From a virus: a DNA stretch of 44,153 nucleotides. The notes beneath the pieces are model-generated. The model saw only the letters and a list, made by a program, of their open reading frames with translations, did no database searches and was not told the origin of the DNA. Positions within the stretch are counted from its first letter, which is position 1. Each line of letters opens with the position of its first letter. Where the stretch lies: positions 1 to 44,153 of IMG/VR virus record IMGVR_UViG_3300029286_001051. One strand, written 5' to 3'. Shown piece by piece: positions 1 to 44,153 of the stretch. Both the position numbers and the translations under genes were made by a program.

Positions 1-276
1 TCAAATGTTCAGTAGGTTAGCCCCCCCCCTAGCCCCTTCGGACGGCCCCACTAGTACCCATATTTCCCCCCACGCTAAATTTCCACCCCCTTCCGTCAGT
101 CTGCGGGGATTGGGGAACTGATTTTCGGATAAATTCATAGAAGAAAGACACGAATTGATAATTGCAGTTGCAGACATTGATATAAACCTATCACATTAAG
201 CCTTAATTCCCCATATTTACATTGACTGTCCCAAAATGATACAGTTGCCACGGGGAGCTGCGATTCAGGGGCAAGT
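1..276. other. Left end and leader before the large terminase gene
   Basis: No convincing gene is present in these 276 bases. The first 120 bases are unusually C-rich, with a run of nine C at 21-29, and read as a short proline-rich open frame with no ribosome site; this may be contig-edge sequence. The second half is A/T-rich and looks like a leader. It ends with a palindromic element (227-243) and an AGGGG ribosome site just before the terminase start. No repeat of the right end of the window is found here. Confidence 0.5.
227..243. promoter_or_regulatory. 17-bp palindromic element, copy A (upstream of terL)
   Basis: The top strand reads TGTCCCAAAATGATACA. Its reverse complement, TGTATCATTTTGGGACA, matches two other intergenic elements at 1785-1801 and 4848-4864. 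It ends 33 bp before the terL start. The conserved arms TGT...ACA and central A/T tract suggest a DNA-binding site for a dimeric regulator. This copy has mismatched arms, so an RNA hairpin is less likely than a DNA operator. The binding protein is unknown. Confidence 0.5.
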
Positions 277-1731
277 ATGGACCTAGGCAAATTGGCACAT
301 GAGGCGTTGATAAGGGCTTGCCGCGAAGACCCGAAGGTTTTCATGCGGTACGTCATGCAGACGAAGGACAGAGAGCCGTGGGACGTACAGCCCTTTCACG
401 ATGAATGGCAGGACGCGCTGACAGAACACCCTAGAATGGGCTTGCTTGCGCCTGTAGAGCATGGGAAAACTGAACAGATAGTCATTGGCCGGTTACTATG
501 GGAGTTGGGGAATGACCCGACGCAGACTTGGGGCGTGATATGCGCTTCAGGGAGTGCTGCGGAAGAACGTGGCGATGCTTTAAGGGCTTGGATTGCTGGC
601 GAGTGCTTGGATAAGAACGATGTTGACAGACTGCACGAAGTGTTCCCTGATTTACGACCTGGCAGAAGGTGGAATTCAGGGAAGTTCGACATAAAGGGTA
701 AGAATCCGGGAAGTAAAGACCCGTCTGTTTGCTTGGTTGGTACAGGCGCGAAGTTGCCGGGTAAGCGGTTGACGGGTTTGGTGGTTGACGATCCGCACGA
801 TGATGAAAACACAAATACAAAGGCACAGAGAGGGAAAACGATACGGTGGTTCGATAACTCCGCTTACGCCCGCGTGTGTGAAGGCGGTAAGATTTGGATA
901 ATCCATACATCTTGGCACGCCACTGAAGACCTGATTCATACTTTAATGGGCCGTGGTTGGTTCACAATGACTTATCGGGCTGTTGATAAGGATTGGACAA
1001 CCCCCTTATGGCCGAGCAGATGGTCAATTGCCCGTCTCAGGCAGTTTAAGGCTGACGTAGGGCCACAAGCGTTTTCCAGACAGGCAATGAACTTCCCTTA
1101 CGATGATTCGAGTTCCAGATTCAGGGAAGAAGACTTTTTATTTGCTTTGCAGGAAGGAAAACAGTTGGAAGGCCCGGTATTCGGCGCTGAAGCAGGCGAC
1201 TGGATTGTGGTAGGCGTCGATTTGGGCGTCAGTCAGAAGAAAACGGCTGATAGAACGTCGTTTGCGATTGTGAGAAGGACTCAGAGCGCAAAGCGAGAGT
1301 TGCTTAATATTGAATCTGGAAGATGGACGGCTCAGGAAATACTTGGAAAGATTGAAGATATTTACTATAGATATGGAAGCCCGATTTTTTGGGTAGAAAA
1401 CGTCGCGGCTCAGGATTATATCTTGCAATTATCGCAAACAATGACCCCGGCGATGGTCAGGCCGCACACAACAGGGTCAGGATATAAGTCAATGGTGTTT
1501 TCGATTGAACTGCTTGCCGCTGAAATGGCTCAGAGGCGATGGATAATCGCCAGTCACGATGGCAGAACACCGGCAAACGATTCAATTGCTGAATTTATCG
1601 AGGGGGCAAAGGCTTTCCAACCGGGGCAGCATCCTGTAGATGAGCTGGCCTCTGTTGCAATTGCGGCACAGCATATTGACTTTGGAATAAGAAGGGCGAG
1701 GTCGATACCTAACCTTTACGCGGTGGCATGA
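277..1731 (+). CDS. terL: Terminase large subunit (packaging ATPase-nuclease)
   Basis: This is the motor that pumps DNA into the prohead and cuts the concatemer. The 484-residue protein has an ATPase half with a Walker A-like loop APVEHGKT (about 58-65) and a Walker B strand GLVVDDPHDD (about 167-176). The RNase H-like nuclease half has the expected acidic residues in VGVDLG (Asp about 315), WVENV (Glu about 374) and HPVDELASVA near the C-terminus. Length is usual for the family. The ATG follows AGGGG at a normal distance. It opens the rightward structural cluster, but its likely small-subunit partner lies far away on the other strand near 41.5-42.0 kb. Confidence 0.95.
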   Translation: MDLGKLAHEALIRACREDPKVFMRYVMQTKDREPWDVQPFHDEWQDALTEHPRMGLLAPVEHGKTEQIVIGRLLWELGNDPTQTWGVICASGSAAEERGDALRAWIAGECLDKNDVDRLHEVFPDLRPGRRWNSGKFDIKGKNPGSKDPSVCLVGTGAKLPGKRLTGLVVDDPHDDENTNTKAQRGKTIRWFDNSAYARVCEGGKIWIIHTSWHATEDLIHTLMGRGWFTMTYRAVDKDWTTPLWPSRWSIARLRQFKADVGPQAFSRQAMNFPYDDSSSRFREEDFLFALQEGKQLEGPVFGAEAGDWIVVGVDLGVSQKKTADRTSFAIVRRTQSAKRELLNIESGRWTAQEILGKIEDIYYRYGSPIFWVENVAAQDYILQLSQTMTPAMVRPHTTGSGYKSMVFSIELLAAEMAQRRWIIASHDGRTPANDSIAEFIEGAKAFQPGQHPVDELASVAIAAQHIDFGIRRARSIPNLYAVA

Positions 1732-1825
1732 TTTATTTTGAAACGCTTGAAAAGCGATTGAATGTCGTTATGATAAGTGCTGACTGTCTCAATTTGGGAC
1801 ACTTACTCTTTCAAAAGGTGACATT
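1732..1825. other. Intergenic spacer with small hairpin and palindrome
   Basis: The spacer between terL and the next gene holds a five-pair hairpin CGCTT-GAA-AAGCG at 1744-1756, then the palindromic element at 1785-1801, then an AAGGTG ribosome site. The hairpin lies in the string GAAACGCTTGAA...GCGAT (from 1740), which recurs at 7569-7588 with a 2-nt deletion and one other change. Confidence 0.4.
1785..1801. promoter_or_regulatory. 17-bp palindromic element, copy B
   Basis: The top strand reads TGTCTCAATTTGGGACA. It shares the pattern TGT(A/C)TCA(A/T)TTTGGGACA with the reverse complement of copy A, and ends 24 bp before the start of the next gene. All six arm positions can pair if one G-U is allowed, so both a DNA operator and an RNA hairpin remain possible for this copy. 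Confidence 0.5.
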
Positions 1826-2218
1826 ATGACTTTCAAAGACCTTCTTGACGCGGCAAGACCTCACAATATCGCTGACGCCTTCCGTAAACTCGGACTCGGT
1901 ACTTTCCTTTCTGGACTGGCGAACAACCCGCAGATGATTGAAACGATTGCGGTATCAGCGCATACATGCGAACTGACCTATCCTGCTCAGTTTTTGCAGA
2001 GTGTGATAATTTCGGCTGGAAGTAATACCGGGCCTTGTCTGATTACAGGTTCGGCAGGCACCGTTGCATCAAAGGCCGGTGGATTCTCAGTTGTGAAGTT
2101 TGACGGCGACACAACCCTAACCTTTCACGCTACTGACGCTGTTACAGAGTGCAAGGTGCAGTACCTAACCGGCGCGACCCTTGACGCTTCCCTTGATGCT
2201 GAATCTGGCGTTGAGTAG
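1826..2218 (+). CDS. Unknown structural-region protein
   Basis: A 130-residue protein that I do not recognise. A short helical N-terminus is followed by a Ser/Thr/Gly/Val-rich body typical of beta-sandwich virion proteins. It lies between terL and the portal gene, so a head decoration or accessory role is plausible but inferred only from position. Translation starts at ATG after AAGGTG. Its leader carries palindromic element B, as do the leaders of terL and the gene at 4883, which suggests shared control. Confidence 0.7.
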   Translation: MTFKDLLDAARPHNIADAFRKLGLGTFLSGLANNPQMIETIAVSAHTCELTYPAQFLQSVIISAGSNTGPCLITGSAGTVASKAGGFSVVKFDGDTTLTFHATDAVTECKVQYLTGATLDASLDAESGVE

Positions 2219-2270
2219 TCACAAGTGATTACATGACTCTGACTCTGCCCCTTGAAAGGTGAAATTGACC

Positions 2271-3938
2271 ATGAAGGAAATCACAACTGAAATTGAATCA
2301 AGTGGATTGCGAAAATTCGTTGCTGATAACTTTCAAGGGGCAGTCAGGGATTTTTTGTCAAAGAGTAATGACCCTCAAAGGTCGTATTACGAAGGCGATG
2401 ACTTTTGGGAACTCGACAGATACGAACGGTACTATAACGGGCTTCAGCACGATGACAAGATGTACAATTGGGACGGCACAATGGTCGCCGTGGACGCCGA
2501 ACACCGGACAATGAACAATGCGTCAGGGATTGCGGGGCAGGCAACCGGGCGCAAACTTCAATGGTATCTGCGACGGCCTTACATCCGGGAACAACTTTGC
2601 CCCGTTATCGTTGACCGCTTTTCTGACCTATTGTTTTCAAAGCGTAACCGGCCTTGCTTCGGTGAGTACGAAGAAAACTACACGAAGTTCTTTAAGAAGT
2701 TGACACAGAAAACAAAGTTTTGGTCAAAGTTACTTTGGGCGCGTGACCAAGCTGGCGCAATGGGAACCGTTGTCGTCGGAATCATAGTGCGTAATGGGCT
2801 GCCGCAGATTCAGGTTTTGAACGCCAAGTATTGTCACCCCTTGTTTGAAGATAATGATCCTGACACTGGAAAGTTGGCCGCGCTTGAAGTGATGTTCAAG
2901 TACGATTGCGAGATTGAGTATTACGATCAGCGAAGCCGATCAACTACGATAAAGAAAGTCACGAAGTTGTACCGGCGCATTGTTACGGCGCAATACGACA
3001 TTTGTGGGACCGCGATTCTGGACGACAAGACTCCGGGTTGGGTTATTTCGTCTGCTTACGAACATAAACTTGGATTTGTGCCGTTTGAGTGGATTCAGAA
3101 CGACGGAAACTGCGCTGATACATACGGATACGCCGACTTGGATCAAGAGTTGGACAATCTGGACTGCCTTGATGCCATTATGTCACAGGCTTTCCGTGGA
3201 ACGCTTTACAACTCCGATCCGACACTGGTACTTGGATTGATGGGTAAAGACGCGCCGAACTCTATTGAAACCGGCTCAGGCGTTGCCCTTGTGCTTGACC
3301 CCACAATGAAAGAAGACGCCAAATTACTTGAAATGAATGGGACCGGCCCGAAGACCGGACTTGAAATAGAAGAAAGAATCCGCAAAACGATTTTGCGTGA
3401 CGTTCGGTGCGTACTGCCAGAAGAACTTGTGAACGCGAATACAGCGTCAGAGATTCAGGCGCGTATTCAGGCCATGATTGACCGCGTTGACCGGCTTCGT
3501 GAGAATTGGGAAACCCATGTACTTAACCTTATGGAAATGATGATTAAGGTTTTGAACATGACAACCGATGACGGCGTTGCGACGGTTAGTTCCGTTCCGT
3601 GGCTTCGTGGCGTTGAAATCCCGACTGCTGAAATCATGTTTGAACTTCAATGGCCTGCGCTATCTGAAATCGACGAACACAAGATTCAGGCAAAGGTATC
3701 CGCTTATGTGTCCGCGATTGTCGGCGGTATCATGTCCCGTGAAACGGCGGTTAAGTTGGTGGCGTCTGACTTGGGATATTCCTACCCTGAAGAAGAACTT
3801 GAACGCATTGTGAAAGAAAAAGAAGACGAATTTTTGAACATGGCGAAGACGGCCCGGAATTCCATGATGTCCAGAAACAGTTCACCGCCGAAGAAAGTTG
3901 CCGAATCGCCGGTTGGAATGAATAACGATGCTGACTGA
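2271..3938 (+). CDS. Portal protein
   Basis: The portal forms the dodecameric ring at the capsid vertex through which DNA enters and leaves. The 555-residue length, position directly after the terminase, and portal-like sequence (including EHKLGFVPFEWIQN near the middle, and a helical C-terminal part with many charged residues) support this. I chose ATG 2271, preceded by AAAGGTG at nine bases, over an in-frame GTG at 2259 that is itself inside that ribosome site. The 3' end overlaps the next gene by 11 bp, which suggests coupled translation. Confidence 0.92.
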   Translation: MKEITTEIESSGLRKFVADNFQGAVRDFLSKSNDPQRSYYEGDDFWELDRYERYYNGLQHDDKMYNWDGTMVAVDAEHRTMNNASGIAGQATGRKLQWYLRRPYIREQLCPVIVDRFSDLLFSKRNRPCFGEYEENYTKFFKKLTQKTKFWSKLLWARDQAGAMGTVVVGIIVRNGLPQIQVLNAKYCHPLFEDNDPDTGKLAALEVMFKYDCEIEYYDQRSRSTTIKKVTKLYRRIVTAQYDICGTAILDDKTPGWVISSAYEHKLGFVPFEWIQNDGNCADTYGYADLDQELDNLDCLDAIMSQAFRGTLYNSDPTLVLGLMGKDAPNSIETGSGVALVLDPTMKEDAKLLEMNGTGPKTGLEIEERIRKTILRDVRCVLPEELVNANTASEIQARIQAMIDRVDRLRENWETHVLNLMEMMIKVLNMTTDDGVATVSSVPWLRGVEIPTAEIMFELQWPALSEIDEHKIQAKVSAYVSAIVGGIMSRETAVKLVASDLGYSYPEEELERIVKEKEDEFLNMAKTARNSMMSRNSSPPKKVAESPVGMNNDAD

Positions 3939-4833
3939 AATTCCGCAGACTTTACATGACTTGCTTGCCGAACAGTCTGTAGAGATTGAGGAGTTTCTTG
4001 CCACGTTCACCGCTGAAAAACTGAAACCGATTCTGGACGACGCAAGGGAAATAGTGATTGCCAAACTTGCAGACCTTCGTAAACGTGGCTCACCTGAATT
4101 GACTATAACGATGTACAAGAAACTGTTGGCTGAAATTCAGAACGCTGCCTTTGCGTCAGGGGCGCAACTCGGTCAGGCGTTGGACGAAGGGATCGACATT
4201 GCCGATAAGATGGGCTTTACAAACTTCGTCGCTCAGTTATCCGTTGCCGCCGCAGCGTCCGGCCTGAATGATGCCGGTGAACTGGTTGACTTGTTGAAGA
4301 TTCAGGGAAGTTCAAGGCTTCGTCAGATAAACGAAGCGCGGAAGTTGCTCACTGCCGACGAAACGGCCTTGTACACCGCCGAACAGATTGCGACGGCTGA
4401 AAGGACGCTTACAACAGTTTTCATAAGTGGCGGCACGTTTGATGACGCTGCAGATGCGCTTGTGTCCAATGCTGACGGTACTCCGTGGGCCGCCGCTGAA
4501 TGGAAGGGTGAGCGTCTTGCGCGTACAGAACTAATGAGAGCCATGAACAGTACGGCGATAGGCGCAATCGACGAAGGCGCAAAGACAATGCCGTTGGGTA
4601 AACAGTGGTATGAATACTGCGTCGGCCCAAATTGGGGTGAAGGACTTGGAATTCCATATCCCGGCCCTGCTACTCCATTGGATAAGCGGGTCGGACGGGA
4701 TTCAAAACGGATGCACGCTCAGGTAGTCATTGGCGATCAAATGTGGATTGATCCCGGACGCGGGATGCAATATGCGGATGCACCTTCAAGGCCAAACGGC
4801 AGAGAAGTTATTATTCCGTTTATTTTGACTTGA
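3928..4833 (+). CDS. Mu gpF/SPP1 gp7-like head morphogenesis protein
   Basis: A minor head protein that sits with the portal in many phages. The 301-residue protein is helical for its first two thirds and carries the family signature ERLARTELMRAMNSTAIGAI (about 194-213), followed by a WYEYC...MWIDPG region as in Mu gpF relatives. It overlaps the portal gene by 11 bp, the usual arrangement. The family is thought to help assembly or to be injected with DNA; its exact role here is inferred. Confidence 0.85.
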   Translation: MLTEIPQTLHDLLAEQSVEIEEFLATFTAEKLKPILDDAREIVIAKLADLRKRGSPELTITMYKKLLAEIQNAAFASGAQLGQALDEGIDIADKMGFTNFVAQLSVAAAASGLNDAGELVDLLKIQGSSRLRQINEARKLLTADETALYTAEQIATAERTLTTVFISGGTFDDAADALVSNADGTPWAAAEWKGERLARTELMRAMNSTAIGAIDEGAKTMPLGKQWYEYCVGPNWGEGLGIPYPGPATPLDKRVGRDSKRMHAQVVIGDQMWIDPGRGMQYADAPSRPNGREVIIPFILT

Positions 4834-4847
4834 TTTTCGTTTGAAGA

Positions 4848-4864
4848 TGTATCATTTTGATACA
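4848..4864. promoter_or_regulatory. 17-bp palindromic element, copy C
   Basis: TGTATCATTTTGATACA has six-base perfect arms around a five-base centre. It ends 18 bp before the ATG at 4883, immediately upstream of the CGAGGT ribosome site. It is the most symmetric of the three related elements and is compatible with an operator or a translation-controlling hairpin. Confidence 0.5.
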
Positions 4865-4882
4865 GTGTAGCGAGGTAACACT

Positions 4883-5245
4883 ATGGGCGTTTCTGTAAAT
4901 ACCGCGATTACGATACTGATTGCGCCGACTTCGGTAAATGGGTTTCCTTCCGGCACTACAAAGGTTGTGGACGTGAAGGACACTGTTTTTTCAAAAGTGG
5001 ATACGTCCCTGATTGTGCTTGCTGCAAGCCCTGACATCAACATCATGCCGCAGGGTATGACGAAGGCGACTCAGGTTTACATCAAGGGTAATGGTGTGTT
5101 CAATTTGAAGGTTACGCCGGTCGGGGGATCGAGTGTAACAATTCCATGTCAAGACCTCATCCTTTTGAAGAACACAGGCGTTGGCTTTTCAGTCCTTGCC
5201 ATGAATGGTTCCGGGGATGCTGAGGTCGTAATTTTCGGGGAGTAG
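4883..5245 (+). CDS. Unknown head-region protein
   Basis: A 120-residue, hydrophobic and beta-rich protein of unknown family with no recognisable motif. It is short, rich in Val, Thr, Gly and Ile, and lies between the gpF-like protein and the scaffold, so a capsid decoration or stabilising protein is one possibility. It has its own leader with palindromic element C and a GAGG ribosome site, unlike most neighbours, which are closely packed. This suggests separately tuned expression. Confidence 0.7.
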   Translation: MGVSVNTAITILIAPTSVNGFPSGTTKVVDVKDTVFSKVDTSLIVLAASPDINIMPQGMTKATQVYIKGNGVFNLKVTPVGGSSVTIPCQDLILLKNTGVGFSVLAMNGSGDAEVVIFGE

Positions 5246-5249
5246 TGCA

Positions 5250-5909
5250 ATGTCTGAAGAAAACAGGGGGCCGGATGACTTTGAGGCTTTCAAGCGCACA
5301 GCATTGAAGGCGGCTAAGGACGCAGCGAGACAGGCGGCAGTTGAACAGTTTTCAGACCTGCTTGAAGAAGCAGGTTTCAAGACTGCCGCTGAATTAAAAG
5401 CGTTTGTGAAAGACACAAAGAAAGGGCTGGTTACTGCGGAAGTTCCGATTGTGACACCGATTGAAGGAATAAAAATGACTGACGTTCCTGATCCCACAAA
5501 GGTTGCTACTGAAAAGTTGGCAAGCGAAGCAAAGGTTAAGGAAAGCGTAAAAGTCATGGCAATGTTGATTGCTGCCGGTGTCAAGGACGATGACCTTGAT
5601 TGGGCGGTTTCCCGTTTTGAAGCGAAAAAGGCCGATTTGCCGCCTTCGGGGGTTGCGACCTTCGGCGTTGACGCTTTTGTATCGGAGTTGAAAACAGCGC
5701 AACCGACAATGTTTGTTGTGCCTGATGCAACTCCGGTTGTCCCAGTGGTTCCCATTGTAGATGGTGTTGTGCCGCATACAGGTACACCGCCGACAAGTGG
5801 TAATTCCAATACGCCTCCACCTGCGCCACCTCCCGCTGGCTACAACGCCAAGGGTAAAACCCCTGCGGAAAACGATGCTCGGTTAAGGGTTTTGGGTATT
5901 AATGTGTAA
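5250..5909 (+). CDS. Putative capsid scaffolding protein
   Basis: This likely guides capsid assembly and leaves the mature head. It lies 11 bp before the major capsid gene. The 219-residue protein is charged and helical at the N-terminus, Ala/Lys/Glu-rich in the middle, has the segment AFVSELKTAQPTMF at about 141-154 that resembles the capsid-binding ends of scaffolds, and ends in a disordered Pro/Val/Gly-rich tail (about 158-200). ATG 5250 follows GGGGAG. No protease motif is visible, so this is a scaffold call from position and composition. Confidence 0.7.
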   Translation: MSEENRGPDDFEAFKRTALKAAKDAARQAAVEQFSDLLEEAGFKTAAELKAFVKDTKKGLVTAEVPIVTPIEGIKMTDVPDPTKVATEKLASEAKVKESVKVMAMLIAAGVKDDDLDWAVSRFEAKKADLPPSGVATFGVDAFVSELKTAQPTMFVVPDATPVVPVVPIVDGVVPHTGTPPTSGNSNTPPPAPPPAGYNAKGKTPAENDARLRVLGINV

Positions 5910-5920
5910 GGAGTATTCAA

Positions 5921-7321
5921 ATGAGTACAGTATTTAGTGCGTTTCCGGAAGTTCAGGCAATAATTCAGGAAGGGCTGCTTGAAAGCAGGTTGCTTCAGGC
6001 TCTTTATCCGTCCCTGCGTTATCGCAATGCATTTACTCAGATGCCATGGCTGAATAAGGCAAGTTCGGCGTATGTCACCCGTAAGGGCGATGCCGTCCCG
6101 AACCTGACTCGTTTTGCTACCAGAACCGATCCGACGCCGATGACCATCACTGACGAACAGTTTTTGGTCGAAATCGGCCCGTACTTCCCCTATACCGGCG
6201 ACTTCAGCGGTTTTGAAAGCGGCCTTTCGATTGCCGCTGACTTGGTAGATCAAGTTACTCGCGCCGGTCGTGCTGGCGCAAAGGGTCTTGACCGCCTTTC
6301 CAGAAACAAACTGTTCAACGCGGCCCTTGCAGGACAGACCCTTTGTTCTGCCGCTGTGAATAACAGTACGACAGTTCCGGTGCAGGACATCAATGGATTC
6401 GGTATTAAATTCAACGGCGTTACTCAGTTTGTGGCGGCTACTGTTGCTGCACCGCAGGCTGTGTACTTCTGGACGGGCGCTGCTTTTGAAAAAAAGTTTG
6501 TTACCGCTGTTACGCCGACGACTCCCGGACTGACCTATGGGCCGGGTACATTGACCATTTCTGTTGCTGGTACTTATCTGACCAAGACGCCGGTTATCGC
6601 TGAAAGTGCTTCAACGATTTTCCGTTCAGGTGGCGGATACGGTATTGATGATGTTGGTTCCACTGACATTATCACCATCAATGACGTGATGCTTGCTGTT
6701 TCCGAACTGGAAACCCGTAATGTCCCGAAGTTCCCCGATGGTACTTACCACGCCTTCATCGGCCCGAAAGCCAAGTACCAGTTGTTTCAGGATTCGACCT
6801 TTGAACTTCTGGAAAGAGGCCGTGGCGCAGAAGGAAGTCTGTACGGTGGATTCACGATCAACAAGGTCGCTGGTTGCACGTTCTTTGAAACCAGTGAAGC
6901 GCCGAACAGTTCCACGGTTCCGACTGTTGCCGCAAATAAGGGTATTTGGAGTGCGCCACTTGTGAATACAACCAGTATTCCGATTGAACGTACCATTATC
7001 TGTGGCGACGACTTTGCGTTTGAATACAGCAAGGTTGTGGATGCTCAGAACAACGGGAAGAACGGGACTATCACGAATAACGTGGTTGCAATGCCGAACG
7101 GCGTTACCGTGAACACCGACAATCTTTCCCTGATTCTTCGTTGGCCGATTGACCGTAATCAGGATGTTACCAGTGTGAACCTGAAGTTTGAAGGCGACCA
7201 CGTTTGTTCGACTGACTATCTGGCCGGTGGCGCACCCGCCTCTCTGCTTGTCCCGGACGGCGTTACTACTCCGTCTGCCGCGTACAAGAGAGCCGTTGTC
7301 ATTGAACATTCCGGCGTCTGA
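5921..7321 (+). CDS. Major capsid protein
   Basis: The main shell protein, 466 residues, in the standard place after the scaffold. A helical N-terminus with RYRNAFTQMPWLNKASSAYV is followed by an alternating hydrophobic body. The segment about 155-230 is rich in Thr, Val and Gly and could be an inserted domain of the kind found in P22-like capsids. ATG follows AAGGAG. A strong predicted RNA hairpin begins soon after the stop codon. No proteolysis site is evident. Confidence 0.88.
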   Translation: MSTVFSAFPEVQAIIQEGLLESRLLQALYPSLRYRNAFTQMPWLNKASSAYVTRKGDAVPNLTRFATRTDPTPMTITDEQFLVEIGPYFPYTGDFSGFESGLSIAADLVDQVTRAGRAGAKGLDRLSRNKLFNAALAGQTLCSAAVNNSTTVPVQDINGFGIKFNGVTQFVAATVAAPQAVYFWTGAAFEKKFVTAVTPTTPGLTYGPGTLTISVAGTYLTKTPVIAESASTIFRSGGGYGIDDVGSTDIITINDVMLAVSELETRNVPKFPDGTYHAFIGPKAKYQLFQDSTFELLERGRGAEGSLYGGFTINKVAGCTFFETSEAPNSSTVPTVAANKGIWSAPLVNTTSIPIERTIICGDDFAFEYSKVVDAQNNGKNGTITNNVVAMPNGVTVNTDNLSLILRWPIDRNQDVTSVNLKFEGDHVCSTDYLAGGAPASLLVPDGVTTPSAAYKRAVVIEHSGV

Positions 7322-7630
7322 TAAGTAAGTCCCGAATTGGAGTTTACCCAACTCTGATTTAGCCCCTGACCTGATCGCGGGTAACGATTAGGTCAGGGGT
7401 TAGTTGACATCGTAAGGTGTCGAGGGTGCCTGTTCTTTGATGAACGCCCCATGATCCGAAGTCCCCCGCTTTGTGTGTTGGGGTAATGGCGGCGAAAGCT
7501 GGAGAAGTGGCGGTTGCTTATGGCGGCGCGTCGGCTGCGTCATGGCTTGACCACGGCAACGGGGTTAGGAAACGCTTGAAGCGATAGACAATCGCCACTT
7601 CTTCACCCGGAACGTAAAGGAGTTTCAAAA
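7322..7630 (+). ncRNA. Candidate structured RNA between capsid and neck genes
   Basis: This 309-bp gap has no credible gene but many paired segments on the top strand. H1 is 7339-7344 with 7350-7355, loop UACCC. H2 is 7363-7377 with 7385-7399, 15 pairs including one G-U, loop CGGGUAA. H3 is 7404-7411 with 7416-7423, loop GUAA. H4 is 7424-7435 with 7442-7450, with bulges. A long stem pairs 7500-7516 with 7589-7605 (17 pairs, two G-U) and encloses H5 (7525-7529/7537-7541), H6 (7546-7555/7560-7569, loop GCAA) and a small hairpin 7573-7583. Loops H1 and H2 are complementary over five bases. The fold ends about 10 bases before the next ribosome site, so it could be a leader element, a processed small RNA or a terminator complex. 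Confidence 0.6.
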
Positions 7631-8050
7631 ATGGTTGAAGCCAGATTGCTTAAAACCCTTGACGCAATGCGATATGCGAATGTTAAGAAAAACAAGTTTG
7701 CCCCGAAAAAGGGTGACTTGCTTCTTGATGTGTCAGATACCGGGATTCGTGCCGTTCAGGTCGTAGAGATTTCGTATGTTGAATTTGATGGTCGTTTGAT
7801 AACTGTTCAACCCGGTAAGGTTTACAATTTCAACCAGGTTGGACGTGGAATAGTGCAGGACTGGATTTCCAGACTTGGTTTATCTGTTGTCTGTTTTGGC
7901 GAAAAGTTGACCCCGGCTGAAATCAAGGTTGCTGATAAGATTAAGAAAGAAGAAGAAGCGGCTGCGGTTCCCTTCCGTGTTGATTTTACGCCGAAAGAAA
8001 GAAAACCTGTTGCAATAGTACGGAAATCTAAGAAAGCCAAGAAGGGGTAG
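7631..8050 (+). CDS. Unknown neck-region protein
   Basis: A 139-residue protein that I do not recognise. The middle (about 26-85) alternates beta-like segments such as VVEISYVEFDGRLITVQPGKVY. The last 40 residues are highly basic and lysine-rich, ending KSKKAKKG, which could contact DNA or RNA. It is the first gene after the structured non-coding region, has an AAAGGAG ribosome site, and lies 3 bp from the next gene. A head-completion role is possible from position only. Confidence 0.7.
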   Translation: MVEARLLKTLDAMRYANVKKNKFAPKKGDLLLDVSDTGIRAVQVVEISYVEFDGRLITVQPGKVYNFNQVGRGIVQDWISRLGLSVVCFGEKLTPAEIKVADKIKKEEEAAAVPFRVDFTPKERKPVAIVRKSKKAKKG

Positions 8051-8053
8051 CGT

Positions 8054-8449
8054 ATGGCAATTTCCGATTACGAAAGGGCCAGAATTAAACATCACCTTCG
8101 ATTCCCCGAAGTCTTTACGGTTTCGGGATTCATGGCTGGTTCGCCAACTACAGTTGAAGACCTTTACGGCATTGACGGCTCGATTAACAATATCAGGCCC
8201 GAAGCAGAAAGCATTGTGCGCGATCAGATTTCGATGTGCGATACTGCTGAAAACCAATTAAATTCAATGGGTTGCCACTTGAGTGTCGGCAAGGTTGGCA
8301 ACATCACGATGCGTGAAGATGAACTGAAACAGCGCAGAGAGTTTTACGACTACCAGTGTAAGCGGCTTGCTGACTCGCTCGGTGCTGACTTAAATCCGAT
8401 GGGCGCAACGGGTTCCAATCGCAGGAACATTAACAGGAACATGTCATAA
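8054..8449 (+). CDS. Putative head-tail adaptor
   Basis: A 131-residue, mostly helical and charged protein located where connector adaptors that bind the portal ring usually lie. No diagnostic motif is visible. The stop codon overlaps the next start (TAATG), so the two are probably translated together. The assignment rests on position, size and helix content; it could be another neck protein. Confidence 0.5.
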   Translation: MAISDYERARIKHHLRFPEVFTVSGFMAGSPTTVEDLYGIDGSINNIRPEAESIVRDQISMCDTAENQLNSMGCHLSVGKVGNITMREDELKQRREFYDYQCKRLADSLGADLNPMGATGSNRRNINRNMS

Positions 8450-8889
8450 TGAGTTGCAACTTGGTCGATAGCCTGATTTCGTGTATTGACGAAGCAAGGT
8501 CTATCCCTACGCAACTTGGTGTCCAAACAGATAAGTTCTACGTTGTTTCCGAAGTGATGAATGAAGTCACGAAGGATTGGACTGAAACGAACCGCCTTGA
8601 GATACTGCCGTGTCCGAACGTGGTTGGCGAAAGTTCAATTCCGTGGAAGGCGATGCCTGCCGGTCGTATGCTGAATGGCAGATGCACCGCTTATGGCATA
8701 TCGTTGAAGTACACCCGCGAACAGTTAGCCCCTAGAAGCGACGAGAAGGCGTTTAGACTGCATTACGAACTTGTGGCAACCGACGGTCACAAAATATCGT
8801 TTGCGGCGTCCTGTGAGCCTTACGAAGACCGTGAAAGCATACAGTGGACGATTGAGTTGCAAACAACAAGCCCGTCGTCAAGGAGGTAG
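8449..8889 (+). CDS. Unknown neck protein (possible head-tail stopper)
   Basis: A 146-residue protein whose second half is beta-rich (YGISLKYTREQLAP...FRLHYELVAT...IQWTIELQTT). Its position between the adaptor-like and the HK97 gp10-like genes fits a stopper-type protein that closes the portal channel, but no sequence signature proves this. It overlaps the upstream gene by one base and is followed 3 bp later by the next gene, whose AAGGAGG ribosome site lies in its 3' end. Confidence 0.5.
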   Translation: MSCNLVDSLISCIDEARSIPTQLGVQTDKFYVVSEVMNEVTKDWTETNRLEILPCPNVVGESSIPWKAMPAGRMLNGRCTAYGISLKYTREQLAPRSDEKAFRLHYELVATDGHKISFAASCEPYEDRESIQWTIELQTTSPSSRR

Positions 8890-8892
8890 CGA

Positions 8893-9462
8893 ATGTCAAC
8901 AATTACGCTATCCCTGAAAGACTACCCGACGTTCATTCTTTCTACAACGAAAGCAAGGCGCGAAGTGTTCAAGTTTGCGGCTGTTTCAACGGCAATGTGG
9001 GCTTGGGCGAAGTGCGTTGTTAAAGCAACAGAAGTTGGCGCAGTTGACCGTGGCCGGTTTAGAGCCGGTTACGTTGTAAAGACATATCCCGGTAGGGCGG
9101 GCGTGTTTCTTGCCAAACTTTCCAACCCCGTACCGTATGCCGGTTACGTCGAACAAGGTATGCCAGCCGGTGTAGTGCCGTCGCCGGATGATAAGATTGT
9201 TGCAGCGATTCAGAAGTGGACAGCGCGAAAGATTATCCCGCAGTTAAGTGGTACATTCAGCAAAGACGAAGTTTTTATGATTGGCAAGGTCATTCAGAGA
9301 AAACTTCACGAAAGGGGTTACGAAGGCCGTCCGATTCTGACTGACCCCGTAATGCGAGCGCAGATTGTGACGAAGACTCGGTTCAAGATTCTTGAAGGTA
9401 TGGCGTTGCGTAATCTGAAAGGCTCGATGGCGTTAAGGAGTGCAAGAGTTGACCTCAGTTAA
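8893..9462 (+). CDS. HK97 gp10-like neck/tail completion protein
   Basis: The 189-residue protein has the family pattern VDRGRFRAGYVV followed by NPVPYAGYVEQG (about 53-90), seen in HK97 gp10-type proteins that join tail and head. The start is ATG after AAGGAGG. The 3' end overlaps the next gene. The C-terminal third, with many Arg and Lys residues, is less typical. Function is inferred from family and position. Confidence 0.7.
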   Translation: MSTITLSLKDYPTFILSTTKARREVFKFAAVSTAMWAWAKCVVKATEVGAVDRGRFRAGYVVKTYPGRAGVFLAKLSNPVPYAGYVEQGMPAGVVPSPDDKIVAAIQKWTARKIIPQLSGTFSKDEVFMIGKVIQRKLHERGYEGRPILTDPVMRAQIVTKTRFKILEGMALRNLKGSMALRSARVDLS

Positions 9463-10039
9463 ATACCAATACCAGCGCGACCTTGACGAAATTACGGCTA
9501 TGATTGACGGGATGGCTTTGTACCTTGAAAACGTGCAGTACGCGCCGGGTAAAACCGTGAAGGTTATCAACAGGCCGTCTGCAACGCGGGACATGGACGC
9601 TGAAATCCCGTGTGTCTATATCGTTGTAAGCGGTTCGTGGGAACGGTTTCAGCCAACCCTTGTTAAGACTTCCATAGTTGAAAACGACGCTTTAGCCCGC
9701 GTAGCTGAATTCACAGGCAAACTCGACCTTGTGGTAATTTCAGACAATCAGGACGTTCGCTCAGTATTAATGCTTGCAATCAGGGAAGCCCTTGACCCTG
9801 ACATAAGATACACAAATACCGATGGGGTTTCGATACCGCTTCCAAGATACTTCGGGGGATTCACATCATTAAAAGGGGTTGTTATCAATTCGGAAATTGA
9901 TGATAATCCTGAGAGTGTGCTGTCTGGCGAATTTAATGGTAATATCTCATTCAGTTGCGATATGCCAATATTCAGACAGTGTTGGCTTGCAGAAGGTGTC
10001 CCGACATTTAGAGTTAAATTGTCGGCTGACGAGGAGTAG
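9449..10039 (+). CDS. Putative tail terminator protein
   Basis: A 196-residue protein directly upstream of the sheath gene, where contractile phages place the terminator that caps the tube and sheath. The fold appears mixed alpha/beta with strands such as IPCVYIVVSGSW and LDLVVIS. The best start is TTG 9449, eight bases after AAGGAG at 9435-9440; a GTG at 9440 overlaps that site. It overlaps the upstream gene by 14 bp. The name comes from position. Confidence 0.6.
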   Translation: MTSVKYQYQRDLDEITAMIDGMALYLENVQYAPGKTVKVINRPSATRDMDAEIPCVYIVVSGSWERFQPTLVKTSIVENDALARVAEFTGKLDLVVISDNQDVRSVLMLAIREALDPDIRYTNTDGVSIPLPRYFGGFTSLKGVVINSEIDDNPESVLSGEFNGNISFSCDMPIFRQCWLAEGVPTFRVKLSADEE

Positions 10040-10044
10040 ATAAA

Positions 10045-11655
10045 ATGCCGATTACCAGACGTTATACAGAAATGCCAACTGATGACACGATGCTTCAGAT
10101 TGAAGGGCTTGTTATTGTTGACGATACTCCGCCTTCTGCGGTTTCGGGTGCATCTTCCAATGAAATATTCATGGCCGCTGAAACGCTGAAAGGGCCGTAC
10201 CTGACGCCGACAAGGTGTAACACACAGCAGAAATACTTTACCACGTTCGGTTCGTTCAGTGATTACAGCAATCCCGGTGGCGCAAGACCCGCGCCGGGGA
10301 ATGGCGGGACCATACCGCTTGATGGTAACGGCTCTTTCGCTGTTTATGGTGAAAAGCATGGTCCGCTTGTCGTTGTGCGCGTTGATGACCGCGTTGGTAC
10401 TTGCTCAATCGTTGTTACATCGAATGAAATCACAACCGGCGTTTACACAGACCCGCGTGATGTACTGGTTCCGGCTGGACTCCGCGTTTCCACGGCGAAT
10501 GACGCTGATATTTTCGCGCTTTGTGATGACATTCAGATTCTTGCGGCTGACTTCACAGGCAATGGGCCGTATGTTGCAACGAAGACTACGAAGGCAATTC
10601 GCAGACTGATTGGAACGAACGCTTCACCGACGCTGACGAAGTGTCCGACCGCTGACGCCGCGCACATTGACGGCTTCACAATTTCCGCTTCTACAGCGTC
10701 CGCGATTGTGGATCTTAATGACGTTGATATTCTTGGCAATTACGAAGACGCTATTGAACTTGCAAAGCAGTCGATTGCTGACAACAAGAATATTTCAATG
10801 GTCGTGTCCGCAAGGCATGAAGCGGCTGACGTTTCTGTTCCCACAAAGTTACACGAAGTCGCGGAAGCTCGTTCTGCCAATGGCAAGGCTTGTATCGCTA
10901 TCGTTGCGCCGCCGCTTAACACAGCGCTTGCAACAGCAAACGGCACATCAGGTATTGGCGTCGGCAATGTGGCATTTGGCCGCAGTGACCGCACAGTGTA
11001 TGTGTGGCCGGGTATGCAGAAGATTATCGGACCTTTGAAGACCCTGGACAGCACGGAATCGCAGACAACTACGGGCCTTGTGAATTGGCCTGCTGACTTT
11101 CACGCTGCAGCGCTTATGTCGCAGATTAATCCTGAAATCAACCCCGGCATCCAGCACGTCACCAATGCGATTATCAACGGAACAGAAGTTGGTTCCAACA
11201 TTGCGACACTGGCGATGGAAGATTACATGGACCTGAAGGCCGGTGGCGTCATGGCGATCCGCATGGATTCAGCCGGTCCTGAATTCCAGTCTGGTATCAC
11301 TTCGGTTGACCCGGCTCTGTACAGCACACGGAAGAACATTTCCAGTCGGCGCATGCGTGACTTCATTCAGGATTCACTTGCAGTCGCTTGGGGTCCGTAT
11401 GTGAAGCAGTTGATGTCGCAGCAGTGGAAAGACGATCTTTACGACATAACCGATGATTTCCTTCGTGGCCTGAAAGACGCGAAACCGAATCAGAGGATCA
11501 AAGCGTACAAGATTGACCTTTCCAGCAATACCGACGAACAGGAAGCCAAAGGACTGTACTTCATGGGTATTCAGGTCACGCTGGTTCCGAACAATGAAGT
11601 TATCGTGTTCAACGGCCTGATTGGTGAAACTGTTGAAATCACAGAGGTTGCGTAA
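10045..11655 (+). CDS. Contractile tail sheath protein
   Basis: The sheath contracts to drive the tube through the host envelope. The 536-residue protein has the typical layout: a conserved N-terminal arm, a variable middle with a Rossmann-like segment (ISMVVSARHEA, about 250-260), and a conserved C-terminal domain with SRRMRDFIQDSLAVAWGPYV, a helical region and a final beta strand ending in VEITEVA. ATG follows GAGGAG. It is followed by a micro-ORF and two tube genes. This gene makes the phage a myovirus. Confidence 0.93.
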   Translation: MPITRRYTEMPTDDTMLQIEGLVIVDDTPPSAVSGASSNEIFMAAETLKGPYLTPTRCNTQQKYFTTFGSFSDYSNPGGARPAPGNGGTIPLDGNGSFAVYGEKHGPLVVVRVDDRVGTCSIVVTSNEITTGVYTDPRDVLVPAGLRVSTANDADIFALCDDIQILAADFTGNGPYVATKTTKAIRRLIGTNASPTLTKCPTADAAHIDGFTISASTASAIVDLNDVDILGNYEDAIELAKQSIADNKNISMVVSARHEAADVSVPTKLHEVAEARSANGKACIAIVAPPLNTALATANGTSGIGVGNVAFGRSDRTVYVWPGMQKIIGPLKTLDSTESQTTTGLVNWPADFHAAALMSQINPEINPGIQHVTNAIINGTEVGSNIATLAMEDYMDLKAGGVMAIRMDSAGPEFQSGITSVDPALYSTRKNISSRRMRDFIQDSLAVAWGPYVKQLMSQQWKDDLYDITDDFLRGLKDAKPNQRIKAYKIDLSSNTDEQEAKGLYFMGIQVTLVPNNEVIVFNGLIGETVEITEVA

Positions 11656-11657
11656 TC

Positions 11658-11714
11658 ATGGGTTGCAAAGGCAAAGGCACAAAGAAGGGCGGCTCTGGAA
11701 AGGGCGGCAAGTGA
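11658..11714 (+). CDS. 18-residue Lys/Gly-rich micro-ORF
   Basis: The frame ATG...TGA encodes MGCKGKGTKKGGSGKGGK, with GAGGTT 7 bases upstream (11644-11649). It lies between the sheath stop and the tube start, a gap that would otherwise be unused. The extreme composition (eight Gly and six Lys of 18 residues) could make it a nucleic-acid- or polyanion-binding peptide or a chance frame. It has no family that I recognise. Proteomics or conservation would decide. Confidence 0.4.
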   Translation: MGCKGKGTKKGGSGKGGK

Positions 11715-11723
11715 GGTTAAATC

Positions 11724-12158
11724 ATGGCTTTACGCGGTAGAAATACAGTTGTAACCCTGAAAGGCAACGGCGGCTCGACAATAGCTGGTACGGTTGAAGG
11801 AAACGACATTACGGCCTTTTCGTGGCAGACCAACGTAGATGTCAAGAAAGATGACTACTTGGGAAATCAGACGAAGAAGCATGAAGAAGTGTACCAGGAT
11901 GGGACGGCGAAAATCACGCTTAACCACCTGAGTTCAACGGTTGCTTCCTTCATTCTGGCTCTTGGTCAGAGGGCAAGACAGGAAGTATCGTTTGACGTTC
12001 GCATTACGTCCAAGTTCGATTATCCTGATGGCACAACGAAGACTTACCTTTTCAACAAGTGTAAGTTTGCCGGTGCTGGTATGGACTCGAAGGGGCGCGA
12101 AGACAACGTAGATACGACCTTTGATATTTCGTTTGAAAAGCCCGAACCCATTGCCTGA
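11724..12158 (+). CDS. Tail tube protein, paralogue 1
   Basis: A 144-residue protein right after the sheath, as expected for the inner tube. It begins MALRGR, contains VEGNDITAFSWQTNVDVKKD and a DGTAKITLNHLS strand, and ends with FAGAGMDSKGREDNVDTTFDISFE. Tube proteins form stacked hexameric rings; this gene is related along its whole length to the next one. ATG follows GAGGTT. Confidence 0.82.
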   Translation: MALRGRNTVVTLKGNGGSTIAGTVEGNDITAFSWQTNVDVKKDDYLGNQTKKHEEVYQDGTAKITLNHLSSTVASFILALGQRARQEVSFDVRITSKFDYPDGTTKTYLFNKCKFAGAGMDSKGREDNVDTTFDISFEKPEPIA

Positions 12159-12176
12159 TTCAAAGGATAATGCTTT

Positions 12177-12614
12177 ATGGCTCTGCGTGGAAGGGACACA
12201 ACAGTTAGTCTATCAACCGGCTTGTTGGAACAAGTTCTGGAAGGTGATGACGTTGTGTCCTTTTCATGGCAGAACCGTCAAGACGTAATCGGTAGAAGGC
12301 ATTTCGGGCAATCGCACGACCATCATGAAGAACGGTTTAAGGACGTTATGATTAAGATGAAACTCAATCATAAGAATCCTACCGTACTTCAGTTTTTGGT
12401 CAATATTTCGTCAAGAGGGCGTCAGGAAACTTCGGGGATGGTAGTGAAGGCCACAACGAAGTATAAGATGCCGAATGGCGAAACGAATAAGATTCTGTTC
12501 AATGACATAAAGTTTGAAGGCGCGGGGATGGATTCAGACGATAGAGAATTGAACGTAAGTACAGAACTGGTTGGGTACTGTCACATTGCAGAACCCTTAA
12601 CGAGTATTGTTTAA
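12177..12614 (+). CDS. Tail tube protein, paralogue 2
   Basis: A 145-residue paralogue of the preceding protein: same MALRGR start, FSWQN(R)QDV segment, KLNHKNPTV strand and FEGAGMDSDDRELNV end. The two are clearly duplicated but well diverged. One may form the tube and the other a tube initiator or distal tube ring. It has a His-rich stretch (HDHHEE, about 48-53) not shared with paralogue 1. An AAAGGA ribosome site lies about 9-10 bases upstream. Confidence 0.78.
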   Translation: MALRGRDTTVSLSTGLLEQVLEGDDVVSFSWQNRQDVIGRRHFGQSHDHHEERFKDVMIKMKLNHKNPTVLQFLVNISSRGRQETSGMVVKATTKYKMPNGETNKILFNDIKFEGAGMDSDDRELNVSTELVGYCHIAEPLTSIV

Positions 12615-12639
12615 CACACGGGGAAAAGGGGAATACACG

Positions 12640-12975
12640 ATGTCCAGATTGATGATGAAGTTCACGGTTCCTGAATCAGTGGCGAAGATGGATAAGATTG
12701 CGTCTATTACAATTCGTGAATTGTCAGCCGGTGAAAGGCTGGAGTTGTTTACGAAGTATCCAAATGACTTTGCAACGGCTTCTTTTGTGCTTCACGATAT
12801 ATCCATTGCGGAAATCGACGGCGTGGCTGTGGATCGGATTAAGGCCACGGCAATGCGCGAAAAGGCGTCATCGAAGTTGCAGGAACTTATCGGTTCGGCA
12901 TACAACGCTGTGAATATGCCTACCGAACAGGAACGCACCAGTTTTTTAGATTCTGCCGAAGTTATAGTCAGTTAA
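12640..12975 (+). CDS. Tail assembly chaperone (short, zero-frame product)
   Basis: A 111-residue helical, charged protein between tube and tape-measure genes, the place of gpG/gpE-type chaperones that coat the tape measure. ATG 12640 follows AAAAGGGG at eight bases; an upstream in-frame TTG is less likely. Near its end lies T TTT TTA (12942-12948) in the right frame for -1 slippage, giving a longer fusion product with the frame ending at 13247. Confidence 0.8.
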   Translation: MSRLMMKFTVPESVAKMDKIASITIRELSAGERLELFTKYPNDFATASFVLHDISIAEIDGVAVDRIKATAMREKASSKLQELIGSAYNAVNMPTEQERTSFLDSAEVIVS

Positions 12976-13247
12976 AGGATACTGGCAACGCTTCGGATAA
13001 GGTTTCCTACGAACGAATCCGCATGGTCTATGAAATGTCGTCGGATGACTGGCTTCAGGCGGAGTTAAAGGCCGCTTTAAGCACGAATAAGAGCCGGTAT
13101 GAAGAATTGTGGGAGGCAATCATGTATTGCACCTACAAGGGCCGTATGCCGCTTAAAGACGTGCTTCGTTTGTCATTGTCAACGCTTGGCACAACCATTA
13201 AGATATTGAATAAGTGGGGCGATACAAACGACCCTGAAGATGATTGA
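12640..13247 (+). CDS. Tail assembly chaperone, -1 frameshift fusion
   Basis: Reading from 12640 and slipping back one base on T TTT TTA at 12942-12948 gives an uninterrupted frame through the old stop to 13247, about 202 residues. The downstream part has no ribosome site of its own; its first ATG is at 13023, 75 bases inside the fusion frame. This matches the conserved two-product strategy (lambda G/GT, P2 E/E') that sets the ratio of short and long chaperone. The extension is helical with several Trp and ends in an acidic NDPEDD. Confidence 0.82.
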
Positions 13248-13259
13248 GGCGGTGAGGCG

Positions 13260-14984
13260 ATGGCAACCACAAGTGATAAAGTAGTCGTAGAATCTATATG
13301 GATACTTCAGGATCACGCTTCCGGTTCCGCCAAAAGCATGGCCAACCATTTCAATCTGTTAGGCAGTCAAATCCGCATAACCAATGGCCATTTGCGGGTT
13401 ACGCAAACGCTGATAGGTACTGCCGCTTTTGCTGGTGCCGCTTACGGGTCATTCCGCCTTGCGAAATCAGTTGTGTCGGCCAATCTTGAACTTGAAAAAA
13501 TGAAGTATGGGATTGGCGCGATTCTGTTGCAGTCACAAAAACTTGGATACATTCCCGGCAATAAATACAAAGACATGAACGATTCCTTAAAGGAAGCGGA
13601 AGGGGTTTATCAGCGTTTGTATGTGTATGCTCAGAAGGCAGTCGGTACGGCAGATGATTACACAAGCGCATGGCGTGACATTGCAATGTCTGTATCAAAG
13701 GCCGGTGGCGGAATTGCGGATATTGAACGTGTCGCACAACTGATTGTGCCGTTGTCGAAACAGTTAGGGTTAATACCTGAAAACGCTTACCGTGACATTC
13801 AGCAGTATCTCACAGGCCGAATGACTGTTCGTGACGTTGTGCCACGTATGATTGGACTTGGCAATGATCCGAACTACGCCAAGATGACAGACTCGGAACG
13901 CCTCAGCAAACTTATCACAGCGTTGGAAAGCGGACGTGAGGGTGCAAAGGCTTACGAAAAGACATTTGAGGCGCAGGCTGATACGTTCAAGTCATTGTTT
14001 GTGCAGTTGCAGCGTGAAGGTGGAAAGGGGTTATTCGACCAAATTAAGCAGGACATGATGGCGTTCAATCAGAAATTTCTTGGCAACGAAAAACAAATTT
14101 ATGAAGTCGCTCGTAGCGTTACATCAGAATTTACGAATATGTACATTCATGTGAAAGACGCAGCAGTTTGGACCGCTGAAAATTTCGATAAGATTTTAGC
14201 TACCACAAAAGAAATTGTGACCTTTTGGGCCTATATGAAGGTAGGACAAGGGATTGCGGGTGCCGCCAAATATATGTTTGATTTGAATACTCAATTCAAG
14301 GCTTGGGGCGGAGTTGCTAAATTGACATCAATGGGAGTTGGTGGACTCGCTACGCAAATGTGGGCGGTTGGTCCCGCAATTCTAGCTGCTGCTGTAGCAA
14401 CGGGAACCGCAGTTCGGATATGGATGAAAATAGCAAAGGACTTAACTGCTGAAGCGGAAACGAGACAAGAGATTGCGGACATGGACAACATGACGGTGAA
14501 CCTTGAAGTTCAACGCCGCCTTGCGGGAAAGCGTCATATTCCGTTTGAAGAATTTCAAAAAATGGAAAAAGAAGCGGCAGAAATGGCTGCTGGACAGCAA
14601 CGCGCAGAAATGAATACGATTCCGAAAATTGGCGTGATGTTCGGTGGTCGTGGCGGTATCTATTCTGGTTCGTTTGCTCGTGACGACGCTTATATCAATG
14701 CCAACGATGATAAGGTAAAGCGGGAAAATATCCTTGCTCGAATGATTACTAATTGGTACAAGCAAAACCCAAGAGAGCAAAGTGGGTTTGATAGTGGACT
14801 CGGAGTACCAAAGGATGTCAATGTGAATAACGACTTCCGTGGTTCCAGAATCAACATTACCGTGGATTCCCGCCATGCCGATCCAAACCGTGTTGCTGCG
14901 ACGGTCATAAGCGCACTTGGCAGGGCTGCGAAGTCAAGAACCGGGTCGAATATGATGCCCGCTGGCTCAGTGGCAGGTGGATAA
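13260..14984 (+). CDS. Tail tape measure protein
   Basis: This sets tail length and occupies the tube lumen. It has 574 residues, long helices throughout, a hydrophobic segment near 45-65 (TLIGTAAFAGAAYGSFRLA), and two hydrophobic stretches at about 320-345 and 365-390. It directly follows the chaperone pair. The C-terminus (about 525-565, NITVDSRHADPNRVAATVIS) resembles the N-terminus of the protein at 31281. The modest length implies a fairly short tail, on the family rule of roughly 0.15 nm per residue. Confidence 0.87.
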   Translation: MATTSDKVVVESIWILQDHASGSAKSMANHFNLLGSQIRITNGHLRVTQTLIGTAAFAGAAYGSFRLAKSVVSANLELEKMKYGIGAILLQSQKLGYIPGNKYKDMNDSLKEAEGVYQRLYVYAQKAVGTADDYTSAWRDIAMSVSKAGGGIADIERVAQLIVPLSKQLGLIPENAYRDIQQYLTGRMTVRDVVPRMIGLGNDPNYAKMTDSERLSKLITALESGREGAKAYEKTFEAQADTFKSLFVQLQREGGKGLFDQIKQDMMAFNQKFLGNEKQIYEVARSVTSEFTNMYIHVKDAAVWTAENFDKILATTKEIVTFWAYMKVGQGIAGAAKYMFDLNTQFKAWGGVAKLTSMGVGGLATQMWAVGPAILAAAVATGTAVRIWMKIAKDLTAEAETRQEIADMDNMTVNLEVQRRLAGKRHIPFEEFQKMEKEAAEMAAGQQRAEMNTIPKIGVMFGGRGGIYSGSFARDDAYINANDDKVKRENILARMITNWYKQNPREQSGFDSGLGVPKDVNVNNDFRGSRINITVDSRHADPNRVAATVISALGRAAKSRTGSNMMPAGSVAGG

Positions 14985-16211
14985 ATGAGTGTAATTTCAG
15001 ACGCCATATCTGTTTCCGCTGTGAGCCTTGCGGGTGACTTTCAATATATATCGTTGTTCATTGAAGAACTTACGGGGCAGAAGCGTCAGATTCAACTGTT
15101 TGGCGCGTCAATGCCGCTTGGATCGATTGATGGTGGCGTTGAACAGAATACGGCTGTGACAAAGTATCCCGGCACGTCGAAGACAACGATTCACGTCATG
15201 GGTGCGTCCGAAATACCGACTACGTTTAAGGGCCATTGGTCGATTGAAGAACTGACTGCGAACCCATTCATTCTACGCTCGATGACTGACGGGGATGAAT
15301 TCGTAGATTCGCCGTCCAAAGCAAGGGCGTTGTTTGACAGCCTTTGCCGTTCTGGACAGCGAGTTTCCGTTTATTGGAACGCGCCAAATGAACTATCTGT
15401 GCCGGGATTGGCAAACATGGCCCTTCCTATTGCCGTAATCCGCAAAGGTATCATCAAGGGCGCAAAGTGGTCAGAAGCCAAGTGGTCTTCGATTGATTGG
15501 GAACTGTCGTTTGAATGGGACGAAAGCGATATTCAGACTACGCCGGTTCCGTTGCTGCCGCCGTCGATTCCGATTGGCAATTTGCTCAGTATGATTAACA
15601 ACATCATCAGTCAGATTGATGGATTGGTTGATGGCATCCTTGCGGATATAAACGATGTGGTTGACGGCGTTACCGGCTACTTGAAGATGATTGAAACCGC
15701 CGTTTCAGACATTACGGAATTGGCGGGTAATATTGCTTCATTACCGGCTGATACGGCGAACAAGGTGCTTGGTGGTTTGAATGGCATAAAGAACACGTTT
15801 GACGAAATGGTTGTCATGTCGAATCAGGTTGCGACGGCATACACGTCAGTTGGAGATACTTGGAATACTTTGGCGCCAGACAAAACACTTATTGATTTCA
15901 TCTATGGCGATAAGGACGAAGCGGACGGCGCGGACCAAGTAGGAAAAGCCGCTGCGGTTTCATCCTTGAAACAGCAACTCGACGAAGTTCAATACGAACT
16001 CGAAAAACAGATACGGAACTGCCAGAAAATCGTTGAAGCCAGTGCGGTGCAGGATGTTTACGTTATTGCTAAAGCCGGTGATTCCTTCCAGAAGTGGGCT
16101 GTTCAGTATGGGATTAAGAATTGGCTCACGATTGCTCTTGCAAACGGGCTTTGGGATGACAACGTAATTCCCGGTGAGACGTACCGTATTCCTATGGCTG
16201 CGAGGTCGTAA
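14985..16211 (+). CDS. Tail/baseplate protein with C-terminal LysM-like domain
   Basis: The 408-residue protein starts at an ATG abutting the tape-measure stop (TAAATG). The N-terminal 190 residues resemble the DNA-circularisation/tail-hub proteins that follow tape measures in myoviruses. The middle is helical (about 205-300). The end, YVIAKAGDSFQKWAVQYG to GETYRIPM, looks like a LysM-type domain, which in baseplates can bind peptidoglycan or join the hub. Exact family not proven. Confidence 0.65.
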   Translation: MSVISDAISVSAVSLAGDFQYISLFIEELTGQKRQIQLFGASMPLGSIDGGVEQNTAVTKYPGTSKTTIHVMGASEIPTTFKGHWSIEELTANPFILRSMTDGDEFVDSPSKARALFDSLCRSGQRVSVYWNAPNELSVPGLANMALPIAVIRKGIIKGAKWSEAKWSSIDWELSFEWDESDIQTTPVPLLPPSIPIGNLLSMINNIISQIDGLVDGILADINDVVDGVTGYLKMIETAVSDITELAGNIASLPADTANKVLGGLNGIKNTFDEMVVMSNQVATAYTSVGDTWNTLAPDKTLIDFIYGDKDEADGADQVGKAAAVSSLKQQLDEVQYELEKQIRNCQKIVEASAVQDVYVIAKAGDSFQKWAVQYGIKNWLTIALANGLWDDNVIPGETYRIPMAARS

Positions 16212-16214
16212 GGC

Positions 16215-17990
16215 ATGATTTACCGCCCTTTCATGGCCGCGTTGCTGTATCTACGCCTTGAAGAATACGGGCAGGAAATCAGTGATGTTATCGTTACAAG
16301 CCCGTCTGATCCTACAACACAGAAACTTCCAAGTGGATTCACGCTTTCCCCGGCGAATTGGCAACCAAACGGCAAGAATGACGAAGTAACGATTGACGGG
16401 AAGCCGACAAAGACGGTTTGGCTTTCTGTTGTGCCGTCGCAAGCGAAGTGGCTTAGAAACGAAGCGATGGAAGCTGATACGCTCGACCTGTACTTTGACC
16501 TTGCTGATTTGCCGATTGACCCGCGCATTATCCGTTCGTTGGGCGTGGCCTTCTTTGCAGGGTTGTACAAACCGGAAGATTTTGAAGTCATGATGCTGGG
16601 CAAAGGATGGCCGGATTATGTCTTCAAGAACGAAAACCTTAGATTTTCAGGCTTTGCGGACGAAATAAAGCAGACCGGCGACGAACTTTCGATTAAGTGC
16701 CGGGACATGACCGGAATTCTGATTGATACGCAAGTTCCTACTGTGGCGTACCGTGATATTGTATGGGAAGGGTACATTGAAGAAGTAATTGCAAGTGTTG
16801 TACGGACTCTGCCAGCCTTCATTGGAATACCGATTCTTTGCCGTGACTTTGACCCCGGCACAATTCTGTTTCAACCACATATCAGAGCTTTGGTTCCAGT
16901 CAGAGGAAAAAAGGTTCAGGGTGAAACGGGCGACACTTCAAAGAAGCGTAAGGCTCGACGTGCGCCGAAGATTAAGCAAGAGAAGTATTGGGATTTGTTG
17001 ACCGATATTGCGGTGCAGTCTGGCTTCGTAATTTACTGCGATGTGAGGCCGGGAAGTTCAACGCAAGGGCCGGTTACTCGCATTGTGCTAACTCAGGCGG
17101 ACAGCCTTTTTAACGAGTACAACAAAAGTTTGGTTGACTACGGCGATTACATCAAAATGTCACCGGCTGACGGGCCTAAAAAGGGCTGGAATTGGGCCGA
17201 ACCTTCGGGACGCTCGACAAGTAAAGCTATTAAGGTCGGTGGCGAAGATTACAAACCACAAGGGATGCTTTTCATCCACGGCGACAATCTGAGTGTCTGC
17301 GACTACACACGAAACCTGTCTGACGCCGCCGTTGCCACGATTGAACTTGTGTGTCAGGACGGAAACAAGATTATCAGATCGCGCTTCCCGAAAGATGGCA
17401 CGAATCCGATGTCTTTGTTTCCTACCGCTGCGTGGGCTTCGGATAAAGCACCAAAAGTTTTCGTTGTTAGTGGCATTGTGGGCGTTGCAGGCGAAAACGG
17501 TGAAGTATCAATCGAAAAAGCCCTCTACGAAGCCGCCAAACAGACCTTCTACGCGCTTGGCAAGGGCGAGATGGAGTTACACCTTGAAACGGCTGAAATG
17601 ACCTCTAGCGCGGGTGTAGAAGGCATCCCTGACGTGTTGAACTTGAAGGCTGGTTTTCCAATCGAAGTGCTTCACGCGGCGGGAACGGATGAAAACAAAT
17701 TCGATCCCCGTGTTGACTTTGCAGGAATGTCGGAAAAGCAGTTTGCGGACTATCTCAAAGTGAAGTGGCCAAAAAATGAGGCTGCTGCCGAAGCAATCGC
17801 TCACGCCATGCTTGGACAGGGCAAAAGTTCTGCCGAAGCAATCGAAGCCGGTCAGAATCTACTGACGCGGGTTTGGTTTACGAAGAAAGCAGATTTCAAT
17901 TTTACGGCTGAATCGTTTACAGTATCCATAGACGCGGTGAATTACGTTACTCCGCGAATCACGGCTTGGATTAAGAAGGATTCAAAGTGA
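16215..17990 (+). CDS. Baseplate hub protein (gpD/gp27-like)
   Basis: A 591-residue protein placed before the spike gene, as hub proteins are. It shows beta-rich domains, a predicted central region with RFSGFADEIKQTGDELSIKCRDMTGIL (about 139-165), and a basic linker GDTSKKRKARRAPKIKQEKYW (about 239-260). The hub ring binds tape measure and spike and rearranges on infection. The last 4 bp overlap the next gene (GTGA). Confidence 0.7.
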   Translation: MIYRPFMAALLYLRLEEYGQEISDVIVTSPSDPTTQKLPSGFTLSPANWQPNGKNDEVTIDGKPTKTVWLSVVPSQAKWLRNEAMEADTLDLYFDLADLPIDPRIIRSLGVAFFAGLYKPEDFEVMMLGKGWPDYVFKNENLRFSGFADEIKQTGDELSIKCRDMTGILIDTQVPTVAYRDIVWEGYIEEVIASVVRTLPAFIGIPILCRDFDPGTILFQPHIRALVPVRGKKVQGETGDTSKKRKARRAPKIKQEKYWDLLTDIAVQSGFVIYCDVRPGSSTQGPVTRIVLTQADSLFNEYNKSLVDYGDYIKMSPADGPKKGWNWAEPSGRSTSKAIKVGGEDYKPQGMLFIHGDNLSVCDYTRNLSDAAVATIELVCQDGNKIIRSRFPKDGTNPMSLFPTAAWASDKAPKVFVVSGIVGVAGENGEVSIEKALYEAAKQTFYALGKGEMELHLETAEMTSSAGVEGIPDVLNLKAGFPIEVLHAAGTDENKFDPRVDFAGMSEKQFADYLKVKWPKNEAAAEAIAHAMLGQGKSSAEAIEAGQNLLTRVWFTKKADFNFTAESFTVSIDAVNYVTPRITAWIKKDSK

Positions 17991-18580
17991 GTGGATTAAA
18001 TGACTTCAAAAAGATGATGGCAAGTGGAGTGCCTCACTCTGTCCAACTTGGAACAGTGAAGGATATTACCGCCGACGTTGACGGCATCTTTCTTGATGTT
18101 GATTTCGGCCCTGACGAAGAACCCATTTCGTGTGAATGGATAAACCTGTATGCTGGCAAAGACTTTGGATTGTATCTGCCTGTATCTATTGGGGATTTTG
18201 TCACTGTGTTTATTCCAGATGGGGATACTTGCGGTCGGCCATTTTCATTTGGTGTGATGAATGACGAAGCGGTGACGATTCCGCAGGACGTTCTGGACAG
18301 CCCCGATGACGTTTGGCTGATAATGAAGGAAGGTCAGAACGTGCGAATTCGCACATCTGGAACGAATAACGAAACGTCGATTCAGTCAAAAATGGTAAGG
18401 CTCGGTTCTGAAACGGATTCTGAAACAGATCCGCTTACAAAGTGGCCTGCTTTGAAAACCTTTCTTGATGACCTTGTAGGAGCCCTCGGTACAGGGGTGG
18501 CGGGAACAAATAATGTAACTTGGAACACATCAATTCCCACTGTTCCAAGTGCCGGGACAACAAACGTAGAGGGGAAATAA
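17987..18580 (+). CDS. Baseplate spike protein (gpV-like)
   Basis: This is the membrane-piercing spike or its hub adaptor. The 197-residue protein has an N-terminal OB-fold-like half (VQLGTVKDITADVDGIFLDV...LPVSIGDFVTVFIP) and a beta-repeat-like second half with WLIMKEGQNVRIRTSG and IQSKMVRLGS, ending Gly/Thr/Ser-rich. The start is a GTG overlapping the previous stop by four bases, preceded by AAGAAGGA. Confidence 0.75.
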   Translation: MSGLNDFKKMMASGVPHSVQLGTVKDITADVDGIFLDVDFGPDEEPISCEWINLYAGKDFGLYLPVSIGDFVTVFIPDGDTCGRPFSFGVMNDEAVTIPQDVLDSPDDVWLIMKEGQNVRIRTSGTNNETSIQSKMVRLGSETDSETDPLTKWPALKTFLDDLVGALGTGVAGTNNVTWNTSIPTVPSAGTTNVEGK

Positions 18581-18581
18581 A

Positions 18582-18680
18582 ATGCCTGACCTTGGCGTAT
18601 TGCATAAATCTCCGAATGGACGCAAACTTTTAATGGGAAACTTGAATCGCCCGACTACACTTCGGGTCGTAAAGAGGTAG
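18582..18680 (+). CDS. 32-residue ORF similar to the N-terminus of the wedge protein
   Basis: A short frame beginning MPDLGVLHKSPNGRKL, which matches MPDLGTLHISPSGERL at the start of the gp25-like protein at 19643. It lies immediately before the gene at 18685 and follows the spike gene by one base. A conserved start with a different tail suggests a duplicated and truncated remnant, or a tiny functional peptide. A purine-rich stretch in the 3' end of the spike gene (GAGGGGAAATAA) can serve as its ribosome site. Confidence 0.5.
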   Translation: MPDLGVLHKSPNGRKLLMGNLNRPTTLRVVKR

Positions 18681-18684
18681 GAAA

Positions 18685-19638
18685 ATGGGACATGCTGTAC
18701 AAGGTGACATTGCAGTTGGGGGTGCGGCAAACGGCTGGACGGCTTGCATGTACCATCTTTATACATTTTTTAATACTTGGCTTCCTGCGAATTATTCAGG
18801 ACGCATTACGATTGTGGATTCCGATCCGGGTTCAGGCGGAACTTGGGTTGATGAAACAACGGTCACTGACGATGCCTTTATTGTTGTTGAGATGGTCGAT
18901 GAATGGTCGGATACAACGCAATGGCAAGCGGTTTTTGCTGTTCGTGATGCAAATTCAGCAGGCACACTTGGAAGTACAGTCGGGGCGGTTGCTATTCCAA
19001 GCGACGGATTGTGGTGTGGGTTGGCCCCGCAGGGTGGATGGGACGATGTAACCCGGACGTTCGGAAGTGAAGCATTTACGGGACTGAGATTTGTAAGAGG
19101 ACGGTCTTTAGACGCCGCTGGTTCAGCCTTGATCGTTGATCCTTTGATGAACTTTGGATACATGGATCGTGTCGATTCAGCAGGATTGATTGATAATGGC
19201 GCTTTGTTCGTTCATATTCGTATCGGTGGTATTTACGCAGGTTCATTCATCGTTGGTGCCTTCAGTCCATTTAATGACTCCCGTTCACTTCCATGTATGC
19301 TGGTTGCTGGAATGCCTGTGCCTTTTGGTGCGGCAGATACTTATGGCGGTTCAGGTGCAGCGGGAACTGTGCCTAATAAAACCGTACCGGGAACATTTGA
19401 ACTCGCTCAATGTGATGCCGCTGTTACGCTTGATGGGTTGTTAATTGATGAATACGGGGAATACAGCGGATACCCGTTACTGTGGACGAACAAGACGCAA
19501 TTAAATTCTCTTGGTTGGTTCGACGGGTTGACTCGCATTGACACCGCAACAGCTTTAGGCTCTACATTTGATTCTGGCTTAAAGTGGGCTTGTACAGCCC
19601 TTGCATGGCCGTGGGGTGTTGACGTGCCGACGGTGTGA
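18685..19638 (+). CDS. Unknown baseplate/virion protein
   Basis: A 317-residue, Gly/Ala/Thr/Asp-rich, beta-type protein with many aromatic residues and no motif I recognise. It sits between the spike and wedge genes and is flanked by two copies of the MPDLG...LH.SP start sequence, as if inserted next to a duplicated wedge gene start. It may be a structural or receptor-related component of the baseplate. ATG has an AGG-rich leader (AGAGGTAGGAAA). Confidence 0.65.
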   Translation: MGHAVQGDIAVGGAANGWTACMYHLYTFFNTWLPANYSGRITIVDSDPGSGGTWVDETTVTDDAFIVVEMVDEWSDTTQWQAVFAVRDANSAGTLGSTVGAVAIPSDGLWCGLAPQGGWDDVTRTFGSEAFTGLRFVRGRSLDAAGSALIVDPLMNFGYMDRVDSAGLIDNGALFVHIRIGGIYAGSFIVGAFSPFNDSRSLPCMLVAGMPVPFGAADTYGGSGAAGTVPNKTVPGTFELAQCDAAVTLDGLLIDEYGEYSGYPLLWTNKTQLNSLGWFDGLTRIDTATALGSTFDSGLKWACTALAWPWGVDVPTV

Positions 19639-19642
19639 TTAA

Positions 19643-20425
19643 ATGCCTGATTTGGGAACATTACATATAAGCCCTTCGGGTGAAAGACTCGGTGCAATCA
19701 AACTTAATGAGTTGCTTTATTCCGGTGAGCCAAAGGCTTCCCCGGTGTTCGGATACATGGATTCGTCGTTATCAGTTGTGGTGCGGTTCAATCAGGGCGT
19801 AGCATCAGTTGATGATTGCGAACCTTTTGATGTTTTGAATCCTGCTTCGTATGAAATAACCGGCGTCAGGGTTTTAACTGTCCTGCAAGTAACCACGCAT
19901 GAATACAGATTGATACTGAATACATGGCCTTGTTACGCTTCGAATCTGTTTGGTGTTCGTGTCTTGGTTGACGGTATTGACGAAACAATCAACGTAATGT
20001 CGATTGTGGAAAGGCCAAGTACATCTCTGAATACTATTCAGGCTGATTATCTTGACATCAGGGCGAATATGACCGGAAGCAACGCCGGTTCGCTGGACAT
20101 TCAGGCCGGTGATTATTCCATGTCTGGTACGATTGAAACCATCCGCAAGTTGATACTCGAAATAATGCTTGTGAAGCGTGGTGAAATGCTGCATGACGTG
20201 GAGTTTGGAAACCTTGTCAGAATTAAGAACTTGCAGAACGCATCGGACTTGGTTGAACAGGGCCGGGATATTCGTGACAGAATAATGAAACTCCCGCATG
20301 TTGTGGCGTGTTCGGTTGGTTCACAATTTGGAACAAATGCCGGTGATGGGATTGTGATTTTCACGGCGAAGGTGAAGACAGCGCAAGGTACTGATTTGAC
20401 CGTGAACTCGCAAGAGGGTGTATAA
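19643..20425 (+). CDS. Baseplate wedge protein, gp25/W-like C-terminal half
   Basis: A 260-residue protein. The C-terminal half (about 155-260) matches the gp25 wedge pattern: a helix TIETIRKLILEIMLVKRGEMLHDVEFG followed by a helix and a strand IVIFTAKVKTAQG. This subunit links hub and J-like wedge and starts sheath assembly. The N-terminal half is beta-rich and not typical of the short gp25 proteins, so this may be a fusion with an added domain. Coupled to the next gene (TAAATGG). Confidence 0.72.
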   Translation: MPDLGTLHISPSGERLGAIKLNELLYSGEPKASPVFGYMDSSLSVVVRFNQGVASVDDCEPFDVLNPASYEITGVRVLTVLQVTTHEYRLILNTWPCYASNLFGVRVLVDGIDETINVMSIVERPSTSLNTIQADYLDIRANMTGSNAGSLDIQAGDYSMSGTIETIRKLILEIMLVKRGEMLHDVEFGNLVRIKNLQNASDLVEQGRDIRDRIMKLPHVVACSVGSQFGTNAGDGIVIFTAKVKTAQGTDLTVNSQEGV

Positions 20426-21532
20426 ATGGATTTTCCAACCAGCGCAGAACTGTTTGAAATAGCGGTCAGAAAGGTTATCGCCACGAATCCCAAGATTGCC
20501 GAAGACTTGGCAAGGCAATCTGGAACTACCGTAAATTCGTTGCTTCAGGCTGGCGGGTTAATGGGTTCTACTCTGGTTGGAAAAATTGCGGAAGTTGCGG
20601 CAAATAGCAAACTTTCAACAGCGTCCGGTGCTGCGTTGCGTGAGTTAGTGTGGGATTGGTTCAGTATTGTGCCGATTGGTGCGAATCCGGCTGTAGTACC
20701 GATTAAACTGAAACCTTCTGGCGCAAAGACAGGGCAGGTGGCCGCTGGTACGATTCTGACCACGGCTAAAGGTGTTCAGTTTACAACGATTGACGGCATT
20801 ACATGGTCGAATGAAGCCACTGAAAAAACAGTCGACTGTCAAGCTGTCCTTGCTGGCCCAAGTGGAAACTTAATTACAGGCTCAATTAACGCCTTTAAGA
20901 CTGCCCCGACATGGGATACCGCAATGACGGTAACGCAGCCTGTTTGGGCTACGGGCGGTTCTGTTGCTGAAACCGATGATGAATTGAAGAAAAGGGCAAG
21001 TGGATTTTGGGCTGTGGCTCGATGTGGCACTATTGGGGCAATTGAATACGGTGCAAAGTCAGTACCCGGCATTAAAAACGCTTTGGCGATTGAAAGTCCG
21101 GTAATGGTCGGGAGTTATATTATCCCTTCGGTGAAATGGGTTACTCTGTACGTTTCCGACATAAATGGACAGGCTAACACTGTTCTATTGGCCGCTGTAA
21201 CCGCTGAATTGCTGAATTGGCGCCCCTGTGGCGTGATTCCGACTGTTTCAGCGGGAACAGTTGTATTCCAGCCTATTAACATGACAGTTAGTTGTGAATC
21301 CAACGCTGACACCATAGCTGTGAAAGCAAAGGCAATATCCGTGATTCTTGCGTACATGGATAACCTTATTTACGAACAGAAGATGGACTTAGGGGCAATT
21401 GAAGCGGCTGTAATGAAAATATCCGGCGTTTCAAAGACTGTTCCGCCTGTCATTACAATTCCCACGTTAGACCAAATAGCAGGTTCAGGTGAGATATTCA
21501 GGACGAGTGAAGACTTGATAATGATAAGTTAG
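20426..21532 (+). CDS. Baseplate J-like protein
   Basis: The 368-residue protein has the J-family layout: a helical N-terminus, a beta domain with GTILTTAKGVQFTTIDG, the signature ETDDELKKRASGFWAVAR (about 187-204), and a C-terminal part with INMTVSCESNADTIAVKAK. J-like proteins form the wedge ring and trigger sheath contraction. GAGGG precedes the ATG. Confidence 0.82.
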   Translation: MDFPTSAELFEIAVRKVIATNPKIAEDLARQSGTTVNSLLQAGGLMGSTLVGKIAEVAANSKLSTASGAALRELVWDWFSIVPIGANPAVVPIKLKPSGAKTGQVAAGTILTTAKGVQFTTIDGITWSNEATEKTVDCQAVLAGPSGNLITGSINAFKTAPTWDTAMTVTQPVWATGGSVAETDDELKKRASGFWAVARCGTIGAIEYGAKSVPGIKNALAIESPVMVGSYIIPSVKWVTLYVSDINGQANTVLLAAVTAELLNWRPCGVIPTVSAGTVVFQPINMTVSCESNADTIAVKAKAISVILAYMDNLIYEQKMDLGAIEAAVMKISGVSKTVPPVITIPTLDQIAGSGEIFRTSEDLIMIS

Positions 21533-21545
21533 GGGTGATGTTGCA

Positions 21546-22538
21546 ATGACGGCGGCTGAATTCAAAACATTCTTAATTCAGAATTCCGCACCTGAAATCA
21601 TCAAGATTATGGAAAATCAAGATGGTTGGGAGATGGTGGAAGGGTACGCTGAGATTTGCGAACGTGTTTCTGACGCTTGTGATGCTTTCATGGAAACTTC
21701 GACGCCGGGAAAGGCTGTTTACGGGGCTTATTCAGACTTGGTTGTATCATTTACCAGAACCGGCCTTGCCGTGGCTTCTTTGGGTACTGGAACGATTCTG
21801 AAAGGGCGTACTGGAATTAGGTTCACATTGCTTGAAGATATTGGCTTCGCGGTGAACGATTTAGGGCCGTATTCGGGAAGTTGCAAGGCTCGGATAAAGA
21901 GTACACATGGAAACCTGCTTGCGGGTGAAGTGCTTTTTATTGAATCTACGCCGGATGGATTGACTTACGATCCAACGATTACAGCCACGGTTGTTTCGGC
22001 ATCTGGTGGTAAAGGCCCGTCGCTGGAATGGATTGGCAATGAAAAAAACATGGCCCCGGCTGTGGATGAAACAGAAGCGCAATTCAGAAAGCGTTTTCGC
22101 ACAATGTCTGAATTTGGAAGTCTGCCGGTAATTACTGCCGCTATTCACGCCATATTCCCTACAGCTCAGATTGTGGAAGCTGCGAACATGGCCTTCTTTG
22201 CTGATTATTCCTACACATGGGATTGGTCAGTAGATTTGTACAATTATCAGGGCGACGTTGTAATGGACGTGCCTACAAACGGATACATTGTACTGATTCC
22301 GTTTCAGATGGTCACAAGAACGGACTGGTTCTTTACTGATATTGACGCATTTACGGAATACAGTTATTGTGGCATGGACGATGTGATTACCTTGGACTTG
22401 GGTGATGGTCAAGGTGATGTTTCAGTGAATCCGGGGTCGGTTGGTGTGTGGCCTAAACTCGAACGGTTGAATAAAGCTCTTTCATCGTTGACGGCGGCTG
22501 GTATTTGGTACACGATTATGCCGTCTGAGGTAGTTTAA
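21546..22538 (+). CDS. Second J-like baseplate wedge protein
   Basis: A 330-residue protein with the same DETEAQFRKRFRTMSEFGSLPVITAAI pattern (about 177-203) as the J protein, and similar beta-rich domains before it, so it is probably a J relative or gpI-place wedge subunit. A paired J-like arrangement is known from complex baseplates. The C-terminal 110 residues, which are acidic with VMDVPTNGYIVLI, are different. Its role is inferred from similarity and position. Confidence 0.6.
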   Translation: MTAAEFKTFLIQNSAPEIIKIMENQDGWEMVEGYAEICERVSDACDAFMETSTPGKAVYGAYSDLVVSFTRTGLAVASLGTGTILKGRTGIRFTLLEDIGFAVNDLGPYSGSCKARIKSTHGNLLAGEVLFIESTPDGLTYDPTITATVVSASGGKGPSLEWIGNEKNMAPAVDETEAQFRKRFRTMSEFGSLPVITAAIHAIFPTAQIVEAANMAFFADYSYTWDWSVDLYNYQGDVVMDVPTNGYIVLIPFQMVTRTDWFFTDIDAFTEYSYCGMDDVITLDLGDGQGDVSVNPGSVGVWPKLERLNKALSSLTAAGIWYTIMPSEVV

Positions 22539-22539
22539 T

Positions 22540-23535
22540 ATGGCTCAATTCCAGAAGCGCTTTGATTATCGAAATCATGTAGCCGGTCAACTTGTAACGA
22601 AAGACGAACTTCTTGAAATACAGAAGTTGCAGTACCAGACTTATTGCAACATTGAGGCTGACAGATACGGCTTGAATCCCGATGGTTCGTTTACGCCTCA
22701 CGTCATTTCAGGTTTGGTGCCGTCGATTGTAACGGGGCAACAGCAGATTAGAATCAGCCGTGGACACGGATGGATTACAAGGACTCTATCTAATTACGAT
22801 GAGCGAATTCCGATTGTTCTTGAGGATGATTTGCTGGTTGATATTCCCGGTTCTGACGGGGCAGACCCTTATTGGTGCCACGTCTTACTGGAGAATTTGG
22901 TTGGAAGCATTGATGAAGCCTACGGATACGGTTCGGCTGTCACAAAAGACGTGGACAGCATACTCCACAATGTTCCTGTCCCTCTGTATGTTCATTCGGT
23001 GGGAACAACGGCAAAACTGAGTCCGGGAACACCGGCAGTAGCGCCAACTTGTAACGTGGTAATAGGTTCCTGTTACTTACCGATTGCCACGGTTTACATA
23101 CCGGCTGGTTCTTCGGGGGAGATTGACGCCGCTGACTTGTACGACGTGCGGTGGTTTGCGCCGGGATATGGGAAGTTTGCGTATGTAAGAACAACCGGCG
23201 AAACTGTTTTTAATTTAACACGAAATTGGCAGAGTATTCGTGAAACGGTTGCGATAGCAGAAGGGGCGGGGGGTTGTATAGCAACACTAGGTTTGCCAAG
23301 TAATGATGTTTTCCCACTGATACCTGATTTATTGCCTAATATAAGCGCTTCCGGTGGTGAGTTTCCAGCATCCAAATTAATGGCCGCTGAACTTTTACCG
23401 ATTACATCGGCCACAACAAATCCAATTGCAACTGTGGCCTTCAATGTAGGTACATTTGAAACGGATGGCTCTGGAATAGACGTTACAATTGAAAAACCAA
23501 AATGGATTTCAGTGGAATTTAACCCTGTAGTTTAA
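22540..23535 (+). CDS. Unknown distal tail structural protein
   Basis: A 331-residue protein beginning MAQFQKRFDYRNHVAGQLVTKDELLEIQ. The middle has repeated beta-like segments, PGSDGADPYWCHVLLENL and PVPLYVHSVG, typical of fibre or baseplate-attached proteins. It starts after GAGG, one base past the J-like stop, and is followed by a likely fibre protein. No enzymatic motif is visible. A fibre-base or attachment protein is one option. Confidence 0.6.
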   Translation: MAQFQKRFDYRNHVAGQLVTKDELLEIQKLQYQTYCNIEADRYGLNPDGSFTPHVISGLVPSIVTGQQQIRISRGHGWITRTLSNYDERIPIVLEDDLLVDIPGSDGADPYWCHVLLENLVGSIDEAYGYGSAVTKDVDSILHNVPVPLYVHSVGTTAKLSPGTPAVAPTCNVVIGSCYLPIATVYIPAGSSGEIDAADLYDVRWFAPGYGKFAYVRTTGETVFNLTRNWQSIRETVAIAEGAGGCIATLGLPSNDVFPLIPDLLPNISASGGEFPASKLMAAELLPITSATTNPIATVAFNVGTFETDGSGIDVTIEKPKWISVEFNPVV

Positions 23536-23547
23536 GGAGAATTAATA

Positions 23548-24153
23548 ATGAGCATTTTCACAGCATTACAGAGAGCATGGGCCGCTAAAGCGGTTTTTGA
23601 AGTACCAGAAACTGAACGTCAGATGAACACCATACTTCCGGCATTGATGGTACATGCAGACGCCGCTATTGACGCCGAAGATGTGGTTTATGACCCTACC
23701 GTTTCAGGGTTGACAGCAACGGACGTTCAGGCTGCGATTGACGAACTTGCGGCAAGTCCCGGCGGTTCAGGCGCCCCCTACGGTGCTGAATTTTCAGTGG
23801 ACAACAGCTGTGGCGGCCCCGGTACTTATGGCGAAACGGTGGCTATTGGCGGCGTACGCTATGATGCAGCCGGTTCTGCTGTCCCAACGGGACTGCGGTT
23901 TTTCGTGCGCATGCTCGACCCCGATACAAATCCTGCACCGACCCGCCTCACTGGTTCACTGGCCACGCTATTTTTCGCTGAAGATGGCGGCTCGACGAAT
24001 ACGGTTGCGACACTCGACATATCAGGCAGTGATTTCGTCGTGGAATCGACGTTTACAGTCGCGGCCCCTGCCGTTGCTGGACTTTGGATGGTAGGTCTAA
24101 CTGTGATGGACACGGATGTTGTTACTGCCCGCGTGGAAGTTGATTTTGCATGA
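23548..24153 (+). CDS. Putative tail fibre protein
   Basis: A 201-residue protein with the segment SGLTATDVQAAIDELAASPGGSG (about 51-73), a repeat motif common in phage tail fibre shafts. The C-terminal half is beta-rich, with NPAPTRLTGSLATLFFAED and ends in WMVGLTVMDTDVVTARVEV. The strong AAGGAG leader and the position at the end of the structural cluster fit a fibre or receptor-binding subunit. Immediately downstream is a glycosylation-like cassette. Confidence 0.62.
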   Translation: MSIFTALQRAWAAKAVFEVPETERQMNTILPALMVHADAAIDAEDVVYDPTVSGLTATDVQAAIDELAASPGGSGAPYGAEFSVDNSCGGPGTYGETVAIGGVRYDAAGSAVPTGLRFFVRMLDPDTNPAPTRLTGSLATLFFAEDGGSTNTVATLDISGSDFVVESTFTVAAPAVAGLWMVGLTVMDTDVVTARVEVDFA

Positions 24154-24162
24154 TAGGGCGCA

Positions 24163-25281
24163 ATGACAAATCTTTCCACAATTACACCCGGCGGCCTAGT
24201 CTTAGATAGTCTGGCGTGGGTTCCTACTTCATACATACAGCAGGTTGGTGTGCGAATTGGTGGCGCCCCCGTAATTGGCGGTGAACCTCAACTGCGAAGT
24301 GTTGATGACTTTGACGTGTATCAGGCCGTGAAATGCATTATAAACGGCGGTGATTTTAGAGGAACAGCATATTTCAATCGAGCCTGTAAGGATTTAGCGG
24401 CAGGTAAACTAGTACACCACGATTCAAAAACGCCGAAACAGATTGTGGACACAGAAAAACGGCTGATTAACCGCCTGATGAACATCATGTCTTATCGAGG
24501 TTATCAGTCGGGACTTGGAAAAGACCCGCTTGACGAAGTTGGAGTGTACATTGATGCAGATGGCCATTTGATAAAAGACTTTGGCGGTGTCCATCGTTTT
24601 AGCGTGGCAAAAGTTAATTGCCTGCCGCGTGTTTTGGTGTCGGTTCGATACCGAGATCCGAAGTGGATTGAGTATCTCGATTACTTACAGGGTTTCGCGT
24701 CAAGCGCTGTCGTCGGTTTGTACGAACAAGTGCCGCATCCTGACCTGAACCGGATTAAGTGTGTGAATCAACCGATGGCCCGCGCACAAAAACTAATTGA
24801 TATGGCCGGGTTCGGCCTGGAAACGATGGTTGACATTGGCGCGAATTACGGCCAGATGTGCCACGCCTTTGAATCTGCCGGTTATCAGTGTACCGCCGTA
24901 GAAAACAACCCTGAAATCGGTTCTGTGCTGGCAAAATTCAAGGCCGCTTTGTACTGTAATTTTGATATTGTCACCACGTCAGCGCTCGACCTGCCAGAAA
25001 TTAAGGCTGATGTTGTCGTAGCAATGAGCATATTCAGGCACTTGGTCAGACAAGTCGGCATGGCAGGGTTTGATGCGTGGCTCGGCAAGATCGACTGCAA
25101 GGTTTTGTTTATGTCAATGCCGCGATGGCCAGAAGACACGAAGTACCGATTGAAGGAATGGCCCGGTTCAGACTTAGATTTTGCTGAACACGTTGCACAA
25201 AAGCTGGAAATGAGAATCCACGCAGAGTTTGAAGATGGTTGCGCTGGCCGTACCCGGCGCGGGTTTGTGTTGAGGAAGTAA
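24163..25281 (+). CDS. ParB-like domain fused to a class I methyltransferase
   Basis: A 372-residue protein. The N-terminal half has GVYIDADGHLIKDFGGVHRF with SVAKV and a DPKWIEYL end (about 126-172), like the ParB/sulfiredoxin-type domain of envelope-glycan proteins with an HR(F) motif. The second half has a SAM-binding motif I VDIGANYGQ (about 223-231) with VENNP at the end of strand 2, so it is a SAM-dependent methyltransferase. The acceptor substrate is unknown. A glycan or a phage tail sugar is suggested by the glycosyltransferase next door. Confidence 0.72.
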   Translation: MTNLSTITPGGLVLDSLAWVPTSYIQQVGVRIGGAPVIGGEPQLRSVDDFDVYQAVKCIINGGDFRGTAYFNRACKDLAAGKLVHHDSKTPKQIVDTEKRLINRLMNIMSYRGYQSGLGKDPLDEVGVYIDADGHLIKDFGGVHRFSVAKVNCLPRVLVSVRYRDPKWIEYLDYLQGFASSAVVGLYEQVPHPDLNRIKCVNQPMARAQKLIDMAGFGLETMVDIGANYGQMCHAFESAGYQCTAVENNPEIGSVLAKFKAALYCNFDIVTTSALDLPEIKADVVVAMSIFRHLVRQVGMAGFDAWLGKIDCKVLFMSMPRWPEDTKYRLKEWPGSDLDFAEHVAQKLEMRIHAEFEDGCAGRTRRGFVLRK

Positions 25282-25284
25282 GCA

Positions 25285-26850
25285 ATGGCGCGTCAAGTTC
25301 ACGTTTGGGTTCCGACATATAATCGCGCCGGGATGCTTTACGATTTATTGACGGACTTGGAACGTGAGACAAAACAGCATCCGAGTCTGCTTGTAAGTAT
25401 TTTTGATGATGGTTCGGCGGATGATTACTCTGCGTGTAAGGCGTTGATTGCCACACACAAAGGCTGGACGTTTACCAGTTTTGAACACGGCGGCAAGTTG
25501 CAGTATTGGCGGCTGATAGGTCGCGCGCATGCTCAGTTGAAAGCCTCGAAAGCGCATTATTATATCCAAATGGCCGATGACTACCGACTTTGTGAGCGTT
25601 TTGTTGACCAAGCGATTGAGGCTTGGGAATCAATTGACGACAAAAAGAAGATTGCCGTCAACATCGTGTGCGACGTGTCGCGCAAAAACCAGTCATGTTG
25701 GGGCAGCGAACCGCCAAAAACCTATAACGATTTCGTAACGCAAACCGGCTGGATTGACGGCGCGCAAATCAGCACCCGAAAATATTACTCACTGATCGAT
25801 TGGTCATGCCCTGATACCGCTGAACGCATGGCGGCACATAAAAGTGGTAGAGGTTCGCAGGTTGGTTTTGTGATAAGTCAAGTTCTGGCCGCGCACAATA
25901 TGAACATTTACCGCGTGATTAAGTCCCTGGTTGTTCACCGATTGGCAAAATCTGCGATGCATCCTGACATGAATCCGTGGCGGTGTGTGGGGATGATTGC
26001 AGATGATTACATTGATGGCCACGAGGCACACCAACGGTTGATGTACATGGATACTGTAACCGCGTCGCTTTGCAGTATTCCGTCCCGTGAAGGAATGTTG
26101 AAACGGTGCGTGGAATCGTTGCTGCCGCAGGTCAATCATATCAATGTGATGCTGAACGGCTACAGGCATGTGCCGGGGTTTTTGAAGCACGAGCGAATTA
26201 CGGTCGAACGCAGTCAAAGAGTCGGCGATTACAAAAGCGACGGCCAGTTTTGGTGGTGCGAGTCTGTCAAGGGTTACAACTTTTTATGTGATGATGATTT
26301 GTGGTATGCGCCGAATTATGTCGCTTTCGCGCTGGCTTGGCTTGAAGCAAAAGACAGAACGGCGGTAATCGGTTATCACGGCGCGGTGCTGAGGCAGCCG
26401 TTTAAGTCATATTACAAAGACAGGATCACATACCCATGCCAGCACAAGGTTGAGGGCGGCCCGCACATCGTTGATGTAATCGGCACAGGCGCGCTCGTTT
26501 ACCACACCGACACAATCAAACTGACCCGCGAAAACACCTGTTGCCGTCCCATCACCGATCCGCGTGAACACAATATGTCAGACATGGTTTTTTCAACGGT
26601 GGCAAGAAGTCAGAATGTGACCTGCCTTGTAATTCCGCACTCTGCTGGTTTTGTCGTGCAGCACGAAGCAGATGTGGGAATCTATGAAAACAGCGCCACG
26701 CACAACGGCTCTGAAAAAGACAGCCTCTATTTTCAGACTGAGGCGGCCCGTGGACTATTGCGGGATTGCGTAAATGTTGAAATCCCCGTCAAAATCGTAC
26801 CTGGACCCCGTTTGGGCGCGTGTATGAAAGCGAGGGCAATCCATGTCTAA
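25285..26850 (+). CDS. Double-domain GT-A type glycosyltransferase
   Basis: A 521-residue protein with two glycosyltransferase-like domains. The first starts VHVWVPTYNRAG and has IFDDGSADD (about 39-47). The second begins near residue 257 (TASLCSIPSREGMLKRCVESLLP) and has a metal-binding type LCDDDLWY near 334-341. A likely role is adding sugars to phage structural proteins or to host surface glycans. It overlaps the next gene by eight bases, so the three cassette genes are probably co-translated. Confidence 0.75.
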   Translation: MARQVHVWVPTYNRAGMLYDLLTDLERETKQHPSLLVSIFDDGSADDYSACKALIATHKGWTFTSFEHGGKLQYWRLIGRAHAQLKASKAHYYIQMADDYRLCERFVDQAIEAWESIDDKKKIAVNIVCDVSRKNQSCWGSEPPKTYNDFVTQTGWIDGAQISTRKYYSLIDWSCPDTAERMAAHKSGRGSQVGFVISQVLAAHNMNIYRVIKSLVVHRLAKSAMHPDMNPWRCVGMIADDYIDGHEAHQRLMYMDTVTASLCSIPSREGMLKRCVESLLPQVNHINVMLNGYRHVPGFLKHERITVERSQRVGDYKSDGQFWWCESVKGYNFLCDDDLWYAPNYVAFALAWLEAKDRTAVIGYHGAVLRQPFKSYYKDRITYPCQHKVEGGPHIVDVIGTGALVYHTDTIKLTRENTCCRPITDPREHNMSDMVFSTVARSQNVTCLVIPHSAGFVVQHEADVGIYENSATHNGSEKDSLYFQTEAARGLLRDCVNVEIPVKIVPGPRLGACMKARAIHV

Positions 26851-27532
26851 CATTGAATTATTCACAGCGGAAGGCCCGACACAAGTTGCCTATATCGCTT
26901 CTGAACCGGGTCAACACTTGGCTTGTGTGATTAAGGAAAAGGGTACTTATTACGAAAGGAAGTTACTTGACGTTATCCGGGTATACAACCGGCCTGGTGT
27001 ATATGTGGATGTAGGCGCAAACATCGGTAATCACAGCGTTTATTTTGCGTTGGAGTGTCCGTCAACTGAAGTGATTGCGATTGAACCCTTCCCGCAGACG
27101 TTTCAGGAATTGGAAGCAACAATCGCAGCAAACGGGCTTGAATCAAAAGTCCATGTCTTACAGATGGCAGTCCATCCGACGCTGGAAGAAGTTGCGGCCG
27201 TCGAACCAGATCAGGTCGCAGGTGGTCATCCAAATCGCGGCATGGTTTTTGTGCGTCCCGGCGCTGGTGTACCCGCTGACACGCTGGACAACATATTGCA
27301 AGGCTACAGCGATATTGCTGTAATCAAAGTTGACGTTGAAGGCTTGGGCGTTGAAGTGATTGAATCGGGGTTGCGGTGCATCAAACAAAACCTGCCTCTG
27401 ATTTCATGTGAGGCTGACGGTCAGGACGCGCAACGCCTCGACGATTTATTGGCGCCTTTGGGTTACGGTAGAAAACAGAAGAATTTGGCTGCGACGCCGA
27501 CTTACTTGTGGATACCTTCGCCTAACCAATAA
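26843..27532 (+). CDS. FkbM-family methyltransferase
   Basis: A 229-residue SAM-dependent O-methyltransferase. It has VYVDVGANIGNHSVYFA (about 52-68) with VIAIEPFPQTFQELE, and later IAVIKVDVEGLGVEVIESG (about 157-175), the FkbM fold signatures. Likely acts on a sugar or a lipid-linked intermediate made with the upstream glycosyltransferase. A GAGGG ribosome site precedes the ATG inside that gene. This ends the cassette before the lysis genes. Confidence 0.8.
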   Translation: MSNIELFTAEGPTQVAYIASEPGQHLACVIKEKGTYYERKLLDVIRVYNRPGVYVDVGANIGNHSVYFALECPSTEVIAIEPFPQTFQELEATIAANGLESKVHVLQMAVHPTLEEVAAVEPDQVAGGHPNRGMVFVRPGAGVPADTLDNILQGYSDIAVIKVDVEGLGVEVIESGLRCIKQNLPLISCEADGQDAQRLDDLLAPLGYGRKQKNLAATPTYLWIPSPNQ

Positions 27533-27598
27533 GGGGTTGATTGATAATAATGATAGTGCCACAATTAACACGGAAAGCGTGAATACAAGGAGAATTAA

Positions 27599-28267
27599 GT
27601 GAAAACAATACTCGACCTTCAGAATAAACTGCAATCGCTCGGAATTGAGTTCGGCCCTATGGATGGAATATGGGGGCCACAAACCCTTGAAGGTATCCGT
27701 AAGGCTATTGTTGCAGGTCAAATCAATCCCAATTCTGACCTTGAGTTCTTAAAAATTGAACTTGTGCGTCGCCGTCCTACGATAGCAACAATGGAAAGAA
27801 ATGCTGGTCATTTGGAGTTGGACGAACAGGGTAAACTGAAAAACAAGACTGAGTTTTCAAACAGTCACCTTGTAACTATTTCAATTCCAATGATAACCGG
27901 AACAAAACTGAAACTCACAGTCAATAAAATCATGGCCGCACCCCTTACGTTGGCCTTTGCTGAAATCGAATATCAGAACAGTTTGAAGCCGTGGCAGAAG
28001 TGGTTGCCGAAACGGATTGAGTCTTTCTGCGTCCGCAGAATGTCAAGTAACAAGAAAGTTATGTCAACCCATTCGTGGGCTATGGGTTTTGATGCTGACG
28101 CTGACGAAAATAAAACATTTGAAGTTAAAGCCAGTCCAAAGATTGATATGATTACCAATATTCCTGTTTGGGTTGTTGAGTTGTTTGAACGATGGGGATT
28201 CATTTGGGGCGGTCGCTGGAAATCTTATAAAGACCCGATGCACTTTCAATTTGTGGCGATGAAATAA
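27599..28267 (+). CDS. Endolysin, peptidoglycan-binding plus M15 peptidase
   Basis: A 222-residue cell-wall hydrolase. The N-terminal part resembles a peptidoglycan-binding domain (LQNKLQSLGIEFGPMDGIWG at about 7-26). The C-terminal part has the zinc site of M15 (VanY-like) peptidases, STHSWAMGFDADAD (about 155-168) and a final DPMHFQF (about 211-217) that supplies further ligands. The start is GTG 27599, six bases after AAGGAG. The product cuts peptidoglycan cross-links at lysis. No signal peptide, so it needs a holin. Confidence 0.84.
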   Translation: MKTILDLQNKLQSLGIEFGPMDGIWGPQTLEGIRKAIVAGQINPNSDLEFLKIELVRRRPTIATMERNAGHLELDEQGKLKNKTEFSNSHLVTISIPMITGTKLKLTVNKIMAAPLTLAFAEIEYQNSLKPWQKWLPKRIESFCVRRMSSNKKVMSTHSWAMGFDADADENKTFEVKASPKIDMITNIPVWVVELFERWGFIWGGRWKSYKDPMHFQFVAMK

Positions 28268-28281
28268 CACGTGGGGCGGCA

Positions 28282-28548
28282 ATGCGACAAGCGAGGGCCG
28301 ACGAAATGCTGGACAGGGAAATATTAGACCGCATCAACGCAGTTGGTGAATCTGTTGTCAGGTTAGAGACTAAAGTTGACCAAATATCAGGTTGGCAGAA
28401 AAGATGTGAGCATCACGAATCACGAATACAAGGGTTAGAACTTGATAGTTATGCAGATAAGCGAAGCCGCAAAATAGGTTACTGGTTAATAGGTTTGGGC
28501 GTTCCTACTGTTACTGCTGTTATCGTAGCTTTGATAACCACGCTGTAA
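28282..28548 (+). CDS. XhlA-like coiled-coil protein with one C-terminal membrane segment
   Basis: An 88-residue protein. A helical, charged N-terminal half is followed by one hydrophobic segment (IGYWLIGLGVPTVTAVIVAL, about 65-84) at the C-terminus. This shape resembles XhlA-type lysis proteins. It lies between the endolysin and the holin candidate. The exact start is uncertain; an in-frame ATG at 28306 would also fit. A role in membrane lesion formation is inferred. Confidence 0.6.
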   Translation: MRQARADEMLDREILDRINAVGESVVRLETKVDQISGWQKRCEHHESRIQGLELDSYADKRSRKIGYWLIGLGVPTVTAVIVALITTL

Positions 28549-28585
28549 CTTTTCTGCTTCAGAATGAAGTATTTGGAGGTTTCAA

Positions 28586-29452
28586 ATGTTGAATCGCATG
28601 TTTCTGGTTATCAGTCTTTTGCTTGGATGTTTTATCTCGACCGGGTTACTGGCTCAAGAACCAGGCTACCCGGACGCCTCTACGCTTGCCGTAGTGGATG
28701 ATGTAGTTGCGGTTCCTGTGACAATTACAGTGGTTCCAAATGTACCTGTGGCAGAGCCTACTCCGGTTGCTGTAGTGGTTGATGTTGATGTTCCTGCCGA
28801 TTCAGTTGCCACTGTGAGTACAGAAGTGGCAGCAACAGAGCCTTTGTTTGTTGATGTTTCTACTCCCGGTAATCTGATTGCCATCATGGCCGCTGTGGTG
28901 CCGATTGCCATTGAACTGTTTATTAAACCGATTCCGGGTATCATGCCGTGGATGATAAGGCTGATTTCGCTTGGCTTCGGTGCAATTGGTGGATTGCTTG
29001 TGGGCCTCGGTCTGTTTGTGTCCGTACCTTACACGTTGGCAACGTCAATCTTGTGCGGCATTGCAGGTGGTGGTGGCTTTACTTTGATTAAATGGGGTTC
29101 ACAGGCTGCCCGTGGCTCGAAACGACCACTGATAGCAACCGCTATAACAGGCGTGGTATTACTCTGTATGATTTCAATCGTAGGCTGTGGTAGAATTTTT
29201 ACCGTGACCAATGGTGATCCGGTTACGTTCGGCATGAAAGTGTCGAAGCCGTCTTACGGTGCAATCTACGTCAAGGCTGTTGAAACCTGTAAGGTCAATA
29301 ACCCACTTGGCACAATCAAGGTGGAAAATATCTGCGATGCTGGCCTTGTGTCCACAATGGCCGTTGACGGTAAAGAGCCTACTTGTGTTGTGAATCCTTG
29401 TGTCACAGATAAGTTTGTGTTCCTTCCAACCGGCCATACTGCCTGCCAGTAA
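28586..29452 (+). CDS. Multi-segment membrane protein: possible holin with lipoprotein-like tail
   Basis: A 288-residue membrane protein. A signal-like N-terminus (about 1-24, ending GLLAQ) is followed by a Val/Thr/Pro-rich stretch (about 35-92), then several hydrophobic segments from about 96 (NLIAIMAAVVPIAIELFI) to about 168. A further hydrophobic segment ends in ISIVGCGRI (about 197-205), which looks like a lipobox, then a Cys-rich soluble tail. This could combine a holin with an outer-spanin-like part. GGAGG precedes the ATG. No match to a known holin was proven. Confidence 0.5.
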   Translation: MLNRMFLVISLLLGCFISTGLLAQEPGYPDASTLAVVDDVVAVPVTITVVPNVPVAEPTPVAVVVDVDVPADSVATVSTEVAATEPLFVDVSTPGNLIAIMAAVVPIAIELFIKPIPGIMPWMIRLISLGFGAIGGLLVGLGLFVSVPYTLATSILCGIAGGGGFTLIKWGSQAARGSKRPLIATAITGVVLLCMISIVGCGRIFTVTNGDPVTFGMKVSKPSYGAIYVKAVETCKVNNPLGTIKVENICDAGLVSTMAVDGKEPTCVVNPCVTDKFVFLPTGHTACQ

Positions 29453-29467
29453 AAAGGATGGTGAGTC

Positions 29468-29743
29468 ATGTTAAGTGATAAGACAAAAGCGGTTCTACAG
29501 TCCATATCGAATACGGCGGTTAAGGGAATTACGATTACCGGCGATATTGTGGACATTCTGACACCGTTCGTGCCGGGTGCCGCCATAGTGCCTGCAGATA
29601 CCCTAGAAGGCATTGTAACGACCGTATTGAAGCAACTGCCTAACTGGTACGAACAAGGGGCCGCTTATCTCGGTTTGGATGAACACATCACGATTCAGAT
29701 TGAAGACCCTGATACGGAAGTGAAGGGTACGATCACAAGGTAG
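29468..29743 (+). CDS. Unknown lysis-region protein
   Basis: A 91-residue protein of unknown family with a short amphipathic middle (GDIVDILTPFVPGAAIVPADTLEGIV) and an acidic C-terminus. It closes the lysis cluster and is followed by 470 bases without a gene. An AAAAAGGA ribosome site precedes the ATG. It may be an accessory of the lysis system or an anti-holin-like protein, but this is guesswork from position. Confidence 0.6.
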   Translation: MLSDKTKAVLQSISNTAVKGITITGDIVDILTPFVPGAAIVPADTLEGIVTTVLKQLPNWYEQGAAYLGLDEHITIQIEDPDTEVKGTITR

Positions 29744-30213
29744 CCTATCCGCCATTTTTTTCTTCAATTACAACTTTATTCTTTTTAATGGCCAATAGAA
29801 CTGACTAGAATTACTACGTTTTAATTGCGTCTATTAACTTTCTATTCACATTTTATACTTTTCGGTTAATAGAAAATCAGGCTTCCCGGTGGCTGGCTAT
29901 GTCGGGTTGAAGCCGAATTGCAACCAGAACGGCGCACTGGGAAGCCTTAAATGGAATCATGGAGAACAAGCAAATGATAAACTGAACGCCTTGACTTATC
30001 AATCTCATTTTGTAACCATTTGATTGTAAGCGCACCTCCACCACTTACTTGGCAATATTCTCCTGCCACGTCCTTACCGCTACCCCAATTTTAGTTGCAA
30101 AACTAATAGGCGGTAAGGATTGCCCGGTTTCTTATAACTAATTGCTTGACACTAATTGGCCTTATCGGTTACTATTTAGACGTGCTTTTACTTACTTAAT
30201 GGAGGCTACAAGG
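29744..30213 (+). other. Non-coding region with two strong hairpins and a promoter
   Basis: No gene is seen in these 470 bases. Its first 130 bases are A/T-rich. A 13-pair stem joins 29879-29891 with 29935-29947 (one G-U), with an inner GGTTG/CAACC stem. A second one joins 30071-30080 with 30110-30119 (ten perfect pairs) and contains TTAGTT-GCAA-AACTAA (30091-30106), capped by a GNRA tetraloop. A shorter TGGCA/TGCCA pair lies at 30050-30068. These could be a small RNA, an attachment or origin site, or a terminator complex separating lysis from recombination genes. Confidence 0.55.
30146..30175 (+). promoter_or_regulatory. Sigma-70-like promoter before the HTH gene
   Basis: The perfect -35 box TTGACA at 30146-30151 is followed after 18 bases by TACTAT at 30170-30175, a fair -10 box. 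Transcription would start near 30183, shortly before the GGAGG at 30201-30205. This would drive the recombination cluster that starts at 30214. Confidence 0.55.
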
Positions 30214-30411
30214 ATGGTACTGAAGGCAGACTTGGAACGGAAACTTCTTTCAAGGAAAGAGGCGGCTACGATTTTGGGCGTGTCCCGTGATCGCATTGTG
30301 AAGTTGGTTGACGCTGGCGAACTGGACGAAGTTGATCTTGGACCCCGTTCAAGGCGGATTACGCTTACCAGCATCAAAGTTTTACTTGGGGAAAAGGAGG
30401 ATGGACAGTGA
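30214..30411 (+). CDS. Excisionase-type helix-turn-helix DNA-binding protein
   Basis: A 65-residue protein with the HTH segment LLSRKEAATILGVSRDRIVKLVDAGELDEVDLGPRSRRI (about 14-52), the MerR/excisionase-like fold. Such small proteins bind DNA to control nearby promoters or recombination. I placed the start at ATG 30214, eight bases after GGAGG, because an earlier in-frame start lies upstream of the promoter -35 box. It overlaps the next start (GTGA). No integrase is present in the window, so a regulator role is more likely than excision. Confidence 0.8.
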   Translation: MVLKADLERKLLSRKEAATILGVSRDRIVKLVDAGELDEVDLGPRSRRITLTSIKVLLGEKEDGQ

Positions 30412-31277
30412 GTAACGAAGTGAAGGACTTAGTTCCAATCGCAGAACTTTCGGTGGCGGGGATGGGGAACGGCAATCAGAACCAGATGCTTGACGGCGGC
30501 GGCGCATTGATGGGTACTGATAACCTCAATACTCGGACAATGGCTCGGAGTCTGCCCCGCAATGAACAGACAGCATACGAAACTGTAATGGCCAGGGCAA
30601 AGCGAATGAAGACAAAAGCCTTCTACGCTTGGGCCGTGAAGAACAAAGATAAGGCTGATGGCATGGTCATGGGGCCGACAATCGACCTTGCTATGACGGT
30701 TGTTCAACTTTGGGGCAACTGCGTACTGATTCCGAAGATTATTGACGAATCACCGACGCACCTTACTGTTGCGGCTATCTTCACCGACCTTGAAACCGGC
30801 GTCACGATTTCCAGAATGTTCCGTCAGGACATGGTAATCGGTAACTTCGGGAAGATGGACGCGGCAAGGGCAAGGGATATTAACTTCCAGATCGCTCAGT
30901 CGAAGGCTCTGCGTAACGTGGTTTGTGCGGCAATCCCTGAATACTTCTTTGAAGACGCAATTGCGGCGGCAAGGGCTGAGGATATGGGGCCGGATCCGAA
31001 ACGGATTCTAAGTGAATTGGAAATGGAAAAACTGGCAGAATCGTTTGTTGAATACAACGTGTCAGTTGCCATGATTGACGCCAAGTTAGGCCATGAAATG
31101 TGGACTGCGGAAGACAGAACAAATCTTCGTGGTGTTTACAAGGCCATTAAGGAAGGTCAGACAAGCGTGGCGAATGAATTCCCGCCTGTTGTGGCCGATA
31201 CGGGCAAGGTTGGGACGGAAGAATCGCCGTTGTTTGGCGGCGAAGTCGAACCTTCAAAACGCGCACAGGGGAAATAG
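30408..31277 (+). CDS. Putative single-strand annealing recombinase
   Basis: A 289-residue protein of the RecT/Erf functional kind. It has a central beta-rich region (VAAIFTDLETGVTISRMF) and RDINFQIAQSKALRNVVCAAIPEYF, and C-terminal EDRTNLRGVYKAIKEGQTSV, patterns seen in phage annealing proteins. GTG start overlaps the previous stop, with AGGAGG seven bases upstream. The nearby Cas4/RecB-like nuclease supports a recombination pair. The exact family is uncertain. Confidence 0.62.
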   Translation: MSNEVKDLVPIAELSVAGMGNGNQNQMLDGGGALMGTDNLNTRTMARSLPRNEQTAYETVMARAKRMKTKAFYAWAVKNKDKADGMVMGPTIDLAMTVVQLWGNCVLIPKIIDESPTHLTVAAIFTDLETGVTISRMFRQDMVIGNFGKMDAARARDINFQIAQSKALRNVVCAAIPEYFFEDAIAAARAEDMGPDPKRILSELEMEKLAESFVEYNVSVAMIDAKLGHEMWTAEDRTNLRGVYKAIKEGQTSVANEFPPVVADTGKVGTEESPLFGGEVEPSKRAQGK

Positions 31278-31280
31278 GCG

Positions 31281-31676
31281 ATGGCAGATATAATAATCCG
31301 CGTTGAAGAAGAAACTGACCCGAATCGCGTGTCCGCTATGGTTATTTCCGCACTCCGTGAAGCGGCAATCAAGCGTATGCACAAAGATTCAAGTGAATTG
31401 TCGGTGGATGAAAAACTTTGCAAACTTCTCGAATGGGGCAGAAAGAATGATGCCGATATTGAAGAATTGCAAAAACAGGTCGCTATTCTGAAAAGAAAAT
31501 CAAAGTTGGATGAACTCGATGCGCGATTCAGGCCGCCCCTTGATGTTTGGCGCAAGCAGGTCAAGGAATGGCTTGAACATTGGGAAAGCAACCCTGATTC
31601 AAGGAATCCGCCACCAACCATTACAATCGTGACAGATACAACGGCCACGGTCATTCATCCGAAGGTGCAGACATAA
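31281..31676 (+). CDS. Coiled-coil protein with a tape-measure-like N-terminus
   Basis: A 131-residue protein. The first 32 residues (IIIRVEEETDPNRVSAMVIS then ALREAAIKR) match the C-terminus of the tape measure protein (DPNRVAATVISALGRAAK). The middle is a predicted coiled coil (about 45-80), and the rest is Arg/Glu-rich with a Pro-rich linker. Position between the annealing protein and the nuclease suggests a recombination role, yet the tape-measure similarity hints at a shared small structural motif. Overlaps the next gene start (TAATG). Confidence 0.6.
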   Translation: MADIIIRVEEETDPNRVSAMVISALREAAIKRMHKDSSELSVDEKLCKLLEWGRKNDADIEELQKQVAILKRKSKLDELDARFRPPLDVWRKQVKEWLEHWESNPDSRNPPPTITIVTDTTATVIHPKVQT

Positions 31677-31921
31677 TGGTTAAGATTTGGCAAAGAGTCA
31701 AAAAAGCGGTGGCCGGTGCAAGGCTTTGGCTCTACAAACGCAGCAGAAAGGCTCAGACAGATACGATGCTGCTTTGTACCGCCCAAATTATCACAGCCAT
31801 GAAGTTGTCCAGTGAGTTGCACGATCCAGCTACGGAGTACGATGCCATGACCCGCCTTTGGATGATTTGTAATGAAGTACGGGACAAGGCAGGGCTTGAA
31901 AAAATTAAACGGGGGTTCTAA
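31676..31921 (+). CDS. Unknown small basic helical protein
   Basis: An 81-residue protein with an Arg/Lys-rich N-terminus (VKIWQRVKKAVAGARLWLYKRSRK) that is amphipathic, then a helix with several Met and Leu. It is sandwiched in one-base overlaps (TAATG) between genes on both sides, so it is surely translated with the nuclease gene. No family recognised. It might assist DNA recombination or attach to a membrane. Confidence 0.65.
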   Translation: MVKIWQRVKKAVAGARLWLYKRSRKAQTDTMLLCTAQIITAMKLSSELHDPATEYDAMTRLWMICNEVRDKAGLEKIKRGF

Positions 31922-32820
31922 TGGAAGTTATCAGATTTTCAGCGTCACAGTTATCATCACTGACCATGTGCGGGGAAGCGTATCGAAGGGAATACATTGA
32001 CGGCAAGACGCCACCTGCCAGTCTGTCCATGATTCGCGGCATCGCGGGACATCACGCATTTGAATTAGCCATGACCGAAAAGAAAAAGACGGGTGGACAG
32101 CCGGAAGACTACCTGATGTTGGAAGCCGCCTTTGAATGTATCGACGGATACCGGCCTGACGAAAAGGCTGTCTATCTACCACCGTCCAAAGAAGGCATGA
32201 CAAAGGATGCCTGCCTTGACGAAATCAAAGAAGAACTGAAAGGCTATATGCCTCAGATTTCAGACTTGATGGCAAGGATTGTGCCTACCGAAGTTGAAAC
32301 AGCGAAGGCGATTCAATTCAAAGTTCCTTCACTTGGGCCGGACGTATGGATTGTGGTTGAAGGGCGTCGGGACGTGTTGGGATTCATACCGGGTTTGGTT
32401 GACGGCGAAATTCCTGCAATCATCGACTTGAAGACGTGCGGCAAAGCTAAGAGTCAAAGGGATGCCGATAACAGCGTCCAGATGACCTTGTACGCCACGA
32501 TTCAATCACCGTTGACTAGTATCCCGATTGAACAGATACCGCTTGCCATTGCTTTCGCTACACCGAAAAAGTCCGACATTCTGTTGACTACTCGGAATCA
32601 GACTGACATGGACGCCTTCATGCAGTTCCTTGTCAGGGCCGCGATGGTGAAACGGGCCGGTTTGTTTATTCCCGCGTCACGGGACCACTGGAAATGCTCA
32701 CCGGAGTATTGCCAGCACTTCGCAAGTTGCGCTTTTGTCGGCGTGAAGTCGGTTGCTGAAAAACTGACCTCTTGTGGTGAGGTTGAAGCGAAGATAGACG
32801 CTTCCGAGGGTGCAGAGTAA
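31921..32820 (+). CDS. Cas4/RecB-like PD-(D/E)XK nuclease
   Basis: A 299-residue nuclease. The N-terminus has SASQLSSLTMCGEAYRREYI, a Cys and arginine pattern of the Cas4/AddB group. The core has VVEGRRDVLGFI and then IIDLKTCGKAKSQRDADNSVQM (about 143-187), the D...D-x-K active site with a following QMTLYA helix. The C-terminus has KCSPEYCQHFASCAF (about 258-272), and with the N-terminal Cys this gives the four iron-sulfur-cluster cysteines. It could be the exonuclease partner of the annealing protein at 30408. GGGGG precedes the ATG. Confidence 0.8.
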   Translation: MEVIRFSASQLSSLTMCGEAYRREYIDGKTPPASLSMIRGIAGHHAFELAMTEKKKTGGQPEDYLMLEAAFECIDGYRPDEKAVYLPPSKEGMTKDACLDEIKEELKGYMPQISDLMARIVPTEVETAKAIQFKVPSLGPDVWIVVEGRRDVLGFIPGLVDGEIPAIIDLKTCGKAKSQRDADNSVQMTLYATIQSPLTSIPIEQIPLAIAFATPKKSDILLTTRNQTDMDAFMQFLVRAAMVKRAGLFIPASRDHWKCSPEYCQHFASCAFVGVKSVAEKLTSCGEVEAKIDASEGAE

Positions 32821-32908
32821 CAAAAGTATCTGGAATCGGTTTTAGACCCATTACAACGCCTCACAGAAGGTATTTCAATAAACACTCAAAATAAAGGATG
32901 GTAACAAG

Positions 32909-34003
32909 GTGAGAATTACAACTTTTGATACTGAATTCGAGTTCAAGGGCAAAATTGAGTTTGAAGATGCGTGGAATTGGCTGTCAAAGCATTTTCGTGA
33001 GCCGACGTTGGATTGTGATCTGGAACAGGCTAAATCATGCGAGTTCATGGCTCACCTTTGCATGGAAGTGGGAGAGGCCCGAAGTGAAGCAATCGTTTCG
33101 CTGCCGTTCATTCCGTTTTCGTTTGTTACCGTCAGAAAGAAGGTTCCGAAGTCCTTACTGATAACCGAAATCAATAACCACTTAACCGGCGAAGAAACGG
33201 AAGAACAGGAAAACGAAATCCGTCATTGCGTAACTGTGGATCTTTTGAAACAGGCATTGCCCGAACGTAGCGAAGTCGAAGCCGCGTGGAATATTGAAAC
33301 TGGCAGGATCTATCTTTCAACCGGCGGCGCGGGTGTCATTGATGACTTTATGGCCGTGTGGATGACAAACGCAAAGGACGAAGGGCCGGAACTGAAACTT
33401 CGTGACTACCGGCGCATCGTGACAACTCGCTTGACTGAAAATAGCCTGAAATACTTTAACGGTATGTCGCCCACGAATTACGGCGATGTTGAAAACTGCG
33501 ACGGGTTGGACGACGAAGCGAAGTACGATGCCGGTCAAGACTTTCTACTTTGGTTGATAATGAAGATTGAACAGGAATCAGGCGGCACATACTCAGACGA
33601 AATCCACGGCCTTGACATTGAACTTGACGATTCCGCGTCATTCACAAGTTTTGGCTCAAATAGAGTCACAATTAAGTCAGAGAATGGCGGACTGACCATT
33701 GAAGGCGAGACGGCCCTGAAATGTGGCAAGAAACCCGCGTGGTGCGGCTTCTACGTCACGGTTCCCGGCGTCAATGCTGAAATCAAGTTAGATCAGTCAA
33801 TGGTCATATCAGCGTACAAAGAAACGGACGCGGACAAGTCGGTTTGTGATTATGCTTCCGAAGAACTTGCACGCAAACTGTCTCATTTTGAAACAGTCAG
33901 GGCAGTTCTGGAAAATGTGTTTGTGAGTTGGCTGGATGGTTGGATTGACTCAGAACCGCAAGAAGAACTGATGAACTGGCTTAATCCGGCTCTGACTCAG
34001 TAA
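32909..34003 (+). CDS. Putative RdgC-like recombination protein
   Basis: A 364-residue protein with several RdgC-like traits: IPFSFVTVRKKVPKSLLITEINNHL (about 68-92), a hydrophobic core and GQDFLLWLIMKIEQESG (about 208-224). RdgC binds double-stranded DNA as a ring and limits RecA; a phage version would fit this recombination module. The start is GTG after AAAGGATG. The 3' end overlaps the convergent gene on the other strand by 23 bp. No exact family match can be claimed from reading alone. Confidence 0.55.
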   Translation: MRITTFDTEFEFKGKIEFEDAWNWLSKHFREPTLDCDLEQAKSCEFMAHLCMEVGEARSEAIVSLPFIPFSFVTVRKKVPKSLLITEINNHLTGEETEEQENEIRHCVTVDLLKQALPERSEVEAAWNIETGRIYLSTGGAGVIDDFMAVWMTNAKDEGPELKLRDYRRIVTTRLTENSLKYFNGMSPTNYGDVENCDGLDDEAKYDAGQDFLLWLIMKIEQESGGTYSDEIHGLDIELDDSASFTSFGSNRVTIKSENGGLTIEGETALKCGKKPAWCGFYVTVPGVNAEIKLDQSMVISAYKETDADKSVCDYASEELARKLSHFETVRAVLENVFVSWLDGWIDSEPQEELMNWLNPALTQ

Positions 34004-34529
34004 CCACTTTTTTCACCTTCGGCGTCGGAATAACACCGCCTTCAATCAGATTCATAAACTTACTTCTATCTGCAACGGGCAACTTATTGATTTCGTCTGC
34101 CATCCTTGCAAACAGGTCGTCAGAAGACATTTCAGACGTGGTAAGCGCGGCAACGGCGTCTTCCCGGTTTTCAGGTGGGCGACCGGCATACGAAAAGTCG
34201 GTGTTGTTGACAAGCCAGCCGGACAACGCTTGAAATTTACCAACCATCCCAAGTTGAAACAGTTTTTTCTTGGCCGAAATAGCACCTACAGCTTGCGCGG
34301 ATTCCATCTGTCGCAGAACGTCGGGATGTTCACGCAGGAATGTGTACAGGAATTGTTCTGATACGCCAAGAGCTTGTGCCACTTCCCGCTTAGTCGCGCC
34401 GTACTGATACGCTTCAATCATCCACGCCACGTCGAGCGGTTCACCTGCTTGATGAAACTTGGGTTTGAATATCGAAATCCGCGTGATTCCTTCCTTCGCC
34501 AGAACTTGTCTGTTTTTCTGTGTACTCAT
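33981..34529 (-). CDS. HTH protein, possibly small-terminase-like
   Basis: A 182-residue protein with a helix-turn-helix (GATKREVAQALGVSEQFLYTFLREHPDV, about 44-71) followed by alanine-rich helices (AQAVGAISAKKKLFQL) and a SGWLVNNTDF segment. This plan resembles many small terminase subunits. A Nu1-like protein at 41460 is a stronger candidate for that role, so this one could be a second DNA-binding protein. Coupled to the upstream gene (TAATG). Overlaps the convergent gene at 34003 by 23 bp. Confidence 0.5.
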   Translation of the reverse strand: MSTQKNRQVLAKEGITRISIFKPKFHQAGEPLDVAWMIEAYQYGATKREVAQALGVSEQFLYTFLREHPDVLRQMESAQAVGAISAKKKLFQLGMVGKFQALSGWLVNNTDFSYAGRPPENREDAVAALTTSEMSSDDLFARMADEINKLPVADRSKFMNLIEGGVIPTPKVKKVVTESEPD

Positions 34530-34813
34530 TATCTTATCACCCCTGCCCCCGGCGTATCTTCAAACAGGTCGTTAAAGTCCGTAACCCCACACACTTGCAT
34601 GATTGCAGCAACGTAATACACGTTTGGCATCATGCCGTTCATCCAGTGAACGACGTTGACATTCGTACAATGACGGCATTGCCAGCGAGTTTTTGCCAGT
34701 AAAGCGGCGAATTCTTCAAACGTAAGTTTATGCTTGTTCATGTAGTTGCGGATTACAGTCGCCACTTTCGATGCGTTATGTCTCTGTTTAAGCGGTTTTC
34801 TTTGTTCACTCAT
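34529..34813 (-). CDS. Small Cro/CI-like DNA-binding protein candidate
   Basis: A 94-residue basic protein. It has LTFEEFAALLAKTRWQCRHC and later GMMPNVYYVAAIMQVCGVTD, which resemble a Cro/CI-type helix-turn-helix with a CxxC pair. The ATG at 34813 follows GGGGTG; an upstream GTG at 34822 overlaps that site. It overlaps the resolvase gene by four bases. A regulator role is inferred. Confidence 0.5.
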   Translation of the reverse strand: MSEQRKPLKQRHNASKVATVIRNYMNKHKLTFEEFAALLAKTRWQCRHCTNVNVVHWMNGMMPNVYYVAAIMQVCGVTDFNDLFEDTPGAGVIR

Positions 34814-35448
34814 AATAGGCACCCCATTTTTCGGTAATGTTCAATCTCGGACGCAGCGGTTAATTTTGCTTCTTTCTTTCCCCGTTCTTTCGCTCGACGT
34901 TCCTTTCCCTCAGCAGCCCGTAATTCGTGTCCTGTAATACTACCCGCCTGAAGCCACCAATTACCCATTACGATTGAATCCGCCTCGTCCTCGGTGAATT
35001 GCTTACCGGGAATAATGGAAGCCGCTAAAGCAGCCGTTACGCCCTTCGTAGAACCAAGTAACTTCTTTTGTTTCAACACGCCCGTTCTGGACATCCATGT
35101 TTGCGAGTTTACCTTGAATACGCGGACTCTACCCATGAACACACGTTCGGCGGCTGAAATCCACATCCGTTGACTGGCGGCAAGGCTTTCCACGGCGTTT
35201 CGATTACGTTGAACCATCCATGTTTCGATTACCAGATAGCAATTCTCTTGCGATATGTCGCGGCCTTCAAGCAGCCGTTCGATAATCTCAATGGCTTCGA
35301 TTTGGTCAACGCCCTTTTTTGTGCCGCAGGATGCAACCATTTTCCACGCTTGCCATCTTGGTTCAATTTGACGCCATAATGACAAGCCCGAACCATGCGC
35401 AGCCGGGTCGATACAAAGCATCCAGTCGGCGGACTTGATTTTCTTCAT
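34810..35448 (-). CDS. RuvC-like Holliday-junction resolvase
   Basis: A 212-residue RNase H-fold nuclease. The acidic residues fall in CIDPAAHGSG (Asp 14), YLVIETW (Glu 75) and FTEDEADSIV (about 151-160), the RuvC arrangement. This would resolve branched DNA before packaging. It overlaps the upstream gene by four bases and the downstream gene by four. The basic C-terminal tail (KERRAKERGKKEAK) may bind DNA. Confidence 0.78.
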   Translation of the reverse strand: MKKIKSADWMLCIDPAAHGSGLSLWRQIEPRWQAWKMVASCGTKKGVDQIEAIEIIERLLEGRDISQENCYLVIETWMVQRNRNAVESLAASQRMWISAAERVFMGRVRVFKVNSQTWMSRTGVLKQKKLLGSTKGVTAALAASIIPGKQFTEDEADSIVMGNWWLQAGSITGHELRAAEGKERRAKERGKKEAKLTAASEIEHYRKMGCLL

Positions 35449-35642
35449 TTCCCTTTCATCCTTGCTTCCGCTTGAATTCTATCGCCTTCATCGTGCAAAC
35501 GTCTGAATTCGGCGTAATGGCCATCAATTTCAGCGGATAATGTTTCAAATGATTTATGGCGAAACTTTGGTACCTTCAGTTTCCGTATTTGCCAATAGTG
35601 CGCGACTGCCGCTTTGATTGTATCCCACGGGGTTACTTTCAT
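35445..35642 (-). CDS. Unknown small basic helical protein
   Basis: A 65-residue protein, starting MKVTPWDTIKAAVAHYWQIRKLK, of no recognised family. A longer frame reaches 35786, but ATG 35642 has GGTGGGAAGT before it and overlaps the stop of the 40-residue gene upstream (ATGA), so I use the short form. It is helical, with equal acidic and basic residues, and coupled to the resolvase (ATGA). Confidence 0.65.
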   Translation of the reverse strand: MKVTPWDTIKAAVAHYWQIRKLKVPKFRHKSFETLSAEIDGHYAEFRRLHDEGDRIQAEARMKGK

Positions 35643-35761
35643 ACTTCCCACCCCTTCACTCCGCAGAGTTGAATCAACACGAAAAGAACCGCCAAGCAAA
35701 GTCCAATCGGGATTGCAAGGCAGATTAGAAGGCCACCGATGAAGCGCGTGATGTGTTTCAT
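35639..35761 (-). CDS. 40-residue single-span membrane peptide
   Basis: The short frame beginning MKHITRFIGGLL has a hydrophobic segment over residues 8-34 (IGGLLICLAIPIGLCLAVLF and on) and a short polar tail. It lies on ATGA overlaps with genes on both sides and has AGGAAGGA upstream. The tight coupling and ribosome site make a real gene likely. A small membrane protein of unknown role. Confidence 0.65.
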   Translation of the reverse strand: MKHITRFIGGLLICLAIPIGLCLAVLFVLIQLCGVKGWEV

Positions 35762-35958
35762 ACATCCTTCCTATTATCGCAGTCAAAGCAGACTGAATCA
35801 GGATTGGGGCATTTGAAGCAATGACACTCCGCGCAGTTCGCTTCTATGCGATCTTCGTGGCAAGTCTGACACTGAAGGCCCATCCATCCGTCACCGTCAG
35901 AGCCGGGGCAGTCCGTATCGTGGCAATCATCACAACCGAAGGGTGCGTTACACTTCAT
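35758..35958 (-). CDS. Cysteine-rich small protein
   Basis: A 66-residue protein with 12 cysteines arranged in CxxC-type pairs (CDDC, CQTC, CAEC, CFKC, CFDC), enough for two to three zinc or metal sites. It does not match a zinc finger I can name, though several are rubredoxin- or ribbon-like. Overlaps the 40-residue membrane gene by ATGA and the upstream gene by 11 bases. It may be an adaptor or anti-host factor. Confidence 0.7.
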   Translation of the reverse strand: MKCNAPFGCDDCHDTDCPGSDGDGWMGLQCQTCHEDRIEANCAECHCFKCPNPDSVCFDCDNRKDV

Positions 35959-36139
35959 TTTTCATCCCGTCCTTTTCTGCCGTAGTTAGAAACCGCACAT
36001 TGCCATAAGCGTCCATCTTACAAAATTCATTACCTTGTTCAAAATACCAGAAACCGCCCTTTTCACACAAGAATTTCCAACTTATGTCTTCAAGGTGTTT
36101 CTGCTTCTGGATACCGGATTTATTCAGTTTTGTGGTCAT
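35948..36139 (-). CDS. Unknown small protein
   Basis: A 63-residue protein beginning MTTKLNKSGIQ. The ATG at 36139 overlaps the upstream stop (ATGA), so coupling is likely and this start is preferred to a GTG three codons earlier. It contains aromatic-rich GGFWYFEQGNEFCKMDAYGNVRFL, a beta-hairpin-like stretch. No family or function seen. Confidence 0.6.
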   Translation of the reverse strand: MTTKLNKSGIQKQKHLEDISWKFLCEKGGFWYFEQGNEFCKMDAYGNVRFLTTAEKDGMKNEV

Positions 36140-36324
36140 TTTTTCCACACTTCTTCTGTGTAAAAGAAACCGCCTTTAACTTTGTTTGGCGGCAATTTTC
36201 CACTTGCTTTTGATTCCAACCACCGAAACATCATATTGGCCCAATAGAAACCAACCGCCAGCGTGAAACCATACACTATTCCGTCAATGGTTTTAATAAC
36301 TCCATTCAGTAAAATATCAGTCAT
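36136..36324 (-). CDS. Small membrane-associated protein
   Basis: A 62-residue protein with one hydrophobic segment (IDGIVYGFTLAVGFYWANMMF, about 12-32) and a basic C-terminal part. ATG 36324 follows AAAGGGG. Ends on an ATGA overlap with the next gene. A role in membrane targeting or host interference is possible, but not shown. Confidence 0.6.
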   Translation of the reverse strand: MTDILLNGVIKTIDGIVYGFTLAVGFYWANMMFRWLESKASGKLPPNKVKGGFFYTEEVWKK

Positions 36325-36370
36325 GTTTGCCCCTTTTGCTAGTTTCAGCAACTATCTGTCGTGATGTCAT
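36317..36370 (-). CDS. Possible 17-residue leader peptide
   Basis: A short frame, MTSRQIVAETSKRGKHD, starts six bases after AAAGGA, and its stop overlaps the start of the gene at 36324. It could couple translation of the small membrane protein. It is too short to be sure; chance occurrence is possible. Confidence 0.3.
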   Translation of the reverse strand: MTSRQIVAETSKRGKHD

Positions 36371-36382
36371 ATCATTTCCTTT

Positions 36383-36410
36383 AATCAATCGGATGTAAAG
36401 TCCGTTGATT
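36383..36410 (-). terminator. Hairpin after the helicase-methyltransferase gene
   Basis: On the minus strand, AATCAACGGA pairs with TCCG-A-TTGATT around a seven-base loop (CTTTACA), ten pairs with one bulged A, eight bases after the stop codon. It lacks a U-tract, so it may be a weak terminator, a processing site or an RNA-stability hairpin in a polycistronic message. Confidence 0.4.
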
Positions 36411-36417
36411 GCGTCAA

Positions 36418-38628
36418 TTATTCAGCGTCATCCGTCCCGGTTTTGAACAAATCATGCTGCGCCAGTGCTGAATTCAGATTCTTGCATGCGACGTTGAAAT
36501 ATCCCGGCTTCAATTCGATACCGACAAACTTACGGTTATGTTTCAATGCGACATAGCCTTCTGATCCGATGCCAGCAAAAGGCGAAAATACGGTATCTCC
36601 GACGTTCGACCAAAGGCGGACGCAACGCTCGATTGTTCCCAACTGTAACGGACATATGTGTTTTTCATCCTTTTCGTTTCTGGCTTCTGATGCCTGCAAT
36701 GTTTCAGATTCACGGATGCCGTACCATATCGGACGCGCCCAAAGAATCCAATCTTCGTTCGATACATCGTCGCCGGGTTTAACTGGTTCTTCGTTTTCCT
36801 TCGGATGCCTGAAACAAAGGATATAATCTGCCATCGCGGGACGAAGCCATGCGGCATCACGATTCTTCTGAACAAACATCAACTGTTTCGATTTCGTTCT
36901 GATTGCTTGCGCCTGCGGGTCTTTATCAATAACTACTTCGCCATCGTAAACCCATCCATTTTTGACAAATGCCGCAACGGTATCAGCTCGAAAGTCTTTC
37001 CAACCAATGACGCCATCAACGGACTTCTTCATTGCGACCTGTTGAACATGGACAGCACACCGACGACCCGGCATCGTAACCCGCATCAATTCGGGAATCA
37101 GATAATCAAAATGGATAAAGAACTCGCTGTAGTCTTTACTGTTGCCCATGTCGCGGTCCATCGCGGAGTAAGTGTACAACGAAGCAAACGGCGGCGAAAA
37201 TACCGACAGCCCCATTGAAGCGTCCGGTATTTCCTTAATCCTTTCGCAACAGTCGCCGAGCATCATCTTCCAGTTCCCACCGTCCCGGTCATCGGTCTGA
37301 TATTCTGATTTCATAACTGATATCCCCCTTACGACTTCCATCTGTTTTGCCTTCATTGCTGATACAACAGCATCCGACATACGATTGGCTTCATGCTCTT
37401 TACGCTTGACGTTGTTTGATATTTGGCCTTCAACGTCTGAAACAACAATCCGAACGTCAACCGCTTCTTTCTGACCGAACCGCCAACATCTACGAATTGC
37501 CTGATAGTACTGTTCGTAACTGTCACCGATTCCCAAAAACATCATGTTATGGCAATGTTGGAAGTTCAGGCCGAAACCGAAAATTGACGGCTTACTGACC
37601 ATGATTTGCACTTCGCCCATTCGCCATTTTCGTTCGCGCTCAATCTTATGTTCTTCTGAATCTGCCCCGCATACTTCAACGGCCGACGCGCCCAGTGCTT
37701 TTGCGATTGCTGCGCTTTCGTCATTAAGTCCGCACCAGATTAACCACTGTTCGCCGGGTTTGGATGCAATAACGGTCTGCGCCCGTTCAATCCTTGCTTC
37801 CATCGTGCTTCTACGGACCTTTGCGCGTGTGCCAATTCCGCCAATCGTCGCGGCAAAAAGCATACCATCCGGGACGTATTCACATTCAACCATTTCGTCA
37901 ACAATCTTCAATTCGGGTAGTTCAAACAGACCATCTTCATATCCAAGGTCAGACGGCTTACGAACAAAAACTGACCATTCAGCCATCCACGCAAACATAG
38001 CGTCTGCCGCCCAGCCCTTCAAACGCCAACCGGCCCCGTGTGATTCGTCGTGAACAAACCATGTTGCGAGCATTTCGACGCGGGACATTACGCCCAAAAA
38101 CTCTGCGTGATTTGCAAGTTCGGTAATGTCATTCGGTGCGGGCGTCGCGGTGCAGCACAACCGATATGGTACGTCTGAAAAGTCATTCAAAAGCATCGTG
38201 CGCGTCTTGCCGTCAACTGATTTCAGGATACTCGATTCGTCCAAAACAATAGCATCCAACGGCATACCGACGAACTTATGGATTCGTTCATAATTCGTAA
38301 TCCATATTCCGTCACCAACACAATCAGATGATTCGTAAACGCGGGTAACTTTCAGGTCAATCTTCAACCCTTCCCTGACTGTTTGCTCAGCAACAGCAAT
38401 CGGCGCAACAATCAGAACACGTTCCGCGAAGTTACGCGCCCACTCCAACTGAATCAGCGTCTTGCCCATGCCGCAATCCGCAAATACAGCGGCGCGTCCA
38501 AGTCTGACAGCCCAATTTACAATATCAGACTGAAACGGGTACAGCATCGGATGAACTAGCATTGGATCACGCCCCAACTTCTCGACCTTTGATAACTTTG
38601 ACTTCAAAAAATCCTCGTAACTGTTCAT
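36418..38628 (-). CDS. Superfamily 2 helicase fused to an N4-type DNA methyltransferase
   Basis: A 736-residue two-part protein. The N-terminal part has a Walker A DCGMGKT (51-57), a DESS box (130-133) and CTATP (159-163), then motifs VSKPSIFGFGLNFQ and QAIRRCWRFGQK (about 350-395), i.e. a complete SNF2/DEAD-like ATPase. The C-terminal part has SPPF (near 476), the usual motif IV of N4-cytosine and some N6-adenine methyltransferases, and FSPFAGIGSEGYVAL (near 679) as SAM-binding motif I. It may modify phage DNA in a translocation-coupled manner. It overlaps the upstream gene by four bases. Confidence 0.82.
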   Translation of the reverse strand: MNSYEDFLKSKLSKVEKLGRDPMLVHPMLYPFQSDIVNWAVRLGRAAVFADCGMGKTLIQLEWARNFAERVLIVAPIAVAEQTVREGLKIDLKVTRVYESSDCVGDGIWITNYERIHKFVGMPLDAIVLDESSILKSVDGKTRTMLLNDFSDVPYRLCCTATPAPNDITELANHAEFLGVMSRVEMLATWFVHDESHGAGWRLKGWAADAMFAWMAEWSVFVRKPSDLGYEDGLFELPELKIVDEMVECEYVPDGMLFAATIGGIGTRAKVRRSTMEARIERAQTVIASKPGEQWLIWCGLNDESAAIAKALGASAVEVCGADSEEHKIERERKWRMGEVQIMVSKPSIFGFGLNFQHCHNMMFLGIGDSYEQYYQAIRRCWRFGQKEAVDVRIVVSDVEGQISNNVKRKEHEANRMSDAVVSAMKAKQMEVVRGISVMKSEYQTDDRDGGNWKMMLGDCCERIKEIPDASMGLSVFSPPFASLYTYSAMDRDMGNSKDYSEFFIHFDYLIPELMRVTMPGRRCAVHVQQVAMKKSVDGVIGWKDFRADTVAAFVKNGWVYDGEVVIDKDPQAQAIRTKSKQLMFVQKNRDAAWLRPAMADYILCFRHPKENEEPVKPGDDVSNEDWILWARPIWYGIRESETLQASEARNEKDEKHICPLQLGTIERCVRLWSNVGDTVFSPFAGIGSEGYVALKHNRKFVGIELKPGYFNVACKNLNSALAQHDLFKTGTDDAE

Positions 38629-38870
38629 TTTACTCCATCCTTTACCCGCCCTATGCTAGTTTTCCTAACCCTGCCTATCTCCCGCAAACAAGCCTTGCAC
38701 GTCACCCTGTCCGTGTCCGGGTGAAAGTACAGTGGCTGTGGCATATCATGGGACTTGCACCCGCACAAGGCGTCCCACTTGAACCCAGTCTCAGTTTCGT
38801 GCCCGTACAGGACGTGTAGGCGGCGTCCGGTTTCGTACATGCCTATGGTTTTGGTGTAGGGTTGGGTCAT
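38625..38870 (-). CDS. Small zinc-ribbon-like protein
   Basis: An 81-residue protein with CGC and VTCKACL cysteine pairs (about 36-61) around a His-rich segment, an arrangement of a zinc ribbon. It overlaps both flanking genes by four bases (ATGA), so it is co-translated. Exact role unknown; binding nucleic acid or a partner is possible. Confidence 0.6.
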   Translation of the reverse strand: MTQPYTKTIGMYETGRRLHVLYGHETETGFKWDALCGCKSHDMPQPLYFHPDTDRVTCKACLREIGRVRKTSIGRVKDGVK

Positions 38871-39463
38871 AATTCCACACTTATCCCATATGCCGCCAAA
38901 TGCTCAGCTAGTGACCCGTTCCCGTTCAGTATCGCGTCGAAATTTCGCGCTGTTGGTTCGTCGGGTTCGGTCTGGAACTGTGTGTCAATCAAGTTTCGTC
39001 GCGGTGCCGATTGCGGTAACAAGTACCAGACTTCACATGCGCGGGCTTCCATGTCGGCGGCGTCAACCGCGTTCCAGTTCACGTCAGATGTTGCGAGTCT
39101 GCACACGTTGTGAATCGCATTCTGGATGTTGGTTTGTACTGATTTCAAGGGTATCGACTGGTAATATAATCCTTTAAGTTCATATATATAGCATGTTTTC
39201 AAAACCGGCCCCGGCACATCACCTGTGGCGTATTCGTGCGCATCGTGCAGCAACCCCGCCAGACACGTCGCCTGATTCGCGCCATTGGCCTTGAGTATGG
39301 CCTCGACCAAACGGCTGTGCTGGCCAACGGTGAAATCTATGGCACCGTTCCAGCGACGGATTCGGGACAAGTTCAGACACACGTCTACCATGTTCACGTC
39401 GTCGGGTGTCGGATTCAGTAGGTCTATGGAACCGTGGCCAGTTATGATTCTGAGTTCGTTCAT
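38867..39463 (-). CDS. YfbR-like HD-domain phosphohydrolase
   Basis: A 198-residue HD protein. Metal ligands lie in VGQHSR (His 49) and LLHDAHEYATGDVPGPV (His 73, Asp 74), close to the YfbR pattern HDxxExxTGDxPxPV, and DAADMEARA later supplies another Asp. YfbR-type enzymes dephosphorylate deoxynucleotides, so a phage could use it to alter nucleotide pools. ATG 39463 follows GGAGG at seven bases; a longer frame reaches 39523 but has no good ribosome site. Confidence 0.78.
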   Translation of the reverse strand: MNELRIITGHGSIDLLNPTPDDVNMVDVCLNLSRIRRWNGAIDFTVGQHSRLVEAILKANGANQATCLAGLLHDAHEYATGDVPGPVLKTCYIYELKGLYYQSIPLKSVQTNIQNAIHNVCRLATSDVNWNAVDAADMEARACEVWYLLPQSAPRRNLIDTQFQTEPDEPTARNFDAILNGNGSLAEHLAAYGISVEL

Positions 39464-39523
39464 ATCCCTGCCTCCAATGTTTTCACGGCCTTTTCCAGAA
39501 CCGCAATCCGTTCCTTCAATCAC

Positions 39524-39667
39524 TTATTTTCCAGTACCAGGTTGCAGTCCGTGACGCAGAACAGGCCCGCGCTCGACCTTGAAAGTGACAGGTTCATCCC
39601 GGCCACAAAACGCGCCGTTCAAATCTGCTTCGATTTCCCAACCGTTGATATTCACGCGATTACTCAT
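39524..39667 (-). CDS. Small protein with conserved MSNRVNINGWEI start, copy 1
   Basis: A 47-residue protein. Its first 12 residues (MSNRVNINGWEI) are identical to those of the gene at 43788, after which the two diverge. ATG follows GGAGGAGG. The shared part lies in the 272-bp repeat. Role unknown. The sequence after the repeat (EADLNGAFCGRDEPVTF) has no recognised motif. Confidence 0.55.
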   Translation of the reverse strand: MSNRVNINGWEIEADLNGAFCGRDEPVTFKVERGPVLRHGLQPGTGK

Positions 39668-39901
39668 GTTCCTCCTCCAGTTCATCAACGCGGAATTGAA
39701 GATCCGCGACTTGTGCCTGCAATGTTTCAATTTCATCGTCTTTTTTGTTCAACAGGTCATTGAGTTGGTCCAGACAGTAACCACCATCTGCGTTCAAGTG
39801 TCTAATTTGCATTCACTCCCCCTTCGCCGCGTCCCGCCAAGTCAGCGAAACCAGTTTACCGCCCACAACCTCGATCGTTTCTGGCCTGTCGCACAAAACG
39901 A
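39630..39901. repeat. 272-bp direct repeat, copy 1
   Basis: This stretch is the same as 43882-44153 except at two positions (39733 T versus A; 39775 C versus T). It carries the start of the MSNRVNINGWEI gene, all of a coiled-coil gene and the 3' end of the gene at 39813. Both differences are missense in the coiled-coil gene. Copy 2 runs off the right edge of the window, so its true length may be greater. Confidence 0.95.
39660..39812 (-). CDS. 50-residue coiled-coil protein, copy 1
   Basis: A short frame beginning MQIRHLNADGGYCLDQL, followed by a heptad-like coiled coil rich in Leu, Asp, Glu and Gln (about 14-49). ATG lies three bases after AAGGGGGAG. The 3' end overlaps the start of the next gene. 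Copy 2 at 43912-44064 differs at two residues (Cys 13 to Tyr, Glu 27 to Val). It may bind another small phage protein. Confidence 0.7.
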   Translation of the reverse strand: MQIRHLNADGGYCLDQLNDLLNKKDDEIETLQAQVADLQFRVDELEEEHE

Positions 39902-40025
39902 TAGTGCCGGGTACGATCCAAAGCGCGAACGCGGATGCGCCTATCTCGCGGTGCAGGTTCAGTTTTTCCATCGCTTCATCGTCGTATTTGATACCCATGT
40001 CATGGCCGGGATTCATTATGCACAT
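39813..40025 (-). CDS. Unknown 70-residue protein, complete copy
   Basis: A 70-residue protein with an N-terminal polar half and a beta-like C-terminal half (IVLCDRPETIEVVGGKLVSLTW). ATG 40025 has GGAGG six bases upstream and overlaps the upstream stop. The 3' third is repeated at the right edge of the window, so a second copy of the gene may exist beyond it. Confidence 0.6.
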   Translation of the reverse strand: MCIMNPGHDMGIKYDDEAMEKLNLHREIGASAFALWIVPGTIVLCDRPETIEVVGGKLVSLTWRDAAKGE

Positions 40026-40294
40026 GGCTTGCCTCCTGTCTCAGCGTCCAACCCTTGCGCGGGTTTAGCGTGAGGTGTAATCAAACCGCGTCGTTCCATT
40101 TCATCGCAGCAGGCAACAGCAATCAAGTGACGCTGCTTTTCAGCTTTTTCTGCTTTCAATCGAATAATGATTTGGTCCACGTTGTCCATTGCCCTTTGAA
40201 AGGACTCACGCTGTAATTGATACTCAGCCGTCTGACGCTCACCTGACCAGTCCAACCATTCCCAAAAGGCTATGAACTTGGCTTTAATGCTCAT
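40016..40294 (-). CDS. Unknown helical protein
   Basis: A 92-residue, mostly helical protein with aromatic N-terminus (FIAFWEWLDWSGERQ) and charged middle. It starts one base within the stop of the upstream gene (shared base at 40294). No family seen. A possible role in replication or host takeover is only from the neighbourhood. Confidence 0.6.
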   Translation of the reverse strand: MSIKAKFIAFWEWLDWSGERQTAEYQLQRESFQRAMDNVDQIIIRLKAEKAEKQRHLIAVACCDEMERRGLITPHAKPAQGLDAETGGKPCA

Positions 40295-40719
40295 TACCGA
40301 TCTCCTTTGGCGTCGGGCTGTGTCTCACGATATGTCTTGTCAGCAATCCTTGATGTTTCTATCACAGCAGTGACACGTTCCAAGGCTTGAAACATGTGTG
40401 TTGGAATGTCAGTGGACCATGAAAAGTATTCAGTAATTGTTTCAGCATCTTCTCTGCTTATCCCCACCTGCCCCGGTTTCAGGACCGGGACGAATTCGGT
40501 AACGCGGTCCAGGTAGTCGGCTTCGGCGGCGTCCATTGCGAGGTCGTATGTGTCTGCATAACCTCCGGGACAAGCATACCCTTGGCCCGCAAGCAAATCC
40601 CATCGAATTCCACACACGCCACGATGTGTTTTGTACCAACCGATCTTAGTCTTAGCCTGCCACTCACCTATTAATTTGTTGGCATATTCTTTCCACGGCA
40701 GTATCCGTTTTTCAGCCAT
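40294..40719 (-). CDS. Unknown protein
   Basis: A 141-residue protein with a Trp/Tyr/Lys-rich N-terminus (YANKLIGEWQAKTKIGWYKTH) and a Gly/Cys segment GQGYACPGGYADTYD. The C-terminal half is acidic and helical. Overlaps the upstream gene by 8 bases. No homologue recognised. Confidence 0.6.
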   Translation of the reverse strand: MAEKRILPWKEYANKLIGEWQAKTKIGWYKTHRGVCGIRWDLLAGQGYACPGGYADTYDLAMDAAEADYLDRVTEFVPVLKPGQVGISREDAETITEYFSWSTDIPTHMFQALERVTAVIETSRIADKTYRETQPDAKGDR

Positions 40720-41044
40720 TATGCGCCTCCAGATCGGCGGTAAGTTTGGTAATCATCAAGTCGTCAGTTGAAAGCAGGTCATTACGCAGGGAATGGTCCA
40801 AAACATGTTCTAACGCCTCCCTACTAACCCACACCTTGTCGGAATCTGCCTTGACATACCCCATCTGTACAGCGAGTTCGTCAAAGTGTGCCGTCAACGT
40901 GGTTGCCACAGCTTCGGGGCCGAATTCGCGGTGGAGTTCGATGCGGAGTTCGTTCGTTGCACCCTTACTAAGATAACCGTAACAAACTTCAAACCGCTTT
41001 AACGCCTGTTCAATCTGCTGCCTGATGGTCATTATCTGGAGCAT
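40712..41044 (-). CDS. Unknown helical protein
   Basis: A 110-residue, charged, helical protein with no recognised motif. The AGG of CTATTATCC... on the minus strand (ATAGGCAAAACC before ATG 41044) is a modest ribosome site, and a second in-frame ATG at 41032 is possible. It lies 18 bases downstream of the TnpB remnant, so the insertion stands directly before this gene. Confidence 0.55.
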   Translation of the reverse strand: MLQIMTIRQQIEQALKRFEVCYGYLSKGATNELRIELHREFGPEAVATTLTAHFDELAVQMGYVKADSDKVWVSREALEHVLDHSLRNDLLSTDDLMITKLTADLEAHNG

Positions 41045-41062
41045 GGTTTTGCCTATTATCCT

Positions 41063-41467
41063 TTAGACGGCGTATGCTGTCTTGCGAGTTCCTACTTCAC
41101 CCAAGCCGGTTTCGATAAGACACTTGCGTATATTATCCAGAGCCTTCTTGTCCATAGGCGTTACTTCGGGGCTAATCACCCCTAGTTGTTTAAGATTCAA
41201 TGCAGCGTTCAAATCCCTATCAAGGGTTGCGCCGCAGCCATCACACTTGTACATGCGCTCTGATAAGTTCAATTTCTTTTTGACGTTGCCGCAACATGAA
41301 CACATTTTAGACGAAGGAAACCATCTGTCTGCAATTACCGAGTTGACGTTATAGATTTCAGACTTATATTGCAGTTGCCGCCTGAATTCGCCCCATCCTT
41401 CGTCGCTAATACTCTTAGTGAGTTTGTGGTTCTTAACCATTCCCTTCACATTCAAATCCTCAATCAC
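41063..41467 (-). pseudogene. Truncated TnpB (IS200/IS605 OrfB) C-terminal half
   Basis: A 134-residue fragment of the RNA-guided nuclease TnpB. It starts inside the RuvC-II region (IEDLNVKGMVKNHKL), contains CSCCG...YKCDGCGA (Cys 56/59 and 75/78, the zinc ribbon) and DRDLNAALNL (RuvC-III Asp, about 83-85). The whole N-terminal half, including the RuvC-I Asp, is missing. A frame of over 400 bases without stop means the decay is recent or the part is retained. The GTG start overlaps the end of the small terminase gene. No IS end hairpin is seen nearby. Confidence 0.8.
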
Positions 41468-42050
41468 TACCGTTTGGTTTTGTCTCCAAGACTGCGCGGT
41501 TGCGCTTTTCGTGCTGCACTAACCCTGCCAAACACTCTGCCGCCTGTCCACAATGGACGCCGCCCTCTTCATCGCGGCCCGCCAGCATTTCGGCACAGCG
41601 TCCAGGTATCGCCTCAAAGTTCGCCTTTGCTTTCAACACATGGTCAACATAAATACGTTCAGCATCGGCAAGTGGGATTAGTTCACCTCGCATTTGAGCT
41701 TCTTTCATCTGTGCTATTTTTGCTTCCGCAACCTCGCGTTGACGCCGGGCCTCTACTATATCAATCCAACCGTCAATTTCTATAACCCCCTCCAATCGAC
41801 CAATTTCTTCAACCACCCGCGTTGCCGGTGTCATTTGAGGTTTTGGGCCGGCCCCTCGGTCCGGTTTGCCGCCGACAAACGGACTTCTAAATTCACCAAC
41901 TTTGATTTTAGTTGCGGTTATATCAATGCTGCCGTCCGGATGTCGCACTAACCAGCCTTTTTTATCCCACTGGCAAACCGTTGCTGGTGTTACACCGAGT
42001 GCGTCGGCCGCCTTTTGACCGGTTAAACCCTTCAAATTACGAATTGACAC
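41460..42050 (-). CDS. terS: Terminase small subunit, Nu1-like
   Basis: A 196-residue protein with a Nu1-type plan: an N-terminal winged helix-turn-helix (GQKAADALGVTPATVCQWDKKGW, about 11-33), then a helical region (EARRQREVAEAKIAQMKEAQMRGELIPLADAERIY, about 100-134) and ANFEAIPGRCAEMLAG, all usual for Nu1 relatives that find the packaging site and recruit TerL. GTG start after AGGAGG at seven bases. The end overlaps the TnpB remnant, so the last residues may have been altered by that insertion. TerL is on the other strand. Confidence 0.75.
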   Translation of the reverse strand: MSIRNLKGLTGQKAADALGVTPATVCQWDKKGWLVRHPDGSIDITATKIKVGEFRSPFVGGKPDRGAGPKPQMTPATRVVEEIGRLEGVIEIDGWIDIVEARRQREVAEAKIAQMKEAQMRGELIPLADAERIYVDHVLKAKANFEAIPGRCAEMLAGRDEEGGVHCGQAAECLAGLVQHEKRNRAVLETKPNGSD

Positions 42051-42392
42051 CTATTTACCTCCTGCTTTTTGCTTATATCTAGAAAATGCCCGGACTCGAT
42101 TGTTACCCGTTAAGCTCACTTCGGCGGAAGAACCTATCCCGGTGGCCTCGGTTTGCGTCAAAATTTCCCGCGAGTGTACCTTCCGAACGTTGAACGAATC
42201 GCAATTATAAATCGGCGACAACTCCAGCACCCGTATCATGCAAACCGCGTGCCTGTTAGTTTTTCCAATTCTGCCTATCTGGATCGGAACCAATCCCTCA
42301 ATGTGGACTAGATTATCAGTCGCACATCCGCACCACGAAAAATCGGCACTAAGTTTAAATCGTGAACACAACAAGCACAGAGGTATGTCCAT
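42051..42392 (-). CDS. Small Cys-containing protein
   Basis: A 113-residue protein starting MDIPLCLLC...FSWCGC, with two CxxC-like pairs (6/9 and 21/23) that may form a zinc ribbon. The rest is mixed with no recognised domain. Its stop abuts the small terminase start (TAG then GTG). Its function is unknown; a tight coupling to the terminase gene may suggest regulation. Confidence 0.6.
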   Translation of the reverse strand: MDIPLCLLCSRFKLSADFSWCGCATDNLVHIEGLVPIQIGRIGKTNRHAVCMIRVLELSPIYNCDSFNVRKVHSREILTQTEATGIGSSAEVSLTGNNRVRAFSRYKQKAGGK

Positions 42393-42405
42393 GATATAAA
42401 CTCCC

Positions 42406-42927
42406 TCAATCCTTACCCAGCAATTGTTTTGTCTCTGTACCCATCACTCTGCCCTGGCCTACATTTGATTGCGCGACAACAGCGGCGTAGTGGTCGCAAA
42501 AGTCACGCTCCCGGAATGACAACTCTGACGGGATTTCTGATTGCTCCATGATTAAACGCAAACCTCGCAAACCTCCGCAGGCTGCTAACTCTACATCTGT
42601 AAGCGTGTGCCCGTTCGGTTGCCATCCCGATGCGGGCATATAATCGCCGTCGCATGACTTACTGCTGGTTGCGGCCTTAAGTACATTCATCCACGCAATT
42701 TTGGATTGAGATTTGGCATCGATCCTACCAGGCATCCTGTCTATAATGTCCATAATGTTTGGGTATGCCCGAAGTTCTTTAGCGCACCTAATTATAGATG
42801 CCTTTAGTTCCCTATAGTTGTAATCGCTCAAAAGTTCAAAATACAAATCATGTTTAGTTTCGGGTTGAACACAAAAAACCGATTCGAGTACAACGATACA
42901 TCTACTCCATTCAGCTTCATTCAACAT
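42406..42927 (-). CDS. Putative helicase-loader-like replication protein
   Basis: A 173-residue protein with a helical N-terminus (LYFELLSDYNYRELKASIIRCAKELRAYPNIMDIID, about 28-63) resembling phage DnaB-helicase loader/inhibitor proteins. Position directly after the replication initiator supports this. ATG 42927 follows GGAGG at nine bases; a TTG upstream is less likely. It overlaps the upstream gene by 11 bp. Confidence 0.55.
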   Translation of the reverse strand: MLNEAEWSRCIVVLESVFCVQPETKHDLYFELLSDYNYRELKASIIRCAKELRAYPNIMDIIDRMPGRIDAKSQSKIAWMNVLKAATSSKSCDGDYMPASGWQPNGHTLTDVELAACGGLRGLRLIMEQSEIPSELSFRERDFCDHYAAVVAQSNVGQGRVMGTETKQLLGKD

Positions 42928-43798
42928 TTGCAATGTCCTCCGCAGTTACGCCACGGTTTCTGGCCCACGTTACCGCGCCAAATTCATTGCCGTATTGGTC
43001 GCAGCCTTTAGGTATCACTTTTGGTATCCTAGTATTAGATTGATTAAATCCCTGTCCCTGTTTCGCTGCCCATCCTTGCGCTTTGTTCAGCCATTTCGTA
43101 ATTGCACCCATAACCTTGACGCGAGGTGCGCGGTCGGGATTGGCACAGCACCAAGTTTCAAACTTGGCTATTTCCTGATTGAGATTTACGAGCGGCGCGA
43201 TTTCCTGCCATCGTTCGCGGTCAAGCTCGGCAACGCCCTCGACTTTGAATGTGTCCCTGTTCAGGATTATGCGCTGTTTTCGTGGCCGCTTCAGCCCGGC
43301 ATCGCCGGATGATGCGGAAGTATCCTTTAGGATACAAGATTCACTTAACTTATCTTTACTTAACTTATCTTTACTTAACTTAGGGGAAACATTGCATGAG
43401 TCCTCACTGATTACTCCGTGAGCAGTCACTGAGTCCTCACTGATTGTGTCGTGACTGCTCACGTCAAAAGGTGGCGGTGGCAGTTTCGATTCAGTTGGTC
43501 GGTTGATGGTCTGGTACTTTCTAAAGTTTGGGATGATATGATATAGGTGCGCGTTGATGATGTACGGTAAAATCAGGCGCTGTGCCGCTATCTCGTTGAT
43601 AACCTGGTCGGCTTGTGCAAGTGTGATGTCATCGTAAGCCATGCACCCGCCGCGCATCGTGGCTGCGTTCCAGTCGTCCATCCGGCCTTCGTCGTCGGCT
43701 GCGTTCCATGCAAAAATAAAAGCGAGTCTTGCGGGTGGAGTCAAGTTGCCAATTTTGGCATCCTTCCAGAAACCGGGGTCGATCATTCTACGTCTCAT
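42917..43798 (-). CDS. Replication initiator (O/DnaD-like) with internal repeats
   Basis: A 293-residue protein (start at the second of two ATG codons at 43798, six bases after AAGGG). The N-terminus (MIDPGFWKDAKIGNLTPPARLAFIFAWNAADDEGRMDDW) is a winged-helix replisome-organiser type. The middle (about 112-165) is low-complexity and includes LSKDKLSKDK and ISEDS repeats; the DNA coding for it carries iteron-like repeats and inverted repeats. The C-terminal part is charged and Trp-rich. It likely binds its own coding region as an origin. Confidence 0.7.
   Translation of the reverse strand: MRRRMIDPGFWKDAKIGNLTPPARLAFIFAWNAADDEGRMDDWNAATMRGGCMAYDDITLAQADQVINEIAAQRLILPYIINAHLYHIIPNFRKYQTINRPTESKLPPPPFDVSSHDTISEDSVTAHGVISEDSCNVSPKLSKDKLSKDKLSESCILKDTSASSGDAGLKRPRKQRIILNRDTFKVEGVAELDRERWQEIAPLVNLNQEIAKFETWCCANPDRAPRVKVMGAITKWLNKAQGWAAKQGQGFNQSNTRIPKVIPKGCDQYGNEFGAVTWARNRGVTAEDIANVE
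43320..43463. other. Candidate replication origin within the initiator gene
   Basis: Inside the initiator gene lie a palindrome GTATCC-TTTA-GGATAC (43320-43335), 2.7 copies of the A/T-rich 15-mer ACTTAACTTATCTTT (43343-43382), two identical 16-mers TGAGTCCTCACTGATT (43397-43412 and 43430-43445), and a 13-bp inverted repeat (43417-43429 and 43451-43463). Iterons plus an A/T-rich melting region inside an O-type gene is the lambda arrangement. Confidence 0.6.
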
Positions 43799-43919
43799 CA
43801 TAGTCCCTTCCGTCCTTAAGTCGCGCCCACTCCAACAGGAAGTTCAGGTCGGCTTTACTGATTGGCACTTCATTGTCAGTGTCGATTTCCCAACCGTTGA
43901 TATTCACGCGATTACTCAT
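43788..43919 (-). CDS. Small protein with conserved MSNRVNINGWEI start, copy 2
   Basis: A 43-residue protein with the same first 12 residues as the gene at 39524, then DTDNEVPISKADLNFLLEWARLK. The shared part lies in the 272-bp repeat, so the different 3' parts mark where the duplication junction falls. ATG follows GGAGGAGG. The stop overlaps the initiator start region. Role unknown. Confidence 0.55.
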   Translation of the reverse strand: MSNRVNINGWEIDTDNEVPISKADLNFLLEWARLKDGRDYDET

Positions 43920-44064
43920 GTTCCTCCTCCAGTTCATCAACGCGGAATTGAAGATCCGCGACTTGTGCCTGCAATGTTTCAATTACATCGTCTTTTTTGT
44001 TCAACAGGTCATTGAGTTGGTCCAGATAGTAACCACCATCTGCGTTCAAGTGTCTAATTTGCAT
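43912..44064 (-). CDS. 50-residue coiled-coil protein, copy 2
   Basis: Second copy of the coiled-coil gene, with residue 13 Tyr instead of Cys and residue 27 Val instead of Glu. AAGGGGGAG precedes the ATG at 44064. Both changes are missense, which suggests that the copies are drifting or specialising after a recent duplication. Confidence 0.65.
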   Translation of the reverse strand: MQIRHLNADGGYYLDQLNDLLNKKDDVIETLQAQVADLQFRVDELEEEHE

Positions 44065-44153
44065 TCACTCCCCCTTCGCCGCGTCCCGCCAAGTCAGCGA
44101 AACCAGTTTACCGCCCACAACCTCGATCGTTTCTGGCCTGTCGCACAAAACGA
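44065..44153 (-). CDS. C-terminal end of a second copy of the 70-residue protein (partial)
   Basis: The last 29 codons or so of a protein identical to the end of the gene at 39813, including the stop. The 5' part lies beyond the right edge, so it may be full-length or diverge there. Confidence 0.6.
   Translation of the reverse strand, partial: VLCDRPETIEVVGGKLVSLTWRDAAKGE

What the first reader, a model, noticed from the sequence alone, without database searches (positions are those of the whole stretch)
7337..7605. A large, multi-branched structured RNA candidate after the major capsid gene
By reading, this region has a 15-pair hairpin (7363-7377/7385-7399), a hairpin with a GUAA tetraloop (7404-7423), a bulged hairpin (7424-7450), and a 17-pair long stem (7500-7516/7589-7605) enclosing two or three hairpins, one with a GCAA tetraloop (7546-7569). 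G-U pairs occur inside otherwise Watson-Crick stems. Such density of long stems in one 270-nt gap is very unusual for a phage head-neck spacer. It could be a new RNA class or a leader regulating neck genes.
Basis: partly seen in the sequence, partly recalled or inferred. Interest (0 to 1): 0.85.

Follow-up and report, generated by a model that had tools for sequence, protein, structure and literature searches.

The report
Orphan structured RNA after capsid gene
The spacer just after the major capsid gene of an unusual tailed phage encodes a genuinely folded, multi-branched RNA about 270 bases long with no known relative; most likely it is a structural element of the phage mRNA that separates and protects the capsid message from the neck-gene message.

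Summary
Window 7337-7620 on the + strand folds at -129.8 kcal/mol, z -5.9, and none of 200 shuffles did as well. It holds three GNRA tetraloops, a number none of 150 shuffles reached. The complement folds less well (z -3.5), because 18 G-U pairs exist only in the + strand RNA. Corrected anatomy: hairpins H1 (8 bp), H2 (19 bp) and H3 (8 bp, GUAA), then a closed multi-helix domain 7424-7608. There is no Rfam family, no credible ORF and no DNA relative. The phage is an orphan: nearest capsid relatives are 31% identical, so covariation could not be tested. Those relatives lack this RNA, but the position directly after the capsid gene is enriched for strong RNA hairpins (7 of 18 against 11 of 143 other gene ends, p = 4e-6). 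I read it as an enlarged, lineage-specific version of a post-capsid mRNA hairpin: a processing and stability barrier between an abundant product and scarce neck proteins. The H3 region can also pair with codons 9-15 of the next gene at nearly equal energy, so a switch is possible. A processed trans-acting RNA is not excluded. RNA-level selection is well supported; the function is inferred.

The parts
5921..7321 (+). major capsid protein gene (466 aa), upstream neighbour; its C-terminus aligns to the ends of homologous capsid proteins, so it is complete
   Evidence: phrog_1357 major head protein E 1.4e-13; alignment with Kromp and phiKX1 capsid proteins
7337..7357 (+). hairpin H1, 8 bp, loop UACCC
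   Evidence: fold, mean pair probability 0.89
7359..7403 (+). hairpin H2, 19 continuous bp (3 G-U), loop CGGGUAA; post-capsid hairpin without a U-tract
   Evidence: mean pair probability 0.97, z about -8; terminator scan does not list it
7404..7423 (+). hairpin H3, 8 bp with GUAA tetraloop, abutting H2 and the next helix without linker
   Evidence: z -4.7, mean probability 0.96 in the 7337-7610 context; competes with the alternative helix in longer contexts
7424..7608 (+). closed multi-helix domain, closing helix P4 7424-7428/7604-7608 (GGGTG/CACCC)
   Evidence: closing helix competes with the alternative pairing
7432..7445 (+). small hairpin P5 (4 bp)
7446..7484 (+). interrupted hairpin P6 (6+2+6 bp), loop CCCCC
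7490..7501 (+). hairpin P7, 4 bp, GAAA tetraloop
7502..7603 (+). long stem P8 (15 bp, 7502-7516/7589-7603) closing a four-way junction
   Evidence: mean pair probability 0.99; domain 7496-7610 z -4.3 to -4.8
7519..7544 (+). hairpin P8a
7546..7569 (+). hairpin P8b with GCAA tetraloop
   Evidence: mean probability 0.99
7573..7583 (+). hairpin P8c (4 bp)
7345..7383 (+). possible loop-loop contact: H1 loop 7345-7349 UACCC with H2 loop 7379-7383 GGGUA, 5 Watson-Crick pairs
   Evidence: seen in sequence; 21 of 600 shuffles show a loop pair this good, so suggestive only
7409..7673 (+). alternative long-range helix 7409-7414 + 7417-7427 with 7655-7665 + 7668-7673 (codons 9-15 of the next gene), mutually exclusive with H3 and P4
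   Evidence: states at -152.9 and -152.4 kcal/mol; duplex -28.0, 1 of 2000 downstream shuffles as good; 3 of 150 when any leader segment may pair
7616..7622 (+). ribosome binding site AAAGGAG of the next gene, just after the RNA domain ends
   Evidence: sequence
7631..8050 (+). next gene (139 aa, neck region, no family match)

Best explanation
It is a lineage-specific, folded intergenic element of the late (structural) mRNA. Transcribed as part of the capsid-to-neck message, it folds on its own. H2, a 19-bp uninterrupted helix shortly after the capsid stop codon, would block 3'-to-5' decay and so protect the capsid message. It and the 15-bp P8 stem may also be cut by a double-strand endoribonuclease such as RNase III. 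The closed domain 7424-7608 then forms a stable 5' cap on the neck-gene message and ends just before its ribosome binding site. Result: high capsid and low neck-protein output from one transcript (selective processing and stabilisation). Shown: the structure, its strand specificity, its position, and the enrichment of strong hairpins at this position in relatives. Inferred: cleavage, stabilisation and the effect on expression.
For: Folding z -5.9 and three GNRA loops against 0.07 expected. G-U pairs make the + strand (the coding strand of all neighbouring late genes) the structured one: -129.8 against -98.3 for the complement. Autonomous folding: 86 of 101 pairs kept in all longer contexts. 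No promoter-like site on the + strand nearby and no U-tract after H2, so neither a separate transcription unit nor a standard terminator is indicated. Strong hairpins are enriched right after the capsid gene in distant relatives: mean z -2.5 against -0.5 at other gene ends, p 4e-6; with only gene ends followed by a gap, p 0.0015; at 60% clustering, p 0.003. The nearest relatives L170/L171 carry one strong hairpin there. Intergenic stem-loops that set subunit ratios in one operon are documented for the cip-cel operon (PMC10311766) and E. coli (PMC10667835).
Against: A single hairpin would suffice, so the four-way junction, the GNRA loops and the 185-nt closed domain are not explained by this role. 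No transcript, cleavage or stability data. No close relatives, so conservation of the fold is untested. The enrichment is measured on capsid proteins at most 31% identical, in which the large domain itself is absent.
Confidence: 0.5

Rival explanations
1. A free-standing phage noncoding RNA: the late transcript is cut and the 7337-7608 piece accumulates as a trans-acting or self-assembling RNA, for example a decoy against a host defence or an oligomer built through loop-loop contacts.
For: The closed domain, the helices abutting without linkers, three GNRA loops and low unpaired fraction look like an evolved ncRNA; the H1 and H2 loops are complementary over 5 nt, and the rigid 19-bp H2 makes an intermolecular contact easier than an intramolecular one (inference). 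Large phage RNAs of unknown function that form loop-loop complexes exist (GOLLD, ROOL; PMC12286853).
Against: No promoter or terminator around it; no family match, including known phage RNAs; loop complementarity this good occurs in 21 of 600 shuffles; no second copy in held sequence.
Confidence: 0.2
2. A regulatory leader (switch) of the neck genes: H3 plus the closing helix P4 compete with a long-range helix to codons 9-15 of the next gene, so that translation, a protein (for instance a virion protein) or cleavage sets which state forms.
For: Two mutually exclusive states within 0.5 kcal/mol; the -28 kcal/mol duplex is matched by 1 of 2000 shuffles of the downstream stretch, 3 of 150 allowing for the choice of leader segment.
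Against: Found after the fact; other places in the genome pair as well with the same segment, e.g. 2133-2236; the paired codons start 24 nt after the start codon, outside the usual initiation footprint; the ribosome binding site is about equally accessible in all contexts tried.
Confidence: 0.15
3. A cis-acting antitermination element that modifies RNA polymerase for reading the long late operon, as HK022 put RNA does.
For: Position early in a run of + strand genes reaching to about 34 kb; put RNA is a cis-acting pure-RNA element of two stem-loops (PMC9378689).
Against: put RNA is about 70 nt and lies near early promoters; this lies inside the operon, after the terminase, portal and capsid genes; no family match.
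Confidence: 0.07
4. Remnant of a gene or mobile element inserted after the capsid gene.
For: The gap is longer than in most relatives.
Against: Longest + strand frame inside the gap 38 aa, no family match in any small ORF; no other copy in its genome; stems are intact with G-U pairs, which decay would not be expected to leave.
Confidence: 0.05
5. Chance or assembly artefact.
For: Single virus record; no relative to confirm it.
Against: z -5.9 and GNRA excess; arms differ by G-U pairs, unlike the perfect palindromes of chimeric reads.
Confidence: 0.03

Closest known systems
Intergenic processing/stabilising stem-loops of operons (cip-cel operon, PMC10311766; E. coli selective RNA processing and stabilisation, PMC10667835)
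   Same: stable structure between genes of one transcript whose products are needed in very different amounts; stem-loops at both ends of the resulting pieces
   Different: those are mainly stem-loops; here three hairpins plus a 185-nt closed multi-helix domain with GNRA loops; cleavage not shown
Post-capsid hairpins of distantly related phages
   Same: same position directly after the capsid stop codon, strong hairpin
   Different: single hairpin (L171 with a U-tract like an intrinsic terminator); no large 3' domain; no sequence similarity
GOLLD and ROOL RNAs (PMC12286853; PMC2864571)
   Same: large ornate phage/prophage RNAs of unknown function, with loop-loop contacts
   Different: longer (GOLLD often over 800 nt), often near tRNA islands; no Rfam match here and no tRNA in the window
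phi29-type packaging RNA
   Same: phage RNA with complementary hairpin loops (general knowledge of the family, not tested here)
   Different: no Rfam match, different architecture and genome position
HK022 put RNA (PMC9378689)
   Same: structured phage RNA element that acts in cis
   Different: about 70 nt, two stem-loops, early operons

Membership tests
any Rfam family (GOLLD, ROOL, OLE, HEARO, introns, phage pRNA, riboswitches, small ribozymes) | covariance-model match at or near the gathering score | tested here: not met
   no hit in the window at gathering; at E up to 5 only two sub-threshold hits, both on the other strand
intrinsic terminator | G+C-rich hairpin followed at once by a U-tract | tested here: not met
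   H2 is followed by UUGACAUCG, no U-run; H2 not listed by the terminator scan
operon processing/stabilising stem-loop | stable hairpin between genes of one transcript | tested here: met
   + strand late genes on both sides; co-transcription itself is inferred from the layout
operon processing/stabilising stem-loop | endonucleolytic cleavage at the structure and different stability of the two pieces | not testable with these tools
   needs RNA from infected cells
evolutionarily conserved structured RNA class | compensatory changes in homologs | not tested
   no homolog of the RNA found:
protein-coding gene or gene remnant | open frame or homology to a protein family | tested here: not met

The most novel reading that the evidence does not exclude
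A previously undescribed phage RNA class, about 270 nt, processed from the late transcript and acting as an RNA in its own right (self-assembling through the H1/H2 loops or binding a phage or host partner), with a bistable link to the first neck gene.
Probability: 0.2. Interest if true: 0.8.

Novelty: new variant of a known kind. Interest (0 to 1): 0.5.

Why it matters
If it is a processing and stability element, it is an unusually elaborate example of how phages make hundreds of capsid subunits and a few neck proteins from one transcript. The survey here also suggests that the position right after the capsid gene is, in distantly related phages, a favoured place for strong RNA structure, which is testable in existing phage RNA-seq. 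If it is a free RNA, it would be a new orphan phage ncRNA.

Tried and rejected
Rfam at both thresholds: nothing. DNA relatives in phage and plasmid collections: none. Capsid and terminase as single-protein queries found no close relative; alignments found only relatives at most 34% identical. Pattern scans for the H3 hairpin, the P8 arms and the H2 arms gave hits without any further similarity to the gap. A single-sequence covariance model of 7424-7608 finds only the window; the next hit, L139 (18 bits), was selected for the P8 arms by the pattern scan and lies in an unrelated context. The nearest relatives' records hold no match. DNA-level folding (cruciform, replication origin) was considered: the DNA z-scores are -3.6 and -2.9, weaker than the RNA + strand. 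Gene remnant rejected. A first attempt at sliding-window z-scores timed out and was replaced by an energy-against-G+C scan.

Full report
What is there. The window is a 44,153-base virus record of a myovirus-like phage with terminase, portal, capsid, tail sheath and baseplate J genes. The gap 7322-7630 lies between the capsid gene, whose product is complete at its C-terminus against homologs, and a 139-aa gene with its own AAAGGAG ribosome binding site. It has no credible open frame.

Is it more than chance? As RNA the + strand of 7337-7620 folds at -129.8 kcal/mol, z -5.88, with none of 200 dinucleotide shuffles as good; the complement gives -98.3, z -3.51. DNA parameters give z -3.56 and -2.92. 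The asymmetry comes from 18 G-U pairs of 101, which points to RNA transcribed in the direction of the surrounding late genes. Three of nine hairpin loops are GNRA tetraloops, against 0.07 on average in the folds of shuffled sequences and never three in 150 shuffles. Among 270-nt stretches of the window, this region is second in stability for its G+C content; the first is inside the gene at 12177. 86 of 101 pairs are kept in every longer context up to 1,300 nt.

Anatomy. H1 7337-7357; H2 7359-7403 with 19 continuous pairs; H3 7404-7423 with GUAA; then helix P4 7424-7428/7604-7608 closes a domain with P5, P6, P7 (GAAA) and P8, a 15-bp stem over a four-way junction with P8a, P8b (GCAA) and P8c. 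H2, H3 and P4 follow each other without linkers, as do P7/P8 and P8/P4, which would allow coaxial stacking (inference).

Relatives. The phage is isolated: no DNA match in the phage or plasmid collections, capsid relatives at most 31% identical and terminase at most 34%. Covariation, the decisive test, was therefore impossible. A covariance model of 7424-7608 finds nothing else credible in 859 kb of window and fetched loci nor in the records of the two nearest relatives. So the large domain is lineage-specific as far as can be seen.

The position is not lineage-specific. In 18 representatives (70% clustering) of the distant capsid relatives, the 80 nt after the capsid gene fold with mean z -2.5, against -0.5 for 143 other gene ends in the same loci (7 of 18 against 11 of 143 below -2.5; Mann-Whitney p 4e-6). 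Restricting to gene ends followed by a real gap leaves p 0.0015, and clustering at 60% leaves p 0.003 with few representatives. The nearest relatives L170/L171 have a single strong hairpin with a U-tract there, L016 a 146-nt giant hairpin, L025 and L017 strong simple hairpins. In the window itself, the 80 nt after the capsid gene have z -5.8, the lowest of 39 gene ends.

Mechanism. The simplest account is an mRNA element: a hairpin after the capsid gene that stops exonucleases, a long helix that a double-strand endonuclease can cut, and a stable 5' structure for the neck message. H2 lacks the U-tract of an intrinsic terminator, so transcription should continue into the neck genes. This kind of stoichiometry control is documented for other operons (PMC10311766, PMC10667835). 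It does not explain the elaborate 3' domain, which keeps a free RNA or a switch alive. Two leads for these: the H1 loop UACCC and the H2 loop GGGUA are complementary, but 21 of 600 shuffles show as much; and 7409-7427 can pair with 7655-7673 inside the next gene, excluding H3 and P4, at 0.5 kcal/mol better total energy, a duplex matched by 1 of 2000 shuffles, or 3 of 150 when the choice of leader segment is allowed for. Both were noticed after looking and need tests.

Comparison with known kinds. No Rfam family matches at E up to 5 on this strand, so it is not filed under GOLLD, ROOL, pRNA, introns or riboswitches. It works, in my reading, like an operon processing/stabilising element; membership in that loose group rests on position and structure, while cleavage is untested.

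Verdict. Real structured RNA: about 95% likely. Function as an intergenic processing and stability element: about 50%. The rest is spread over a free RNA, a leader switch, antitermination and minor options.

Noticed in passing
12176-12279 (+): A second very strong + strand hairpin (about 25 pairs) lies across the first codons of the 145-aa ORF 12177-12614; z -5.87 on +, -3.52 on -. It could control translation of that tail-region gene.
   Followed up: partly
39630-39901 and 43882-44153: A 272-nt direct repeat, 99% identical, whose second copy ends exactly at the end of the record; it may mark a misjoined assembly end or a real internal repeat.
   Followed up: no
29744-30141 (+): A roughly 400-nt AT-rich stretch without a long ORF on the + strand, with an inverted repeat near its start.
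   Followed up: no
36418-38628 (-): A 736-aa ORF that fuses a helicase C-terminal/SNF2-like part with an N6/N4 DNA methyltransferase domain.
   Followed up: no
about 34000: GC skew changes sign at about 34 kb, where genes switch from + to - strand.
   Followed up: no
L016:5264-5425; L171:5371-5466: In distant relatives the post-capsid gap holds a giant 146-nt hairpin (L016) or a terminator-like hairpin with a U-tract (L171), part of a general enrichment of structure after capsid genes.
   Followed up: partly
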